Assembly: GCA_943331445.1 (NCBI GenBank)
Contig: CALQLO010000001.1
Span: forward strand, 124,001-188,000
Source: Akkermansia muciniphila
GTDB taxonomy: Bacteria; Verrucomicrobiota; Verrucomicrobiia; Opitutales; UBA953
Length of the DNA stretch: 64,000 nucleotides
Reading direction: 5' to 3'
This document shows, piece after piece, positions 1-64,000 of the stretch (the first letter of the stretch is position 1; every line of letters starts with the position of its first letter). The translations under genes were made by a program, and so were the position numbers. The notes beneath the pieces were generated by a model. It was not told where the DNA came from. It did no database searches and worked only from the letters and a program-made list of their open reading frames with translations.

Positions 1-366
1 GGTTATAATGAACCCGAAGCCTCGCTGCTGCAGGAAGGCTACACCCAAGAACAGTTCTGGCCCGCCTATCGTGAGATGGTCGGCAAGCTCCGTCCTTGGA
101 CCCTCGATTTCCACGTGGCCCAGAACGATGGCACCGTGCACGGCACGGGCTCGCACGAAAAGACCGGTCGTCACTGCCAGGCGGATGACGTCAACGGTAA
201 GCTCGATATCGCGGCCTGCTCCAAAGTCTGGCTCGAAGGCGCAGCTGATCGCGGCATGAAGCACATCTGCTGGGATGGTTGCATGTTCCCGAACGCCACC
301 CTCGAGAGCCCCAAGACCTGGAACACCATCCTCTCTGCGATGGTCAAGGTGAAGAAGGTCCTCTGA
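1..366 (+). CDS. C-terminal part of probable sugar phosphate isomerase/epimerase (TIM barrel)
   Basis: The reading frame is open from the first base, so the gene starts before the window; 121 residues are visible. The tail contains a His/Asp/Gly stretch ([19 protein letters not shown], starting near base 112) and ends with a Cys-containing segment [11 protein letters not shown] about 30 residues before the stop. I associate this ending with the xylose-isomerase-like TIM-barrel family, but that is recollection, not a search. The downstream Gfo/Idh/MocA oxidoreductase starts 45 bases after the stop, and isomerase-plus-oxidoreductase pairs are common in sugar or inositol catabolism of this phylum. 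Function stays uncertain because the N-terminal catalytic part is missing. Confidence 0.5.
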
Positions 367-411
367 GGTTTTGACCTAACCGCTATCCGCCAACCGCTTA
401 CTCCTAATAAC

Positions 412-1575
412 ATGTCTAAAGCCATTCGCATCGGTCTCATTGGTTACGGCTTTATGGGCCGTACCCACTCTAACGCCTACTCACAGGTCGGCCACTTCTT
501 CCCGAAGGACAAGCTGACCGCCGGTCACCACATCGTCCGCCAGGCCGTCTGCGGTCGCGACGAAGCCAAGGTCAAGGACTTCGCTGAAAAGTGGGGCTAC
601 GCCTCGCATGAAACCGATTGGCGCAAGCTCGTTGCCCGCGCGGACATCGACGCCATCGATATTTGCACGCCAAACGACTCGCACGCCGAGATCGCGCTAG
701 AGTGCATCAAGCACGGCAAGATGATCCTCTGCGAAAAGCCCCTCGCCCTCAACGGTGCCCAGGGTGAAAAGATGGTGGAGGCCGTCGAGAAATCCGGGCT
801 TCCGAATCTGGTTTGGTATAACTACCGCTTCCTCCCTGCCGTGACGCTCGCGAAGAATATCGTGGCGGCTGGCGAACTCGGACGCGTCTTCCACTACCGC
901 GCCAACTTCCTCCAGGATTGGACTATCTCCACAGAGCTACCACAGGGCGGCGCTGGCCTCTGGCGCCTCGACGCGGCGGCCGCTGGTTCCGGCGTAACGG
1001 GCGACTTGCTCGCGCATTGCATCGATACCGCCCGCTGGATCAACGGTGACATCACCGAAGTTTCCGCGATGACCGAGACGTTCATCAAGGAACGCGTGCA
1101 CACCGCCACCGGCAAGGTTCACCCCGTCACCATCGACGACGCTTGTATCTTCCTCTGCCGCTTCGAAAACGGTTCGCTCGCTCAGTTCGAATCGACCCGC
1201 TACGCCCGCGGCCACAAGGCACTCTACACGTTTGAGATCAACGGCGAGAAGAAGTCCCTGCAGTGGGATCTCCATGACCTCAATCGCTTGAACTACTTCG
1301 ACCACGCCGTCCCCGGCGACCGCCGTGGTTGGGCCAGTATCCATACCTCCGACGGCGATCATCCGTACTCGGGTAACTGGTGGGTCCCCGGCCTTTGCCT
1401 CGGCTACGAACACTCCTTCACCCATGCTCTCGCGGAGTTCCTCAAGAGCCTCGACGATCCAAAGGCCCCTAAGGCCTACCCGGATTTCCGCCACGCCCTC
1501 GGTACTCAGTACGTCTGCGACGCCGTCCTGGAGTCCGCCAAGACCAAGCAGTGGGTTAAGGTGAAGAAGGCCTAA
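412..1575 (+). CDS. Gfo/Idh/MocA family NAD(P)-dependent oxidoreductase
   Basis: 387 residues, the usual length of the family. The N-terminus has the Rossmann dinucleotide-binding motif ([16 protein letters not shown], residues 8-23), followed by the conserved CEKPLAL segment near residue 105 whose Lys is catalytic in this family. The protein has no signal peptide, so it should be cytoplasmic. Such enzymes oxidise or reduce a sugar, sugar acid or inositol at a hydroxyl; the substrate cannot be told from the sequence. It follows the partial isomerase gene with a short gap and is closed by a strong terminator, so the two are probably co-transcribed as the end of a sugar catabolic operon. Confidence 0.93.
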
Positions 1576-1596
1576 TCAGACCTCCAGAAGCCTTCC

Positions 1597-1631
1597 AGAG
1601 GCCCCGGATCACACGATCCGGGGCCTCTTTG
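1597..1631 (+). terminator. Rho-independent terminator after the oxidoreductase gene
   Basis: A perfect 14-bp GC-rich inverted repeat (1597-1610 with 1615-1628) around the loop ACAC is followed by a short T run. It lies 21 bases after the stop codon of the oxidoreductase and should end the upstream operon. Confidence 0.85.
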
Positions 1632-1718
1632 CTTCCCGTGCACCGAGAGGCGCCCTAATGGCCTCCCGCGATGGATACACCCCATCGTTTTTATCGATAT
1701 ACGCAGTTTTCGTTCTTC

Positions 1719-1727
1719 TGGTATGAT
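1719..1727 (+). promoter_or_regulatory. Possible extended -10 promoter (TGGTATGAT)
   Basis: TGGTATGAT fits the extended -10 consensus TGnTATAAT with one mismatch. It lies between the terminator at 1597-1631 and the aspartic-protease-like gene starting at 1814, so it could drive that gene with a leader of about 80 nt. I see no good -35 element. Weak call. Confidence 0.3.
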
Positions 1728-1813
1728 GCCTCCCGTCCCCCGCGATTCCCTTTGCACCTAGATCTCGTCCAATTGCCCACGAAACTGACCTTCAGCACAT
1801 CGTTGACAGTAGG

Positions 1814-2599
1814 ATGTCTGCTTTTAAATTAAACCCTAATACTAACAGTCCTCTTATGGCTCTTAACTCACCCAATCGCACCATGGTCTGTACTTACCAG
1901 CTCTATGTGCTCCAGCGGCACCTCTTTATCGACCTGCCCGAGGGTCGCACGCTCATTGATACGGGGGCTCCTTGGAGTGCCTCGGTCACGGGCCGGATGA
2001 CCTGGCAGAATGAGAACCACGGAGTAAACAAAGGCGGCTACATGGGCTTCACTTTCGATAAACTATCAGCCGAGATCGGCGTGCAGGTGGATGCCCTCAT
2101 TGGCATGGACCTTTTAGCCCGGACGACCTTGTTCTTCGATGTCGCCAATCGGCAACTCACGGCGGGCGATGATATTCCCGAAGGTTACACGGCGGCACCC
2201 TACTCGCTGGTGCCGACCTCCGATATCCCAATGCTAGAAGTCACCCTCAATGGTCGCAAGGCCGTGGTGCTCTGGGATACGGGCGCGCAGTACGGATACT
2301 ATGCGGACGACCATTTTAGCGAAGGCCTGAAACAGCTGACGGGCTTCAAGGATTTCAGCCCGATGTTCGGCGCCTTGGACATCTCTCGCTCTTACCATAT
2401 CCCCTTCACTTTCCAAGGTTTGGGGTTGGTGGAACATTGCGGCCCGACTCCTACGCATACTTGCGGGGGGCTGTCTCCGGTCCCGATGCGTACGTTTCTC
2501 TCCTTGCTGAACATTGATGCCATCATCGGACCATCCTGGATGCAGCGTGTGAAGATTTGGCTTAATCCGATCGAGCACACCATCGCCCTGTCCGCTTGA
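1814..2599 (+). CDS. Two-lobed retropepsin-like aspartic protease homologue
   Basis: 261 residues with an internal duplication of aspartic-protease landmarks. Lobe 1 has the active-site-type motif LIDTGAPWS (Asp49) and a hydrophobic-Ile-Gly segment ALIGMDLL (residues 95-101). Lobe 2 has VLWDTGAQYGYY (Asp155) and AIIGPSW (residues 236-242). DTGA followed by an IG loop is the pattern of retropepsin-like domains (one per subunit in retroviral proteases); here two copies sit in one chain, as in pepsin. No clear signal peptide is visible. The start codon is uncertain: a second Met is at residue 15. Proteolytic activity is inferred from the two intact DTG motifs; the substrate is unknown. Confidence 0.65.
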   Translation: MSAFKLNPNTNSPLMALNSPNRTMVCTYQLYVLQRHLFIDLPEGRTLIDTGAPWSASVTGRMTWQNENHGVNKGGYMGFTFDKLSAEIGVQVDALIGMDLLARTTLFFDVANRQLTAGDDIPEGYTAAPYSLVPTSDIPMLEVTLNGRKAVVLWDTGAQYGYYADDHFSEGLKQLTGFKDFSPMFGALDISRSYHIPFTFQGLGLVEHCGPTPTHTCGGLSPVPMRTFLSLLNIDAIIGPSWMQRVKIWLNPIEHTIALSA

Positions 2600-2604
2600 A
2601 GTGT

Positions 2605-3858
2605 TTAGAGTCCGCCGTACTCACCCGATCGGCGCGCTCGCCGGCCGTAGGTCCATTCGAAGAGCGGTCCAGCCATCAGCGTGGTGATAATTGCCATGGC
2701 TACGAGGACGGAGAAAAGCACGGTACCCACGAGGCCCGCAGCCAGCCCGACATTTAGGAGAATCAATTCCATGAGCCCGCGGGCGTTCATGAGCGATGCG
2801 ACGCCCCCCGCCGCGGCTGCATCCAGCCCAGCCCAACGTGCGGCGCACCAACACGCCCCGCCCTTGCCAAGTAATGACACTGCGACCACGAGCGTCAGTA
2901 GCCAGAGAGCCGAGGGAGCGAGGAGGAAATCCAAGCGGGTTTGGAGTCCGGAAAAGGCGAAGAAAAACGGCAAGACCCAAGCACTGACCATGGGTTCAAT
3001 CACCCGTAGACGGTGATTCATTTCGCCTTTGGGTATCGCTAAACCGCACAGGAAACCTCCGAAGACGGAATGCATGCCGCACCAAGTGCTAAAGGACACA
3101 AAGGCTAGGAAAAGTACGGCCACGGCCAGCATCGTCGACCCGTGTAAGTTTTGCCTTTTTTCGCAGTCAGCGGCGAGGCCGGCCAGCAGTCGCGGCATGA
3201 GGTAACGGGCTACCGCGATCATGAGGATGCCGCCGAAGAGGCAGCGGAAAATGACATCGGGGTTACCGCCGAAAGAGGCGAGGACGACAGCGAGGATAAT
3301 CCACGCAAAGGCATCCCCGATGGCTCCGGCGGAAATCGCAACGAGGCCCATGGGCGAATTTGCGAGACCCTTCGAACGCACAATCCAGACAAGCATTGGG
3401 AAAGCGGTGATCGAGAGGGCCGCGCCTAAAAACAAAACTTGCTGCCCCAGCGATGGATTACCCGAAAACCAGCCTGGTACATCCTGGGTCGCAATCGCCA
3501 AGGGTATGGCCAGTAAGAACGGGACCATCACTCCGGCCGAAGCCACCGCCACGGTCAATCGGCCGCGCTCCCGCACTTTGGCTAGGTCGAAATCAAGTCC
3601 AACGCAGAAGAGATAGCCGCCGACACCAAGTTCCGCCGCAGCTTTTAACCACTCCCGCGTCTCCGGCGGGAACATCCATGCCTGCTCCACCGGCCAAATC
3701 AGCCCAAGGAGCGATGGGCCGAGTAACACTCCAGCGATCATCATGCCAACCACGGAGGGTTGCCCGAGTTTGGTCGCCAGCTTCCCGGCAAGGGTGCACA
3801 CCCCGAGAATAACGAGCGCCTGCAGGCACAGGGAAAGAATGAGTGGGGGCGAACTCAT
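2605..3858 (-). CDS. CPA2-family cation/proton antiporter
   Basis: 417 residues with about twelve hydrophobic segments and the sodium/hydrogen exchanger fold seen in Kef/NapA-type antiporters: an N-terminal GVLLGPSLLG turn near residue 45, a gate segment with SITAFPMLV near 150, and SAGAIGDAFAW near 175 carrying the membrane Asp expected to take part in ion exchange. A C-terminal regulatory (RCK/TrkA) domain is absent, so it is a short, core-only transporter. It should sit in the inner membrane and exchange K+ or Na+ for protons; the ion cannot be decided. Its stop is only 5 bases from the end of the convergent protease-like gene. Confidence 0.85.
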   Translation of the reverse strand: MSSPPLILSLCLQALVILGVCTLAGKLATKLGQPSVVGMMIAGVLLGPSLLGLIWPVEQAWMFPPETREWLKAAAELGVGGYLFCVGLDFDLAKVRERGRLTVAVASAGVMVPFLLAIPLAIATQDVPGWFSGNPSLGQQVLFLGAALSITAFPMLVWIVRSKGLANSPMGLVAISAGAIGDAFAWIILAVVLASFGGNPDVIFRCLFGGILMIAVARYLMPRLLAGLAADCEKRQNLHGSTMLAVAVLFLAFVSFSTWCGMHSVFGGFLCGLAIPKGEMNHRLRVIEPMVSAWVLPFFFAFSGLQTRLDFLLAPSALWLLTLVVAVSLLGKGGACWCAARWAGLDAAAAGGVASLMNARGLMELILLNVGLAAGLVGTVLFSVLVAMAIITTLMAGPLFEWTYGRRARRSGEYGGL

Positions 3859-3898
3859 GGGTCATTTGTAGACCGCCAGCAGAGAAAGGGAAGAACGG

Positions 3899-3925
3899 AC
3901 GAGGCCGGGACTAGCCCGGCCTCGT
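3899..3925 (-). terminator. Hairpin terminator after the double-thioredoxin gene
   Basis: An 11-bp perfect stem (3899-3909 with 3915-3925, loop of 5) lies just downstream of the stop of the minus-strand gene at 3949. Pyrimidine-rich sequence follows on the minus strand. It separates that gene from the antiporter further downstream. Confidence 0.6.
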
Positions 3926-3948
3926 GAGGGTCAACTGTCGGCTCTCAA

Positions 3949-5154
3949 TTACTTCTTGGCCGCCGTGGGCGAGTAGAAGCGATTCATCTTATCGAGAATG
4001 GCGTTCTCGGTCTCAGCGAGGTCGATGATGCCCGTGTGGCGGTAGACGATTTCACCGCCCGGAGCCACGACGATGGTGTGAGGGATCGGGCCAGCCATGT
4101 CCTTGTCCAAGACGGCGGCGAGGTCATCGCCGCTGCCAGCGAAGAGGTAGCTGTTGGTCGTGCGGTGTTCGGCCTTGAGGGAGTTTTCAACTTTCTTGCT
4201 GAGGCCAGCCGCGTGCTTAAAGAGGAACGCTTCGGCTTTCGCTTTGTCTTCAGGCTTATCGAGGCTGATCGAGATGAACTCGAAATCACGCATGTCGAAC
4301 TTGCGGGAGATTTCAACGAGGTCAGGGAATTCCTTGACGCATGGGGCGCACCAGGTGGCCCAGACGTTGATCACGCGGTATTTGTTGGTGGTATTGGCGC
4401 GCAGTTTGGCGATGCCCGCCTTGTCGATGAGCTCGACGGTCACCGGGGTCTTAGCCCAGGCTTCGTGTTTAGCATCGTGCATGACCTTCTTTTCGCGCCA
4501 CTTGGTGGAGCAGCCCATGGGCTTGGTGAGTTCGAGGGCGACGGGCTTGCCCGCCAGGATCGCGTCCACGGCATTCTGGCAATCCTTAGACTTCACGGTG
4601 CTGTCATCGTAGAAGCGGGAGTCGTCGAAGCGTCCCTGGTAGCGGAGCTTGAGGTTCTTATCGAAGACGAAGACGTGCGGGGTGGCGAGGCAGCCATAAG
4701 CGCGCGCGATGGCCTGCTTGTCGCCGTCATAGAGGTAATCAAAGGTCCACTTGTTCTTCTCAGCGTAGGGCTTCATTTCCTCGTAGGAGTCGCCGAACTC
4801 ACCGTAGCCGAGCTCATCTTTGCTGAGGCCATCCGGGTGGTTGGGATTGATGGCGACGAGCTTCACGCCCTTGGCCTTATATTCTTCATAGAAGCGCTGA
4901 AGGCGGCGCTCGATGCTATGGGAGGTCGGGCAATGGTTAGAGGTAAAGAGGACCACGAGGGCTTCGCCACCGGTGTACTCAGCGAGTTTGTGCATCTTTC
5001 CATCGGTGCCGATGAGCGTGAAGTCGGGCGCCGCATCCCCGCTCTTGAGGGTGTGCATATCGGGCGGGTTGCCGTTGACGAGGCCAGGGAGGTCGGCCGC
5101 ACGGACGCCGGTGATGGCGGCCAAGACGGCAAGGAGAGACAGGAGTCGCTTCAT
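3949..5154 (-). CDS. Exported protein with two thioredoxin-fold domains (redoxin + TlpA-like)
   Basis: 401 residues. I place the start at the ATG at 5154 because it opens a typical signal peptide (MKRLLSLLAVLAAITGVRA, cleavage after ARA/A); the frame is open further upstream but encodes nothing signal-like. The first domain (about 35-210) is redoxin/AhpC-like with FTSNHCPTSHS, where the second Cys of a CxxC is Ser, so it has a single redox Cys at that site. The second domain (about 240-400) has the true thioredoxin motif VWATWCAPC. The protein should work in the periplasm as a thiol reductant or chaperone, perhaps for cytochrome apoproteins, which are numerous nearby; that link is inference. 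Confidence 0.85.
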   Translation of the reverse strand: MKRLLSLLAVLAAITGVRAADLPGLVNGNPPDMHTLKSGDAAPDFTLIGTDGKMHKLAEYTGGEALVVLFTSNHCPTSHSIERRLQRFYEEYKAKGVKLVAINPNHPDGLSKDELGYGEFGDSYEEMKPYAEKNKWTFDYLYDGDKQAIARAYGCLATPHVFVFDKNLKLRYQGRFDDSRFYDDSTVKSKDCQNAVDAILAGKPVALELTKPMGCSTKWREKKVMHDAKHEAWAKTPVTVELIDKAGIAKLRANTTNKYRVINVWATWCAPCVKEFPDLVEISRKFDMRDFEFISISLDKPEDKAKAEAFLFKHAAGLSKKVENSLKAEHRTTNSYLFAGSGDDLAAVLDKDMAGPIPHTIVVAPGGEIVYRHTGIIDLAETENAILDKMNRFYSPTAAKK

Positions 5155-5213
5155 GAGGGTAAGGGTTACGGGTGAGAGTCCCGATTTCCGCGGGTGTTCC
5201 AATCCGAAAATAT

Positions 5214-5603
5214 TCAGAAAGCCCTCAGGTGGCGCCCCATGGGCTCGCTGGAGCCATCCGCACAGTCGACCAGGCTTAATTCCCCCTTGCGGACATAGAA
5301 CACGGCTAATTGCCCATAGCGACGCCCGAACTCCACCGCCCCGGCCTGACCGAGGGGGGCTGCCCACCTGGGTTCTACATGAGTCTGGTCGGCCGACCCG
5401 CCGGTGACCCGATGGAGCGCATAGCCCGCCGACCGCAACTCGGCCGCGAGTTCCGCATCCGCAGCGACGTTGGCCGCAGCCGCGGTCACCCTGCCCTCCG
5501 GATCGCAGGCAGTAATAATTGCGAACTCGGCAGGCCAATCCGCCGGGAACGGTTCATAGCGAAAGACGGCTTGTTTGAACTGGTCGCGCTGAGCGGGATC
5601 CAT
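5214..5603 (-). CDS. DUF3293 domain protein
   Basis: 129 residues, the normal size of this small family of unknown function. Recognisable elements are FAIITACDPEGR near residue 28, a central Gly/His-containing stretch HVEPRWAAPLG, and a C-terminal QLAVFYVRKGELSLVDC strand. There is no signal peptide, so it is probably cytoplasmic. It lies between the giant dehydrogenase-cytochrome gene and the thioredoxin-fold gene, all on the minus strand, but the hairpin at 5619-5640 separates it from the former. No function can be assigned. Confidence 0.75.
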   Translation of the reverse strand: MDPAQRDQFKQAVFRYEPFPADWPAEFAIITACDPEGRVTAAAANVAADAELAAELRSAGYALHRVTGGSADQTHVEPRWAAPLGQAGAVEFGRRYGQLAVFYVRKGELSLVDCADGSSEPMGRHLRAF

Positions 5604-5617
5604 GGTCGATAAATAAA

Positions 5618-5641
5618 ACAGGGCGACCGAGGTCGCCCTGT
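5618..5641 (-). terminator. Terminator after the PVC dehydrogenase-cytochrome gene
   Basis: A perfect 10-bp inverted repeat (5619-5628 with 5631-5640) is followed on the minus strand by a TTTTATTT tract. It lies 21 bases beyond the stop of the 5662-8250 gene. Confidence 0.75.
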
Positions 5642-5661
5642 CGAATGATGATAGATATCGT

Positions 5662-8250
5662 TTACTGAGCGATGAGTTGGAACTCTTGAATCGCCCAAGG
5701 CTGACCTTTGGTCGCGTCCGTCAGGGTGACCTTGAGGAACTTGGTCTGCTTGGCTTCGTTGAAGTAAGCCTCCGAGGTAGCGTAAAGCCCGTGGGTGTTG
5801 CTGAGTGCGAACCACTTCTTGCCGTCAAGCGAGCCCTCGACCTTGTAATTCTTGGGGAAGGCGCTGGGGCGGCTGCCCACGTCCATGCGAATGCCAGACA
5901 GCTTAGCAGCGGTCGGGAACTCAATCTGGTACCACATGCCCTTCTTCTGGTCGGCTTTGGTTTCCCAGCGCGTCTTGCCGTCGGCGTCGCAACCGTTCTG
6001 CGCCGTTTCGGACTGATCGCTGGCCGAGACCTTCCAGTCCTTGGAGGCTGGGACGAGTTTCGGCAAGGCAGCGGCGAGGGTCTCATTGGTCCAGGGGGCG
6101 GTGATGCCCTTCACTTCTTCGCGAATGCGCGCGACGTCCTTGGCCGTGATGACGGCGCCTTTGTTGCCAAACGAATTGCGGACGTAGGAAGCCACGGAGG
6201 CGATCCATTCATCGTTGTTCATGGCCATGGGCACCATCTGCGCGTCATAGGTCTTGCCGCCAATCGGACCAGACATGCCATTGAGAATCGCGCGGACGAC
6301 GCCATCGCGATGGCCGCGGACGGTCTTGGAGCCGCCCAAGGGAGGCGCGATGGTCATGCCGGGCTTCGGTCCATCAATGGCCATGCCCTTGCCGTCGTAA
6401 CCATGACAGGCGAAGCAGAGTTCGCGGTAGATTTCCTGTCCTTTGACGAGGAGTTTGTTTTCGTCGCCGGAGTAATCTCGGCCGCCGGCTTGCTCGTTAC
6501 CGGTGAGGATGATGGCACCGAGTTCTTTCACACCCTTGGAGGTCGAGGTGAGCAGGGTCTTCTGCATGAAGCGGGAGCTATCTGCCCAGGCTTTAACATC
6601 ATTCGAACCAAGCAGTTTGGCCGTCATGATGGACTGGAGTACGACGGAGGAATCCTTGTCAGCACCGAGTTTCATGAAGTCATCAATGAGGGATTTATCA
6701 CCGGCCCGCACGAGCGATTCACCGGCCCGGAGACCGTGCTGGCGAAGCTGCGGGTTGGCGTCGGTCAGGAAGGCACGCACGAGCTTGGCATCGAGGGCAC
6801 CGAGGCCTTCGAGCGTCCAGAGGGCATGGGCGCGAGCGAGCGCGTTCTGGCTATTCAGGGCTAGCTCAGTGAGCGCCGGGACAACAGACTTGTCGCCTTT
6901 GAGTACGAGCAGCTTCTGCGCGGTATCGCGCCACCAGCCGTTAGGGTGCGAGAGGTGGGCGACGAGCTGGGCTGGGGTTTCCTCGAGCATGCGCGGCTGA
7001 GGGCCGGGCTTGAAGTCATCATGCACCAAGCGCCAGACGCGGCCATGGGCGAAGACTTTATCGAGGTCGTACTGCTGGACGACCTTGCGGAGGTAGCTGC
7101 CTTCTTTGACCCAGTTGCCTTCCTGGATGATGCCGCGATACATGTCTACGAGGTACAAGCAGCCGTCTGGGCCGTTGACCATGTTCACGATGCGGAAGTT
7201 CGGATCAGTCGAGCGAATGAACTCGGAGTGATCATGAGGATTGGCGATGCGGGTGATGCCATCATCCAAGGTGACTTTAGCACGGCGAATCAGGCGACCC
7301 ACGGGTTCGGAGATCAAGACGTCACCGCGGAGGTCAGCGGGGAGGCGATCACCACGGACGACTTCTTGGCCGCAGGAGGCGGTGAAGTGATTGAGGGTCT
7401 TGTCCAGACGGGTGCGGCCCGCGCCACCCTGGTGGTCGGCGAGTCCGAGTTTGGGCCAAACCTGGACAAAGTCTTCGGGGAACTGGTTCTTAATATCATA
7501 AGCGCCATAAAGAATCGGGGTCTGGAAATGCCAGAGGCCTTTTTCGCCACCGGCGTTACTCCACCAGATTTTACCTTGGTCATCCTGGGCGAGGCCCCAC
7601 TGGCCACCACCATTAGGAATGGTTTCTTTTAACGGCTCCTTGGCGCCGTTCCAGCGCAGACGAAAAGGATTATAGGTCTGGTAGAGCCAGTTATCCATCG
7701 TCCAGATAAGGCCGCTCTGTTGGTGCTCGAGGTTGCCGCCCTTAGGGCCGCCGAGGTACCAGAGCTGTTTGCTGTCCGCCACGCCGTCACCCTTGGTGTC
7801 GCGGTAGACAAAGATGTCCATGGTGTCGGTTTCGTTGATAAGCACGCGATCATCGAGGGGGAGGACCATGCGCGGGAGCAGCATCTTATCGCGATAGATG
7901 ATGTGCTTGTCGAAATGACCATCGCGCTTCGTGCTTTCATGGCGAGAGACGACGCCGATGGGGTCGTGCGCATTTGAGCCGTCAATGTCCTGCATGTAGG
8001 TGCGGAGTTCGGCGATGTACATGCGGCCGTTACCATCGAAGGTCAGGTTCGCAGGTTCCTTGATGCCGTCGCGTTCGCTGAGCACGAGCTCGAGGTGATA
8101 GCCGCGGGGGAGCTCAATGGTCTTCAGCTCTTCTTCGGGAGAGAGCACCTTGACGGCAGGCTGCTTGGTGAAATCGGGCTCATAAGGCTTCTCGTCCGCA
8201 GCATAGGCAGCGGCGAAAGTGAGCGCGGTCAGGATAACGGCGTTTCGCAT
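5662..8250 (-). CDS. PVC-type membrane dehydrogenase with cytochrome c and discoidin-like domains
   Basis: 862 residues. After a signal peptide (residues 1-18) comes a beta-propeller dehydrogenase-like domain (about 40-390) of the kind found in large exported proteins of Planctomycetes and Verrucomicrobia, then a helical repeat region (about 430-590). A c-type haem site, CFACHGYDGKG, lies near residue 612. The C-terminus (about 750-862) resembles an F5/8 type C (discoidin) carbohydrate-binding domain. It probably oxidises a sugar or alcohol outside the cytoplasm and passes electrons to its own haem. The CxxCH requires cytochrome c maturation, which the ResB-CcsA protein at 47.6-50.8 kb could supply. 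Confidence 0.85.
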   Translation of the reverse strand: MRNAVILTALTFAAAYAADEKPYEPDFTKQPAVKVLSPEEELKTIELPRGYHLELVLSERDGIKEPANLTFDGNGRMYIAELRTYMQDIDGSNAHDPIGVVSRHESTKRDGHFDKHIIYRDKMLLPRMVLPLDDRVLINETDTMDIFVYRDTKGDGVADSKQLWYLGGPKGGNLEHQQSGLIWTMDNWLYQTYNPFRLRWNGAKEPLKETIPNGGGQWGLAQDDQGKIWWSNAGGEKGLWHFQTPILYGAYDIKNQFPEDFVQVWPKLGLADHQGGAGRTRLDKTLNHFTASCGQEVVRGDRLPADLRGDVLISEPVGRLIRRAKVTLDDGITRIANPHDHSEFIRSTDPNFRIVNMVNGPDGCLYLVDMYRGIIQEGNWVKEGSYLRKVVQQYDLDKVFAHGRVWRLVHDDFKPGPQPRMLEETPAQLVAHLSHPNGWWRDTAQKLLVLKGDKSVVPALTELALNSQNALARAHALWTLEGLGALDAKLVRAFLTDANPQLRQHGLRAGESLVRAGDKSLIDDFMKLGADKDSSVVLQSIMTAKLLGSNDVKAWADSSRFMQKTLLTSTSKGVKELGAIILTGNEQAGGRDYSGDENKLLVKGQEIYRELCFACHGYDGKGMAIDGPKPGMTIAPPLGGSKTVRGHRDGVVRAILNGMSGPIGGKTYDAQMVPMAMNNDEWIASVASYVRNSFGNKGAVITAKDVARIREEVKGITAPWTNETLAAALPKLVPASKDWKVSASDQSETAQNGCDADGKTRWETKADQKKGMWYQIEFPTAAKLSGIRMDVGSRPSAFPKNYKVEGSLDGKKWFALSNTHGLYATSEAYFNEAKQTKFLKVTLTDATKGQPWAIQEFQLIAQ

Positions 8251-8360
8251 GGGGGGTATGACCCCTAAACTTCCTTAATGTTCACCTAATAACAAGCGGT
8301 TTCGCCCGGAGCCGCCCAAAAGGGTTTGGCATCCTCGGGGTAGCCCGCCTTGCTAACCCC

Positions 8361-9752
8361 ATGCGAGTCTTCGCCCTTGGATGCCTGACCCTGCTCTGCC
8401 CGCTTTTTACGGCATGGGCGGCCGCCGCTCAGCCCAATGTTGTGGTTATCCTCGCCGATGACCTCGGGTATGGAGATCTCGGCTGTTACGGCCACCCGAC
8501 GATTCGTACGCCGAACCTCGACCGGATGGCCGCCGAGGGCGCCCGCTTCACCCAGTTCTACGTTGCCGCCGAAGTCTGCACGCCCAGTCGCGCCTCCATC
8601 CTCACGGGTCGCTACCCGATCCGCAGCGGGATGGCCCATAACCAATTTCGGGTCCTCCGCAGTATCTCGACAGGCGGCTTGCCCGCCTCGGAAATCACCA
8701 TTGCTCAAGCGCTCAAGACTCAGGGCTACACCACGGGCATGATTGGCAAGTGGCACCTGGGAGTTTGGACGAACAACCCCGCGCACCATCCGCTGAAGCA
8801 CGGCTTTGATTTTCACTTCGGTCTGCCGCACTCCAACGACATGAACCCCTCGCCGGGTAATCCCGCTAAGGCTGGCTCCCTCGTTAATCAGGAAGCGGCT
8901 TGGTGGAATGCCCCGCTCTTCCGCGGCTACGAACTCATCGACCCCCAGGCCGATCAGACGCAACTCACCCGCCGCTACACGGAGGAAGCGCAAAACTTCA
9001 TCATCGCGAATAAGGCCAAGCCATTCTTTCTCTACCTCGCCCATACTTTTCCTCATACGCCCCTCTTCGCTTCGGGTCGCTTTAAGGGGAAGAGCAGCCG
9101 AGGCATCTATGGCGACGTCGTCGAGGAGCTCGACTGGAGCGTCGGCGAGGTTTTCAAGACGCTTAAGGAGCAGGGTTTAGCGGAGAACACCCTCGTCGTC
9201 TTCACCAGCGACAACGGCCCGTGGTTGCTAATGGGCACCGAGACCGGTGGGAGCGCGGGGCTTTTGCGCGATGGCAAGGGTAGCACTTGGGAAGGCGGTA
9301 TGCGCGTGCCTGGCATCTTCTGGATGCCCGGCAAGATTAAGCCCACCGTCGAGCGCAACGTCGCGTCGACCCTCGATCTTTATCCCACCCTCATACGGTT
9401 GGCCGGCGGCACGATGCCCTCGGATCGTCCGATGGACGGCGTCGACCTGTCCGGCCTGCTCTTCAAAGGTGAACCCATCGAGCGCGAAGTCTTCTGCTAC
9501 TATCGCGGCGAGAAGCTGTATGCCGCGCGCCTCGGTGCGTGGAAGATTCACCTGATCACCCAGGCGCCTTACGGCGAGAAAGCCACCACGCACGAGAAGC
9601 CGTACCTCTACAATTTGGAAGTCGACCCCTCCGAGAGCCATGAGATCTCGGCGTCCCATCCCGAGGTCGTGGCCAGGATCGTGGCCGCCGTCGAGAAACA
9701 CCGCGCCACTGTCACGCCTGTGCGCAGCCAGTTGATCGACGTCGTTAAATAA
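8361..9752 (+). CDS. Secreted arylsulfatase (S1 family, CTPSR type)
   Basis: 463 residues with a signal peptide ending near residue 24 (ATAWAAAAQ). The metal-binding start VILADDLGYGDLGCYGHP and the formylglycine motif CTPSRASILTGRYP (Cys about 73) are intact, as are the later GKWHLG and FTSDNGPWL motifs. Maturation needs a formylglycine-generating enzyme, which is not in this window. It should hydrolyse sulfate esters of sugars or small aromatics in the periplasm. It is transcribed divergently from the dehydrogenase-cytochrome gene across 110 bases, so the two may share regulation. Confidence 0.93.
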   Translation: MRVFALGCLTLLCPLFTAWAAAAQPNVVVILADDLGYGDLGCYGHPTIRTPNLDRMAAEGARFTQFYVAAEVCTPSRASILTGRYPIRSGMAHNQFRVLRSISTGGLPASEITIAQALKTQGYTTGMIGKWHLGVWTNNPAHHPLKHGFDFHFGLPHSNDMNPSPGNPAKAGSLVNQEAAWWNAPLFRGYELIDPQADQTQLTRRYTEEAQNFIIANKAKPFFLYLAHTFPHTPLFASGRFKGKSSRGIYGDVVEELDWSVGEVFKTLKEQGLAENTLVVFTSDNGPWLLMGTETGGSAGLLRDGKGSTWEGGMRVPGIFWMPGKIKPTVERNVASTLDLYPTLIRLAGGTMPSDRPMDGVDLSGLLFKGEPIEREVFCYYRGEKLYAARLGAWKIHLITQAPYGEKATTHEKPYLYNLEVDPSESHEISASHPEVVARIVAAVEKHRATVTPVRSQLIDVVK

Positions 9753-9804
9753 GCCACCGAATCTTCCTTCCCACCCGACCCGTTTCCGTCTACAAAAGAC
9801 GCAC

Positions 9805-9880
9805 GGGCCTATAGCTCAACGGTTAGAGCAGGGAACTCATAATTCCTTGGTTCTGGGTTCAAATCCCGGTGGGCCCACCA
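9805..9880 (+). tRNA. tRNA-Ile2 with CAU anticodon (lysidine-modified type); tRNA-Met possible
   Basis: 76 nt with encoded CCA. The acceptor stem pairs GGGCCTA with TGGGCCC, the D arm is GCTCAACGGTTAGAGC, the anticodon loop is CTCATAA with a 5-bp stem, and the T arm contains TTCAAAT. The anticodon is CAT. The loop context and the TTGGT variable region resemble bacterial tRNA-Ile2, in which the C is changed to lysidine by TilS to read AUA, more than elongator tRNA-Met. That choice is from memory of the E. coli ileX sequence. Confidence 0.9.
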
Positions 9881-9902
9881 ACTTTCCCCCAATCAGTGTG
9901 CG

Positions 9903-10178
9903 TCACTCCGGCTTCGTGGGCGGAACGGCGGGAGGACGGAAGCACCACTTGAAGCCAATATGCCAAAGGACCATCCAGAAAGGCAGGATGCTGGGGTAAG
10001 CTACGATACCCAGCATGTAAATCCCGAGCGCGGCGTCTTTCTGATCCATCCCAGGGACAAAGAGGATGCAATACTGGGGGAAACACAGGAAGAAGAGCAC
10101 GGTGTATACGATGAGACCGAGGATGAAGATGCCGCAGGAATTAGACGGGGGATCTTCAGATTTTTTTGACGTACTCAT
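9903..10178 (-). CDS. Small two-helix membrane protein, unknown function
   Basis: 91 residues with two strongly hydrophobic segments (about 17-42 and 50-75) and a Pro-rich C-terminal tail (PPAVPPTKPE). I chose the ATG at 10178 rather than a GTG two codons upstream because a promoter-like TGTTATAGT lies exactly 8 nt before that ATG, as in neighbouring genes. No family was recognised. It sits between tRNA-Ile2 and a Sel1-repeat lipoprotein on the same strand. The 111-base gap upstream to the Sel1 gene's end holds only the promoter-like element. Confidence 0.6.
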   Translation of the reverse strand: MSTSKKSEDPPSNSCGIFILGLIVYTVLFFLCFPQYCILFVPGMDQKDAALGIYMLGIVAYPSILPFWMVLWHIGFKWCFRPPAVPPTKPE

Positions 10179-10186
10179 GACCACCG

Positions 10187-10195
10187 ACTATAACA
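10187..10195 (-). promoter_or_regulatory. Extended -10 promoter 8 nt before the start codon
   Basis: On the minus strand the sequence reads TGTTATAGT, matching TGnTATAnT, followed by 8 nt and the ATG at 10178. Transcription would start at or within a base or two of the start codon, giving a leaderless mRNA. No -35 box is evident. Confidence 0.5.
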
Positions 10196-10289
10196 CACCA
10201 TGCGCATGACCGTGCATCGATAATCCTGATGCAGGGTATCAGGTGGTGATTAAATGGAGAACAACTTAGGACAGCACGTGGTGCGGCCC

Positions 10290-10946
10290 CTACCTCGCAG
10301 GTGCTTGGACCTTCTGCTCTGCCATCCGAAGGTTAATCTTTTGCTGGAGTTGCTCGGCGTGGGCCTGGGTGCGATGACGGACTTCCGGCGTCATCCCTAG
10401 CTCCATACTCGTGACCTTCGCACGATCGGCCACTACGGTCGTGCTCGCGACGCGGTAGTAGGCGTACGCTTCCAAGGCGTCTGGGGGCACGCCCTCCCCA
10501 TGCTCGTAGCACATGGCGAGATTATGCTGGGCTTTGGCGTAGCCCTGGTCGGCAGATCGCCGATACCAGTCTGCAGCCAGCACGCGATTCTGCACCACCC
10601 CGCGCCCCGAGAAGTAACACGACCCGAAATCATTCTGCGCCACCGCATCCCCTTGCTTGGAAGCATCCGTGAGGCGATTCAGTTCACTGACAGTGATGGA
10701 GTTTGCCGGGTCTGTGGCGGCATGGGCCGGGAACTTTAAGCCGGTAGTTTCATATCCCTGCCGGACCAATAATCCGAATTCATTGAAAATAATGAAGACT
10801 GCAAAAAATGCCCCACCGAGATCGCCGCTGCCAGGGCGCATGCCCGGATTATCGCCTGAATAATAACTACGCTCGGTGCATCCGGTGACGGAAACCATCA
10901 GCAGGCAGAATCCTCCACTTCGATAGGCATTTCGGAGAGGGTTCAT
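10290..10946 (-). CDS. Sel1-repeat lipoprotein
   Basis: 218 residues. The start at ATG 10946 gives a lipoprotein signal (lipobox VTGC at about residue 24); an upstream GTG/ATG would add 13 residues and spoil the signal. A hydrophobic segment follows (about 48-65), then two Sel1-type helical repeats (about 100-175) with AVAQNDFGSCYFSGRG and AKAQHNLAMCYEHGEG signatures. Sel1 repeats mediate protein contacts; no enzymatic function is implied. A frameshifted paralogue lies at 14544-15193 with the same signal-anchor-repeat order. The gene is preceded by TGTTATACT 8 nt before the ATG. Confidence 0.8.
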   Translation of the reverse strand: MNPLRNAYRSGGFCLLMVSVTGCTERSYYSGDNPGMRPGSGDLGGAFFAVFIIFNEFGLLVRQGYETTGLKFPAHAATDPANSITVSELNRLTDASKQGDAVAQNDFGSCYFSGRGVVQNRVLAADWYRRSADQGYAKAQHNLAMCYEHGEGVPPDALEAYAYYRVASTTVVADRAKVTSMELGMTPEVRHRTQAHAEQLQQKINLRMAEQKVQAPAR

Positions 10947-10954
10947 ATCCACCC

Positions 10955-10963
10955 AGTATAACA
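10955..10963 (-). promoter_or_regulatory. Extended -10 promoter before the Sel1 lipoprotein
   Basis: TGTTATACT on the minus strand followed by an 8-nt spacer to ATG 10946. The arrangement is the same as before the genes at 10178, 14450 and 15193, and implies a leaderless transcript. Confidence 0.5.
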
Positions 10964-10993
10964 GGTAAGTACGAGCTGCGGGCATCGTTAATT

Positions 10994-11008
10994 ATGATAC
11001 GAGTTATC
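10994..11008 (-). repeat. 15-bp element shared with the upstream region of the second Sel1 gene
   Basis: ATGATACGAGTTATC here and ATGATACAAGTTATC at 15240-15254 match at 14 of 15 bases. Each copy begins 47-48 bases upstream of a Sel1 start codon. It is either a conserved operator or activator site, or homology left from duplication of the gene with its promoter. Confidence 0.55.
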
Positions 11009-11101
11009 TACTGATATGATGAGGCGGGCAGTTTTATGGATGAACTTTCTTGCCTCGGGCCAAGCCGGTGTGAGTTTGGTCTCACCCCACCTACCCATCC
11101 C

Positions 11102-12004
11102 ATGCGTCACCCTCCCCTGAGCCCTTCCACCCGTTTTAGCGCCCTGCTCTGCTCCCTGGCCATGTCCTGCGTCGCCAGCCTGTCGGGCGCGGCCGAGCTT
11201 CCCGTGAAGACCGGCGAGAAGGTTGCCTTCATGGGCGATTCCATCACCGCGGGCGGCTTCGGCAACCCGGGCGGCTATGTCCGTCTGGTCATGCTTGGGT
11301 TGGAAGCCAACGGGGTTAAGGCTGGGGTGATCCCCGCGGGTGTGAGCGGTCATAAATCTAACCAGATGTTGGCTCGGCTGGAGAATGACGTGCTCAACAA
11401 GAAGCCGCAGTGGATGACACTTTCCTGCGGTGTGAACGATGTCTGGCACGGCGCGAACGGCGTGCCGCTAGATGCCTATAAATCCAATATCAACGCCATC
11501 CTCGACAAGTGCCAGCAGGCCGGCGTGAAGGTAATGATTCTCACTTCCACCATGATTGGCGAGACGCCCGGGGATAATAATACGAAACTGATCGTCTATA
11601 ACGATTTCCTCCGCGCCACGGCCAAAGAACGGCACCTGCTTCTCGCCGATCTTAGTGCCGACATGCAGCAAGCGGTCACCGCTCGCGCCGCCGCCACGGG
11701 TGCTAAGCCTGGCTGGCTCTTGACGATGGATGGCGTGCACATGAATCCCGTGGGTGACGAGATGATGGCCACCGGTGTCCTGAAAGCCTTCGGGCTCGAT
11801 GACGCGCAGATGCAGAAGGCTCGTGCGGCGTGGGCCACCCTGCGCAGTGTCACCAGCATCAATGTTTCGGTGTCCCTTTCCATGCAGCAGTTCCAGCAGC
11901 TGTCGCTCATCGCCGGCAAGCAGGGCAAATCAGTGGGCGCCCTACTCGGCCCTGAATTGAACAAGGAGTTGGATGCGGTGATTAAGAATACGGCGGCGAA
12001 GTAA
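11102..12004 (+). CDS. Secreted SGNH/GDSL hydrolase
   Basis: 300 residues. The ATG at 11102 opens a signal peptide ending near residue 31 (SLSGAAE); an earlier in-frame ATG at 11036 would bury it. The four SGNH blocks are visible: MGDSITAGG (Ser about 47), a Gly in GVSGHKS, SCGVNDVW (Asn about 114) and DGVHMNPVG (Asp and His near residue 214). The catalytic set is therefore intact. Such enzymes remove acyl groups, often from polysaccharides, in the periplasm. A short helical extension follows the catalytic domain (about 235-300). It precedes the amidohydrolase gene by 37 bases and is probably co-transcribed. Confidence 0.88.
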   Translation: MRHPPLSPSTRFSALLCSLAMSCVASLSGAAELPVKTGEKVAFMGDSITAGGFGNPGGYVRLVMLGLEANGVKAGVIPAGVSGHKSNQMLARLENDVLNKKPQWMTLSCGVNDVWHGANGVPLDAYKSNINAILDKCQQAGVKVMILTSTMIGETPGDNNTKLIVYNDFLRATAKERHLLLADLSADMQQAVTARAAATGAKPGWLLTMDGVHMNPVGDEMMATGVLKAFGLDDAQMQKARAAWATLRSVTSINVSVSLSMQQFQQLSLIAGKQGKSVGALLGPELNKELDAVIKNTAAK

Positions 12005-12041
12005 ACCCCGAGCCGAGCGCCCGGACGCATTGCCCCTTCCG

Positions 12042-12986
12042 ATGTCCGCCACGCCCGATCGCCGATCTTTCCTGCGCACCCTCGCCGGAGGGATAGCGGC
12101 CGCCGCGTGGACTTCGGGGTGTGCGTCGATGCCGACTGCGGAACGCATCGTCGACACCCATACCCACTTCTATGACCCCACCCGAGCCCAAGGCGTGCCT
12201 TGGCCGGCCAAGGGCAGCTTCCTGAGTCGACCGGTCCTGCCGCCTGACTGGCAGCGGCTGGCGAACCCCCATGGCATCCGGGAAACCGTGGTCATTGAGG
12301 CCAGCCCCTGGGTACAGGACAACGATTGGATCCTGCGCTTGGCCGACGCCCATCCCTGCATCGTCGGATGTGTCGGCAACCTGCGACCGGCCGATGGCAC
12401 GTTCGCCGGTCACCTGCGACGTCTGGCCGCCCATCCACTTTTCAGGGGCATCCGAGTCCCGGCGGGAAACCTCACGCGCGATCTCACGGACCCAGCTTTC
12501 CGTCGGAGCCTCTCGCTGCTCACCGATCACGGCCTCGCGCTGGACATCAATGGACTAGGCGATTTTGCGGGGGCAACCCAGCTCGCCCGTGCCTTCCCGG
12601 ATTTACGTATCGTCGTCGACCATGTCGGCAACGTCCGCGACCCGCATCGGCCTGATGCCACCTGGCGAGATGGCATGAGCCGCCTCGGTGTCGAACCGAA
12701 CGTCTATTGCAAAATCTCCGAGGTGGTAGAGCAAGCGAATGGCTCGTTCGGGTCCTCCCCGACTGACCCGAATCCCTATCGCCCCACGTTGGATCACGTG
12801 AGTACCGCGTTTGGCTCTCAGCGCATTTTCTTCGGCAGCGATTGGCCAGTGTCAGACAAAGGGTCCGACTTCGCTGGCATGTTCCGCGTCATCGCTGGTT
12901 ATTTCGCCGAACGCAGCCCTGCGGAGCGCGCCGACTTCTACTGGCGTAATTCCTTACGCGCCTACCGCTGGGTCAGTCGCGGGTAG
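12042..12986 (+). CDS. Amidohydrolase-2 family (lactonase-like), Tat lipoprotein
   Basis: 314 residues. ATG 12042 is preferred to the TTG at 12030. The N-terminus has a twin-arginine motif (DRRSFLRTLAGG) and a Cys after the hydrophobic core (TSGCAS), suggesting Tat export with lipidation. The metal site HTHFYDP (residues about 41-47), a central VVDHVGN and a late GSDWPVS match the amidohydrolase-2 TIM barrel, whose characterised members include fuconolactonases and rhamnonolactonases. Export is unusual for lactonases, so the substrate is open. The gene ends 15 bases from the convergent alpha/beta hydrolase. Confidence 0.85.
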   Translation: MSATPDRRSFLRTLAGGIAAAAWTSGCASMPTAERIVDTHTHFYDPTRAQGVPWPAKGSFLSRPVLPPDWQRLANPHGIRETVVIEASPWVQDNDWILRLADAHPCIVGCVGNLRPADGTFAGHLRRLAAHPLFRGIRVPAGNLTRDLTDPAFRRSLSLLTDHGLALDINGLGDFAGATQLARAFPDLRIVVDHVGNVRDPHRPDATWRDGMSRLGVEPNVYCKISEVVEQANGSFGSSPTDPNPYRPTLDHVSTAFGSQRIFFGSDWPVSDKGSDFAGMFRVIAGYFAERSPAERADFYWRNSLRAYRWVSRG

Positions 12987-13001
12987 CGGTGGGTGGCCTT
13001 T

Positions 13002-13994
13002 TCAGCGCGGGAGCGTCGCCAGAAAGGCGAGCAAGGCGGTGTTCAGCTGAGCGGGGTCTTCGAGGTGGGGAATGTGGCTCACCCCTTCGAGAATAACGAG
13101 TTTACTGCCGACAAAACGGCGGGCGAGGTCCTGACCCTGCGCCAAGGGGGTAATATCGTCCAACTTGCCCCAGACCAAGAGAACGGGTGGCTTGAAGCGG
13201 GCGTAGTTTGCATCATTTTTAAAAGCGGCCTCCGCGGGATATATCATGAAATCTCCGGCGAGCCAGTCGCCGACCGCTTGAGAAGAACTTCGCACACCCA
13301 GCTGCTGCTTATACATGGCGAGTTTCGCCGGCGTCACGCAGTTATCGTTGGCCGTGAAGCGCAATAACCCACCTCGGGTGAGCATCGGGTTGGCGAAGGT
13401 CGCCGAGCCCCAGACGGCGTTTAAAGGGCGCCAGCTCAACCACCAAGGCGCCTGCCCAGGGTGTGCGGGCTTGGCTTCATGTAAACTCATGGCGGCATCC
13501 AAGAGGACCAGTGCCTTCACTCGTGATTCGTAACGGAAAGCCGCCTCGACGGTCGCGCAGCCCCCAAACGAATGGCCCACGAGGACGGCTTGCTTGATGT
13601 TTAAGGCATCGAGAATCGCCGCAATGCGACGGGCTTGCGGAATCGGCCCATAGCCATCTTTACCCGGGCGTTCGGAAAATCCGAACGGCGGCAGATCGAT
13701 GGCAACGGTGCGATAGCCCGCGGCGGCTAAAGGGTCGATGCAATCGCGCCAGGTTTCGCTCCAAGCTAGCGAGTTGCTGGAGATGAACATGACCACCGGT
13801 CCATCCGCCGGCCCCTTTTCCTGAAGGTAGATGCTTAAGCCATCGGCCTGGACGAATCGTCCCGTCTTTGGCGCGAGCTCTTCCGCCAAATGGGATTCGT
13901 TAAAGAAGGCCGAGAGGGGAAACCAGGCAACCACGGCCAGCACGACCAAGAGCAAGATGAGGGAGTACTTCCAGAGACGAGAAAAGAAGGTCAA
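13002..13994 (-). CDS. Membrane-anchored alpha/beta hydrolase
   Basis: 330 residues starting at a TTG codon (no ATG is available before the membrane segment). A transmembrane anchor covers about residues 8-28. The nucleophile elbow GHSFGG places Ser at 142, and GVSHIPHLEDP near residue 310 supplies the His; an acid Asp lies in WGKLDDITP near 283. It is a typical alpha/beta hydrolase with the catalytic domain probably outside the membrane. The substrate is not predictable. The upstream gene on the same strand, a small membrane protein, ends 40 bases before. Confidence 0.85.
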   Translation of the reverse strand: MTFFSRLWKYSLILLLVVLAVVAWFPLSAFFNESHLAEELAPKTGRFVQADGLSIYLQEKGPADGPVVMFISSNSLAWSETWRDCIDPLAAAGYRTVAIDLPPFGFSERPGKDGYGPIPQARRIAAILDALNIKQAVLVGHSFGGCATVEAAFRYESRVKALVLLDAAMSLHEAKPAHPGQAPWWLSWRPLNAVWGSATFANPMLTRGGLLRFTANDNCVTPAKLAMYKQQLGVRSSSQAVGDWLAGDFMIYPAEAAFKNDANYARFKPPVLLVWGKLDDITPLAQGQDLARRFVGSKLVILEGVSHIPHLEDPAQLNTALLAFLATLPR

Positions 13995-14033
13995 GAAATA
14001 GGGAGATGAGGGGAGAAGAAAAGGGGGACAGAC

Positions 14034-14450
14034 TCAAAGGGCCGCGGGCATCGCAGTCCGGCCAGATTGAAACCACTCCCGAGCAGACTGCCGGTTCACG
14101 CAGATCAGCACAACCAGCAAAGGCAGCCAAACGAGGCACCCCATAAAAAGGAACAAGAACACGGTATCGGGGAGCAAGACCTCCAATAGTCGTAGGATAT
14201 TGAACCCGGTGAATAGGAGCACGATCGGCAGAATGACGTTCAGGGCGATACGCCCACCGTTTTTGCCTTCAGCAATCAACTTGAGTGGTATGCCGAAGAG
14301 CAAAGCGCAAGGCAGCCAAAGCAGAAAGTTTCTCCCCATATTCAAGATCGTACCGGGATTGAAGAAGAACAAGGCAAACCATAGCCAACCGACCCAGAGA
14401 GCCACGCGGATTGAGCGCGGTCGGCGATGCGCATCTAGGGATTTTTCCAT
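14034..14450 (-). CDS. Four-helix membrane protein, unknown function
   Basis: 138 residues with four hydrophobic segments (about 15-35, 40-58, 68-88 and 95-118), a basic N-terminus, and a short C-terminal tail. No family was recognised. A TGCTACACT element lies 7 nt before the ATG at 14450, so the transcript may be leaderless. It lies between the alpha/beta hydrolase and the frameshifted Sel1 gene, all on the minus strand; this mirrors the pairing of the other Sel1 gene with a small membrane protein at 9903. Confidence 0.6.
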   Translation of the reverse strand: MEKSLDAHRRPRSIRVALWVGWLWFALFFFNPGTILNMGRNFLLWLPCALLFGIPLKLIAEGKNGGRIALNVILPIVLLFTGFNILRLLEVLLPDTVFLFLFMGCLVWLPLLVVLICVNRQSAREWFQSGRTAMPAAL

Positions 14451-14457
14451 GGCGAAG

Positions 14458-14466
14458 AGTGTAGCA
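14458..14466 (-). promoter_or_regulatory. Extended -10 promoter before the four-helix membrane protein
   Basis: TGCTACACT on the minus strand with a 7-nt spacer to ATG 14450, matching TGnTAnAnT. Weaker than the other three copies (C at hexamer position 3). Confidence 0.4.
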
Positions 14467-14543
14467 GGATTCCCGCACCTGCTTTTGCGAGACGAGCAAG
14501 GATGTTCATATAATCGAGTAACGCAGTGACCGCAACGGCTGGC

Positions 14544-15193
14544 TTATTTGCTGGTCGGAGGGACAGCCTTTTTGCCTAAGGTCGCGGCGATTTCGGCGCG
14601 GAGCTCGTCCGTGCGCTTGGTAATCGCCAGTAAAGAGTCAGCCGGCAGCTTGCCTTCGGCATACGTCAGATTAATTTGAGCCTTCGGGAAAGCTGGGGCA
14701 GCCAGGCGCCAAAGTGCACACGCCTCGATGGGGTCGCCGTGTCCCTCGATGTTGGTATAGTAACACAGCCCAAGATTATTCTGCGCCTCCGCGTGGTCTT
14801 GAAGGGCAGAGAGTCGATACAGAGTCATGGCTTGGGCGCGATCCCGCGATACCCCGACACCGTGAAAATAGTTAAAACCCAATTCATTCTGGGCCGCGGC
14901 GTTGCCTTTATTCGCCAACCCTAACAACTCATTATTACGGTCAGATTGCAGCAGAGCACCACGCCTAGTAGCTTCAGCGGCATTAATCTTATGATTTTCG
15001 TCCACTATCTTAGAAATTAACCCATACGTACCATGAACCACTTCATAAATAAATGTGATTGGATTGGGTCATTACCACCGCCGCCAAGCGGCACTCCGCC
15101 ACTACCGCCGCCATCCGCCGCATCTGTTCGCGCAGATGTCATTAAGAGTAACCCCATCGCCATACTGGCGGAAAGCGTGCGACGATTTAGCAT
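14544..15193 (-). pseudogene. Sel1-repeat protein split by a frameshift
   Basis: A 58-codon frame starts at ATG 15193 with a signal peptide (MLNRRTLSASMAMGLLLMTS) and a Gly-rich linker, then ends at 15017. The Sel1 part is in another frame: it is open from just after a TGA at 15069-15071 and runs to 14544, with two repeats (AAAQNELGFNYFHGVG, AEAQNNLGLCYYTN). Joined, they give the same signal, hydrophobic segment and Sel1 order as the intact paralogue at 10290-10946. The shift lies between about 15028 and 15069. Either a real disrupting indel or a sequencing error. A GTG at 15041 could start a truncated, unexported protein of 165 residues. Confidence 0.65.
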
Positions 15194-15199
15194 CAACCC

Positions 15200-15208
15200 A
15201 CTATAGCA
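15200..15208 (-). promoter_or_regulatory. Extended -10 promoter before the split Sel1 gene
   Basis: TGCTATAGT on the minus strand followed by 6 nt and ATG 15193. Same arrangement as at 10187 and 10955. Confidence 0.5.
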
Positions 15209-15239
15209 CGGAACGGGCGGGGAGGGTTCATTGATAATA

Positions 15240-15254
15240 ATGATACAAGTTATC
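15240..15254 (-). repeat. Second copy of the 15-bp Sel1-upstream element
   Basis: ATGATACAAGTTATC, 14 of 15 bases identical to 10994-11008 and at nearly the same distance from the start codon (47 versus 48 bases). The adjacent AT-rich sequence also contains GATACGATAAC-like repeats on the minus strand. Confidence 0.55.
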
Positions 15255-15376
15255 GTATCAACGATACTGGGGCCGTTAACCTTATGATCTGACAGGGTGG
15301 TAAATATGCCTTCTGGGGAACAAATGGCTGGAATAGCTGACCTAGAAGCACTTGAACTAGCCCGTCATCCGCCCCC

Positions 15377-15940
15377 ATGAAGAAAATCACCCTCCTTGTC
15401 GTCCTACTCGGGGTTTCCCTCGGTGGCGCTTACTTAGTTCTGAAGAAACCCGCGGTTAAATCGCCCTATGCGCGCATGGTGGCCGCCAGTCCGGTTGAAA
15501 CAATCAAGCCAGCCAAGATTACCAACGCGCCCAGCCGGGTCGCGCCAGTGGCGACCAACCCCGAGGTCATCCGCCAGCAGCAACAGGAACGATTCACGGA
15601 TTTGAAAGAAGAGGGCCGGCGCATCCGCCAAGCGTTGATCGATAACAACCCGCTAGGAGCGAAGGCATCTCAGACCATTGCCCAACTTCCCGAATATCGC
15701 CAGTTAGTGGAACGTCGTCACCAAATTGAAGCCGCCTGGGCGGCCGCCCCCGATGGCGAGCGAGACGGGATGCTGACGGAGATCAATCGCCTGCGCGAAC
15801 AGTCCGTCGGGATGCTCCTCACGGAGATCAATCGACAGAAGAGCCTCCCCGATGTGCCTGCCGTGATTGTTGCGCCTGCAGGAGTTACGGCCGCGGGAGG
15901 CGTTCCGGTGGCCGCGCCACCTGCGCCAGTCTTTCAGTAA
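15377..15940 (+). CDS. Anchored coiled-coil protein, unknown function
   Basis: 187 residues. An N-terminal hydrophobic segment (about 4-22) is a membrane anchor or uncleaved signal; no lipobox is seen. The middle (about 65-160) is rich in Gln, Glu, Arg and Leu with heptad-like spacing, suggesting a coiled coil, and the C-terminus is Ala/Val/Pro-rich. No family was recognised. It is a single gene: the next gene is convergent and ends 20 bases away. The 183 bases upstream hold the split Sel1 promoter region and nothing else I can name. Confidence 0.65.
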   Translation: MKKITLLVVLLGVSLGGAYLVLKKPAVKSPYARMVAASPVETIKPAKITNAPSRVAPVATNPEVIRQQQQERFTDLKEEGRRIRQALIDNNPLGAKASQTIAQLPEYRQLVERRHQIEAAWAAAPDGERDGMLTEINRLREQSVGMLLTEINRQKSLPDVPAVIVAPAGVTAAGGVPVAAPPAPVFQ

Positions 15941-15960
15941 GGTCCGAAGGTACGGTTAGC

Positions 15961-16860
15961 TTACTTGAGGAAATCTTCGAGCTTGGTCCGTTCGGCATCC
16001 GTCAGGGGCTTGCCCGTCACTTTAACCTTGGGCAGGGCTGCCCGGAGTTTCTCGTAATCGCCGGCACTGAGATCGATATCGTCCAAGCGGAGGGCGGTGA
16101 GCTGGGCGAGGTCCTTAAGCTGCAGGAGCGCAGGCAAGGAGAGTTTAGCCTGCATGAGGCCGAGGCTCTTGAGGGACTTCACCTGAACGATGGTCGCCAA
16201 GCTGGCATCCGTGAGGCAAAGCTGCCGAGGTTTACCATCATAACGCTTCAAACTGTTACCGAGGCGTAGGGTTTCGAGATTCTTGAGTTTGAGCAAATAC
16301 GGGTGTGCCGGGTCGCCATATTGCGTATGCCAACTGGAGAAGTCCTTGAGCTGCGAGAGTTCACCTATGGCATTGAAGGCCGCCTCGCGGCCGCCGCTCC
16401 CGCCATAGGTCAGCCGCTCGAGCTGGGAGAGCGATTTGAGCTGAGCAAAGCCCGCCCCCGTGAATCCCTCTTTCGCATTGAGCGTATGACCGACGGATAA
16501 CCAGCGAAGCGATTTCATCGCGGCGAGGTTCGGGAAGCCATCATCGGTTAAGGCCGCGCCATCCAAGACCAGCCCTTCGGGATCCAATTTGGCGAGACGA
16601 CCAAGCGCCTCATTAGTGACCCCCTTGCCGCCAGTGGAGATGAGGCGTAGGCCGAGCCCTTCGATGGCCTTGAATTGTTCCTCGGTCATGGGCGCCTCAG
16701 CCCGGAATGACAGCGTGACGCCCTTCCAGGAGTAGGTGTTGCCAATCTTGGCCTTGAGCGGCTCTAGGGCTGCAGGGACCGGGGTAGACGGCGTCGGTGC
16801 GGCCTGTAGGCTAAGACTGAGTAATGCAAGGAGTGCGACGGTGCGAGGGAAGTTTCTCAT
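15961..16860 (-). CDS. Exported leucine-rich-repeat protein
   Basis: 299 residues. ATG 16860 opens a clean signal peptide (MRNFPRTVALLALLSLSLQA); the frame is open upstream but without signal features. From about residue 55 to 280 there are irregular leucine-rich repeats of the bacterial internalin-like or cysteine-free type (LEGLVLDGAALTDDGF-like, LKSLGLMQAKLS, LTALRLDDIDLS). The role is probably binding of a protein or glycan in the periplasm or on the cell surface. Its start is 104 bases from the stop of the upstream metallo-beta-lactamase gene, so the two may be separately transcribed. Confidence 0.75.
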   Translation of the reverse strand: MRNFPRTVALLALLSLSLQAAPTPSTPVPAALEPLKAKIGNTYSWKGVTLSFRAEAPMTEEQFKAIEGLGLRLISTGGKGVTNEALGRLAKLDPEGLVLDGAALTDDGFPNLAAMKSLRWLSVGHTLNAKEGFTGAGFAQLKSLSQLERLTYGGSGGREAAFNAIGELSQLKDFSSWHTQYGDPAHPYLLKLKNLETLRLGNSLKRYDGKPRQLCLTDASLATIVQVKSLKSLGLMQAKLSLPALLQLKDLAQLTALRLDDIDLSAGDYEKLRAALPKVKVTGKPLTDAERTKLEDFLK

Positions 16861-16964
16861 CGGGGTGGGCAAGCCAACGCGGTCAGACCATGGCCGGCAA
16901 CCCCAAGATAAGGGAATTACTTCGCACGCCGTTGAATGAGTGCGTTGCCGCCTAGACCGCCGGC

Positions 16965-17978
16965 TTACGAGCCCCAGCTGAAACGCTCCGGCACCCAGGC
17001 ATACTGATCGCCCTTGGGCACGACAGTGCCGATTCCCGGCCAAGGCAGATGGAAGCCGAAGGCACGACTCTTCTCCTTGGCCATCCGGGTGAAGAGCTTC
17101 TGGCGGGTCTTGACGGCGGTTTCCGGGTCATGATCCATCGCGACCGTCCAGCCAACGTTATCAAACATCAGCACATGGTGGTGCACGACATCACTAATAT
17201 GCACGAGTGATTCACCTTCCGAGCGGATCTCAAAGCAGGCATGCCCGTCGGTATGGCCGGGGGCGGCAATGACCGTGACGGCGTCATGGAAGAGCTTCTG
17301 GCCATCCTTGGTGATCACGAGTTGGTCCTTCAGGATATCAAAATTACGGCGCACCGTCTTCACCATATTCGGCAAGGGCTTCTGATCGCGTTTCGACTTC
17401 GAGAAATCCGGATTCGGGCCGCGCCAGAAATCATATTCCTCCTGTAAGAGGTAAATCTTCGCGTTCGGAAAGGCCGGCTTGCCGTTGTCGACAAAGCCAT
17501 CGAGGTGATCCGAGTGCGAGTGGCTCAGGAAGCCAGTGGTCACCTGTTCGGGCTTGATGCCCAATTGACGGAGCCCTTCGGCGAACCAACCGAAGTTCGG
17601 ATTCGGGTGACGCTCACCGAAGCCAGCATCAATGAGGGCGACCTCGTCGCCGATCTTCAGACCCATGATGTTGACGTAAAGCGGGAGTGCATCGAGACGC
17701 TCGCGATTAAAAATCAGGGCGTCTTTCATTTTCGGCCGATCCGCCTCGGGCCACATGAGGTCGAGGCCTTGCTTGAAGAGCATGTGTCCGTCGCTGATCG
17801 AGAACGCCTCGATGTTCCCGATCTTGAATTTATAAACGAACGGATTCGGTGGGCGTTTAACCAGGGCCTTCGGGGCGTCGGCCGCGGCGAGGCGCGCGGA
17901 CATCGACAGGCCCGCCAAGGCAAAGGCGGCGGAGCCAAGAAATTCACGACGGGAGGAAGGCAGCGGGGCTGAGGCCAT
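16965..17978 (-). CDS. Tat-exported MBL-fold metallohydrolase
   Basis: 337 residues. The N-terminus has a twin-arginine signal (SRREFLGSAAFALAGLS). The metallo-beta-lactamase motif HSHSDHLDG lies near residue 151, followed by the third metal-ligand region APGHTDGHACFE near 243 and a downstream ISDVVHHH segment, so both metal sites look complete. Closest in style to quorum-quenching or esterase-like MBL proteins carrying Tat signals; the substrate is unknown. The first 30 residues are removed on export. Confidence 0.85.
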   Translation of the reverse strand: MASAPLPSSRREFLGSAAFALAGLSMSARLAAADAPKALVKRPPNPFVYKFKIGNIEAFSISDGHMLFKQGLDLMWPEADRPKMKDALIFNRERLDALPLYVNIMGLKIGDEVALIDAGFGERHPNPNFGWFAEGLRQLGIKPEQVTTGFLSHSHSDHLDGFVDNGKPAFPNAKIYLLQEEYDFWRGPNPDFSKSKRDQKPLPNMVKTVRRNFDILKDQLVITKDGQKLFHDAVTVIAAPGHTDGHACFEIRSEGESLVHISDVVHHHVLMFDNVGWTVAMDHDPETAVKTRQKLFTRMAKEKSRAFGFHLPWPGIGTVVPKGDQYAWVPERFSWGS

Positions 17979-18113
17979 AGGGGTAGGTAGATTAACCTAG
18001 GCCCGCCCGACCGGTGCTCCAGCCCAAAGGTGGTGACCGGGACGACCATGCCTAGGGGTTAATTTCACGTTGAAGGTTGAAACCACCCCCCGCCGGACCT
18101 TGTCTCATCCACG

Positions 18114-21100
18114 ATGCCTAGCCCCCTGCGTCTTGCCCTTGCCCTACCCTTCCTGCTCCCCGCGTTGATGGGCGCTGAAGCGATTCAATTCAATCGCGAC
18201 ATCCGCCCGATCCTTTCGGAAAACTGTTTCAGCTGCCACGGCTCGGATGAGAAGGCACGTAAAGCCAAGCTGCGGCTCGACCTTTCGGAGGAAGCCATCC
18301 GGGAGCACAAGAATGGCACCCCGATTGTCCCGGGTAATCTTAAGAAGAGTGCCCTTTGGGAACGAGTCACTTCAAGCGACGCCGATGAGGTGATGCCGCC
18401 CCCAAAGTCGCACCTCAAGCTCAGCTTCGATGATAAAGCCAAACTGAAAGCCTGGATTGAACAAGGCGCCAAGTATGAGGAGCACTGGGCCTTCGTGGCC
18501 CCCCGTCGCCCAAGCCTGCCCGCGGATAAGAATCTTAATCCGATTGATTACCTCGTCGGTCAGAAACTCGCCGCCGCTGGGCTGCAGCCTTCGCCGTCAG
18601 CTGATCGCTACACCCTCATTCGCCGGGTCACGCTAGATATCACTGGACTCCCGCCCACCGCCTCAGAAGTCGAGGCCTTCATGAAGGATACGCAGCCCGA
18701 CGCTTATGGCCGCTTGGTCGACCGCCTCTTGGCGAACCCACACTTCGGTGAACGGATGGCCCTCGATTGGCTCGATGCGGCCCGCTACTCGGATACAAAC
18801 GGTTTCTCCATTGATGGCGGTCGCCACCTCTGGCTCTGGCGCGACTGGGTCATTCAGGCCTTCAATGACAATAAGCCTTATGATAAGTTTATCGCAGAGC
18901 AGATCGCCGGTGACTTGATGGCGGATACGGATGACGGCAAGCTGATCGCGACGGGCTTCCAGCGTAATAACATGAACACCCACGAAGGGGGCACCATTAT
19001 TGCGGAGAACCTCCTCAACTATAATGCCGACCGCGTGAAGACCCTCGGCGAGGCCGTCTTGGGGCTGACGCTTGGTTGTGCGCAGTGTCACGACCATAAG
19101 TTCGACCCGATCAGCCAGAAGGATTATTACCGGATCTTCGCTTACTTTAATACGCTGGATGACCGCGGCATGGATGGAAACGCGGGCATCAATTCCATGC
19201 CCTCCGCGCAGCGCAAGACCGTCCTCAAGGCCGATGATCTGCCAGCGGTCACGGCCCGCATCGCGGAGCTCGTTGCCCGCCTGCGCACCCCTGAACCCAA
19301 GCTTCTCGCCGGCTGGGAGGCCGCCCAGCATACGCGTCTGGCGGAGCGTCGACTGGGGTTGAAGCTCATCCCCGTTAATCTCCTGAAGATTTCTACGCCT
19401 AACAGCGGGGGTGGCTTTACGGTGGATGGTCATAAGTTCAAGGGTATCGGCAAGACCGCTTACGATATCCTTGGGGAGACGCCCAAGGCGGAGGCTCCCA
19501 TCGCTGGCTTGCGAATCCAGTTTCCCGCTGCTGCCAAAGCCCCCGCCAAGGGGAATGGCGACTTCCCCGGTTCCTTTGTCCTGACCGCCGTCGATGTGAC
19601 CGCCGATAAGGTCCCGGGTGATCAGGTGAATATCCATCGCCTGCAGAAGTATGCACGCATCACCGCGAACAGCTGGCTCGAAGATTACCCCGCGGAAGAT
19701 GTGCGCGCTTTTAATATCATGAGTAAAGGTTGGGGGCCGGATCCCGCTGCCAGCGGCCCGGCTTACATCACGCTCACCTTCGCGAAGCCGATTACGGCCG
19801 CCGAGCAACCTTACCTCACCACCCAGATTTATTTCGGTAATCGCTTTGGCGGCGCACCGGGCGAGGGAGAACTCTACGCCTTTACCGGGCATGACGATGG
19901 CACGGATTTGCCAGAGTTCGTCCTCCGAATCCTCTCAACCAATGCTTCGCAACGCTCCGCCGAGCAGCAACAGGCCCTTTGGGCTTACTTTGCTCAATGG
20001 TCCGGAGAGATGCAGGCCACGCGCACCGACCTTGCGAATGCGACGGAGCGACTCCGGATGATCACTGAGCCGCAATCCACCATGGTCATGAACGTCGCCG
20101 CCAAGCCACGTGAAACCTTTATCCTCAATCGCGGCGACTACGCTCAGCCTACCGTCAAGGTCGAGCCAGGGACGCCTGCCAAACTCCCCGCGATGCCTGT
20201 CGGGACGCCCGCCAACCGACTCGGCCTAGCGCAGTGGCTGGTGATGAAAGAGAACCCGCTCACCGCCCGCGTAGCCGTCAACCGAACCTGGAAACTGCTT
20301 TTCGGGACCGGCATTGTGGCCACCGCTTCGGACTTCGGTTTCCAAGGACAGTGGCCGAGCCACCCGGAATTACTCGATCAGCTCACGGTCGACTTCGTCG
20401 ATTCCGGCTGGAACCTGAAAGCCTTAATCAAGCAGGTGGTAACCTCCGCGACCTACCGCCAAACGTCGCGCACCAGCCCCGCCCTACTCGAAAAAGATCC
20501 GGCCAACCGTCTCTTAGCTCGCGGTCCGCGCTTCCGCCTGCCCGCTGAACTCATTCGCGACCAAGCGCTCCAAGCTGGCGGCTTACTCATCCCCCAGTTG
20601 GGCGGACCAAGCGTCAACCCCTACTCGCCCTTCGATCTCTGGCGTGAAGTCAGCCACTACGGAAGCTCACCGGCGACATCCCAGATCTTCGTCCAAGATC
20701 ATGGAGACAAACTCTATCGCCGCTCCATGTATACCTACTGGAAGCGCACCGCACCCCCGGCGAACATGGTCACCTTTGATGCCCCTAATCGGGAAGTTTG
20801 CACCATCAACCGCGGCAATACCACGACGCCGCTCCAGGCCCTCGTGACCCTTAATGACGTGCAGTTCGTCGAAGCCGCCCGCGGTTTTGCTCAACGCATC
20901 ATCCATCATGGTGGGGACGATGCCGCCCGCATCCGCTGGGCCTTCCTGGAGGCACTATCCCGGCCGCCCGCCCCTTATGAGCTGGAAGTCGTCCGCAAGG
21001 CCTTGGCGCGCGAACGTGCACGCTATGCCGCCGATGCCTCACGGGCGGAAAAAGTCCTGACCCCCGGCGATTCGCCCCGCGACACGTCTATCCCCGCAGC

Positions 21101-21170
21101 CGAACATGCTGCATGGATGCAGGTGGGCACCTTGATTCTCAACCTCAGCGAAACCGTGACCCGCAACTAA
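18114..21170 (+). CDS. PSCyt1/DUF1549/DUF1553 large exported cytochrome
   Basis: 1018 residues with a signal peptide (about 1-20). Domain order: a planctomycete cytochrome-like domain with NCFSCHGSDEKARKAKLRLD (residues about 37-56), DUF1549 (about 135-350) containing a second haem-type motif GCAQCHDHKFDP near 321, a variable insert (about 390-600), and DUF1553 (about 690-960). Such proteins are hallmarks of Planctomycetes and Verrucomicrobia and are nearly always followed by a DUF1501 protein, as here (3-base gap). The pair is thought to act in extracellular degradation of polymers, but its chemistry is not established. It needs cytochrome c maturation. Confidence 0.92.
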   Translation: MPSPLRLALALPFLLPALMGAEAIQFNRDIRPILSENCFSCHGSDEKARKAKLRLDLSEEAIREHKNGTPIVPGNLKKSALWERVTSSDADEVMPPPKSHLKLSFDDKAKLKAWIEQGAKYEEHWAFVAPRRPSLPADKNLNPIDYLVGQKLAAAGLQPSPSADRYTLIRRVTLDITGLPPTASEVEAFMKDTQPDAYGRLVDRLLANPHFGERMALDWLDAARYSDTNGFSIDGGRHLWLWRDWVIQAFNDNKPYDKFIAEQIAGDLMADTDDGKLIATGFQRNNMNTHEGGTIIAENLLNYNADRVKTLGEAVLGLTLGCAQCHDHKFDPISQKDYYRIFAYFNTLDDRGMDGNAGINSMPSAQRKTVLKADDLPAVTARIAELVARLRTPEPKLLAGWEAAQHTRLAERRLGLKLIPVNLLKISTPNSGGGFTVDGHKFKGIGKTAYDILGETPKAEAPIAGLRIQFPAAAKAPAKGNGDFPGSFVLTAVDVTADKVPGDQVNIHRLQKYARITANSWLEDYPAEDVRAFNIMSKGWGPDPAASGPAYITLTFAKPITAAEQPYLTTQIYFGNRFGGAPGEGELYAFTGHDDGTDLPEFVLRILSTNASQRSAEQQQALWAYFAQWSGEMQATRTDLANATERLRMITEPQSTMVMNVAAKPRETFILNRGDYAQPTVKVEPGTPAKLPAMPVGTPANRLGLAQWLVMKENPLTARVAVNRTWKLLFGTGIVATASDFGFQGQWPSHPELLDQLTVDFVDSGWNLKALIKQVVTSATYRQTSRTSPALLEKDPANRLLARGPRFRLPAELIRDQALQAGGLLIPQLGGPSVNPYSPFDLWREVSHYGSSPATSQIFVQDHGDKLYRRSMYTYWKRTAPPANMVTFDAPNREVCTINRGNTTTPLQALVTLNDVQFVEAARGFAQRIIHHGGDDAARIRWAFLEALSRPPAPYELEVVRKALARERARYAADASRAEKVLTPGDSPRDTSIPAAEHAAWMQVGTLILNLSETVTRN

Positions 21171-21173
21171 GCC

Positions 21174-22634
21174 ATGAACCCTCAACACGAGTTTCAGAAT
21201 CATCTTACCCGCCGAACGTTCATCGGCCAGTCCGCCCGTGGCGTGGGCGGCCTCGCACTGGGCTCCATGCTTTTCCCCGAGCTATTGGCGGCGGGTGCCA
21301 AAACCCGGGAAGGCGGTTTGGCGGGCCTCCCTCACTTTGCTCCTAAGGCCAAGCGGGTCCTTTGCTTGTTCCAATCCGGGGGCATGTCGCACGTCGACTT
21401 ATTCGACGATAAACCAGCCTTGCATGAGTTTGCCGGGAAGGACTTGCCACCGACGATTAAAGGCACCCAGCGACTCACCGGGATGACCTCTGGCCAGAAA
21501 GGGTATCCCGTGCGCCCGCCCCTGCTTGAGGGGAAGGCCTGCGGCAAGCATGGCACCTGGATCAGTAATCTCCTCCCGCACATTCAGACGGTCGCAGATG
21601 ATATATGCATTATCAAGACGCTGCACACCGAGGCGATTAATCACGACCCCGCGATCACTTTCATGAATACCGGCAACCAGCAGCCTGGTTATGCCAGCAT
21701 GGGTGCTTGGGCGAGTTACGGTCTTGGGACGGAGAATGCGAACCTCCCGGCCTTCATCGCGATGGTTTCTCAAGGCACGGGTAAGAACCCCGGCCAGCCC
21801 GTATTCTCCCGTCTTTGGGGCAGCGGCTTCCTGCCCTCCAATCATCAAGGCGTTGGCCTGCGCCCGGGGGCCAACCCCGTGCTTTATCTCCAGAACCCTC
21901 CGAGCATCGATGGGACGCAACGTCGGGAACTACTGGATGACCTTGCCACCCTTAACGAGGAGCGTGCCCGCGAGCTCGGCGATCCCGAGACCCTCACGCG
22001 CATCAAAGCCTACGAGATGGCCTTCCGCATGCAGACCTCGGTACCTGAACTGGCCGACATCTCCGGCGAATCCAAGGCGACCTTGGATGCATACGGGCCC
22101 GAGGTGACGCGCCCTGGTTCGTTTGCGGCCAACTGCCTGCTCGCCCGCCGCTTGCTCGAACGTGATGTGCGGTTCGTCCAGTTATTCCATCGTGGCTGGG
22201 ATCAGCACATCGCCCTCGCCCGTCAGCTGCCTAACCAGTGTCATGATATTGACCAACCCACCGCGGCGCTGATCAAGGACCTCAAAGCCCGTGGCATGCT
22301 GGAAGACACCTTGGTGATCTTCGCCACCGAATTCGGCCGCACCTCCTTCACCCAAGGCGGCTTCGGCAACCCGGGCAGCGGCCGCGATCACCACGGTCGA
22401 TGCTTCTCTATCTTCCTGGCCGGGGGCGGCATCAAGCCGGGCTTTGAATACGGACAGACGGACGACTTCGCCTACAATGTGGCGAAGGACGGCGTGCACC
22501 TGCGCGACCTCCATGCGACCATCTTACATTGCATGGGCATCGACCACGAACGCTTCACCTTCAAATTCCGGGGCCTCAATGTAAAGCTCACCGGCGTCGA
22601 AGAAGCGCACGTGGTCAAAGGCGTGCTAACCTAA
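21174..22634 (+). CDS. DUF1501 protein (sulfatase-like fold), Tat-exported
   Basis: 486 residues. A twin-arginine motif (LTRRTFIGQSARGVGG) near residue 11 suggests Tat export. Family motifs include the SGGMSHVDLFDDKP segment near residue 66, TLHTEAINHDPA near 147 and a late FATEFGRTSF with a GRDHHGRCF segment. DUF1501 belongs to the alkaline phosphatase/sulfatase superfamily, so a metal-dependent hydrolase is likely, but it lacks the sulfatase CxPSR. It is co-transcribed with the DUF1549/DUF1553 gene and probably works with it. Confidence 0.92.
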   Translation: MNPQHEFQNHLTRRTFIGQSARGVGGLALGSMLFPELLAAGAKTREGGLAGLPHFAPKAKRVLCLFQSGGMSHVDLFDDKPALHEFAGKDLPPTIKGTQRLTGMTSGQKGYPVRPPLLEGKACGKHGTWISNLLPHIQTVADDICIIKTLHTEAINHDPAITFMNTGNQQPGYASMGAWASYGLGTENANLPAFIAMVSQGTGKNPGQPVFSRLWGSGFLPSNHQGVGLRPGANPVLYLQNPPSIDGTQRRELLDDLATLNEERARELGDPETLTRIKAYEMAFRMQTSVPELADISGESKATLDAYGPEVTRPGSFAANCLLARRLLERDVRFVQLFHRGWDQHIALARQLPNQCHDIDQPTAALIKDLKARGMLEDTLVIFATEFGRTSFTQGGFGNPGSGRDHHGRCFSIFLAGGGIKPGFEYGQTDDFAYNVAKDGVHLRDLHATILHCMGIDHERFTFKFRGLNVKLTGVEEAHVVKGVLT

Positions 22635-22660
22635 AGGGAACGCTTCATGGGAAACCCTAC

Positions 22661-24751
22661 TCAGGGGTTCTGCGTAATTGTGACCGAGTTGACGTCGTTA
22701 TCCGTCCCCGTGTAACCGAAGCCGGTGAGCGTCATATTGGAGACCGTGAAGGTGTAACTGAGGGAGGCGGTCTTACGCTGTTTCGGCATCGAGATGTAAA
22801 CCATGCCATTGATGTCAGAGCGGGCGGCGGCCTTGCCATTCAGGGTGCCGGTCACGTTGACATAAACGGAGGCATAGCGGGCTGGCAGGCCGTAGAGGTC
22901 AACGCAACGGATCGCAACGGTCGCGTAATTCTCGACATTGGTGACATTCTGCCACGAGGCGGTCATGGTATTGACCTTCAGGCGAGGAGGCGCAATCGCC
23001 CCGCTGACGTGCACGAGGACGGTCGAGGGAATGGAGGTGGAACCGGTGCTATCGGAAACCTTGAGTGAAACGAGGTAATCTCCTGGGACGTAATAAGTGT
23101 GCGCAGGCTGGGCGAGGGTGGAACTATTGTTGACGGCCAATCCCTTGGTGTCACCGAAGTCCCATAGATAGGATGTGATCGTGGCGCCTGGGCTCGTGGA
23201 CGACGTGCCATCAAAAGTGGCCGTGAAAGGAACGCCGTTAATATTCGCGGCCGCATTGGTCCAAAGGGGAACCGCGCCTGCGCCGACATAAGTCGGCCAG
23301 CTTCCAGTTATGGCATAGCGTCCGAGTGAGCCGTAATCGTTGTAGGAATTTGTCGGCAAGCCCATCCCCACCCCTTCGACCTTCAGGTAATAGATGCCAC
23401 TTGCGGTGATGGCCTTCGTGATGGCCGCACCCATATCGGTCGTCGCGCCAATGTTTGTCTGCAGCAAGGTGCCGACCGAATCATACAGAGATAAGGATAA
23501 CTTCAAATCCGGTGATGCCGTACTGACGATACCCTGCAGCATGATGGTGCCCGGGCCAGCGCGGAACTTGAAATAGTCTACATCCGCCTGCGTGCCAATG
23601 ACACCACCCACCTTATTGGCGCCATTGACGGACAACGGGCTATTGGGAAACCAAGAGGCAGCAGCGGTGGTATCACCATGGTCATCGGCGATGAGTGGAA
23701 GGTAGGTGGCGATCACCGCAGTCTCATCTTGAAAAACTCCGGGGGCAGTCGTGCCAGCCCCGTGGCGGGCTCCGGTGTATTGTCCTTTGGACCACTGGGT
23801 GATGGTGCTCCAGTAGCTACCACCCATGATGGGTGCCCAGGAATTAGCTCCGGTACCATGACCGCAATAGTACTCACCCGTCGGATCGCGGGCGCCAACT
23901 GGCACCGGATTAACGCTGGCATGGTAGAGGCCGACCGTGTGGCCGACTTCATGGGAGATACATTCGCCGATCGCGAAGGTCTGGGCGGCGCTACCAGCGG
24001 CCCCGAGTTGGGCCGGGAAAGCGAAGCAAGGGGCGTCATTAATGCCTGCAACATTATAGGCGCTAAACGAACCAATGTGGGCAACGCCACCGGCGGCCGA
24101 GCCAACACCCAAGACGGTCGTGCAAGTACCCCCAATCAAACAACGAATGCCCCACTTGGTGTCTGCGCCATCGGTTCGACAGATATTGGCCACGGTCGGG
24201 TCCTCGGTCGTCACGTCGACATCGAAGGCGGAGTAATCCTCAGCGACGCGCCGCCAGATGTCTTGAATGTTGGTCTTCTCGGCATTGGAGAAGGTGCCGG
24301 GCACCCCATCTACATCGTAGGGTGGAATCACAAAAGACATACCCACCGTGGCATTATTCCACGAAGTCCCGGTGACCGTCCGACCCTTGAAGTCGAGATA
24401 GATGACCCGCGCGGCACCGGGACGACTGTGCAAGAGGAACGTCTGAGTCAGCGGATAAGGCGTGCTCACCACATAGCTTGAAGTGTCAGGACCAACCTGG
24501 GCGAGCGCATCACATACGAAGAACGGATGTCCTTTCTGTCCGAGGTGAATGGAGCGCGACGTCGAGGCGACCCGCTTGAATTGCTTGGGCTCAACCCCGG
24601 CTAAATCAGCCGCCAGGCCGAGCTCGGTATCGGAGGCCAAGCGGGCGGGTCGTCCGTGCTCGGGTGAGCTAACGAAGCCCGGTGTCGACGTGGCTGCCGA
24701 CAGGAGCGCAGTCCAAAAAAGGAGTAGGAAACGAGCGGGGGTCAGCTTCAT
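22661..24751 (-). CDS. Secreted metzincin-type metalloprotease with PKD domain
   Basis: 696 residues starting at ATG 24751, which opens a signal peptide (MKLTPARFLLLFWTALLSAA). The zinc site HEVGHTVGLYH (residues about 267-277) matches HExxHxxGxxH. A prepeptidase-like beta domain (about 365-480) precedes a PKD domain (about 490-590, with YLWDFGD), then a C-terminal beta-rich domain with a fibronectin/invasin-like pattern (VYISMPKQ). It is probably secreted and degrades protein. It is convergent with the DUF1501 gene and divergent from the sulfatase at 24841 across 89 bases. Confidence 0.85.
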   Translation of the reverse strand: MKLTPARFLLLFWTALLSAATSTPGFVSSPEHGRPARLASDTELGLAADLAGVEPKQFKRVASTSRSIHLGQKGHPFFVCDALAQVGPDTSSYVVSTPYPLTQTFLLHSRPGAARVIYLDFKGRTVTGTSWNNATVGMSFVIPPYDVDGVPGTFSNAEKTNIQDIWRRVAEDYSAFDVDVTTEDPTVANICRTDGADTKWGIRCLIGGTCTTVLGVGSAAGGVAHIGSFSAYNVAGINDAPCFAFPAQLGAAGSAAQTFAIGECISHEVGHTVGLYHASVNPVPVGARDPTGEYYCGHGTGANSWAPIMGGSYWSTITQWSKGQYTGARHGAGTTAPGVFQDETAVIATYLPLIADDHGDTTAAASWFPNSPLSVNGANKVGGVIGTQADVDYFKFRAGPGTIMLQGIVSTASPDLKLSLSLYDSVGTLLQTNIGATTDMGAAITKAITASGIYYLKVEGVGMGLPTNSYNDYGSLGRYAITGSWPTYVGAGAVPLWTNAAANINGVPFTATFDGTSSTSPGATITSYLWDFGDTKGLAVNNSSTLAQPAHTYYVPGDYLVSLKVSDSTGSTSIPSTVLVHVSGAIAPPRLKVNTMTASWQNVTNVENYATVAIRCVDLYGLPARYASVYVNVTGTLNGKAAARSDINGMVYISMPKQRKTASLSYTFTVSNMTLTGFGYTGTDNDVNSVTITQNP

Positions 24752-24840
24752 GCGGTATGTTAATGGGTTAAGCCTATTTGGCACAATAGAATTGAAGGGT
24801 GAGTTTTAGTCTATTGGCTCATTTAAAGTTATATAAATTA

Positions 24841-26292
24841 ATGAATTCTTGTCACCGATTCGCCTTAATCCTGGGGGTTTTTACAGCCGTTTTACTTCCC
24901 CGCCTGTCTGCAGCTGAAGCTAAGGCCGTCCGCCCTCCCAATGTCATCGTGATGCTGATTGATGACATGGGCATGACCGACCTTTCCTGCTATGGGAGCA
25001 AGTTCTACGAAAGCCCTGCCATCGATCAGTTGGCCAAGGACGGCGTGCGCTTCACCCAAGGGTATTCGGCTTGCACGGTTTGCTCCCCTACCCGCGCCGC
25101 CCTGCTGACGGGTAAATACCCTGCCCGCTTACACCTTACCGATTGGATCGCCGGCCACGAACGCCCCCATGCGAAACTGAAGATTCCAGAATGGCAGAAG
25201 TTTCTCCCCTTCGAGGAAATTACGCTCGCCGAACAATTGAAGGCCGCTGGCTACGCCACCGCCAGTATAGGCAAGTGGCATTTAACGCCGGGCCTCAAGG
25301 CGGGTGACGAGGCGTATTACCCCGATAAGCACGGCTTCGATCTAAACTTGGGCGGCTACCATCGCGGCCAACCGCCCAGCTATGTGTCGCCTTACGGCAT
25401 CCCCACCCTCACTGATGGCCCCAAGGGAGAATTTCTCACGGACCGTGAGGCGGCCGAAGCAGTGAAGTTCATCGAAACGAACAAGGAGAAACCCTTCTTC
25501 ATTTATTTGCCGCATTACGCCGTCCATCAACCCATCGCGGGCAAGCCCAATGTCGTCGCGAAGTTCAAAGCCAAAGACACTGCAGATTCCAAACAAAAGA
25601 ACGCCACGTACGCGGCGCTGATTACTACCGTCGATGATTCCGTCGCAACCATTCGCGCCGCACTTAAACGACTCAACCTCGAGGGTAATACGATTTTCAT
25701 CTTCACCTCGGATAATGGCGGGCTACTGCCGACAACCAATAATAGCCCGCTCCGGGCCGGTAAAGGTTCCGCCTACGAAGGGGGCGTCCGGGTCCCTCTC
25801 ATCGTCTATTGGCCGGGTGTGACTAAAGCCGGCACCCTCGAGACTACCCCCGCTATGAGTATCGACCTTTACCCCACGGTACTGGAAATGACTGGCGTAA
25901 AACCCCTGCAATCACTCGTCGATGGAATCAGCCTCGCCTCGCTGCTAAAATCCGGAAAGCAGCCAGACCGTGAGGCCATCTTTTGGCATTACCCTCACTA
26001 TCATCCCGGCGGAGCGACTCCGCACAGCGCCGTGCGCCTCGGTGAATATCGCCTCGTCCACTTCTACGAAGATGGGCACGACGAACTCTACAACCTAGCG
26101 ACCGATATCGGTGAAGCGCACGACTTGCTGAATAGCGAGGGGGATCGAGCTAAAGCCATGCGGACCCGCCTCGATGCTTGGCTTAAATCGGTCGACGCTC
26201 AGTTGCCCACGCCCAACCCTGCGTATAATCAGGCGGCGGATACCGCGGGTGCGGGTAAAGCAAAAGCCAACGCCAAGAAAGTCGGCGAATAG
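24841..26292 (+). CDS. Secreted sulfatase (CSPTR type)
   Basis: 483 residues. ATG 24841 opens a signal peptide (MNSCHRFALILGVFTAVLLP); an earlier in-frame start would add a poor leader. Features: VIVMLIDDMGMTDLSCYGSK metal site, formylglycine motif CSPTRAALLTGKYP (Cys about 81), GKWHL, FTSDNGG. The second residue of the motif pair is Thr rather than Ser (CSPTR), still within the modified consensus CxPxR. The C-terminus ends in a basic tail (GKAKANAKKVGE). An AT-rich TTATATAAATTA lies directly before the ATG and may be a -10 element. Confidence 0.93.
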   Translation: MNSCHRFALILGVFTAVLLPRLSAAEAKAVRPPNVIVMLIDDMGMTDLSCYGSKFYESPAIDQLAKDGVRFTQGYSACTVCSPTRAALLTGKYPARLHLTDWIAGHERPHAKLKIPEWQKFLPFEEITLAEQLKAAGYATASIGKWHLTPGLKAGDEAYYPDKHGFDLNLGGYHRGQPPSYVSPYGIPTLTDGPKGEFLTDREAAEAVKFIETNKEKPFFIYLPHYAVHQPIAGKPNVVAKFKAKDTADSKQKNATYAALITTVDDSVATIRAALKRLNLEGNTIFIFTSDNGGLLPTTNNSPLRAGKGSAYEGGVRVPLIVYWPGVTKAGTLETTPAMSIDLYPTVLEMTGVKPLQSLVDGISLASLLKSGKQPDREAIFWHYPHYHPGGATPHSAVRLGEYRLVHFYEDGHDELYNLATDIGEAHDLLNSEGDRAKAMRTRLDAWLKSVDAQLPTPNPAYNQAADTAGAGKAKANAKKVGE

Positions 26293-26295
26293 GGG

Positions 26296-29085
26296 CTACT
26301 TCGTGCCCTGAGGAATCGCGTCGAAGCCGGGCAGTTCGCCAGTATGGGTGACTTTGACCTCGGCAATGTACCCAGGGAAACCCGATCCAATCAGGACGCG
26401 TGGGGCCGACGCAGGATTGGGTGCTTGAGTGTCTGCGAACAGGAAGTTTAGCGGTAGGGCTAACTTCTCAGAGGCGATCTTACGTCCGTCGACAAAGATG
26501 GCAGACTCGCCCTCCTTGATGGCAAAACCAAGACGGAACCATCGCCCTGCGGGGAGGCTAACCTTTGCCCGGATGGTCGCGCTCTTGCTCCTTGCCGAAC
26601 TGAGTTGGAGCCACAGGTCATCGCCCTGAACCGAGAAGGTAAGCGAAACCCCAGGAGCCTTGGCGGAGAGCAGGCTGCCTTTGCGCTCTGACATCTGAGG
26701 GGGAAGCATCACCATGGCTTCGAAGCCTAGATTAACAGCCGACATAACGTGGCCACCCACCTCACAGCCAGACCTGGCCGAAAGAAGGAACGGCAATGTG
26801 CCGTCGCGCGAGAAGGCCGGAGTCTCGTCGAGCGCCTTCAGGTGGGATGTCGCAGGATTTTCGGGGATTTGCTTGGCGGCAGCATCGACCAATAGGCCAT
26901 CCGCGTCGCCGACGAGGTCACGAACCATGGGCGCATGGGTTGGCTCGAACTTCCAATGGGCGTAAAGGCCACGGTTATCTACGACCTCCTTCGGCTTCTT
27001 CAAAAGGTCGGCATTGAGGAAGCCGTAGAAAAGGCCGCGGTCAAAACTCGGCGTCTTGCAACCGGAGAAATGCACCTCGAGGTCCTCGGCGAACATGGCG
27101 GTGCCCGTCACCTCGGTTGTGGGTGAGAGGCGGACCTCGCCGAAACCGCGAATCATAACGTCCCCCGAGACCGTGCCATCGCCGTCGAGGGTCGCGTACT
27201 CTAAGAGCTGGGCTCGCCCAGTGAGCACCGCCTTACCCGAGAGTTTGGCATACCCGCCGACGTGTGCCGATCCGTCGACGCGGGCACGTTCGCCCACTCG
27301 GGCGAGGCCACTGACTACGGCGTCGCCGCCGACTTTGGCCGACTGCCTGACGATCGCCTGACCGCAGATGCGAGCCCGCTCGGTGACTTGAGCACCATCG
27401 AGTACCTGGGCCCCTTTGGCAACATAGGCCGTGGCCGCTACCTTCGCCGATTTAGCCACAAAACCGCCGCCATTCGCGTGCGGAGCACCGGGGACAGTCG
27501 GCACGGCTACGCGCAATGGGGGGGCTGCAGGCAGTGCACCCACGACCGCGATCGAATACGGATAGCGGCGTTTGACCGCAAAGCCGGGTCGAAACTCCTG
27601 TGGCGTATAGTTGCTGGGTGTCGCGGCCACTGCCAAGGCGAACTGCTCGCCCGGTCTGACATCAATCGACACCTTGCCCCGACGGACCGTCGGGCTGTAG
27701 CGACAAACTCCCTTGGCATCAACGGCGACTAAGGTGACGCGCCAATCGGCGTGCTCGGTGGGATCGACTAACCCTTCGAAATCTACCTCGAATGATTTAG
27801 CACCGGGAGTTGGTTCCAGCCAAAGGTGATTCACCCCATATTGCTTAGGTGCATGGGAATGAAGCGGATACCAACGCTGGTCATAACCTTGCTCCAAGAT
27901 GGTGGCTAGGCTGGAGATTCGGGTGGGGTCGCGTTCAAGTCGGCGAATGTCTTTAAGATGGTAATATTGATTCTGGAAATCCCAGCCGACCATGCGGGCG
28001 GCGAGTTCTCCAATGGTATCGCCAAAGCCGTCGACGCCATCACTCCAGATCTTACGCTCTACGCCCAGTCGCATAATCGTCTGCAACGGATCCTCCAGGG
28101 CGCCGTCACGGTCGTTGCGTCGGCAGGCTGGCCAGATTTCGTACGGGAAGGACCACCCGAAGCGGGGGTCCTCAGCCAACACCTGAAGGAAAGGCCAGGA
28201 GCCGTAGTTATGGCGACTGGAATTTAGCTCGTAGTGCGCGCGCTCGGCGTAATGCCCGAGTACGGGTGGGTAAGCTGGCATGAATTGGTGGGTACTCCAG
28301 TTGGCGTGGCACTCCCAGAACCAACCGACGTACGGCGAGTCACGGAAACCCTTCGAATAATACTGCACCGAGTGGGTAAACTCGTGGATGACCACGCTGC
28401 TCCCGTCGCCCAGGGCGTTCGGGTGCATGATTACATCAGCGCCGCCGAAGGCGAAGCCATCCTTGTGCTTCGCTAGGCCCGTCCCCGTGACATACACGTT
28501 CAGTTTATGGGGCGCAGGATCGGCGTCCATCGGCATGGGGGCGCCAAGCATGTCGAGGTGTGTCCAAACTTTCTCGAACCAGACCTTCTGTTGATCTAAG
28601 AATCCAGGACCAAAGGCTTTCTTGCCTGACCCCTCTTTGTCGGGTCCGGTGTAAAAGGCGAAATGCGGACTGACGTCCACGGCCGCTGTCTCGGGAGTGT
28701 AGGCTTTCATCACCAAGGGGTATTCCGTGCGAAGTTTGGGTGATTGGGCCGTGCGGCGCTTCACCTCGAGCTGTTCGGCCAAGGCACGGTCAGCTGGGGA
28801 TAATAATTTAGCAGGGTAACTCCGCAGTCGGTAGTCATCGCGCAATAGAATCAAAGCAGCCTCAGAGAATTGATGATCCTCGCAGCGGAGCTCGACGAAG
28901 GCGCCCTTTACCTCCGTCGGCCAATCCTGCATCGGGGGTGGGAAAGAGGCGAAACTCCAAGTCCGCATCGGCTGGCCCACGGCCATCGCTTTCCCCCTCG
29001 CGAGGCGCAAGCCTTCTGTCTCTTGGACCGAAGCGAGGACAGGGACAACGGCGAACAGGCCGAGTAAAAAGCCACGGGGTAACAT
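26296..29085 (-). CDS. DUF6055/Svx-like metalloprotease with beta-helix and LamG-like domain
   Basis: 929 residues with a signal peptide (about 1-20). The catalytic part (about 120-420) carries HEFTHSVQYYSK (HExxH at residues about 234-238) with a nearby Glu in WFWECHANW (Glu about 258), a gluzincin-like arrangement known from Svx/AvrXca and DUF6055 proteins. A run of five-to-six-residue repeats (about 540-665, for example SAKVAATAYVAKGAQVLDGA) predicts a left-handed beta-helix. The C-terminal 220 residues resemble a concanavalin/LamG glycan-binding domain (about 705-920). It is probably an exported protease acting on surface or extracellular glycoproteins, convergent with the sulfatase. Confidence 0.72.
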   Translation of the reverse strand: MLPRGFLLGLFAVVPVLASVQETEGLRLARGKAMAVGQPMRTWSFASFPPPMQDWPTEVKGAFVELRCEDHQFSEAALILLRDDYRLRSYPAKLLSPADRALAEQLEVKRRTAQSPKLRTEYPLVMKAYTPETAAVDVSPHFAFYTGPDKEGSGKKAFGPGFLDQQKVWFEKVWTHLDMLGAPMPMDADPAPHKLNVYVTGTGLAKHKDGFAFGGADVIMHPNALGDGSSVVIHEFTHSVQYYSKGFRDSPYVGWFWECHANWSTHQFMPAYPPVLGHYAERAHYELNSSRHNYGSWPFLQVLAEDPRFGWSFPYEIWPACRRNDRDGALEDPLQTIMRLGVERKIWSDGVDGFGDTIGELAARMVGWDFQNQYYHLKDIRRLERDPTRISSLATILEQGYDQRWYPLHSHAPKQYGVNHLWLEPTPGAKSFEVDFEGLVDPTEHADWRVTLVAVDAKGVCRYSPTVRRGKVSIDVRPGEQFALAVAATPSNYTPQEFRPGFAVKRRYPYSIAVVGALPAAPPLRVAVPTVPGAPHANGGGFVAKSAKVAATAYVAKGAQVLDGAQVTERARICGQAIVRQSAKVGGDAVVSGLARVGERARVDGSAHVGGYAKLSGKAVLTGRAQLLEYATLDGDGTVSGDVMIRGFGEVRLSPTTEVTGTAMFAEDLEVHFSGCKTPSFDRGLFYGFLNADLLKKPKEVVDNRGLYAHWKFEPTHAPMVRDLVGDADGLLVDAAAKQIPENPATSHLKALDETPAFSRDGTLPFLLSARSGCEVGGHVMSAVNLGFEAMVMLPPQMSERKGSLLSAKAPGVSLTFSVQGDDLWLQLSSARSKSATIRAKVSLPAGRWFRLGFAIKEGESAIFVDGRKIASEKLALPLNFLFADTQAPNPASAPRVLIGSGFPGYIAEVKVTHTGELPGFDAIPQGTK

Positions 29086-29135
29086 GGGGGCTGTTCTAGT
29101 TCGACCCCACCCGCTCGCAAACCCTAACCGCAGGC

Positions 29136-30710
29136 CTACTTCGTGCCCTCGGCCTGCTTCTTCGCGGCACCGGCCTTCTTGCCCTTGGCGCCGGGTTTGC
29201 TGCCACGCTCTCCCGTCGCCATCGGGTCATCCTTTTCCGGGACCTGCAACTCACTGCGGAGGCGCTTGAGACGGGCTTCGAGGTCCGCCTGGATGGTCGC
29301 ATAATCTTTATCGCCGAAGAAACTCCTTAATTCCAATGGGTCTTTCTCGCTATCAAAGAGATCGGTCGTCACCTCGCCATTGTCGTAATAACGCACGAGC
29401 TTATAACGGTCGGTAATAATTCCGTAGTGCGGGGCAACATGGTGGGGTTGGGGATATTCGTAATAGTGGTAATAGAACTCCTTACGCCAATCCGCTGGAA
29501 TCTGGCCGGCCAGGAGCGGCGTAATGCTACGACCCTGCATCTCGGGTGGCGTCGGCTGGCCGGCCATGGCCAGAAAAGTGGCCGCATAGTCGACATTGGA
29601 GACCAAGGATTTATTGACCGAGCCAGGCTTCGTCACCCCGGGCCAGCGGACTAATAAAGGGGTGCGCACCGATTCCTCGAAGATCCAACGCTTATCAAAC
29701 CAGCCATGTTCACCGAGGTAGAAACCTTGGTCGGCGGAGTAAATAACGATGGTATTGTCGGCCAGGCCTTCATCCTCGAGGTACTTCAAGACCCGCCCCA
29801 CGTTATCGTCGACCGACTTAACGGTGGCCAGGTAGTCGTGCATATAGCGCTGATAGCGCCAGCGGACGAGGTCCTTCCCTTGCGGGTTGGCTTGGCGATA
29901 GGCCGCATTACGCGGTTCGTAATAGGCATCCCATACCCCAGCCTGCTCGGCGTCCAATTGGGGCGGCCGAATCAGCTTCATATCCTTAGGGGTGATGGTC
30001 TTCTCGAGGGTCATATCATTTTCGCCCACGGCCTTGGCACGATTAGCAAAGTCATCAAAAAGGGTTGGAGGCTCGGGGTAGACGCGATCCTTGTCGAAAT
30101 TCAAGTCCTTGATGTTTGGTTCCCATTCGCGGTGAGGCGCCTTGTGTTGGCACATCAGCATGAACGGTTTGGTTTTATCCCGCTTGCGCATCCACTCGAG
30201 TGAGAGGTCCGTGATGATCTCCGTGACATAGCCCGTGGTTTTAACGGGACCCTCGGCCGTAAGCATGGGCGGGTTGTAGTAAACGCCTTGCCCGGGAAGA
30301 ACCTGCCAGAAGTTAAAGCCTGTCGGGTTGCTTCCAAGGTGCCACTTGCCGATGATGGCGGTCTGATACCCAGCTTTTTGCAAAAGCTTCGGGAAGGTCA
30401 GCTGCTCTCCGTTGAAGACCGAGTTGGTGTTGTTATAGAACCCGTTGAGGTGGGAGTATTTCCCGGTGAGAATAACCGCCCGACTCGGGCCGCAGATAGA
30501 ATTCGTCACCAACGCTCGATCAAAGCGCATCCCCTCCTTGGCGATGCGGTCGATGTTCGGGGTCTGGTTGAGTTTGCGAGCATCGCCGTAGGCGCTGATG
30601 GCTTGATAGGCGTGGTCGTCGGAGAAGATAAAGACGATGTTGGGCTGCTGGGCGGGAGCTGCGGATAAGAGGCCACCGACCACACAGAGAAGAAGTGCCA
30701 GGATGCGCAT
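29136..30710 (-). CDS. Secreted sulfatase (CGPSR type)
   Basis: 524 residues. ATG 30710 opens a signal peptide ([17 protein letters not shown]). The metal-binding start [17 protein letters not shown] and formylglycine motif [15 protein letters not shown] (Cys about 73) are intact, with [21 protein letters not shown], and a [19 protein letters not shown] segment typical of the heparan- and choline-sulfatase-like branch. The last 30 residues are Lys/Gly/Ala-rich (about 500-524). It should cleave sulfate esters from a glycan. It is transcribed divergently from the DUF5722 gene across 94 bases, so the two are likely used together. Confidence 0.93.
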
Positions 30711-30804
30711 GGGGTTATGAGGATTAATGAAGGCGTGCCCGCAACGGTCAATCGGCAACCTATTACGATTGAAACCTTCCTTTCGCCAATCTGTCTCCCC
30801 CTAC

Positions 30805-32079
30805 ATGCGCACGCTGACCATCTTCTGTCTTTGCCTCTCCCTGGCGGCGTCCGCCGCGCCGGACCCGACGCCCTACCCGACCACGAGCAGCCCGAAAGGT
30901 ATCCAGGTCCAGATGATTCCTGACGCCCTAGAACTCGGCATCCATCACGCCACCCTAAACATCAGGCTCAACGCACTACTGACCCCGGAGGAAGAAGCTA
31001 AGCCAGGCCAGCTTACGGCGACCGCGGACGGTTTCACGTTCGCGATCAACCAGAAGAGCGTCGAGGCGATGGATCGACAGATCAAACCCCTGAGCGACAA
31101 GGGCGTCGTTGTCTCGCTCATTGTCACAACCTCGCGCTCGCCCAACGAACGCATCCGGAAGCTGACCATTCACCCGAAGGCCGACCCGATTAAAGGTACG
31201 ACGATGGCCTCCGACACGGTCACCCCCGAAGGACGCGCTTGCTACAAGGCGCTCACGGACTTCATCGCCCAACGATGGTCTTCAGCCGACGCCGCTCATG
31301 GGCGCGTCTGGGGCTGGATCGTCAGCAATGAGGTGAACTCGCACCACGAGTGGCACCAGATGGGGCCGTCCACGATTGAGGAGGTAGCCACGCAATACGA
31401 AGACCAAGTCCGCCTCGCCTGGGAATCCCTTCGTCGCCACTCGGTAAACGCCCGTATCTATCTCTCGATGGAGCACAACTGGGCGGCTAAGAATCATCGC
31501 GATCCGCTCCAAGCCTGCCCGGGCCGTACTTTACTCGAACTGTTCGCGAAGCGCGCCCGTGAACGCGGCGACTTCGACTGGAACCTGGCTTTCCATCCCT
31601 ACCCTTGGAATCTCCGCGAGCCGCGCACCTGGCTCGACAAGGTGTCATTCAATGACAACACGCCAAAGGTCACATTTAAGAACCTCGAGGTGCTGACCAA
31701 GAAACTGGCGACGCCCGAACTACTTTACGTAGGTAAACCGCGCCGCCTCAGCTTCACCGAACAAGGCTTCGACGTCACCCAACGCCCCGACGCCTTAGCC
31801 GAACAGGCCGCCGCCTACGCCTATGCCTGGGAAAAAGTCGTGCGCCTTGGCGACGCGGTTGACGCCTTCCACTATCATCGGCACGTCGACCACTCTCTTG
31901 AAAACGGCCTACGCTTCGGACTCTGGAGCAACAAGCCCGGCACAATCTCGGAGCCCGACCAGAAGCGCCCGATTTGGTTCCTTTTCAAGTCCGCCGGCAC
32001 AGCAGAATGGAAAGCCGCCGCCGAACCTTACCTGAAGACCTGCGGGCTTAAGAGCTGGGATGAGTTGAATCCCAAGTAA
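30805..32079 (+). CDS. DUF5722 exported glycoside-hydrolase-like protein
   Basis: 424 residues. ATG 30805 opens a signal peptide (MRTLTIFCLCLSLAASAAP). Motifs expected for this TIM-barrel-like family are present: GIQVQMIPDALELGIHHATLNI at the start, WGWIVSNEVNSHHEWHQMG near residue 170 and LSFTEQGFDV near 318. The Glu residues in NEVN and TEQG have the spacing of a retaining glycosidase acid/base and nucleophile, as in clan GH-A enzymes; the family has no firm activity that I know of. Next come an FGGY kinase and a HAD protein on the same strand, which suggests release and use of a sugar. Confidence 0.7.
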   Translation: MRTLTIFCLCLSLAASAAPDPTPYPTTSSPKGIQVQMIPDALELGIHHATLNIRLNALLTPEEEAKPGQLTATADGFTFAINQKSVEAMDRQIKPLSDKGVVVSLIVTTSRSPNERIRKLTIHPKADPIKGTTMASDTVTPEGRACYKALTDFIAQRWSSADAAHGRVWGWIVSNEVNSHHEWHQMGPSTIEEVATQYEDQVRLAWESLRRHSVNARIYLSMEHNWAAKNHRDPLQACPGRTLLELFAKRARERGDFDWNLAFHPYPWNLREPRTWLDKVSFNDNTPKVTFKNLEVLTKKLATPELLYVGKPRRLSFTEQGFDVTQRPDALAEQAAAYAYAWEKVVRLGDAVDAFHYHRHVDHSLENGLRFGLWSNKPGTISEPDQKRPIWFLFKSAGTAEWKAAAEPYLKTCGLKSWDELNPK

Positions 32080-32133
32080 GAGCGCTGAGGCATCTCGCTT
32101 GCTCTTTCGCCGCCCGAAAGACACACCAAGCCT

Positions 32134-33420
32134 ATGCAAGGATTTGTCATTGGCCTCGATGTAGGTACTTCCGGGGTACGTGCCGTGGCCGTCGACGGTG
32201 CGGGCACCATCTTAGGTTCGGGCGCGGCTCAGTTACCCGCCACGCGGGTGGAGGGGGCGCGGCGCGAACAATCCCCTGAGGATTGGTGGAATGGCTGCCG
32301 GACTGCCTTGGATGAACTGAGCAAAGTTCTCGACCTCGCCGGCACTCGGGCCATCGCCGTTGATGCAACTTCCGGCACCATCCTTCCGGTCGATAATCAC
32401 AATCGGCCACTGGCGCTGGCTCGAATGTATGATGATGTCGACACCGGTGATCTCGCCGCGAAGATCAAGACCCTTGCCCCGCGGGAAAGCGCAGCGCATG
32501 GCGCGACCTCACCCGTGGCCCGCGCGCTTGGCTGGGTGAATCTCCCGCGACTGCACTGCATCATCCATCAAGCGGATTGGATTAACGGCTGCCTCGGGGC
32601 GACCAACTGGCAGACCGATGAAAATAATGCTTTGAAAACCGGCTACGATCCGATGACGCGGACCTGGCCAGCGTGGCTGAAAAAGTTCGGTCTGGCTCCT
32701 GGCCTGCTCCCGGAGGTTGTCCCCGTCGGCACCCCCATCGGTGAAGTCTCTGGTCAGGCCGGCATCGCCCTCGGTATTCCCGCGGGCATTCCAATTATCG
32801 CAGGCACCACGGATGGATGTGCGACTTTTCTCGCCAGCGGTGCTGCTCGTCCCGGCGATGCCTCGACGGCCCTAGGTTCGACCTTGGTGCTCAAGGTTAT
32901 GTGCGACCGCCCGATTTTTGCCCCAGAATTAGGCATCTACAGCCATCGACTCGGCGATTATTGGCTGGCCGGCGGGGCTTCCAACTGTGGAGGTAAAACC
33001 TTGTTGCAGTTCTTCGACCAGAACCAGCTCGCACAACTGGAAGTAAAGATGAATCCAGAGAAAGCAACTGGGCTGGATTACTACCCCCTGCCGTCAGTCG
33101 GTGAGCGCTTTCCGGTGGCGGACGCCAAGCTCTCACCCCGACTCACCCCGAGACCGGCTGATGATGCGCAATTCTTGCAGGGGATTTATGAAGCCTTGGC
33201 CCGCGTCGAACAACAAGGCTATGCCCGTTTGCATGAACTCGGCGGCCTAGCGTTACTTTCCGTACGTCATGGGGGCGGCGGTGCCCGCAGTGTCACTTGG
33301 ATGAAACTCCGCGAGGCCTCTCTGGGCGTCGAATTAACGCCTGCCTGGAGCGAAGAAGCTGCCGCCGGGGCGGCGCGGCTTGCGTGGCGTGGTCTCGGTC
33401 ACGAACTCTCCCTCGCATGA
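32134..33420 (+). CDS. FGGY-family carbohydrate kinase
   Basis: 428 residues. The FGGY phosphate-binding start GLDVGTSGVRAVAVD (residues about 7-21) and the middle GTTDGCATFLASGA segment near 226 are clear, with a C-terminal GGGGARSVTWMK near 380. The sugar (such as xylulose, rhamnulose, fuculose or glycerol) cannot be predicted. It is cytoplasmic. It overlaps the HAD gene by 4 bases (ATGA), so the two are translationally coupled. It is 54 bases after the DUF5722 gene. At 428 residues it is shorter than most FGGY kinases (about 490-540). Confidence 0.88.
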   Translation: MQGFVIGLDVGTSGVRAVAVDGAGTILGSGAAQLPATRVEGARREQSPEDWWNGCRTALDELSKVLDLAGTRAIAVDATSGTILPVDNHNRPLALARMYDDVDTGDLAAKIKTLAPRESAAHGATSPVARALGWVNLPRLHCIIHQADWINGCLGATNWQTDENNALKTGYDPMTRTWPAWLKKFGLAPGLLPEVVPVGTPIGEVSGQAGIALGIPAGIPIIAGTTDGCATFLASGAARPGDASTALGSTLVLKVMCDRPIFAPELGIYSHRLGDYWLAGGASNCGGKTLLQFFDQNQLAQLEVKMNPEKATGLDYYPLPSVGERFPVADAKLSPRLTPRPADDAQFLQGIYEALARVEQQGYARLHELGGLALLSVRHGGGGARSVTWMKLREASLGVELTPAWSEEAAAGAARLAWRGLGHELSLA

Positions 33421-34259
33421 GTGGACTTCAAGCCATCGCCCTCCTCTCCGAGATTGCGCCGCAGTACGGCGTTCTCCTGGTCGACCAGTTCGGCACGTTG
33501 CATGACGGCACCACGGCATACCCGCATGCGGCCGAAGCATTGCAGAAGTTTCGTGAAAGCGGCGGCAAAGTCATCGTCCTCTCGAATTCCGCCAAGACGG
33601 GGGCGGACAATTGGTTGCGCCTCGCGAAGTTCGGTTTCGATGCGACGCATATTGACCATGTGGTGACCTCAGGGGATGCCGCCCAGGCGGCCATCAAGGC
33701 AGGGACACTCGGTGAAGGCTTCCGGCCTGGAGCCAAGGTGCATATTTCAGGCAAACCCGGCGATGATTACGGCTTCGGCGAGATGGGCTTTATCGCTACT
33801 TGGCCTGATGAAGCCGATGGCATCATCTTGGCCGCGAGTCAGGAACCTGACCGTAATTGGCGCGAACAGATTCGCGATCTCACTAAAGCGGCGAACCGCG
33901 GTGTCACCATCGCCGTTTGTAATCCCGACCTCGAAATGCTCACGCCGAAAGGCATCCGCCCCTCGGCTGGCGCCATCGCCCGCGAACTTGAAAATAAAGG
34001 CGCCGTCGTTCGCTACTTTGGCAAACCTCATGGCAGCATCTACCGCACGGCCCTTGCAGCGGCGGGCAATCCGCCCCCGATGACGGTGTTGGCCATCGGC
34101 GACAGCCCCGAGCACGATCTCCTCGGCGCCGCTCAAGCCGGCATCGATGGTGCCATTGTCCGAACGGGCATCATGCGGGGAGTCGATGACACGCAACTTA
34201 TGCTCCGGATGCCCAAGGGTAACCGACGCTGGTTTAGCCTGCCGGAACTCCGCTGGTAA
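33417..34259 (+). CDS. HAD-superfamily class IIA-like hydrolase (TIGR01459-like)
   Basis: 280 residues; ATG 33417 overlaps the kinase stop (ATGA). The N-terminal motif VDQFGTLHDG has the nucleophile Asp23 but Phe where the usual HAD second acid (DxD) stands; TIGR01459 members have the similar DVWGVIHDG. Motif II (VIVLSNSAK), and motif III/IV (GDSPEHDLLGAAQAG) are present. The missing second Asp raises doubt about ordinary phosphatase activity. The tight coupling to a sugar kinase suggests a role in sugar phosphate handling, but no substrate is known. Confidence 0.82.
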   Translation: MSGLQAIALLSEIAPQYGVLLVDQFGTLHDGTTAYPHAAEALQKFRESGGKVIVLSNSAKTGADNWLRLAKFGFDATHIDHVVTSGDAAQAAIKAGTLGEGFRPGAKVHISGKPGDDYGFGEMGFIATWPDEADGIILAASQEPDRNWREQIRDLTKAANRGVTIAVCNPDLEMLTPKGIRPSAGAIARELENKGAVVRYFGKPHGSIYRTALAAAGNPPPMTVLAIGDSPEHDLLGAAQAGIDGAIVRTGIMRGVDDTQLMLRMPKGNRRWFSLPELRW

Positions 34260-34262
34260 AGC

Positions 34263-35120
34263 TTAGCTCGTCTCGGCGGTATTACCCCGGCCACGCGGCT
34301 TACCATTAATGCAATGGTGGCACGACACCTCGTAGACATATTCTGGGCGACGCTGGTCTTCGACCGTCAGAGGCATCTGGCACTGATAACAGATGACTGA
34401 ACCCGTCTCGCGCAGATCAGGTCCAACCCCGACGCGTTCATCAAAAACGAAGCACTCACCTTCGAAGTGGTCGCCGCCGACTTCTTCAAAGTATTTCAAT
34501 ATGCCACCGTCCAGTTGCAAGACATCCGTATAGCCGCGCATGGCCATGAACGGACCCGCCTTCTCGCAGCGAATACCTCCCGTGCAGAACATGACCACCG
34601 GTTGCGCCTTTAATTCTGCTGGTAACTTATCTGCCGCGGCGGGGAAATCCCGAAAGTTCCAGATACCGGGAACGAGCGCACCTTTAAACGTGCCCATTCG
34701 GATTTCATAATCGTTACGGGTATCCAACAGTGTCACCGGCCGACCTTCATCCAGCCATTGTTTCAACTGACGGGCGGAAATCTTCGGAGATGGGTTGCGA
34801 GCTGGGTCGACGCCCTCGACTCCGAAAGCGATAATCTCTTTCTTGATCTTCACGAGCATGCGCTTGAACGGTTGCTCGGAGCTCGGACTCTCTTTCGGCA
34901 AGACATTTTCCAGCCCGGGAATCGAGCGAATCACCCTTAAGATGGCTTCCAGCTGGGGCTTTGTCCCCGCGATGAAGAAATTGATGCCTTCGGGGGCTAG
35001 CAGGATGGTTCCTTTGAGCGCATGCTCTTTCGCGACCTCCTGCAGGCGTTCACGTAACACTTCCAGTTCGGCCAGGGGCGCGAACTTATAGCAAGAAAGA
35101 TTAATGATCGCGGAGGACAT
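34263..35120 (-). CDS. trhO: tRNA uridine(34) hydroxylase, rhodanese-like
   Basis: 285 residues; ATG 35120 is preferred to GTG 35129. An N-terminal acylphosphatase-like domain (about 1-90) precedes a rhodanese domain (about 120-220) with the loop CTGGIRCEKA, the signature of TrhO (formerly YceA). It hydroxylates uridine 34 of tRNAs to 5-hydroxyuridine using oxygen. The C-terminal Cys-rich segment (CYQC...CHHC) is usual. It converges with the HAD gene, the stops being 3 bases apart. Confidence 0.92.
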   Translation of the reverse strand: MSSAIINLSCYKFAPLAELEVLRERLQEVAKEHALKGTILLAPEGINFFIAGTKPQLEAILRVIRSIPGLENVLPKESPSSEQPFKRMLVKIKKEIIAFGVEGVDPARNPSPKISARQLKQWLDEGRPVTLLDTRNDYEIRMGTFKGALVPGIWNFRDFPAAADKLPAELKAQPVVMFCTGGIRCEKAGPFMAMRGYTDVLQLDGGILKYFEEVGGDHFEGECFVFDERVGVGPDLRETGSVICYQCQMPLTVEDQRRPEYVYEVSCHHCINGKPRGRGNTAETS

Positions 35121-35205
35121 CTTCGACACTCAAGGGCTAGCCCGCTCGAGTCCGAAGACAATGAATCTTTGCCTTTTCGCCGAATCGCCCTAGGCCTTAC
35201 CCATC

Positions 35206-36015
35206 TTGGAATCGGGACTCAACATCACGCCCATCGGTTACATCCGCTCGGGGAAGCCATTGAAATTCGATGCCCGTCATCAACCCGATGAGAAGCAGGC
35301 GGAGACCAACATCCTCGAGATGATCCCGGGGGATAAGTATCAGAAAGCCCTGAAGGACCTCGCGGGGTTTGATCGCATCTGGCTCATTTGGTGGTTCCAC
35401 CGGAATACCGACTGGCGCCCCGAGGTCCTCCCCCCACGTGGGCCTTCAAAGCGTCGTGGCGTTTTCGCCACCCGTTCGCCCCATCGCCCGAACCCAATTG
35501 GCATTACCCCTGTGCAATTGATTGAGGTCAAAAAAGGAAAACTCATTCTCGGGCCATGCGACCTTGTCGATGGTACGCCTGTGTTTGACATCAAGCCTTA
35601 CATTCCCGCCTACGACTCATTCCCCGACTCCAAGGCTGGTTGGATTGATGAAGTCGATGCCGCACTGAGCGCTCCGCCCGCCTTTGCGGTCGAATTCACC
35701 CCCCTGGCTCGCGAGCACATGAACTGGCTCCAGAATAATTGGGGTATCGATTTCCAGGTCCGACTATTGGAGATTCTCAGCCGGGACCCGAGCCCCCATC
35801 GGACCCGACGGATTCGGAGCCGACATGGCGATCTTTTCGATCTCGGCTGCGGAGCTTGGTACGCGGTCTTCCAGGTCGCCGACCAAACCGTGACCGTGTT
35901 GCACCTAAAGCCCGCTTTCCCTCTCAAATTCCTGAATGATCCGGCTCGGCCGGTACTCCCGGATCGCGAGGCGCAACTCGCCTTCCGGTCGGCTTGGCCG
36001 AAGCTCGTCGACTAA
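35206..36015 (+). CDS. trmO: tRNA (adenine37-N6)-methyltransferase TrmO
   Basis: 269 residues starting at TTG 35206; an in-frame stop lies just upstream and no ATG is available before conserved sequence. TrmO signatures are a GYIRSGK start, and GVFATRSPHRPNPIGIT near residue 85, where SAM binds. The enzyme adds the N6-methyl to threonylcarbamoyladenosine 37 (m6t6A). The C-terminal extension (about 170-269) is the usual second domain. It is divergent from trhO, another tRNA modification gene, across 85 bases. Confidence 0.9.
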   Translation: MESGLNITPIGYIRSGKPLKFDARHQPDEKQAETNILEMIPGDKYQKALKDLAGFDRIWLIWWFHRNTDWRPEVLPPRGPSKRRGVFATRSPHRPNPIGITPVQLIEVKKGKLILGPCDLVDGTPVFDIKPYIPAYDSFPDSKAGWIDEVDAALSAPPAFAVEFTPLAREHMNWLQNNWGIDFQVRLLEILSRDPSPHRTRRIRSRHGDLFDLGCGAWYAVFQVADQTVTVLHLKPAFPLKFLNDPARPVLPDREAQLAFRSAWPKLVD

Positions 36016-36131
36016 ACGAAGCCGCGGTGGGGCTATTTGAGGGTTTTGTCACCGATTGTTGGCAACAACTTTTCGCCCCAAGGGTCGAAAGTCGCCTCGC
36101 CACAGCCCCTAAACTCCTTCCAATCCAAACC

Positions 36132-39100
36132 ATGCCCCGCCACTCCGCCTTTGCGGCACTCTGTGCCCTTGCCCTGTTCTGCCTCCCGGCCTCTGGCCAG
36201 ACCCGTAAGCTCTCTCTGGTGGACGGCGACCGCGTGCTGCTGATTGGGGATGTGCTCATTGAGCGCGAAAACAACTACGGCGAAATTGAGACGAAGATGC
36301 GCCAGGAGTTCCCTGGCAAGAAGTTCGCCGTTCGAAATCTTGGCTACAGCGGCGACACCCCCCTCGGTGCTTCGCGTGCGAGTTTCGATCCAGTCGCAAA
36401 GGGCCAAGACCAACTCAAAGAACAATTGGCCGTCGTGAAGCCCACGGTGGCTGTGATCGGTTACGGCATGGCAGCTTCCCTGGAAGAACTCACCTATCTT
36501 AAGAATGATCCCGTCTTGAATCCCGATCCAGCTCGCTACGGCACCGAGCACACCCCGGCCCGTCTCAAGCGGGAAGTTGCGCAGCTCATGGAGCTCATCA
36601 AGGAAGCCAGCCCAGCCGGCAACGTGCGCTTCGTCATTCTCGGCCCGATCCGCCACGAGGATCTCCGTGGGTCACGTCCCGGCCTGCCCGACCCGACTGA
36701 ACATAACCGGATGCTCGACGCTTACGAAGGTGTCTTATTGGAACTCGCGATGGAAAAGGGTGCTACCTTCCTGCGCTCCGACTGGAAGAACACCGCGGGC
36801 ATCGACCTCACGCAGGGCACCGATAACGGCATCCACCTCACCGATCGGGGCTACCGTGCCCTCAGCGAAGGACTTGCCTCCCAGCTCGGCTGGAATGTCA
36901 ATAAAGACGGCTGGGATAAGCCCACGGCGGCAACGGACGCCTTACGCGCCAGCATTCTACGTAAGAACTCCCTGTTCTTCCATCGCAGCCGCCCCGCCAA
37001 CTACACTTATATCTTTGGCTTCCGTAAGCGCGAACAGGGGCAGAACGCGGTCGAAATTCCTAAATTCGATCCCCTGATCGACAAAGCCGAAGCCGACGTG
37101 ATTGAAGTCTCGGCCGGCCGAGCCAGCACACTTGCCCCCGAGTCGCAATCCCCGGCTAAGCTCTCGGTGCTCCCCCCGCTACCGGCACCCGACTTCAAAC
37201 TTTCCGATGGGTTGAAGATGACGCTCTTCGCCGAAAATCCTCTGCTCGAGAAGCCCGTGCACATGAATTGGGATAGTGCCGGCCGACTCTGGGTCGCGAC
37301 TTCAAACACCTACCCGCAAGTCAACCCCGAGGATCTCGCGGCTCAGATGACCGGGGATGCCTCCAAATTCGGACCTTCGACGGGTAACGACAAAATCATC
37401 CTCCTGGAGGATACCAAGCATACCGGCGTAGCGGACACTTCGCGCATCGTCGCCGACCACCTGCTGATCCCTTCGGGCGTTGCCCCAGATAATCGTGGCG
37501 GCTGTTTCGTTGGCGCCAGCACCGAGCTCCTCCATCTCACGAATCCGAACGGTGACGGTGTTCTGGCTGACCGCCGGATTGTCCTGAGCGGTTTTGGAAC
37601 CGAAGACACGCACCACATTCTCCATACGCTGCATTGGGGTATCGATGGCCGCCTATACTTCCACCAGACCATCTATATCCATTCGCACCTCGAAACCCCC
37701 TGGGGACTCGTGCGTGCCAACTCCGGCGTCGCTTTCGCGTATGACCCGAGCACCGAACGTCTCGAAGTCCATTCCAAGGGACTCGTCAACGCCTGGGGTC
37801 AACAGGAAGACATCAACGGGCAGACCTTCCTGACTTCAGGTGCGGATGGTAGCGGCGTGCACTGGGCCTTCCCCGGTGCGACCTTCCCCCCTTCGGAAGG
37901 CGCTCGTCGTCTTATCGGGAGCATCAGCCCTGGAGGATACCCCAAGTTTAGCGGCCTGGAATTACTGCAGAGCCCGCTGTTCAGCGCAGACTGGCAGGGC
38001 AATGCCATCACGTGCGATTTCCGTGCGCACCGCATCGTGCGCTTCAGCTTCAGTGATTTCACTGCCGACGCACTGCCGAAATCTGGCTATGTGACAAAGG
38101 AAATGCCGGACGTCGTCCGCACCAGCGATGTCTCCTTCCGGCCGATTACCCCCAAGATGGGTCCGGACGGCGCACTCTATGTCGCCGACTGGTCTAACCC
38201 CATTATCAATCATGGCGAAGTCGACTTCCGCGACCCTCGCCGCGACAAGTTGCATGGTCGCATCTGGCGCATCGCTCCCGAAGGCAGCAAGCCGCTCGCA
38301 TGGGAACCGCTGACCGCCAAGCCCGTTGGCGACCTGCTTGCGAAATTACTTTCCGCTAATCGCTGGGACTTCGAACAGGCGCGCCGTGAGCTTGCCAAGC
38401 TTCCCTTGGCCGACCTCAAGACTGCCCTGGATGCTTGGGCGAAAGACGATGTCACCCGTCGGCATGCCGCCTGGCTCCTCAGTGGCCGGACGGCGGATAC
38501 CGCCCATCTCACCACCCTACTCCAGAGCAACGATTCCGTGAGCATTCAAGTCGGCCTCCGCGAGCTGGGCAAATCACTCGGCACCCGCAGCGCGAACGAT
38601 GCCACGCAATTAGCCCCCTTCCTGACGCACGCTAATCCGCGCGTTCGCCTGGAGGCTTACCGTGCCCTCGCTCGGGTCCGCACATCCTTCAGTGCCTCCG
38701 AGGTTTTGAAGCATCTACCCAAGAATTCCGAGGACAGCTTCCTGGATTTTGCGGCCTGGACGAGTATTAATGAGCTGGCCCGCCCTTGGCTTGAAGAGAT
38801 CGCCGCCAACCCGGCCAAGGTGGAAGGCCAAGAAGCCCTCTTGGATGCCGTCGTCAAAGCCATCGATCCAGGCGTCGCCACACCTTATGTGCAGCGTCTT
38901 TTCATCAATCGCAGCATCGACAGTGAAGGTGCTGGGCCTTGGATCGAACTCATCGGCAAAGCGGGCACGGCCACGGAAGCCACCCTGCTCTATCAAGCCC
39001 TCATCAATGATGCCTCCCTCAAGCCGACCACGAGACAGCGTGCCGCCGAGGCGCTCATCGATGCCGCCCGCTCGCGCAATGTGCGCCCCAACGGCGACCT

Positions 39101-40454
39101 TACGGGCATCAATCAATACCTGAACGAGAAGTCTTCGCACGAATTACGCATTGCGGCCATTCGACTTGTCGGGGAATGGAAACTTACCGGGCTCATTGGA
39201 AAAATCGGCTACACTTTCGGTGGCGACGCGAAAGACGATGCGCTCCGGACGGCAGCCGTTGAGGCGATGCGCCAGACGGGCTCCCAGGTGTCGCTGGACA
39301 TCCTGCGCAACCTCACGAAAGAAGACCGCCCTATAGACGTCCGACGGACTGCCCTGCCAGCCCTTGCGGTGCACGGAGCTACCGATGCCTTAAAAGTCCT
39401 GCCCTCGATTTTTGCGCAAATCAAGACCCGCCCGCAGGCGGTGCAAACGTGGACTCAACTCTTCCAGGTCGGAAGCTTCACCCCACGGCTTATGAAGGAG
39501 TTCCCGAAGGGCCTCAGCCCCGAGACCCTTTCGGCTGCGCTCCAGGCCGCCCGTTCGCTGGGTCGCAACGGACAGGCCCTGGTTAAGGTCATCGAACCAC
39601 TCGCCGGAGCCAAAGCTTCGACGCGTAATTTCACTGGGGAAATCGCCGGCATGATCAAAGGGATCAAACTAGGCGCCGATCCAGCCGACGGTGAAATCCA
39701 CTATCGCAAAGCGGGTTGCACGATCTGCCACGCCATTGGTGGTGCGGGCGGCAAACTCGGCCCCGACCTGAGCAGTATCGGTGCGAGCGCCCCGCTTGAT
39801 TATATCATCGAGAGCGTGCTCAATCCGGCCGCCAAGGTGAAGGAAGGTTACCATGCCTTTTCCTTCAAAATGAAAGATGGTAGCCTGATGACTGGGATTC
39901 CCGCCCGCGAAACGGCCACGGAACTCTTCATTCGCCCGGGACCCGGCGTGGAAATCCCCCTCATCAAAGCCAACATCGTCAGTCGCGATAATATCGGTAG
40001 CATCATGCCCGCCGGTTTAGTGGACGCCATGGACTACGTGCCTCGTCGTAACCTGATGGCCTTCCTCGGTGAGATTGGCAAACCCGGTCCGTTTGACGCC
40101 AGCAAGAGTAACGTCGCCCGCCTTTGGGTCTTCGGTGACCAGCCTCCCGGGGCGCTCGCTAAGTCCGCCGCACCGACGCCCGTCTACACCCTTGTGAACG
40201 GCCAGCTGACTAAAGAGTTCAACCCGGGGCGACTCTACGCCACCGCTCGCTTGACCACCGCGGCCCCGACTTCCAAACCGTTGCTATTCACCGGCGTCAA
40301 AGCCGCCTGGCTCGACGGCAAGCCCTTGGCGATTACCAACGGTAAGGCTGAAGCTTCAATTCAGGCTGGTAATCATGAACTCACGGTCGAAATCGACGGC
40401 GCTTCCCCTTACCTAAAGGCGCAGTGCGACGACGCCAGTTTCCTCGGAGACTGA
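36132..40454 (+). CDS. Giant PVC-type dehydrogenase-cytochrome with degenerate SGNH domain
   Basis: 1440 residues from ATG 36132 (signal peptide MPRHSAFAALCALALFCLPA). The N-terminal domain (about 30-260) is SGNH-like: IGDVLIE replaces the GDSL Ser by Val at about residue 41, GYGMAAS stands where GxND is expected, and DNGIHLTDRGY keeps block V. A beta-propeller dehydrogenase follows (about 355-730), then HEAT-like helical repeats (about 740-1170), a cytochrome c site GCTICHAIGG near 1196 and a C-terminal beta domain. It resembles the other giant at 5662. It is coupled to the next gene (1-base overlap). Confidence 0.85.
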   Translation: MPRHSAFAALCALALFCLPASGQTRKLSLVDGDRVLLIGDVLIERENNYGEIETKMRQEFPGKKFAVRNLGYSGDTPLGASRASFDPVAKGQDQLKEQLAVVKPTVAVIGYGMAASLEELTYLKNDPVLNPDPARYGTEHTPARLKREVAQLMELIKEASPAGNVRFVILGPIRHEDLRGSRPGLPDPTEHNRMLDAYEGVLLELAMEKGATFLRSDWKNTAGIDLTQGTDNGIHLTDRGYRALSEGLASQLGWNVNKDGWDKPTAATDALRASILRKNSLFFHRSRPANYTYIFGFRKREQGQNAVEIPKFDPLIDKAEADVIEVSAGRASTLAPESQSPAKLSVLPPLPAPDFKLSDGLKMTLFAENPLLEKPVHMNWDSAGRLWVATSNTYPQVNPEDLAAQMTGDASKFGPSTGNDKIILLEDTKHTGVADTSRIVADHLLIPSGVAPDNRGGCFVGASTELLHLTNPNGDGVLADRRIVLSGFGTEDTHHILHTLHWGIDGRLYFHQTIYIHSHLETPWGLVRANSGVAFAYDPSTERLEVHSKGLVNAWGQQEDINGQTFLTSGADGSGVHWAFPGATFPPSEGARRLIGSISPGGYPKFSGLELLQSPLFSADWQGNAITCDFRAHRIVRFSFSDFTADALPKSGYVTKEMPDVVRTSDVSFRPITPKMGPDGALYVADWSNPIINHGEVDFRDPRRDKLHGRIWRIAPEGSKPLAWEPLTAKPVGDLLAKLLSANRWDFEQARRELAKLPLADLKTALDAWAKDDVTRRHAAWLLSGRTADTAHLTTLLQSNDSVSIQVGLRELGKSLGTRSANDATQLAPFLTHANPRVRLEAYRALARVRTSFSASEVLKHLPKNSEDSFLDFAAWTSINELARPWLEEIAANPAKVEGQEALLDAVVKAIDPGVATPYVQRLFINRSIDSEGAGPWIELIGKAGTATEATLLYQALINDASLKPTTRQRAAEALIDAARSRNVRPNGDLTGINQYLNEKSSHELRIAAIRLVGEWKLTGLIGKIGYTFGGDAKDDALRTAAVEAMRQTGSQVSLDILRNLTKEDRPIDVRRTALPALAVHGATDALKVLPSIFAQIKTRPQAVQTWTQLFQVGSFTPRLMKEFPKGLSPETLSAALQAARSLGRNGQALVKVIEPLAGAKASTRNFTGEIAGMIKGIKLGADPADGEIHYRKAGCTICHAIGGAGGKLGPDLSSIGASAPLDYIIESVLNPAAKVKEGYHAFSFKMKDGSLMTGIPARETATELFIRPGPGVEIPLIKANIVSRDNIGSIMPAGLVDAMDYVPRRNLMAFLGEIGKPGPFDASKSNVARLWVFGDQPPGALAKSAAPTPVYTLVNGQLTKEFNPGRLYATARLTTAAPTSKPLLFTGVKAAWLDGKPLAITNGKAEASIQAGNHELTVEIDGASPYLKAQCDDASFLGD

Positions 40455-41155
40455 TGACAAGGTGCTGGCTCAGCGCCGCACTCGCTTCTTGGCTTATGCT
40501 GGGATGCGTCGGTGACCGTGTGCGGGTTTCACAGATTGAATCCTTACGCCAACAAGCCAGCCAGGCCCGGGCGGCCAACCAGATCGACCAAGCTCGAGCA
40601 TACTTACGTCAAGCGATCGAAATCTCGCCGGTAAATTCTCGTGATGAACGGGCGGCAAGTGCGGACCTCCGTCGGGAGCTAGCGGGAATCGACGTGTCGC
40701 TCGGCGAGCCCTTCGAGGCCGAAAAACTTTATAAAGACGCCCTTGGGCTGCTTGAAACTGCCCCCGCCGGGTCAATGGAAGCGATCATCAATCTGCGCAC
40801 CCAGCTGGCCGGCCTATGCTACCGACAAGGCAAGCTCCGCGAAGCCTCCGAGCTCTATCACATCGTCCTGAAACTCGAATCATCCTCCCTGGGCGGTGAA
40901 CATCCAGACGTGCTCGGGACCTTGAGCATCTTGGGTGGCCTTGAACTCAAACTCGGCCATTCTCATGAGTCTGAGGCCCTCTTCCGCCGTCAGTTAGTTG
41001 GCGTCCAGAAGCTAGCCGGAGGCGAGAAACGTGAAGTGGCGGCCGTCATGGATAATCTGGCGGACGCCGTTGCCAAGTCCGGTCGACCCGCGGAAGCGGC
41101 CGAACTGAGGGCTAAAGCCGCCCAGATTCGTCACAAACTTTGCGACGAGTGCTAA
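40454..41155 (+). CDS. TPR lipoprotein
   Basis: 233 residues; ATG 40454 overlaps the preceding stop by one base (TGATG). A lipoprotein signal with lipobox MLGC ends at about residue 18. Tetratricopeptide-like helices cover about residues 30-230, with repeats such as RTQLAGLCYRQGKLREASELY. TPRs mediate protein interactions. Translational coupling to the giant cytochrome suggests they form one assembly at the outer or inner membrane, but the partner is not shown by sequence. The 137 bases downstream to dnaG hold a weak hairpin at 41165-41186 without a T run. Confidence 0.75.
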   Translation: MTRCWLSAALASWLMLGCVGDRVRVSQIESLRQQASQARAANQIDQARAYLRQAIEISPVNSRDERAASADLRRELAGIDVSLGEPFEAEKLYKDALGLLETAPAGSMEAIINLRTQLAGLCYRQGKLREASELYHIVLKLESSSLGGEHPDVLGTLSILGGLELKLGHSHESEALFRRQLVGVQKLAGGEKREVAAVMDNLADAVAKSGRPAEAAELRAKAAQIRHKLCDEC

Positions 41156-41292
41156 AAGCAGACAGGGGTCAAATAATGCGGACCCCATTGCGTCGGGCGG
41201 TGTCATAGGCATAACACCAACTGTGACTCGTTGCCCGATTGGGAATCATTTTCGTTTGCCCCGCCCCACTTGACAGACACCCCTTGACAGCC

Positions 41293-43161
41293 GTGGCCCG
41301 TATTTCTCGCAGATCCATCGACGACCTCCGCCAACGAGCGGACATCGTCGCGCTTGCTGGCGATTATACGCAGATGAAGCAGAGGGGTCGCGACTGGTGG
41401 GGGCTCAGCCCGTTTAAGTCAGAGAAAAGTCCGTCTTTCAAAGTGAACCCAGAGACTGGGCTGTGGTATTGCTTCAGCACGCAGCAAGGGGGCGACGCCT
41501 TTAAACTCGTCATGAATCGCGAAGGCCTGGACTTCCCTGAATCCATCGAGCGCGTCGCAACGCGTTTCGGCTTTAAGCTCGAGTATGAGAGCGGTGGCGA
41601 CGGCAAGAGCGAGAAGTCATTTCGCGGTCAACTGCTGGAAATCCACGAACTCGTCGCCGACTATTGGCGGCGCTGCTTCCTCGAAGACCCCGTCCACGGC
41701 GAGTGGATCCGAGACTACTGGACCGAGAAGCGCAAGTTCACCCTCGAGGTGGCGGATTCATTCGGCATCGGCTTCGCCCCCGTCGACGATTCTAAGCTCA
41801 TCCCGGGGCTCATTAAGAAAGGCTACACGCGAGAAGCCTTGGCTCAGACGGGATTATTCTTCGGGGTTGATCGTGTGCCCGATCCGCTGCGCTGGCGCTG
41901 TCGTTTCCGTGGTAGATTGATTATTCCCATCCGCGACATTCAGGGGCGAGTCATCGCCTTTACGGCCCGCACACTCGACATCACCCCGCAGGATGACCCC
42001 TCCCGCGAAGCCAAGTACGTCAACTCACCGGAAACTGAACTGTTCAAGAAATCACGGACCGTCTTTAATATCGATCGAGCGCGCATGACCCGCAAGGACA
42101 CCGAGCCTTTTGTCCTCGTCGAAGGTCAGTTGGACGCCATCCGCTGCCATTCCGCCGGCATCCCTGGTGCCATCGCCGCCCAAGGCACCGCGGTCACGGA
42201 AGAGCACATGCAGCAGCTCCGACGCTTCACCCAGCGCTTGCTCGTCTTTTTGGATGCGGATGCCGCTGGCCAGAAAGCCGCCCTCCGGCTGCTGCCCATC
42301 GGCCTGCGCGAAGGTCTGGATATCCGCTTCCTCTCGCTGCCCGGAGGCAAGGATCCCGATGAGTATTTCTCGACCACCGATGCCTCGCAGTGGGCCGCCC
42401 TTGCGGCCGGCGCCCGGAGTGCGATGCAGTTTTGCGTGCAATCCCTCGTGCCGGAAGGTTCGGCCAGCCTTCCCTTGGCGCGCCGCCTGACCTTACTGGA
42501 AGCCCTCTTCCCGATTGTCGAACAAGCCGGTGCTGAAGAAATCGTCCGCGAGGCCCTGAATGAGGCCGCCCGCCATGCTGGTATCGGCATCCGCGAGATG
42601 CACATGGCCTATGAACGCCATCGGGCCCAAACCTTGGCGCAACGCCCAGCCGCCCAGCTCTCGGGGGGCGAACAGCCGCCTGCCCAGCCGGTTGTCAAGG
42701 GGGGGGGCTTGACAACGCCTGAGGAGGATTTGATACTGTTTCTCCTGCGGCATGATTCCTTCTTCGTTACCATGGCACAGTCGCTGCCGCTCGAATGGAT
42801 CGACCAGTCTGGTCGCGGAGGCTCACTCCTGATGATGCTTCTCAATGAGGCGGCCAACGGCCATTTCAATGGGCTCCGCGAGGCACTGAATGCCCTCGAC
42901 GATGATTTGCGCACGGAAGCTGCCCGCCTTTCCGCGGAAGGCTTCTCGGGCAGCGAAGAAGAGAAGGAAATCCTACCAAGGGCCAACACCATCCTGAAGG
43001 CCTTCCATTCTCGCCATGTGCAGGCACTGACCCGGAGCCTGGATTCGCGCATTGCCTCCACCCCGGTGGATGATGTCGCCCGCCTTAATGCATTGCAGTC
43101 GGAGAAGATCGCCCTCCGCAAATCGCACGCCCTTCCGCCAATCCTAACCGCGATTCCCTAA
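41293..43161 (+). CDS. dnaG: DNA primase DnaG with degraded zinc-binding domain
   Basis: 622 residues from GTG 41293 ([23 protein letters not shown]). It makes RNA primers for replication. The N-terminal domain aligns with the CHC2 zinc ribbon, but ligands are lost: the usual CPFH is SPFK (Ser39, Lys42) and CFGC is CFST (Cys60, Thr63). The TOPRIM catalytic core is intact, with LVEGQLDAI and [13 protein letters not shown]. The C-terminal helicase-binding region (about 480-620) is typical in length. It precedes rpoD by 10 bases, the classic macromolecular synthesis order. Confidence 0.92.
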
Positions 43162-43171
43162 TTTCACACAC

Positions 43172-45337
43172 ATGCCCGAAAAGAACTCCAAGAAATCCAC
43201 CGCCAAATCCGCCAAGCCAGCTGCTAAGGCCGTCGCCAAGGCCGCCCAGAAGGCGCCGGCCAAGCCGATAACGAAGCCGGCCGCCAAAGCAGCGACCCCC
43301 ATCAAGGTGGTCGCGGCCAAGAGCGCCCCGGTCAAGCAAGCCCCCAAAGTCGCGGTCGCGAAAATCGTCCCGGTACCTGCGGGGAAAGCACCGGCTAAAG
43401 CCATCGCGGCTACCACCAAGGCCAACGCCCCGGCAGCAAAGGCTCCCAGCGCGGCATCGAAACCCGCAGTCATCTCCAAGCTGCCGGCCGGAAAGCCCGC
43501 TGGACCAGCCAAGCAACTGACCACCCCGGCGGTTAGCCATCAGATTAACGAGAAAGTCCAACAGCTCGTGGTGCTCTCTAAGAAGAACGGTTACGTCACG
43601 GTCCAGAATATCAACGAAATCATCCCGGACAGCGCCACCGACCCAGAGTTGATCGAGAACATCATGAACATCCTCGACAACCTGGACATCAAGCTCCTGG
43701 ACGAAGATGAAGTCGAAACGTACCGCAAGAAGGTCGAAGATTCCGAAGAAGAAGCTGCGCGCACCGTCCCGGCGGACGCCCCTTACGATCCTTTCAATGT
43801 CTACTTGAAGCAGATGGGCCACAAGCCTCTGCTCACGCGCGAACAAGAAGTCGAAATCTCTAAGCGCATCGAAGACGCCGAGCTTCGCGCCCAGGACTTC
43901 CTCTTCTCCTGCTGGCTCACCCTGCCCTATCAGCTCGACCTCGCCCTCAAGGTCCTCCGCAAGGAAGAGCGCTTCGACAAGGTGGTCATTGATAAGAAGG
44001 TCGAATCCCGTGATGCCTATTACAAGATGCTCCCCAAGGCCACGGAAGAGTGTTCCAAACTTAAGGCCAAGCTGGACAAGGCCTGGCAGAAGTATCTCGA
44101 CGAAACGGATGAGTCCAAGAAGCCGAAAGCCCGCGAGGCCCACCGCAAGCTTGAGACCACCCCCAAGGAAGGCGCCAAAGACATCCTCCGGAAGTTCTGC
44201 TTCAAGATGAAGTTGTTCGAAGAATGGTTGGAATTGCCCGACATCAAGAGCGACATCGACGACGCCCGAAAACTCATCGAGCCCACCATCGTCGCGCGCG
44301 GCCCGGTCCGCGCCAAACTGGCGAGCAAGCCCGAGGTTTCTGCCTCCCGAACCCGCGAAATCGAGCTCCGCTGGCGCCTCACGCCGACCGAGCTCCTGCA
44401 CCTCTCCCGTAATGTGCGCAAGCACCTCGATGAGGCCCAACGCGCCAAAACGGAGATGGTTGAACACAACCTCCGCCTCGTGATCTCGATCGCCAAGAAG
44501 TACCAGAACCGCGGGCTACTCTTCACTGACCTCATCCAGGAAGGCAACATGGGCCTCGTGAAGGCCGTCGAGAAATTCGAGTACCGCCGCGGCTACAAGT
44601 TCTCCACATACGCCACCTGGTGGATCCGCCAGGCCATCACGCGCTCCATCGCTGACCAGGCCCGCACCATCCGTATTCCGGTACACATGATCGAGACCCT
44701 CAATAAGGTCATGCAGGTCCAGAAGCAGCTCACCCAGGAGCTCGGCCACGAACCGACCGCTGAGGAAGTCGCTAACGAAATGAACATGGCGATCGATCGC
44801 GTGCAGCAAATCATGAAGATGGCGCAACAGCCTATCTCCCTCCAGTCGCCTGTGGGCGATGGCGAAGACACCTCGCTCGGCGATTTCATTGAAGATAAGT
44901 CGGCCGAAAACCCTTCGGACACTGCCTCGACGCGCCTCTTGCGCGAAAAGATCGACTTCGTCCTGCGTTCGCTCGCCGAACGCGAAAAGGAAGTCCTCAT
45001 CCTCCGCTTCGGTCTGCTTGATGGCGTCCAGCGCACGCTCGAAGAAGTTGGCCGCCACTTCAAGGTCACCCGCGAACGTATCCGCCAAATTGAAGCCAAG
45101 GCCCTCCGCAAGATGCGTCACCCGACGCGCATGCGTCAGTTGCAAGGCATGTTCGAAGGAGAGCTCGACACTTCCGGCCCAGGCTTTGACCAGTTCATTT
45201 CCGAAGAAGACAAGGCCGAGCAAACCCCCGGCCCCCTCTCTTCTGGCGGACTCTCTGGTGTACTGCCCCCCAACTCGGCCTTGGCTGCGTTCATCGGTCG
45301 CCCACCTGAAGGCCCAGGCAATTCTAACCGCGAGTGA
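43172..45337 (+). CDS. rpoD: Primary sigma-70 factor RpoD with Lys/Ala-rich N-terminal extension
   Basis: 721 residues. The first 120 are almost only Lys, Ala, Pro and Val, in histone-H1-like repeats ([27 protein letters not shown]). Region 1.1 follows (about 121-190), then region 1.2 ([11 protein letters not shown], about 203), region 2 (about 428-505, with [20 protein letters not shown] and [17 protein letters not shown]), region 3, and region 4 (about 590-655, with [20 protein letters not shown]). A 65-residue C-terminal tail is Gly/Pro-rich. It directs RNA polymerase to housekeeping promoters. It follows dnaG closely and overlaps a lipoprotein gene by 4 bases (GTGA). Confidence 0.97.
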
Positions 45338-45732
45338 GCCAACCGCGATCAGTTTGTCTGCTGCTCGCGCTGCTGACAGGCTGCGTCGCGCCCGCGCCGG
45401 AGGCGACCACGGCTGCCGACCATCCCTTCGCGCTACCCGCGGGCGCACCTCGTAACGTTCGCATCGGTTTCATCGAAGCTGCCCCGGTCGGTAGCCGGCA
45501 ACTCCCGTGCGCACTTATCCCCGGAACATTGGTCCGGGAGGGCTACATCCTCGTGAGTCGGGATCGCGAACTGCGCCCCACAGCCTCTCTGGTGATTACC
45601 CAGATTCAAGGTAGGATTGCCCTGGTAAAAATCCTCCGAGGGGCGCCACACCTGAAGGATGAGGTCGTCCTGCCTTCCACGGATCTCTCGCGGGAAGCCG
45701 ACAAGCTTCCAGCTTTCCGCACCGACTCTTGA
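45334..45732 (+). CDS. Small lipoprotein, unknown function
   Basis: 132 residues beginning at GTG 45334, which overlaps the rpoD stop (GTGA). The lipobox LTGC is at about residue 17. The rest (about 30-130) is a compact, beta-rich sequence ([43 protein letters not shown]) with no family I recognise. Position in the dnaG-rpoD operon implies constitutive expression. The overlapping start argues against a spurious frame. Confidence 0.65.
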
Positions 45733-45766
45733 CCTTGGCGGGGTGGATGCCCACGGTGCCCTTTCC

Positions 45767-46876
45767 ATGGCAAAGACCCAGGCAGGCATCGTCGGACTTC
45801 CCAATGTGGGCAAGTCGACCCTTTTCAACGCCCTCACGCGCTCGCGTAAGGCCGAGGCTGCCAATTACCCCTTTTGCACCATCGAGCCAAATGTCGGCGT
45901 CGTCCTCGTGCCCGACAACCGCATGCTGGAACTCCAGCGCATCGCCGGCACCAAGGTAGTGATTCCCGCCACGATTGACATCGTCGACATCGCTGGCCTT
46001 GTCGCCGGTGCCTCCAAGGGCGAAGGAAAAGGTAACGACTTCCTCTCTAATATCCGGGAGTGCGACGCCATCATCCACGTCGTCCGCTGCTTTGATAACG
46101 ACGATATCGTCCACAGTATGGGTAAAGTCGATCCCGTGCGCGATATCGGCGTCATCGAGACCGAACTCATTCTCGCTGACATCCAATCCGCCGAACAGCA
46201 ACTTGACCGCAACCAGAAGAAGGTACGCAGCCAGGATAAGGACGCCATTGCGAACGTCGACTTGCTGGGTCGCCTCGTCAAGCACCTGAACGAAAACCTC
46301 CCCGCTTCTTCCATCGAAGTCAGCGACGATGATCGCGCCCGCCTGAAGACCTACAATCTGCTGTCATTTAAAAAGGTGCTGTATGCCTGCAATGTCTCCG
46401 AAGCCGACCTCGCGGACCCTTCCAAGAATCAGCACGTCGCCAACGTACGTGCACACATCGCAAAGCAACATGGCTGCGAATCCGTCGTGATCTGTGCGCA
46501 AGTCGAAGCCGAACTCTGTGATCTTTCGCCCGCGGAAGCCACGGAGTTCCTGCAGGCGCTAGGCGTGACCGACTCAGGCGTATCCGATCTCATCCGGGGC
46601 GCCTATAAGCTGCTCGGCCTAGCCACTTACTTCACCGCTGGAGAAAAGGAGGTCCGGGCCTGGACTTTCCGGCATGGCATGGCCGCACCGCAGTGTGCCG
46701 CCGTCATTCATACCGACTTCGAAAAAGGCTTCGTGAAAGCCGAAATCGTTTCCTACGATGACCTCTTGAAATATGGTTCGGTTTCAGCCGCTCGGGACGC
46801 CGGTCGCTATCGTCTGGAAGGCAAATCATACCTCTTCAAGGATGGCGACGTGGCCCTTTTCCGTTTTACGGACTAA
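45767..46876 (+). CDS. ychF: Redox-regulated ATPase/GTPase YchF (OLA1 family)
   Basis: 369 residues, the family length, from ATG 45767. The G1 motif GLPNVGKSTLFNALT, the DIAGLV G3, and a TGS domain at the C-terminus (about 280-369, with YFTAGEKEVRAWTF) are present. YchF binds ATP and ribosomes and is nearly universal. A hairpin terminator follows at 46908-46932. Confidence 0.96.
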   Translation: MAKTQAGIVGLPNVGKSTLFNALTRSRKAEAANYPFCTIEPNVGVVLVPDNRMLELQRIAGTKVVIPATIDIVDIAGLVAGASKGEGKGNDFLSNIRECDAIIHVVRCFDNDDIVHSMGKVDPVRDIGVIETELILADIQSAEQQLDRNQKKVRSQDKDAIANVDLLGRLVKHLNENLPASSIEVSDDDRARLKTYNLLSFKKVLYACNVSEADLADPSKNQHVANVRAHIAKQHGCESVVICAQVEAELCDLSPAEATEFLQALGVTDSGVSDLIRGAYKLLGLATYFTAGEKEVRAWTFRHGMAAPQCAAVIHTDFEKGFVKAEIVSYDDLLKYGSVSAARDAGRYRLEGKSYLFKDGDVALFRFTD

Positions 46877-46907
46877 TCGGCCTTAAACCAGAGGCTTATG
46901 AGACCGT

Positions 46908-46932
46908 AAAGGATACCCTACAGGTGTCCTTT
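46908..46932 (+). terminator. Terminator after ychF
   Basis: Ten-bp stem (46908-46917 with 46923-46932, one T-G wobble) with loop CTACA; the 3' arm ends in TTT, and more T-rich sequence follows. It lies 32 bases after the ychF stop. Confidence 0.6.
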
Positions 46933-46989
46933 CGCTTTACCTTTGTCGAAGCCGGGGCAACCATCGGGATCAAACCCTGTCCCACCCCC

Positions 46990-47619
46990 ATGCGCCCCCT
47001 CTTCCTGCTCTCGGCCACGCTGCTTTTCATCGGATGCAAACCTGCGCCCAAGGTGACCCAATATGAAGTAAAGTCAGAGGCTGTTGCCCCTGCCACGGCC
47101 CCAGCGGCCGCCGTCGCCGCCGCGCCGAGCACCCCGGTGGCCGCCCCGGCCGCCGTCCCCATGGCCGCCCCGGCCTCTATGAAAGCCGAAGCTGCCGGCT
47201 TCGATGCTCCGAAATGGGGCAAGCTGCCGGCCGGTTGGACCGTCGGACCGGAGAACGCCATGCGCAAGGCGACTTGGATTGTGGCTGGGCCCAATGGATC
47301 GAAGGCTGAAGTCGCCGTGACGGTCTTCCCGGGTAGTGTCGGTGGCTTGACCGCCAATGTAAATCGCTGGCGTGGTCAGATCGGACTCCCTCCGGCCAGC
47401 TCGGAAGAAGTCGCTGCCTCCGCCAAGCCAGCGAAAGTCGGCAGCATTGCCAGCCAACGCTTCACCCTCGTCTCCGAAGACGGCAAGAAAGCCCTCGAGG
47501 CCGTCATGACGCCCAAAGACGGTGCCACCTGGTTCTTTAAAATGAGCGGCGATGCCGCGGCTGTGGAAGCAAACTCCGGTGCGCTCACCCTGTTCCTTGC
47601 TGAGACTCAAATCAAGTGA
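46990..47619 (+). CDS. Lipoprotein of the cytochrome c maturation operon, unknown function
   Basis: 209 residues from ATG 46990 (lipobox LLFIGC, Cys about 16). An Ala/Pro/Val-rich linker (about 25-65) leads to a folded domain (about 70-209) with WGKLPAGWTVGPENAMRKA and NRWRGQIGLPP segments. The gene overlaps the ResB-CcsA gene by 4 bases (GTGA), so the product is probably part of, or regulated with, that system. No family was recognised; conserved-hypothetical status in relatives is my guess. Confidence 0.7.
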   Translation: MRPLFLLSATLLFIGCKPAPKVTQYEVKSEAVAPATAPAAAVAAAPSTPVAAPAAVPMAAPASMKAEAAGFDAPKWGKLPAGWTVGPENAMRKATWIVAGPNGSKAEVAVTVFPGSVGGLTANVNRWRGQIGLPPASSEEVAASAKPAKVGSIASQRFTLVSEDGKKALEAVMTPKDGATWFFKMSGDAAAVEANSGALTLFLAETQIK

Positions 47620-50600
47620 ACGAAGAATTTCAAAAGAAAGCCGATAGTGGCCGCGGACTCCTCGACCTGCTTGCCTCGCTCAAGCTAACCGTCTTGCTGC
47701 TCGTCTTCTCAATGGTCCTCGTGCTCCTCGGCACGCTGGAACAAGTGCATTGGGGTGTCTGGCATATCCAGAAGCTATACTTCTCGTCTTGGCTTTGCTT
47801 CTACCCGATTGAGGCCTCTTCGACCCTGCGCATGCCCCTCCCTGGTGGCTTTCTCATCGGCGCTCTCCTCATCGTTAATCTGGTCTTCGCGCACTTCCGT
47901 CACTTCAAGGCGACGGCGGCCAAGATTGGCATCAGCATGATTCACGCCGGGCTAATCCTCCTACTCATTGGCGGATTCATTACCGCGGTTTACCAGGAAG
48001 AATCCGCCATGGTGATTCCCGAAGGCGAAACCAGAAACTACTCCGAAGCCTTTCGCGAATACGAATTCGCCTTGGTCGAGAAAGTCGGAACCACCGACCG
48101 AGTGACTACCGTGCCGGATGCAATCTTCCGGGTAATCGGCGAAAAGAAAGCCCCATCAACCATCGCACTCGATGGCACGCCTTTCACGCTCAATGTTAAG
48201 GCCTACCACCCGAACGCGATCCTGCGTGCTAAATCACAGATGCCCGATGGCCTTGAGATTAAGACCACCCAGGGCATTGGCGCCACCGCCGCCCTGGCCT
48301 ACAAGCCGATGCCTGAAAGCTATGATGATAATGTCGGCAACGCCCCGACCGCGCTCGTGGAGATCTTGGACTCCAAGCAGAAGTCGCTCGGCACCTGGAT
48401 TGTGAATCTCAATCTCACCGAATCATTTGCGGCCCAGACCTTGGCCCATGAAGGTAAGAATTACGAAGTATCGTTACGCCGGATGCGTCACTACCTCCCC
48501 TTCTCCGTCCAGTTGAATAAGTTCACCCATGAGAAATATCCCGGAACGCAGACCCCGCGTCGTTTCGCCAGTGATGTCAGCGTCCAAGAAGGTGGCAGCA
48601 AATTTGAATTTAATATTTCGATGAACCAACCGCTCCGCCACGGTGGCCAAACCTTCTTCCAGTCCAGCTTCGGGAGCACTAAAGACGGGAAGGACATTAG
48701 CGTCCTTCAAGTCGTCAAGAACCCCGGCTGGACGCTGCCCTACATCTCGGTCTTGATGATGTCCGTTGGGCTCGTCTGGCATTTCGGCGCCTCGCTTGGG
48801 CGATTCCTGCGTGGCCGTGCGGCCAAGCTGGCCGTAACCGCAGCGGTGATTGTATGCTCACTGCAAGCCGATGCCGCCGATACGTCGCAGCCGACAGTGG
48901 CAGGATGGAACACTGGTGACTTCGCGGAAATCCCCGTCCAGAGTGGTGGCCGAATCGTTCCCATTGAAACCCTAGCCAAGGGTTCGCTGCTGCAGATGCG
49001 CTCCCGCACCTCGATTAGTCTGAGCCCGATTGAACGCATTGCCTTCGGCCAAAAGCCTTCGACTTGGACGGCCGCCGAGAAAAAAGAAATCTTCGCGGAA
49101 CTACCGAACCTCCAGGACGCCAACCTCCAAGCTGCCCTCGAAAAGCGCCCCGTGCGTGTGACGGGCGGTTCCATCAGTGCGGTTGATTGGCTGATTGAGG
49201 TCTCTTTTCGAGCACAAGTCGCCCGTCAGCTCCCGACGTTTCGCGTTGAGCATCCCAACGTCCTTAAGCGTGTCGGCGGAAAGCCGGAGAAAAGCTTATA
49301 CGTCAGCTGGGATGGCATCCTGAAGAACAGTAAAGAGTTGAGCGAGGCCGCCGAGAAGGCCCGTAACCGCGCCCAGGCTGATCGTGATTCGGAAGACCGC
49401 GCACTCCTCCAACTCGAAGGTGCCGCTCGGCAGTATGCGACGCTCAGCATGACGTTCATCCCTGGCGACCTGCCCTCCGATCTCCCGCCCCGCAAAGAAT
49501 ACACGAGCTGGATTAGCTCCCTGAACCGCGCCCTCACCGAGATGGGCAGCAGCAAAGCCGCGGGCGGCTCCGGCAAGGCGTTTGATCCGGAACTCCAGAA
49601 GACCGTCAAGGCCTTCGTCGAACGCTATCAGGATTTCGAGCGCGAAGGACTCATTGGCCTGATGCCACCCAAGGAAGCAGACTCACTGGAGCGCTGGGAT
49701 AATCTCGGGGCTTCCCTGCTCGCGGTCATCAAGGACCAGAAACTACATCGCGCTGGACTGGCAGAAGATGGCATCATCACGCGATACGCCGATTTTGCCA
49801 TGGCTTGGCGCGAAGGTAAGGACGACGATTGCATCACCCTCAGCCGCGCGATTGCCGCATCCTTGCAAGGCCCCTGGTCAGCTAAAGCCACCTCCGAAGC
49901 CTCCTTCGGACGCATGCAGCCCTTCTATTGGCTGCTGATTGTCTACATCATTGTCGTCCTCATGGTCTTCGGCTCTTGGTTAACCTCTTCCGAAACTCTC
50001 CGTGGGTCTGCCTACGTCTTACTGGTAACCTGCTTTGTCCTGCACACCGCAGCCCTCGGCTACCGGATGTGGCTGCATGGCCGTCCGCCGGTCACCAACC
50101 TCTACTCCTCGGGCATTTTCATCGCCTGGGGCACCGTCGGCTTAGGGATTATCCTCGAGCGGCTCTGGAAGAATGGCATCGGTGCGGCCGCCACGGGCAT
50201 CTGCGGCTTCGTCTCACTGATCATCGCCCACAATCTTGGTTTATCTGGCGAAGATAACCTGGAAAGCGTTCGGGCCGTCCTCGACTCCAACTTCTGGCTC
50301 TCGACGCATGTCACCACGGTGACCCTCGGCTACTCCGCGACATTTGTCGCCGGACTCCTCGGCACGATGCACCTTGGCTTACGCGTCTTCAAAAAGGATT
50401 ACGCCTGGGGTGATAGTGTCGCCCGTGCCGCCTATGGTATCTTGGCTTTCTCGGTCATCGCTAGTTTCATCGGCACCATGCTGGGCGGTATCTGGGCGGA
50501 CCAAAGCTGGGGCCGCTTCTGGGGCTGGGATCCTAAGGAAAATGGCGCCATCCTCATCGTACTCTGGTGCGCCATCTGTCTCCACGCCCGCTGGGGCGGC

Positions 50601-50816
50601 ATCGTGCGCCGCGAAGGCCTCATGCAGATGCTTGTCTTCGGCAATATCGTGACCAGCTGGTCATGGTTTGGTACCAATCTCCTGGGCGTCGGCCTCCACA
50701 GTTACGGCTTCACGGAATCCGGCTTCTTCTGGCTGATGATTTTCTGGGCGACCCAACTCGCCGTGATCGCGCTTGGCTGGATACCGGTTCGCGCGAAATC
50801 CACCGCCGTCGCATGA
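47616..50816 (+). CDS. Fused ResB-CcsA cytochrome c synthase
   Basis: 1066 residues from GTG 47616. The N-terminal half resembles ResB/CcsB with membrane helices at about 20-50 and 65-120 and a large periplasmic domain (about 130-380). The C-terminal half is CcsA-like (about 770-1060) with the tryptophan-rich haem-handling motif WGRFWGWDPKENGA near residue 965. Between them lies a long non-membrane region (about 430-760). The protein carries System II cytochrome c maturation: it moves and attaches haem to CxxCH apoproteins. Three large CxxCH proteins in this window would be its clients. The start overlaps the lipoprotein stop; the end overlaps the NusG-like gene. Confidence 0.93.
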   Translation: MNEEFQKKADSGRGLLDLLASLKLTVLLLVFSMVLVLLGTLEQVHWGVWHIQKLYFSSWLCFYPIEASSTLRMPLPGGFLIGALLIVNLVFAHFRHFKATAAKIGISMIHAGLILLLIGGFITAVYQEESAMVIPEGETRNYSEAFREYEFALVEKVGTTDRVTTVPDAIFRVIGEKKAPSTIALDGTPFTLNVKAYHPNAILRAKSQMPDGLEIKTTQGIGATAALAYKPMPESYDDNVGNAPTALVEILDSKQKSLGTWIVNLNLTESFAAQTLAHEGKNYEVSLRRMRHYLPFSVQLNKFTHEKYPGTQTPRRFASDVSVQEGGSKFEFNISMNQPLRHGGQTFFQSSFGSTKDGKDISVLQVVKNPGWTLPYISVLMMSVGLVWHFGASLGRFLRGRAAKLAVTAAVIVCSLQADAADTSQPTVAGWNTGDFAEIPVQSGGRIVPIETLAKGSLLQMRSRTSISLSPIERIAFGQKPSTWTAAEKKEIFAELPNLQDANLQAALEKRPVRVTGGSISAVDWLIEVSFRAQVARQLPTFRVEHPNVLKRVGGKPEKSLYVSWDGILKNSKELSEAAEKARNRAQADRDSEDRALLQLEGAARQYATLSMTFIPGDLPSDLPPRKEYTSWISSLNRALTEMGSSKAAGGSGKAFDPELQKTVKAFVERYQDFEREGLIGLMPPKEADSLERWDNLGASLLAVIKDQKLHRAGLAEDGIITRYADFAMAWREGKDDDCITLSRAIAASLQGPWSAKATSEASFGRMQPFYWLLIVYIIVVLMVFGSWLTSSETLRGSAYVLLVTCFVLHTAALGYRMWLHGRPPVTNLYSSGIFIAWGTVGLGIILERLWKNGIGAAATGICGFVSLIIAHNLGLSGEDNLESVRAVLDSNFWLSTHVTTVTLGYSATFVAGLLGTMHLGLRVFKKDYAWGDSVARAAYGILAFSVIASFIGTMLGGIWADQSWGRFWGWDPKENGAILIVLWCAICLHARWGGIVRREGLMQMLVFGNIVTSWSWFGTNLLGVGLHSYGFTESGFFWLMIFWATQLAVIALGWIPVRAKSTAVA

Positions 50817-51337
50817 TCGACGGTACCGGCTCGACCTGGTTCTGCCTCAAGGCCAAACCCCGGCAGGAAGCCGTGGCGGCGCAGAATCTTCGGTCGGTCG
50901 GCGTCGATGAGATTGTCTTTCCGCGGCTTCGCCGCACCCGCCGGGGTCATGATAAAAATAAAGTCGTGATCGAGCCGCTCTTCCCAGGGTACCTCTTCGC
51001 CCGATTCGACCCAACGGAGTTCCAATCAACGATTCGCAGCACCCGTGGCGTGCTTCATCTGGTTAGCCGAGCCGGCCGCCCCGTCGACGTCGAGCAGGCC
51101 GTCATTGATGAACTCAACGCGCTGGGACCAGAGGCCATCTTATCGATCCTCGACGAGGAACTGAAGATCGGCGCCAAAGCGCGTGTGATTCGCGGCATCT
51201 TCACCGGCTCCGAAGGCGAGATCATCCGCCTCGCGACTCCAGAAAAACGTATCGCCCTGCTCCTCTCGATTCTCGGCTCCGACCAGCCCGTCGAACTCCC
51301 CCTCGATGACGTCGAAGGCCTCGCCGACGAAGCCTAG
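50813..51337 (+). CDS. NusG-family transcription antitermination protein (paralogue, RfaH/LoaP-like)
   Basis: 174 residues from ATG 50813 (ATGA overlap with ResB-CcsA). The NGN domain is seen in WFCLKAKPRQE and PLFPGYLFARFD (about 9-19 and 61-72), and a KOW-like C-terminal domain covers about 120-172 (GAKARVIRGIFTGSEGEI). Its location, away from secE and ribosomal protein genes, makes it a specialised paralogue rather than housekeeping NusG. Such proteins help polymerase read through long operons. Confidence 0.85.
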   Translation: MIDGTGSTWFCLKAKPRQEAVAAQNLRSVGVDEIVFPRLRRTRRGHDKNKVVIEPLFPGYLFARFDPTEFQSTIRSTRGVLHLVSRAGRPVDVEQAVIDELNALGPEAILSILDEELKIGAKARVIRGIFTGSEGEIIRLATPEKRIALLLSILGSDQPVELPLDDVEGLADEA

Positions 51338-51348
51338 CCCTTCTTCAC

Positions 51349-51810
51349 ATGATTCTCGATCAACTCTCCGCTTCTGCCGCCTACGAATCGCTCCATCCGC
51401 TCTTCCCGAAGGCGTTCGCCTATCTGAGCACCTTCGACGTGAAGACGGAAGACGGTAAATATGAGCTCCAAGGCCAAGACCTCGTGGCCATCGTCCAGCG
51501 CTACCAGACAGCAGCTTCGGCCGATAAGATGTGGGAAGCCCATCAGGTCTACGGCGATGTGCAGGTCGTTTACCAAGGCCTCGAGTATTGCGGCCACACG
51601 GAGCAAACCACGTTGACCGTCACGAAACCCTACATCACCGAGAAAGACGTCGAGAAGTATATGCCGCCTGCGAGCGCGTCCACCCTCCTCACCCTCGGCC
51701 GAGGTAATTTCGCGGTCTTTTACCCACAGGATGCGCATCAGCCTGGCGTGCAAGTCGGCACTCCGGGCGAAATCCTGAAGGTCGTTATTAAATTCCGGCT
51801 AAAAGCCTGA
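51349..51810 (+). CDS. YhcH/YjgK/YiaL family protein
   Basis: 153 residues, the family length, beginning 11 bases after the NusG-like gene. Recognisable are EAHQVYGDVQVVYQGLEYCG near residue 64 and FAVFYPQDAHQPGV near 122, with metal-ligand His residues in a cupin-like fold. Members occur in sugar and sialic acid catabolism and some bind metals; the reaction is not settled. Cytoplasmic. Confidence 0.9.
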   Translation: MILDQLSASAAYESLHPLFPKAFAYLSTFDVKTEDGKYELQGQDLVAIVQRYQTAASADKMWEAHQVYGDVQVVYQGLEYCGHTEQTTLTVTKPYITEKDVEKYMPPASASTLLTLGRGNFAVFYPQDAHQPGVQVGTPGEILKVVIKFRLKA

Positions 51811-51863
51811 ACCTTAGCGGGAGGGAACCTTGCCTCCGTGCTGGGGTCATCTACGGATACCTC

Positions 51864-52811
51864 ATGCTCTCCCGCCTTGCCCTTGCCTGTCTCGCGCTGA
51901 CCTTTGCGACCTTCCTCCGGGCTGAAGACCCTGAGCGCATTCGCGATGTCATTTACGCTAAACACGACGGCGTCGCACTTACCATGGATATCTACAAGCC
52001 GGCCAAGCCTAACGGCGCCGGCGTGATTAAGATCGTGAGCGGCGGTTGGAAATCCAACCATAACGGCATCAGCGATGGCACCTGGCCGAGCCACGGCTTC
52101 ACGACCTTTGTCGTCGTGCACGGAACCCAGCCCCGCTTCCAAGTCGAGGAGATCGTCGCCGACCTTAATCGTGCCGTTCGTTTTATTCGCGCCCATGCCG
52201 CGGAGTATGGCGTCGATCCGCAGAAGCTCGGAGTCACGGGCGGCAGCGCGGGCGGCCACCTCAGCCTCATGCTGGCCACCCGGGGCGCACCTGGTGACGC
52301 CAAGTCGGGAGACCCCGTCGATGCCGTGAGCAGCCGCCCAAATGCCGTGGCCTGCTTCTACCCTCCCACCGATTATCTTAATTGGTTTGAGCCAGGCGAC
52401 AACGCGGTCGGTATCGGTCGCTTGGCGGAATATGCCCCTGCCTTCGGCGTCAAAGCCCGCACGGCAGAAGGCCGCGAAACACTTGGCCGGGCCGTCTCCC
52501 CGATCTATTGGGCGCACAAGGAGCAGCCCCCTATTTACATCGTTCACGGCGACGCCGACCCCGGGGTCTCCATTACGCAATCACTTCGCTTCCTGGCCAA
52601 ATGCCACGAACTGGGCGCGGTCTGCGAAGTCACGATCCGCAAGGGCGCCGGCCATGGTGGCTGGGCCGAGATCCCCCAAGACACGGCCCGGATGGCCGAA
52701 TGGTTCGAACTCCAACTCTTGGGCAAACAGCCAGCGCAACCCTTCAACCTTGATCAATCTTCTCTGCCCAGCACCCCGGCACCCAAGAAAGCCACCGCGC
52801 CGAAGAAGTAA
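51864..52811 (+). CDS. Exported alpha/beta hydrolase (esterase), first tandem copy
   Basis: 315 residues with a signal peptide (about 1-20). The oxyanion segment is VSGGW instead of HGGGW; the nucleophile elbow GGSAGG puts Ser at 128; Asp is in HGDADPGVS near 231 and His in GAGHGGW near 262. The family is BD-FAE/carboxylesterase-like. The C-terminus ends in a basic Pro/Lys tail. The next gene is a close paralogue with the same order of motifs. A hemicellulose or small-ester substrate is possible. Confidence 0.87.
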   Translation: MLSRLALACLALTFATFLRAEDPERIRDVIYAKHDGVALTMDIYKPAKPNGAGVIKIVSGGWKSNHNGISDGTWPSHGFTTFVVVHGTQPRFQVEEIVADLNRAVRFIRAHAAEYGVDPQKLGVTGGSAGGHLSLMLATRGAPGDAKSGDPVDAVSSRPNAVACFYPPTDYLNWFEPGDNAVGIGRLAEYAPAFGVKARTAEGRETLGRAVSPIYWAHKEQPPIYIVHGDADPGVSITQSLRFLAKCHELGAVCEVTIRKGAGHGGWAEIPQDTARMAEWFELQLLGKQPAQPFNLDQSSLPSTPAPKKATAPKK

Positions 52812-52853
52812 TCCCGACTTGCGACCCGTCACATTCATAAGAGAAATATCCCC

Positions 52854-53795
52854 ATGCCCCGCACCCTCGCCCTCCTCCTGGCCTGCCTGGCCGCTGTCCT
52901 CGCCAGCGCTCAGGACATCACCCGTACGTCCGACGTCATCTACACCAAGCATGACGGCGTGGCCCTCACCATGGATGTCTTTACCCCGGCCAAGCCGAAC
53001 GGTGCAGCCATTGTGAAGATCATCAGCGGCGGCTGGAATTCCAACCACAAGGGCATCAGCGACGGTGGCTGGACCAAGTATGGCTTCACCACCTTTGTCG
53101 TCGTCCATGGCACCCAACCCCGCTTCCATATTGATGAGATTGTGGCCGACATGCAGCGCTCCGTCCGCTTCATTCGGGCGAACGCCCAGAAGTTCGGCAT
53201 TGATCCGAATAAGATCGGCGTCACCGGTGGCAGCGCTGGCGGTCACCTCAGCCTGATGCTCGGAACACGGGTTACCCTAGCTAACCCCAAGGCCGTCGAT
53301 CTCGTTGATCGCGTAAGCTCCGAAGTAAATGCCGTCGCCTGCTTTTACCCGCCGGTCGACTTCCTGAGTTGGAACAAGGAAGGCGACAGCAAGGAAGGCA
53401 TCGGTCCCTTGAACACCCGCGCTCCCGCTTTCGGCCCCATCGTCGAGACCGCCGAAGGTCGCGCGAAGGCCGGGCACGAACTCTCGCCCCTTTTCTGGAT
53501 CAGCGACAAGACCCCGCCGACTTACATCGTCCAAGGTGATGCCGACCCGCTGGTGCCCGATTCCCAGGCACGCCGCTACCTCGCACGCGCCAAGGAAGTC
53601 GGCGCTAAGGCTGAGGTTCTCATTCGTCTCGGCGGAGGCCATGGCGGCTGGATGGAGACCTCCGAAGACAATGCCCGCATGGCGGAGTGGTTCAGTTTAC
53701 ACCTCTTGGGCCAAGCCCCGACCAAGCCTTTCAACTTCGACATCTCTTCCCTGCCGAGCACACCCACGCCCAAGAAGGCACCCCCGAAGAAGTAA
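52854..53795 (+). CDS. Exported alpha/beta hydrolase (esterase), second tandem copy
   Basis: 313 residues, aligning over its whole length with the preceding gene: DVIYTKHDGVALTMD, ISGGWNSNHKGISDG, GGSAGGHLSLML, QGDADPLVPDSQ and GGHGGWMETSED all correspond. Signal peptide at about 1-20 and the same Pro/Lys tail (PTPKKAPPKK). The catalytic Ser, Asp and His are intact in both copies. The linker between the genes is 42 bases. Specificity may have diverged around residues 145-215, where the two differ most. Confidence 0.87.
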   Translation: MPRTLALLLACLAAVLASAQDITRTSDVIYTKHDGVALTMDVFTPAKPNGAAIVKIISGGWNSNHKGISDGGWTKYGFTTFVVVHGTQPRFHIDEIVADMQRSVRFIRANAQKFGIDPNKIGVTGGSAGGHLSLMLGTRVTLANPKAVDLVDRVSSEVNAVACFYPPVDFLSWNKEGDSKEGIGPLNTRAPAFGPIVETAEGRAKAGHELSPLFWISDKTPPTYIVQGDADPLVPDSQARRYLARAKEVGAKAEVLIRLGGGHGGWMETSEDNARMAEWFSLHLLGQAPTKPFNFDISSLPSTPTPKKAPPKK

Positions 53796-53852
53796 TCAGA
53801 CGGCGGTCGGTTTTACGCTGGCGAACACACCGGGCCTTTTCCATAAAGGTGC

Positions 53853-54557
53853 ATGGCTTCGCCTTGCCGACTGATCCTTGCCCTCGACGTTGAGACAAAA
53901 GAAGAAGCGCTCGCCTTGGCCCGCCCGCTCGCGGGAAATCTCGCTTGGGTGAAACTCGGATTACAACTCTTCACCCGTCATGGTCCGGGCATCGTCGATG
54001 AATTCCATGCACTGGGCTTCAAGGTCTTCCTCGACCTGAAGTTCCACGACATCCCCAATACAGTTTCCTCTGCCATCAAGAGCCTCAAAGGTCGCCCCTG
54101 TTCCCTCCTGACCATCCATGCCTGCGGCGGTCCGGAAATGATTGCCCGAGCCGCGGAAGCCGCGAAGTCCACCCTCCCCGATTGCACGGTCCTTGGCGTC
54201 ACGGTGCTGACCTCCATGGATCAATCTCAGCTTACGGCGAGCGGTGTCAGCCGGACGCCCGAAGAACAAGTCCGCCTCCTGGGCAAGATGGCCATTCTGT
54301 CTGGCATCGGCGGACTTGTCTGCTCGCCCCTGGAGTTGCCCGTCCTACGCAATGACCTTGGCCACGGGCCCGTGCTCGTCACGCCGGGTATTCGCTACCC
54401 TGACGCAGCGGGCGATGATCAAAACCGCGTCATGACTCCTGCCCAAGCGGCAGCCGCAGGCGCCAGCTTCATCGTGGTTGGTCGTCCGATTCTTAAAGCC
54501 AAGGACCCCGCTGCTGAAACCCTCCGCATCCGCCGAGACATCGGCGAAATCAGTTGA
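53853..54557 (+). CDS. pyrF: Orotidine 5'-phosphate decarboxylase
   Basis: 234 residues. Landmarks are LILALDVET (about 7-15), DLKFHDIPNT with the catalytic Asp-Lys-Asp-type pair (about 61-70), and late VTPGIRYP and IVVGRPILKAKDP for phosphate binding. The enzyme makes UMP from OMP. It overlaps ispD by 4 bases (TTGA), an unusual partnership between pyrimidine and isoprenoid synthesis, so the coupling probably reflects expression only. Confidence 0.95.
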   Translation: MASPCRLILALDVETKEEALALARPLAGNLAWVKLGLQLFTRHGPGIVDEFHALGFKVFLDLKFHDIPNTVSSAIKSLKGRPCSLLTIHACGGPEMIARAAEAAKSTLPDCTVLGVTVLTSMDQSQLTASGVSRTPEEQVRLLGKMAILSGIGGLVCSPLELPVLRNDLGHGPVLVTPGIRYPDAAGDDQNRVMTPAQAAAAGASFIVVGRPILKAKDPAAETLRIRRDIGEIS

Positions 54558-55258
54558 GCAAGGGTGACGACATTCTGGTCTTGCTCGCGGCCGGTTCGGC
54601 CCGCCGCATGCAGTCGGTCGTCGATGACAAAATCACGGCACAACTCGCCGGCTCACCCGTCTTTATCCACTCGCTCAAGGCCTTCCTCAGCACCGGTTTG
54701 ATTGGCCGCATCGTCATCACTTACCGCGACGAACAGCAGTTGATCAAAATCCAGTCACTGATTGCCACCCACCTGCCCACCCCGACCCCTATCAGCTTTG
54801 TCGCCGGAGGCGAATCGCGTCAGGATTCAGTGCTGGCCGCCTTGAAAACCTGCGAAGGCCACGTCGGCCTCGTCCATATTCACGACGGAGCCAGGCCACT
54901 CGTGTCGGGCGAAGCTATTCAGAAAGTACGCGCCAAGGCTGCCGAAACCGGCGCAGCGATCCTCGCCGGCCGTTCTGCAGATACCGTTAAAATTGCCAAG
55001 ACCGACTCGTCGTCGGTCGCCACCTCCCCGGATCGCGGACTCGTTTGGACAGCAGAAACCCCCCAGGTGTTTCGCACGGCCATTGTGCTCAAAGCCTACC
55101 ACAAAGTGGCGGGGCTTCAGCGCAAAGTCACCGATGACAGTTCAGCGGTGGAATTCGTCGGTCAAGATGTCTCGTTGGTCGAGAACCCCTCGGTGAACCT
55201 GAAACTCACGCGGCCAGCGGACTTCGTCCTGGCTGAGGCGATTCTGAAAACACGCTGA
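54554..55258 (+). CDS. ispD: 2-C-methyl-D-erythritol 4-phosphate cytidylyltransferase
   Basis: 234 residues from TTG 54554. The CTP-binding start LLAAGSARRM keeps the Arg, but PKQF is replaced by DDKI (Lys preserved). HDGARPLVS, ETPQVFR (for RTPQAFR), TDDSSAVEF and NLKLTRPADF match IspD. It catalyses the CTP step of the MEP isoprenoid pathway. The loop changes are worth noting, though active-site residues seem kept. Confidence 0.88.
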   Translation: MSKGDDILVLLAAGSARRMQSVVDDKITAQLAGSPVFIHSLKAFLSTGLIGRIVITYRDEQQLIKIQSLIATHLPTPTPISFVAGGESRQDSVLAALKTCEGHVGLVHIHDGARPLVSGEAIQKVRAKAAETGAAILAGRSADTVKIAKTDSSSVATSPDRGLVWTAETPQVFRTAIVLKAYHKVAGLQRKVTDDSSAVEFVGQDVSLVENPSVNLKLTRPADFVLAEAILKTR

Positions 55259-55264
55259 ACGGAA

Positions 55265-55750
55265 TCAGAAGCCGGCAGAACGGAGAGCCGCATCCAACTT
55301 AGTCTGGAAGTCGGCGATATCTGGCTGCGAGGGACGGTAGCCCTGCACGCGAGCGACCATGCCAGGCTGACCCTGGTGATCGATATACCAATCGGCGATT
55401 TGCCCGTCGGAGAAAGTCACCTTACCGCTGACCATGGCATGGGGCTGGGCAATCGTATCCACCTCGACGGTCACGGCACCACCAGCGGCGGGGGCGGTGG
55501 CATCGGCGGGGGCAGGTTCGGCGGGGGCAGGTTCGGCAGCAGCTGCCTCGTCGACAGGCTCCTCGACCTTCTTAGGTTCCTCTTTTTCGATGAGGGCGAG
55601 ATTCAGGTCATCGACCAAGAAACGCACATCCATGTATGTCATGGAAACTTCCAGCTCGGAGGAAAGTTTTCCTTGGATCTGCGAAAGGGTGGCCCCTTCG
55701 GTCACCCATTGGGAAACTTTGGAGATTTGAGCGGGAGTAAGTCTGGCCAT
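55265..55750 (-). CDS. Uncharacterised Ala/Pro-linker protein
   Basis: 161 residues from ATG 55750. An N-terminal helical part (about 1-55, [21 protein letters not shown]) resembles a small winged-helix or helix-turn-helix-like fold; a charged and Ala/Pro-rich linker (about 58-90) follows, and then a beta-rich end (about 95-160, with [19 protein letters not shown]). No signal peptide. No family was recognised. It converges with ispD and is divergent from menB across about 100 bases. Confidence 0.65.
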
Positions 55751-55851
55751 GCCCTCAAACTGTGGCACCTATTCTCGTTTTTCAAGCGTCCCCTCGCTTA
55801 TTCATTGGAAAAAATCCCGGGCAGCACCAACTTGGGGGTATGCAGTCCGAC

Positions 55852-56685
55852 ATGAGTTGGCAAAAATGCGGAGACTTTACGGACATCGTCTATGAGAAAG
55901 CCGACGGGATCGCCCGTGTGACCATCAACCGTCCGCAGCGCCGGAACGCCTTCACCCCCGATACGGTGGCTGAGATGCTCAAGGCCTTCTCGGACGCCCG
56001 GGACGACGCGACGATCGGAGTTGTCCTTCTGCGTGGAGCCAACCCTCAACACGATGGAAAATTCGCCTTCTGTGCGGGCGGTGATCAAAAAATCCGTGGT
56101 GATAAAAAAGGTGGGTATGTCGGCAAGGATGGCGTCCCGCGCCTCAACGTACTCGACCTCCAGCGGCTCATTCGCTCGATGCCCAAGGTGGTCATCGCGC
56201 TGGTAGCTGGCTTTGCCATCGGCGGTGGCCACGTGTTGCATGTCATCTGCGACCTGACCATTGCCGCGGATAATGCGGTCTTTGGTCAAACCGGCCCGAC
56301 GGTCGGTAGCTTTGACGGCGGGTTCGGCGCCTCTTATCTCGCGCGAATTGTCGGCCAAAAAAAGGCGAGAGAGATCTGGTATCTCTGTCGTCAATATGAC
56401 GCGAAAGAAGCTCTCGAGATGGGCTTGGTAAACACCGTCGTACCCTACGCGCAGATGGACGCTGAAGGCGTCAAATGGGCGCGGGAGATTCTCACCAAGA
56501 GCCCGCTGGCCATCCGCTGCCTTAAGTCTGCGTTCAATGCCGAACTCGATGGCCAAGCCGGCATCCAAGAGTTATCCGGCAACGCCACCCTTCTCTATTA
56601 TCTTTCCGAAGAAGGCGACGAAGGTCGCTCGGCCTGGAATGAAAAACGTCCGCCTAACTTCCGAAAATTCCCTTGGCTTCCCTGA
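55852..56685 (+). CDS. menB: 1,4-dihydroxy-2-naphthoyl-CoA synthase
   Basis: 277 residues from ATG 55852 ([16 protein letters not shown]); ATG 55840 would add four residues. Crotonase-fold motifs: [19 protein letters not shown], the oxyanion region [42 protein letters not shown] and the MenB-typical [30 protein letters not shown]. It closes the naphthoquinone ring in menaquinone synthesis. No other men gene is in the window. Confidence 0.93.
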
Positions 56686-57257
56686 CCCCTATCCGCGTCA
56701 CTGAGCGAGCCCAGAAGCTCGCCCAGGAGATTCTCCACCCCGGCGACATCGCCATCGATGCCACCGCAGGCAAGGGACGGGATGCCGCCTTCCTGGCGCA
56801 GTGCGTTGGATCGACGGGACATGTCCATGCATTCGATATTCAAACCGTGGCCATGGATGCCAGTCGCAATCTCCTGACCATCGCTGGGCTGATCGATCGG
56901 GTGACCCTTCACCTGCGTAGTCATGCCGAAATCACGGAAGCCCTTCCCGTTGAGCAACACGGGCGGGTCGGTGCCGTTCTGTTTAATCTGGGCTACCTCC
57001 CGGGCGGCAGCACTTCCATCATCACTCAGCCGCTGTCCACTGCGAAGGCACTCCAAGCAGCGCGGGCAGAATTAAGGGCCGGCGGGCGAATTGTATGCGT
57101 CTCGTATACTGGCCATCCCGGCGGAGAACAGGAATCCGACATCGTTAAGCAGTTTGCCGACCAATGCGAAAAGTCGGGTGATGCGGTGCAACGCCTAGGC
57201 CTGGATCCCAATCCAGGTCGTCCCTGGGTGCTAACCGTCACTCGTGCCGCCGCCTGA
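56673..57257 (+). CDS. Rossmann-fold methyltransferase (YtqB/rRNA methylase-like)
   Basis: 194 residues from TTG 56673, overlapping menB by 13 bases. SAM-binding motif [16 protein letters not shown] (about 28-43), HAFDIQ near 52 and FNLGYLPGG near 104 place it in the YtqB-like class-I methyltransferases. YtqB is reported to act on thiouridine-type tRNA positions; the substrate here is unproven. Confidence 0.82.
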
Positions 57258-57289
57258 GACTCCCTGACGGAGAAAGGCCCACTCCTGAC

Positions 57290-58189
57290 ATGAGCGAAAA
57301 CCTTAAAGTCATCCTTACTGGGGCGAATGGACTGATTGGCAAAGCCCTGACCTTACGGCTCAAAGATCTCGGCTACACTGTCGTGGCACTACGCTCACGC
57401 ACCCTCGGCCCTAACGGCATGGACGGCGCGTCAGGCTGGATTGACCGTGCTTCACTCGAAGGCGCCCACGCCGTCATTCATCTTGCGGGTGCACCCATTG
57501 CAGGACGATGGACCAAGGCTCGCCGGCAACGCATCACCGCTAGTCGCGTCGATGGCACTCAGCTCCTCGCCTCGACCCTGGCGGAGCTCAGCCATAAACC
57601 CGCCATCTTCCTAAGCATGTCGGGCATCAGCCGCTACGGCATTCAGCGCGAAGGGTTCCTCGATGAAGCTTCGCCCGTCAGCGAGGCAGGCTTCCTCGGC
57701 AAACTGAGTGCCGAATGGGAAAAGGCGACCGCCCCAGCGCAAGCGGCGGGCATCCGCACCACCGTCCTTCGCTGCGGCGTCGTCTTAGCCGCCTCGGGGG
57801 GTGCCTTGAAGCTCATGCTCCCCGCCTTCCGCCTCGGCCTCGGTGGGCGCATCGGCGACGGGCTCCAAAAGTTCTCATGGATACGCCTGGGGGACCTGGT
57901 GGAACTCATACTTTGGTGCCTGCGCTGCCCTGTCTGCCCGCCTGTCATTAACGCTACGGCCCCGGGTGTAGTCCGTCAGGGCGAGTTCGCCCGTGCACTT
58001 TCGGCTCAACTTCATCGACCTTGCTTCCTGCCCGTCCCAGCGTGGGTCGTCAGGGCCATCTTTGGCCAGATGGGCGTCGAGACCTTGCTTTCCGACCTGC
58101 ACGTCGAGCCCATGGCCGCTGTTAAAGCCGGCTTCCGGTTCGCCACGCCGACACTGGACACCGCTCTACCCCTGGCACTCGGGGAATGA
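57290..58189 (+). CDS. TIGR01777 family NAD-dependent epimerase/dehydratase-like protein
   Basis: 299 residues. The nucleotide-binding start VILTGANGLIGKAL and HLAGAPIAGRWTKARRQRI are family signatures; SRYG replaces GYYG at the usual Tyr site near residue 112 but still contains a Tyr (Tyr113). FSWIRLGDLVELI near 198 is typical. The family (YfcH-like) has no settled reaction. It starts 32 bases after the methyltransferase. Confidence 0.87.
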   Translation: MSENLKVILTGANGLIGKALTLRLKDLGYTVVALRSRTLGPNGMDGASGWIDRASLEGAHAVIHLAGAPIAGRWTKARRQRITASRVDGTQLLASTLAELSHKPAIFLSMSGISRYGIQREGFLDEASPVSEAGFLGKLSAEWEKATAPAQAAGIRTTVLRCGVVLAASGGALKLMLPAFRLGLGGRIGDGLQKFSWIRLGDLVELILWCLRCPVCPPVINATAPGVVRQGEFARALSAQLHRPCFLPVPAWVVRAIFGQMGVETLLSDLHVEPMAAVKAGFRFATPTLDTALPLALGE

Positions 58190-58231
58190 TTTGAGATTGA
58201 AGGCATCGGGCCGGACGAGGATTGTCCCGTC

Positions 58232-58957
58232 ATGGTTCGTGCTGCCTTTGCCCTCCTAGTCATCCTTCTCGTCGGTTGTGACGACGCCGTTCGGACGGAA
58301 AGTCGCAGCCTCGATGTCGAGGATCCGGAATTCCGCCAAGGCCAGATGTTCACCAAGCAAAACGAGAAACGCCGTGCCTTGGAATGTTACCTCAAAGTCA
58401 TCGATAACCGCAAAGGTGCCGCCGAAGCCCACCTCGAAGCCGGACGTATGTATAGCGATTTAGAAGACCCCCTGCCGGCTATCTATCATTTTAACCAGTA
58501 TGTCCGACTTAAGCCGACTTCTGAGCAGACCCCCATGGTCAAAGGGATGATCCGAACGGCCGAAAAGCAATTTATGCAACAGCTGCCGGGACGTCCCATG
58601 GAGCCGGATGCACTCGGAAGCGTCGACATCAATGCGCGCCTGCGCGTCCTTCAGATTGAGAACGAAAAGCTGAAGCGCGAAGTTGCCGACCTAAGTCGCA
58701 ACCAGAAAACACCGGACACTAAAGCGGCGGTCGGCACGGGCGTTCCCGTAGCGACGCCCGATAAAAGCGCACCCGAAAGCCGCAACGGCCGGACCCGCCC
58801 ATATACCATCGTCAGCGGCGACACCCTCTCCGTCATCTCTAACAAGATGTTCAAGGATAAGAATCATATCAAAGCCATCTTCGAGGCCAATCGCGATAAG
58901 ATGACTTCACCGAATAACTTGCCGAAGATCGGAACGGTGATTCAGATTCCGGAATAA
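58232..58957 (+). CDS. TPR-LysM lipoprotein
   Basis: 241 residues. Lipobox LLVGC near residue 16; TPR-like helices (about 30-115); a coiled-coil stretch (about 130-155, RLRVLQIENEKLKREV); a Ser/Pro/Ala-rich linker; and a LysM domain (about 190-240, YTIVSGDTLSVISNKMF). LysM binds peptidoglycan, so the protein should sit at the cell wall face of the membrane. It precedes recF by 3 bases. Confidence 0.85.
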   Translation: MVRAAFALLVILLVGCDDAVRTESRSLDVEDPEFRQGQMFTKQNEKRRALECYLKVIDNRKGAAEAHLEAGRMYSDLEDPLPAIYHFNQYVRLKPTSEQTPMVKGMIRTAEKQFMQQLPGRPMEPDALGSVDINARLRVLQIENEKLKREVADLSRNQKTPDTKAAVGTGVPVATPDKSAPESRNGRTRPYTIVSGDTLSVISNKMFKDKNHIKAIFEANRDKMTSPNNLPKIGTVIQIPE

Positions 58958-58960
58958 ACC

Positions 58961-60022
58961 ATGCGCCTGACCCGCATACGGGCAGCCGACTTCCGAAACC
59001 TCACTTTCGCAGATGTCTCGGTCGATGCTCCCCGCGTTTTTCTGATTGGGGAGAACGGACAGGGTAAGACTAACTTATTGGAGGCGGCGGCTTTGATTTC
59101 ATCTTTTCGGTCATTTCGAACGACGGAAATTTCACCCCTCATCCGCGCTGGCTGCACAGAGGCTAGACTGCGCCTCGATGTCCGCGTCTCCGCCAACGAA
59201 CAGGCGGAAGTCGAACTCAGGTTAGCCAAAGGTTCACGCAAAGCCCTGCTCAATGGCTCAGCGGTGACCTCCGTGGCTCAGCATCTAGGGCAATTCCCGA
59301 CCATCGTCTTCTGTTCCGACGATCTTCGCCTCGTGCGGGGCTCGCCTGCCAATCGTCGGCGCTGGCTCGATGCAGCCATCGGCGGCACCGATGCGGCCTA
59401 CCTGAATGCCTTACGCGATTACACCCGGGCCCTCGAAGGTCGGAACGCTCTCCTTAAATCTGAAATTCGCTCCGACGAGGAACTCAGGGCTTTCGAGAAA
59501 GCGATGTTACCCCCAGGACAACTCATCGCCACCATTCGGGCAAAGGTCATACCTGAACTCGCCGAAACCCTGCGCCTAGCCTGTGCTCGGGCGGGCTTTC
59601 CAGATAAAGGGGCCGATCTCATCTATCAACCAGACACCGCCGCTGAAGAGCTGGAGGCAACTTGGACGCGCCTGCGCAATGCCGACCTTGCCAGCGGGAC
59701 GACCTTAAAGGGACCCCAGCGCGATGATTTCGGTATGATGTTCGGCGGACAAGACGCCGCGGACTATGCCTCCGAAGGCCAGCAACGCCTCCTGGTGCTT
59801 GCACTTTGTTTAGCCCGCCTTGAACGCGACACCCAGCGTGCACCCACCCCGCCGGTAATTCTGGCCGATGATGTCTTAGGCGAACTTGACGATGTCCGAC
59901 GACGGGCCTTCTGGGCTGAGGTCGGTGATTCCCATCAGGTTATCGCCACGGGTACGGTACCGCCTCCTTCCGGAGATTGGCTAACCTACCGTGTTTCCGG
60001 GGGTTCCTACGTCCAGGCCTGA
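58961..60022 (+). CDS. recF: DNA replication and repair protein RecF
   Basis: 353 residues. Walker A GENGQGKTNLLEA (about 31-43), the ABC signature region ASEGQQRLLVLALCLARL near 267 and Walker B PVILADDVLGELD near 300 identify this SMC-like ATPase. It loads RecA at gaps. It is not next to dnaA/dnaN or gyrB here, unlike the common arrangement. Confidence 0.93.
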   Translation: MRLTRIRAADFRNLTFADVSVDAPRVFLIGENGQGKTNLLEAAALISSFRSFRTTEISPLIRAGCTEARLRLDVRVSANEQAEVELRLAKGSRKALLNGSAVTSVAQHLGQFPTIVFCSDDLRLVRGSPANRRRWLDAAIGGTDAAYLNALRDYTRALEGRNALLKSEIRSDEELRAFEKAMLPPGQLIATIRAKVIPELAETLRLACARAGFPDKGADLIYQPDTAAEELEATWTRLRNADLASGTTLKGPQRDDFGMMFGGQDAADYASEGQQRLLVLALCLARLERDTQRAPTPPVILADDVLGELDDVRRRAFWAEVGDSHQVIATGTVPPPSGDWLTYRVSGGSYVQA

Positions 60023-60065
60023 TTTTGGCGTTGTTTTATGCCCCATCGACCCCTTGGATGAGGGG

Positions 60066-60545
60066 ATGAAGGACTTTCTTCTCTATGCCTCAGTACTGGC
60101 CCTCTTCGTCGTCTGCATCTTGGTCGTGTTGGTCATCTTGATGCAGCGCCCAAGCGCTAACGCCGGAATGGGATCGGCCCTGGGTGGCGGCGCTGCTGAA
60201 TCCGTCCTCGGTGGCGGTGCGGCCGATTGGATGTCGAAGTTCACCACCATCCTCACCGTTTTTCTGTTTGTCCTGAGTTTTGGCCTCTACCTTGGTTTTC
60301 TTGCCCGCAATACGAAGACCAAGTCCGCGCTAGACGCTGCTGCGACTGCGGACAGCAAGGCCACCGTCAATAAGGTCGAACCTGCGAAGGCAACCGCCGC
60401 CGTTCCGGCCACCACCGCCTCGACCGCTACTCCCGTGGCCACGCCCGGAGCTAAGCCGGCCGCCACCCCTGCAGCCGTACCTGCCACTGTTCCAGCGAAC
60501 AAGGCGGAGCCGGTCAAGCCCGTCGCCCCCGCTGGGGCTAAGTAA
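60066..60545 (+). CDS. secG: Preprotein translocase subunit SecG with Ala/Pro tail
   Basis: 159 residues, long for SecG. Two membrane segments (about 5-27 and 57-78) flank the conserved loop MQRPSANAGMGSALGGGAAE. From about residue 90 on there is a low-complexity tail of Ala, Thr, Pro, Val and Lys. ATG 60066 follows an AGGGG purine run, one of few plausible Shine-Dalgarno sites in the window, though closely spaced. Confidence 0.92.
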   Translation: MKDFLLYASVLALFVVCILVVLVILMQRPSANAGMGSALGGGAAESVLGGGAADWMSKFTTILTVFLFVLSFGLYLGFLARNTKTKSALDAAATADSKATVNKVEPAKATAAVPATTASTATPVATPGAKPAATPAAVPATVPANKAEPVKPVAPAGAK

Positions 60546-60548
60546 GTC

Positions 60549-61391
60549 TTGGTGCGAAATGCCTTACTCAGCCTGTCGGTCCGCTGGGTCGCGTGTTTTG
60601 CCACCATCCTCACCTTTGCGCAGTCGAGAGACTTCGGCGGGGATGAGTTTGCCCGGCTGAGTCCCGCCCAGGCCGAGAAGACCTTGGTTGATTTCCGTGA
60701 CTCGCGACTCGCAGGCGACCTTTGTCTGCGCATCGAAATCACCCATAAGCCACGCCAGGGAGAGTCGTCTGCTCCGATCAAAGGTACTCTTTGGGCTGGC
60801 TTCACGGAAGAGGGTCAGCAGATGCGCGGAGAAATCCTCGACGCACAGGGCAAGCTTCGACTCGCTTTCACTTCAACCAAGGGCGCCAAGAGCAGTGCCG
60901 TCTGGATCTCGCGCGGCGGCCAAAGTGCCACGCCATCAAGTGATGCGCAATTCGCTCAGCCATTGGCCGATGGCCTACTCCTCTCCCCCTTTGATTTGCA
61001 CCTCCCCTTCACCCATTGGGGGGACACGCGTTACCTGACCACCGAACGCTCGCGCGGCCGGCCCGTGCATCTCTACGAAGCACTCAACCCGCAATCACCC
61101 GAACCGAGCAAGGTCATCTTCGCCCTTGATCGGACTTACGGCGCACTGGTGCAAGCAGTCTGCAAAAATGCCAAAGGCGAAGCGATTCGCACCCTGCAAG
61201 TCGAAGAGTTTTCCAAGGTAGATGAGCAATGGATCCTGGGTGGCTGCAGTGTCCGCGATGAAGTGTCGCGCGATGCGGATATCCTCCGCGTGACCGACGC
61301 CGCCCTCGGCCTGAAGCTTCGGCCCGAAATATTCCGACGGGAGTCACTCACCAGCCCAGCCACCTTGCCGTTGAACTTCAAAAAACTGTGA
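60549..61391 (+). CDS. LolA-like outer-membrane lipoprotein-sorting protein
   Basis: 280 residues (TTG 60549; GTG 60552 also possible). Signal-like N-terminus (about 1-25). The body matches lipoprotein-sorting-like proteins with LPFTHWGDTRYLTTERSRGRPVHLYE near 157 and LRTLQVEEFSKVDEQWILGG near 217. It overlaps the Nif3 gene by 4 bases (GTGA). A role in lipoprotein or lipid transport is inferred from fold similarity only. Confidence 0.65.
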   Translation: MVRNALLSLSVRWVACFATILTFAQSRDFGGDEFARLSPAQAEKTLVDFRDSRLAGDLCLRIEITHKPRQGESSAPIKGTLWAGFTEEGQQMRGEILDAQGKLRLAFTSTKGAKSSAVWISRGGQSATPSSDAQFAQPLADGLLLSPFDLHLPFTHWGDTRYLTTERSRGRPVHLYEALNPQSPEPSKVIFALDRTYGALVQAVCKNAKGEAIRTLQVEEFSKVDEQWILGGCSVRDEVSRDADILRVTDAALGLKLRPEIFRRESLTSPATLPLNFKKL

Positions 61392-62149
61392 AAGCCACCG
61401 TCACCGCTAGCCAAGTAGCCCGCTTTTGCGACCTTCTGACGAATCGCCAGAATATCGCCGACTACGACGGAGCACGCAACGGGCTCCAACATAAAGGTGA
61501 TCGCCCCGTTCGCAAGGTCGGTGCCGCGGTCGATGCCGGCGCCCACGTTTTCGCCGAAGCCGCTCGTCGGGGCATTGATTTCCTGATTGTGCATCACGGC
61601 ATGTACTGGCGTCCAGTCTCGCCCGAAAGCCAAGTCCGCGCCCTCCGCAAGGCCGCCCTCAAGAAAGCAGGCCTGTCGCTCTACTCCAGCCACCTACCCC
61701 TCGATGCCCATCCCTTGATTGGCAATAACGCCCTCATCGCCCAAGACCTCGGCCTCAAAGTCGTGGATTGGTTCGTGGACTACGAAGGCCTGCCGATCGC
61801 CTGTATCTGCCGCGGAATCTCTCGTTCGACGCTGCGTAAGCGGCTCAAGACCTCCTACCCGCAAACTTACAAGGGCATCGAGTTTGGCTCCGCTAACCCC
61901 AAGAAGATCGCCATCCTCAGTGGGAGTGGCCGGAGTGCGCTCGACCACTTAAAAGCGGAAGGCTGCGATACGCTCATCACCGGAGAACTGCGCGAAGAAC
62001 ATTTTAATGAGGCCCAAGAACAAGGCTGGAATCTCTACCCTTGCGGGCATTACGCCACCGAGACTTGGGGCGTGAAAGCCCTCGCCACCGCCGTGGCAGC
62101 CGAGTTTGGAGTCAAATGGGAGTTCATCCCCACGGGTAACCCTCTCTGA
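61388..62149 (+). CDS. Nif3-like dinuclear metal centre protein
   Basis: 253 residues from GTG 61388. Metal ligands appear in FLIVHHGMYW (about 65-74), SSHLPLDAH (about 99-107) and the late CGHYATE. The family (YbgI/DUF34) is near universal; its chemistry is unsettled. It overlaps gluQRS by one base (TGATG). Confidence 0.92.
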   Translation: MKATVTASQVARFCDLLTNRQNIADYDGARNGLQHKGDRPVRKVGAAVDAGAHVFAEAARRGIDFLIVHHGMYWRPVSPESQVRALRKAALKKAGLSLYSSHLPLDAHPLIGNNALIAQDLGLKVVDWFVDYEGLPIACICRGISRSTLRKRLKTSYPQTYKGIEFGSANPKKIAILSGSGRSALDHLKAEGCDTLITGELREEHFNEAQEQGWNLYPCGHYATETWGVKALATAVAAEFGVKWEFIPTGNPL

Positions 62150-62997
62150 TGTACCGAGGCAGGCTTGCACCGACCCCTACGGGCTTCCTGCACCTCGGAC
62201 ACGCGCGCACCTTCGCTTTAGCGGCTAAACGCGCCCAGGAAGCCAGCGGAACGTTACTCTACCGCACCGAAGACCTGGATGCCAGCCGCTGTCGCCCCGA
62301 GTTCGCCGCCGCGGCGCTCGAAGACCTACGCTGGCTCGGCCTGAAGTGGACGGAGGGACCCGACGTCGGCGGCCCCCATGCTTCATACGTCCAGTCGCAG
62401 CGCCTTCCGTGGTTCCGAGAGGTCTGGTCGCTCCTCCAGGCGACCGGCGCGATCTATCCCTGCGACAAGTCCCGCAAGGATGTCGAACGCAGCCTCACCG
62501 CCCCACACTCCGAAGATGATGCTGAGCCCATCTTTCCGCCCGCGCTCCGCCCCGCTACGGATGCGGGGCGAGCTGCCCTTCAACCTGGTCTGACCAACTG
62601 GCGCTTCCGCGTTCCAGACGGGGAAGCGATCGCCTTCGACGATGCTTTGCAAGGCCCCCAGTCATTCGTCGCCGGGCGAGATTTCGGCGATTTTCTCATT
62701 TGGCGGAAGGATGGTTTCCCCTCCTATGAATTGGCTGTCGTCGCCGACGACCATGCCATGGGCATCACGGAAGTCGTCCGGGGCAGCGATTTATTGATTT
62801 CGACCGCTCGACAACTGCTGATCTATCGAGCGCTCGGCTGGACGCCTCCGACGTGGGCCCATGCCACTCTCGTATTCGATGCTGCGGGGAAACGAATGGC
62901 TAAGCGTAGCGCTGGGCTTTCGATTCGGGAACTCAGGGCAAAGGGTAAGACCACCGCGCAGATACTCCACGCTCCGATCAGCGAGCTACTGTCCTGA
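62149..62997 (+). CDS. gluQ: Glutamyl-Q tRNA(Asp) synthetase
   Basis: 282 residues, the short GluRS-like form. The class I HIGH motif is HLGHA (about 16-20) and KMSKS is KRMAKRS near 246. The LYRTEDLDASRCRPEF segment binds substrate. The zinc-binding Cys residues of E. coli GluQ-RS are not evident (YPCDKSRKD only). It attaches glutamate to queuosine 34 of tRNA-Asp. Confidence 0.9.
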   Translation: MYRGRLAPTPTGFLHLGHARTFALAAKRAQEASGTLLYRTEDLDASRCRPEFAAAALEDLRWLGLKWTEGPDVGGPHASYVQSQRLPWFREVWSLLQATGAIYPCDKSRKDVERSLTAPHSEDDAEPIFPPALRPATDAGRAALQPGLTNWRFRVPDGEAIAFDDALQGPQSFVAGRDFGDFLIWRKDGFPSYELAVVADDHAMGITEVVRGSDLLISTARQLLIYRALGWTPPTWAHATLVFDAAGKRMAKRSAGLSIRELRAKGKTTAQILHAPISELLS

Positions 62998-63014
62998 GCG
63001 CTAAGGTCGTTAAA

Positions 63015-63638
63015 TCACTCTTTAAACTTACTCGCATGCTGCGCCCGGACTTCAGGCAGCCACGTAGGAACTAGGCCGTTGCCCGGGATCGAACTGTCCG
63101 CCCGACGCTTCAAACCAAATAGATGCCGGTTAAGAAACTCCACGATCGCCCAAAAGCTAATGGCATCAAGGATTGGGTTCACGAGGTTTGTGACCGGACA
63201 ATAACGCACCTCCTTGGGATTCGTGTGATGAATCGCGTGGTGGGCGGGTGATTGGAAGACCTTAATATCCTGAAAGAAACTGATGCTGAGGCCATTTTCT
63301 GTACGACTCCGATGTGCCCACTTGTGTACCTGGTTCGCATTCGTGCCAATGACGGCAAAGAGCCAGACATGCCAGGTCAAGTGCCCAGTCAACTTCATGG
63401 TGATCACCAGCAGGGACATCAGTAGCAAGAGATCCCACGAGCTATGCCACCAACTATGGCGAGCCATGTACCTTGGAAGGTGATGGTGAATCATGTTGGG
63501 CTTACCCAAAAGGAGCCCGACCAGCGGCGTATCATCCCGAATATAGGCATCTTCCGCCCAGTGAACGATGCCGGCGATGAAATCCGCCAACATGATGGTC
63601 AGGATGGCTTCGATTAATAGGGTAAGAAAATGGGGCAT
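63015..63638 (-). CDS. CarF/TMEM189 (PEDS1)-type desaturase
   Basis: 207 residues with four membrane segments. His-rich signatures match the family: DFIAGIVHWAEDAY (about 19-32), MIHHHLPRYMARHSWW near 49, NANQVHKWAHR near 101 and AHHAIHHTNPKE near 132. CarF and animal PEDS1 introduce the vinyl-ether double bond of plasmalogens using oxygen and a di-iron site. Assignment is by motifs; ether lipid synthesis genes are not in this window. Confidence 0.8.
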   Translation of the reverse strand: MPHFLTLLIEAILTIMLADFIAGIVHWAEDAYIRDDTPLVGLLLGKPNMIHHHLPRYMARHSWWHSSWDLLLLMSLLVITMKLTGHLTWHVWLFAVIGTNANQVHKWAHRSRTENGLSISFFQDIKVFQSPAHHAIHHTNPKEVRYCPVTNLVNPILDAISFWAIVEFLNRHLFGLKRRADSSIPGNGLVPTWLPEVRAQHASKFKE

Positions 63639-63685
63639 GGGGAAGGGGTGACCTACCCTCGGGACGCATGCAGACAGACAAACGG

Positions 63686-63709
63686 TTTATTTTAAAGACT
63701 TAAAATAAA
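63686..63709. repeat. AT-rich perfect 10-bp inverted repeat
   Basis: TTTATTTTAA, AGAC, TTAAAATAAA: a perfect dyad 48-71 bases upstream of the desaturase gene start and between it and the TPR-like gene. Could be a regulator-binding site or part of a terminator for the latter. Confidence 0.5.
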
Positions 63710-63718
63710 ACGCCATTA

Positions 63719-63752
63719 GAGGGGGCGGCCAACACTTGGCCCGCCCCTCCTT
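63719..63752 (-). terminator. Terminator after the TPR-like gene
   Basis: GC-rich stem of 11 pairs (63722-63732 with 63736-63747, one bulged C) with loop CAC. On the minus strand a TTTTATTTT tract follows after about 10 nt. Confidence 0.5.
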
Positions 63753-63763
63753 GCCCCTGAGGC

Positions 63764-64000
63764 TTAGGCGCCTTTCTTCGGGTCAGCGGGGGCCTTCGGC
63801 ACCGCATTAGCCGGAGCAATCTTGGAACGTAAACCATTAATGTTTTTCGTCATCACCTCATCCCCTTCCGCTAACTTCTGAGCTTCATCAAGAAACTTGA
63901 GCGCCTGCGCTTTTGCGGCTGGGTCTACCTGGAGTTGAAGGCGGGCTTTATTGAAAAATAGCAGAGCACGACGGTCACTCGGGGCATCGGCAAAGATTTC
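63764..64000 (-). CDS. C-terminal part of TPR-like protein
   Basis: 78 residues are visible; the gene enters from beyond the window end. The sequence ALLFFNKARLQLQVDPAAKAQ and the AQKLAEGDEV helix suggest a tetratricopeptide array, and the end is Pro/Lys/Ala-rich (KAPADPKKGA). No more can be said of its role. Confidence 0.65.
   Translation of the reverse strand, partial: EIFADAPSDRRALLFFNKARLQLQVDPAAKAQALKFLDEAQKLAEGDEVMTKNINGLRSKIAPANAVPKAPADPKKGA

Follow-up and report, generated by a model that had tools for sequence, protein, structure and literature searches.

The dnaG gene described here is, as predicted from its sequence, that of the cell's replicative (housekeeping) primase. We propose, with a probability of about 0.78, that it encodes a replicative DnaG whose N-terminal domain, of the zinc-ribbon type, has been converted to a stable, metal-free and putatively functional template-recognition form. 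The features on which this reading is based are collected in Table 1, with positions given in the window, that is, the whole stretch of 64,000 nucleotides that was analysed.

Table 1. The dnaG gene, its parts and its downstream neighbour, in window positions.
Feature	Position	Strand	Description
dnaG	41293..43161	+	622 aa, GTG start; sole DnaG primase gene detected in the genome
PF01807 N-terminal zinc-ribbon-type domain	41293..41586	+	residues 1-98; metal ligands gone
SPFK replacing CPFH	41407..41418	+	residues 39-42; Ser39 and Lys42 stand at ligand positions 1 and 2
CFST replacing CFGC	41470..41481	+	residues 60-63; Cys60 retained, Gly62 replaced by Ser, ligand 4 replaced by Thr63
Catalytic core	41707..42366	+	DNAG_N residues 139-263, Toprim residues 274-358; acidic active-site residues intact
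rpoD, housekeeping sigma factor	43172..45337	+	immediately downstream of dnaG (dnaG-rpoD gene order)

The longest open reading frame of dnaG spans 41239..43161 (+), within which the GTG at 41293 is the likely natural start. The protein scored 93.8 bits with PF01807, 93.2 with DNAG_N and 66.3 with Toprim_2, and reached 342.7 bits with the dnaG equivalog TIGR01391, for which the curated cut-off is 283.6. The EGxxD and DxD columns of the Toprim domain were invariant in an alignment of 61 primases (A2), so that the DnaG active site is present and the core is intact, as originally predicted. The assignment as housekeeping primase was likewise upheld, the gene being the only dnaG found and adjoining rpoD. 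A second, normal DnaG had been named as a finding that would overturn the original prediction, and this possibility was rejected, since a single PF01807 match was obtained from the genome. As that assembly is 94.8% complete, a second copy could have been overlooked there, but it is excluded in the complete genomes of metal-free relatives. Additional PF01807 matches in relatives (L115-L122) were mobile-element-type or distant proteins, some of them metal-free as well. In metal-free hosts, primases of the mobile-element type, 800-1000 aa long, also carried the metal-free motif STCS (L115 in genome G083 and L116 in G026).

When the sequence was aligned without gaps to 1d0q, a zinc domain of known structure (E 7.6e-23), residues Ser39, Lys42, Cys60 and Thr63 fell on the Cys-His-Cys-Cys ligands, confirming the claim that three of the four ligands are lost and that Cys60 alone is left. 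The knuckle glycine of CFGC was also replaced, by Ser62. The four CHC2 ligands are therefore incomplete in this DnaG, and no substitutes for them were found. Migration of the ligands to neighbouring Cys or His residues, the other outcome that would have spoken against the prediction, was rejected because no other column of the domain had gained a Cys or His when columns were compared across five groups of phyla. The loss is not an assembly error, as the identical SPFK...CFST was present in every DnaG read from the genus. Cys60 itself is unlikely to be an important relict ligand, since other metal-free primases have Asp at this position.

The same change was found far beyond the genus. Within the order, SPFx...CxS(S/T) was present in the family's other genus and in fifteen further families, and in one family even Cys60 was replaced, by Asp. 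Just one sampled family of the order (about 14 sampled genera) kept CHCC. All other families of the phylum that were read had CHCC, except for two metal-free families elsewhere in the class. A scan for the metal-free motif was run over genome_contigs (84,980 species); among the matches listed were Alphaproteobacteria (SAR11, Caulobacter, Methylobacterium, Bradyrhizobium and others), Chlorobium, Corynebacterium and Patescibacteria, together with one MAG each of Bdellovibrionales, Bacteroidia and Gammaproteobacteria. Surveys performed without motif selection recovered a metal-free DnaG in 30 of 30 Corynebacterium, 7 of 56 Alphaproteobacteria (plus Caulobacter, which served as the centre), 13 of 40 genomes from the phylum of Chlorobium and 6 of 54 Patescibacteria. 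Sampled Mycobacteriales outside Corynebacterium retained the zinc ligands. The metal-free gene was the sole PF01807 gene in most metal-free genomes tested. Many phage primases were metal-free too. Among the phage primase domains taken from viral contigs (L131-L210), this state was common and Cys60 was often Asp (DFSSG), and a subgroup with DHGTGEGG retained Gly at position 62.

Cellular primases fell into two discrete states, CHCC with Gly62 and S-x-(C/D)-(S/T) with Ser62. CHCC was found at 224 loci and S-x-(C/D)-(S/T) at 236, a ratio without meaning because about half of the metal-free loci were picked by motif; the lack of intermediates in the unselected surveys is meaningful. No half-way state occurred among the approximately 460 cellular loci, and the three remaining loci encode one distant protein and two proteins whose knuckle is interrupted by an insertion. 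Positions 39, 42, 62 and 63 changed consistently within each of the five groups of phyla: Cys39 became Ser in all, His42 became Lys, Thr or Asn, Gly62 became Ser in 89-100%, and Cys63 became Ser or Thr in all. Cys60 was retained in most metal-free primases, with Asp in its place in several lineages and phages. The genus studied here and all Corynebacterium had Lys at ligand position 42.

We assessed how often the state had changed on a tree of 122 DnaGs from which the zinc domain was excluded. The sequences grouped by phylum, and Corynebacterium was nested within zinc-bearing Mycobacteriales with starred (well-supported) branches. The states required 19 changes on the whole tree, and the starred branches alone forced at least 12; as the tree was a quick one under a simple model, 12 is the figure to use. 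A restriction of the ligand loss to this protein or its clade was not borne out, as the two states were exchanged at least 12 times and the present case is one of these switches. Constraining the metal-free members of the order to one clade was not rejected (p-AU 0.375), and the CHCC family of the order fits either retention or regain of the ligands. Because the same package of replacements recurs in bacteria and phages that are not related, it seems possible to rebuild an essential textbook domain so that it works metal-free.

Repeated point substitution would not be needed if the metal-free domain had a single origin, perhaps in phages, from which recombination carried it into the dnaG genes of hosts. 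The abundance of S-x-(C/D)-(S/T) in phage primases and the metal-free state of mobile-type primases in metal-free hosts (L115, L116) are compatible with such a history. However, the catalytic cores group by phylum, and the residues flanking the motifs resemble those of zinc-bearing sisters of the same order (for example, PDKGFYKCFSSGKAGD versus DKGFYKCFGCGKAGD), and we consider a single origin unlikely.

In metal-free groups, as in most zinc groups, the N-terminal domain was more conserved than the catalytic core. Identities were 0.94 for the domain and 0.83 for the core within the genus, and 0.54 and 0.43, respectively, within the order, and the margin resembled that of zinc relatives. The G, SPF, E, PS and G positions of the metal-free domain were invariant across several phyla. 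Conservation of this kind argues against the domain being a relict devoid of template recognition, attached to a core that primes with little sequence specificity and is helped by DnaB or SSB. There is a precedent for such decay in metazoan Twinkle, whose primase-type domain lost the same cysteines along with priming (PMC3610141). The related domain of Twinkle matched the fold of our domain model with a Z of 7.4. Twinkle differs in that further primase motifs are lost, whereas the present core retains its priming motifs and the protein is the only DnaG found, and we regard the relict explanation as quite improbable.

The sequence of the metal-free domain also calls for the canonical fold. An AlphaFold2 model generated from metal-free relatives only had the zinc-ribbon fold, with a pLDDT of about 95 around the site, and superposed on 1d0q with a Z of 15.7 (98 residues, 1.7 A) and on 2au3 with a Z of 15.1; as AlphaFold models no metal, these values speak for the fold that the sequence demands and not for its stability. 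The full-length AlphaFold2 model was likewise confident. Together, the PF01807 score and the match of the predicted model to 1d0q place the domain among DnaG zinc-ribbon folds. The original prediction had offered two options, that the domain folds without metal or that another factor replaces it. The first is the better supported, though still putative, on the basis of the model from metal-free relatives, the conservation, and the same replacements in unrelated lineages. A site that still binds metal through Cys60 or Asp60 and Ser/Thr oxygens, or one in which a partner protein completes the zinc, is very unlikely despite the frequent retention of Cys60, as Lys at position 42 is unlike a metal site, Cys60 gives way to Asp in several lineages and phages, and there is no new conserved Cys or His.

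Zinc-bearing primases rely on the metal to tie the CPFH and CFGC knuckles together. Under the proposed switch to a metal-free domain, this function would pass to a package of changes in which Ser replaces both Cys39 and Gly62, a polar or basic residue replaces His42, and Ser or Thr replaces Cys63, with Cys60 kept or replaced by Asp. The knuckles would then be held together by packing and by hydrogen bonds among the small polar side chains at positions 39, 42, 60, 62 and 63, a network deduced from residue types alone, and the domain would still present the template to the catalytic core without zinc. The change of Gly62 along with the ligands fits this proposal, as a knuckle geometry requiring glycine would no longer apply. 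The absence of intermediates points to incomplete packages being unfit.

A review describes the ligands of the zinc domain in DnaG as highly conserved and assigns the reading of the template to this domain (PMC6163395). Canonical zinc DnaG, represented by 1d0q of B. stearothermophilus and 2au3 of Aquifex aeolicus, has in common with the present protein its domain order, predicted fold, catalytic residues and rpoD neighbour, but carries Cys-His-Cys-Cys and the knuckle Gly where Ser-Lys-Cys-Thr and Ser are found here. Discrete zinc (C+) and zinc-free (C-) versions scattered over bacteria occur in ribosomal proteins L31, L33, L36 and others, where they are often paralogues in one genome under the control of Zur. 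DnaG is unlike these proteins in that a genome mostly carries only one dnaG, of one type or the other. Glutamyl-tRNA synthetase is likewise an essential enzyme that has lost a zinc motif in scattered fashion, and a zinc-free version of its putative zinc-binding domain was functional in a chimera (PMC4381286). It is a different protein with a different fold, and some bacteria have deleted the domain entirely, which was not seen in DnaG here.

No description of a metal-free DnaG was found in the open-access literature; subscription journals lay mostly outside the search, and an earlier mention is possible. If essential primases of several phyla do work zinc-free, the domain cannot owe its function to zinc. 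The role of the metal can be tested directly on natural pairs of zinc and zinc-free sisters, such as Corynebacterium against its relatives in the Mycobacteriales, or the CHCC family against its sisters within the order. The finding also bears on the DnaG zinc site as a drug target and on the automatic annotation of such proteins as zinc-binding.

A second zinc site was altered in the same lineage. The C4 zinc finger of the NAD+ DNA ligase LigA was gone in the genus and in its sister genus, as well as in four more families of the order (L648 on contig C81 of the genome studied, L649, L647, L650, L635, L621, L620, L632, L638, L630, L639 and L634). Its place was taken by LxxLGIxAER...EAAWR, a conserved segment. 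The finger-less LigA still had the KxDG active site and its remaining domains, and Pfam returned no match to PF03119. Ten sampled families combined a metal-free DnaG with a LigA that retains the finger. Likewise, the Alphaproteobacteria, Corynebacterium and Chlorobium whose DnaG is metal-free have kept the LigA finger, so that the two losses are not strictly linked and a general coupling between them is unsupported. Abandonment of zinc throughout the genome was rejected as well, since UvrA and DnaJ retain their zinc motifs and the cell thus still uses structural zinc. It is conceivable, if doubtful, that bacteria and phages rid their lagging-strand machinery of zinc, repeatedly and selectively, through the primase package and, in this lineage, the rebuilt LigA finger; this could alter the choice of start sites or give independence from zinc supply or from oxidative damage to cysteines.

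In two Mycobacteriales genomes (L552 and L553), the PF01807 match was split into two halves within one open reading frame of about 995 aa. The break falls directly after the third zinc ligand and resembles an intein or insertion in the zinc knuckle of DnaG.
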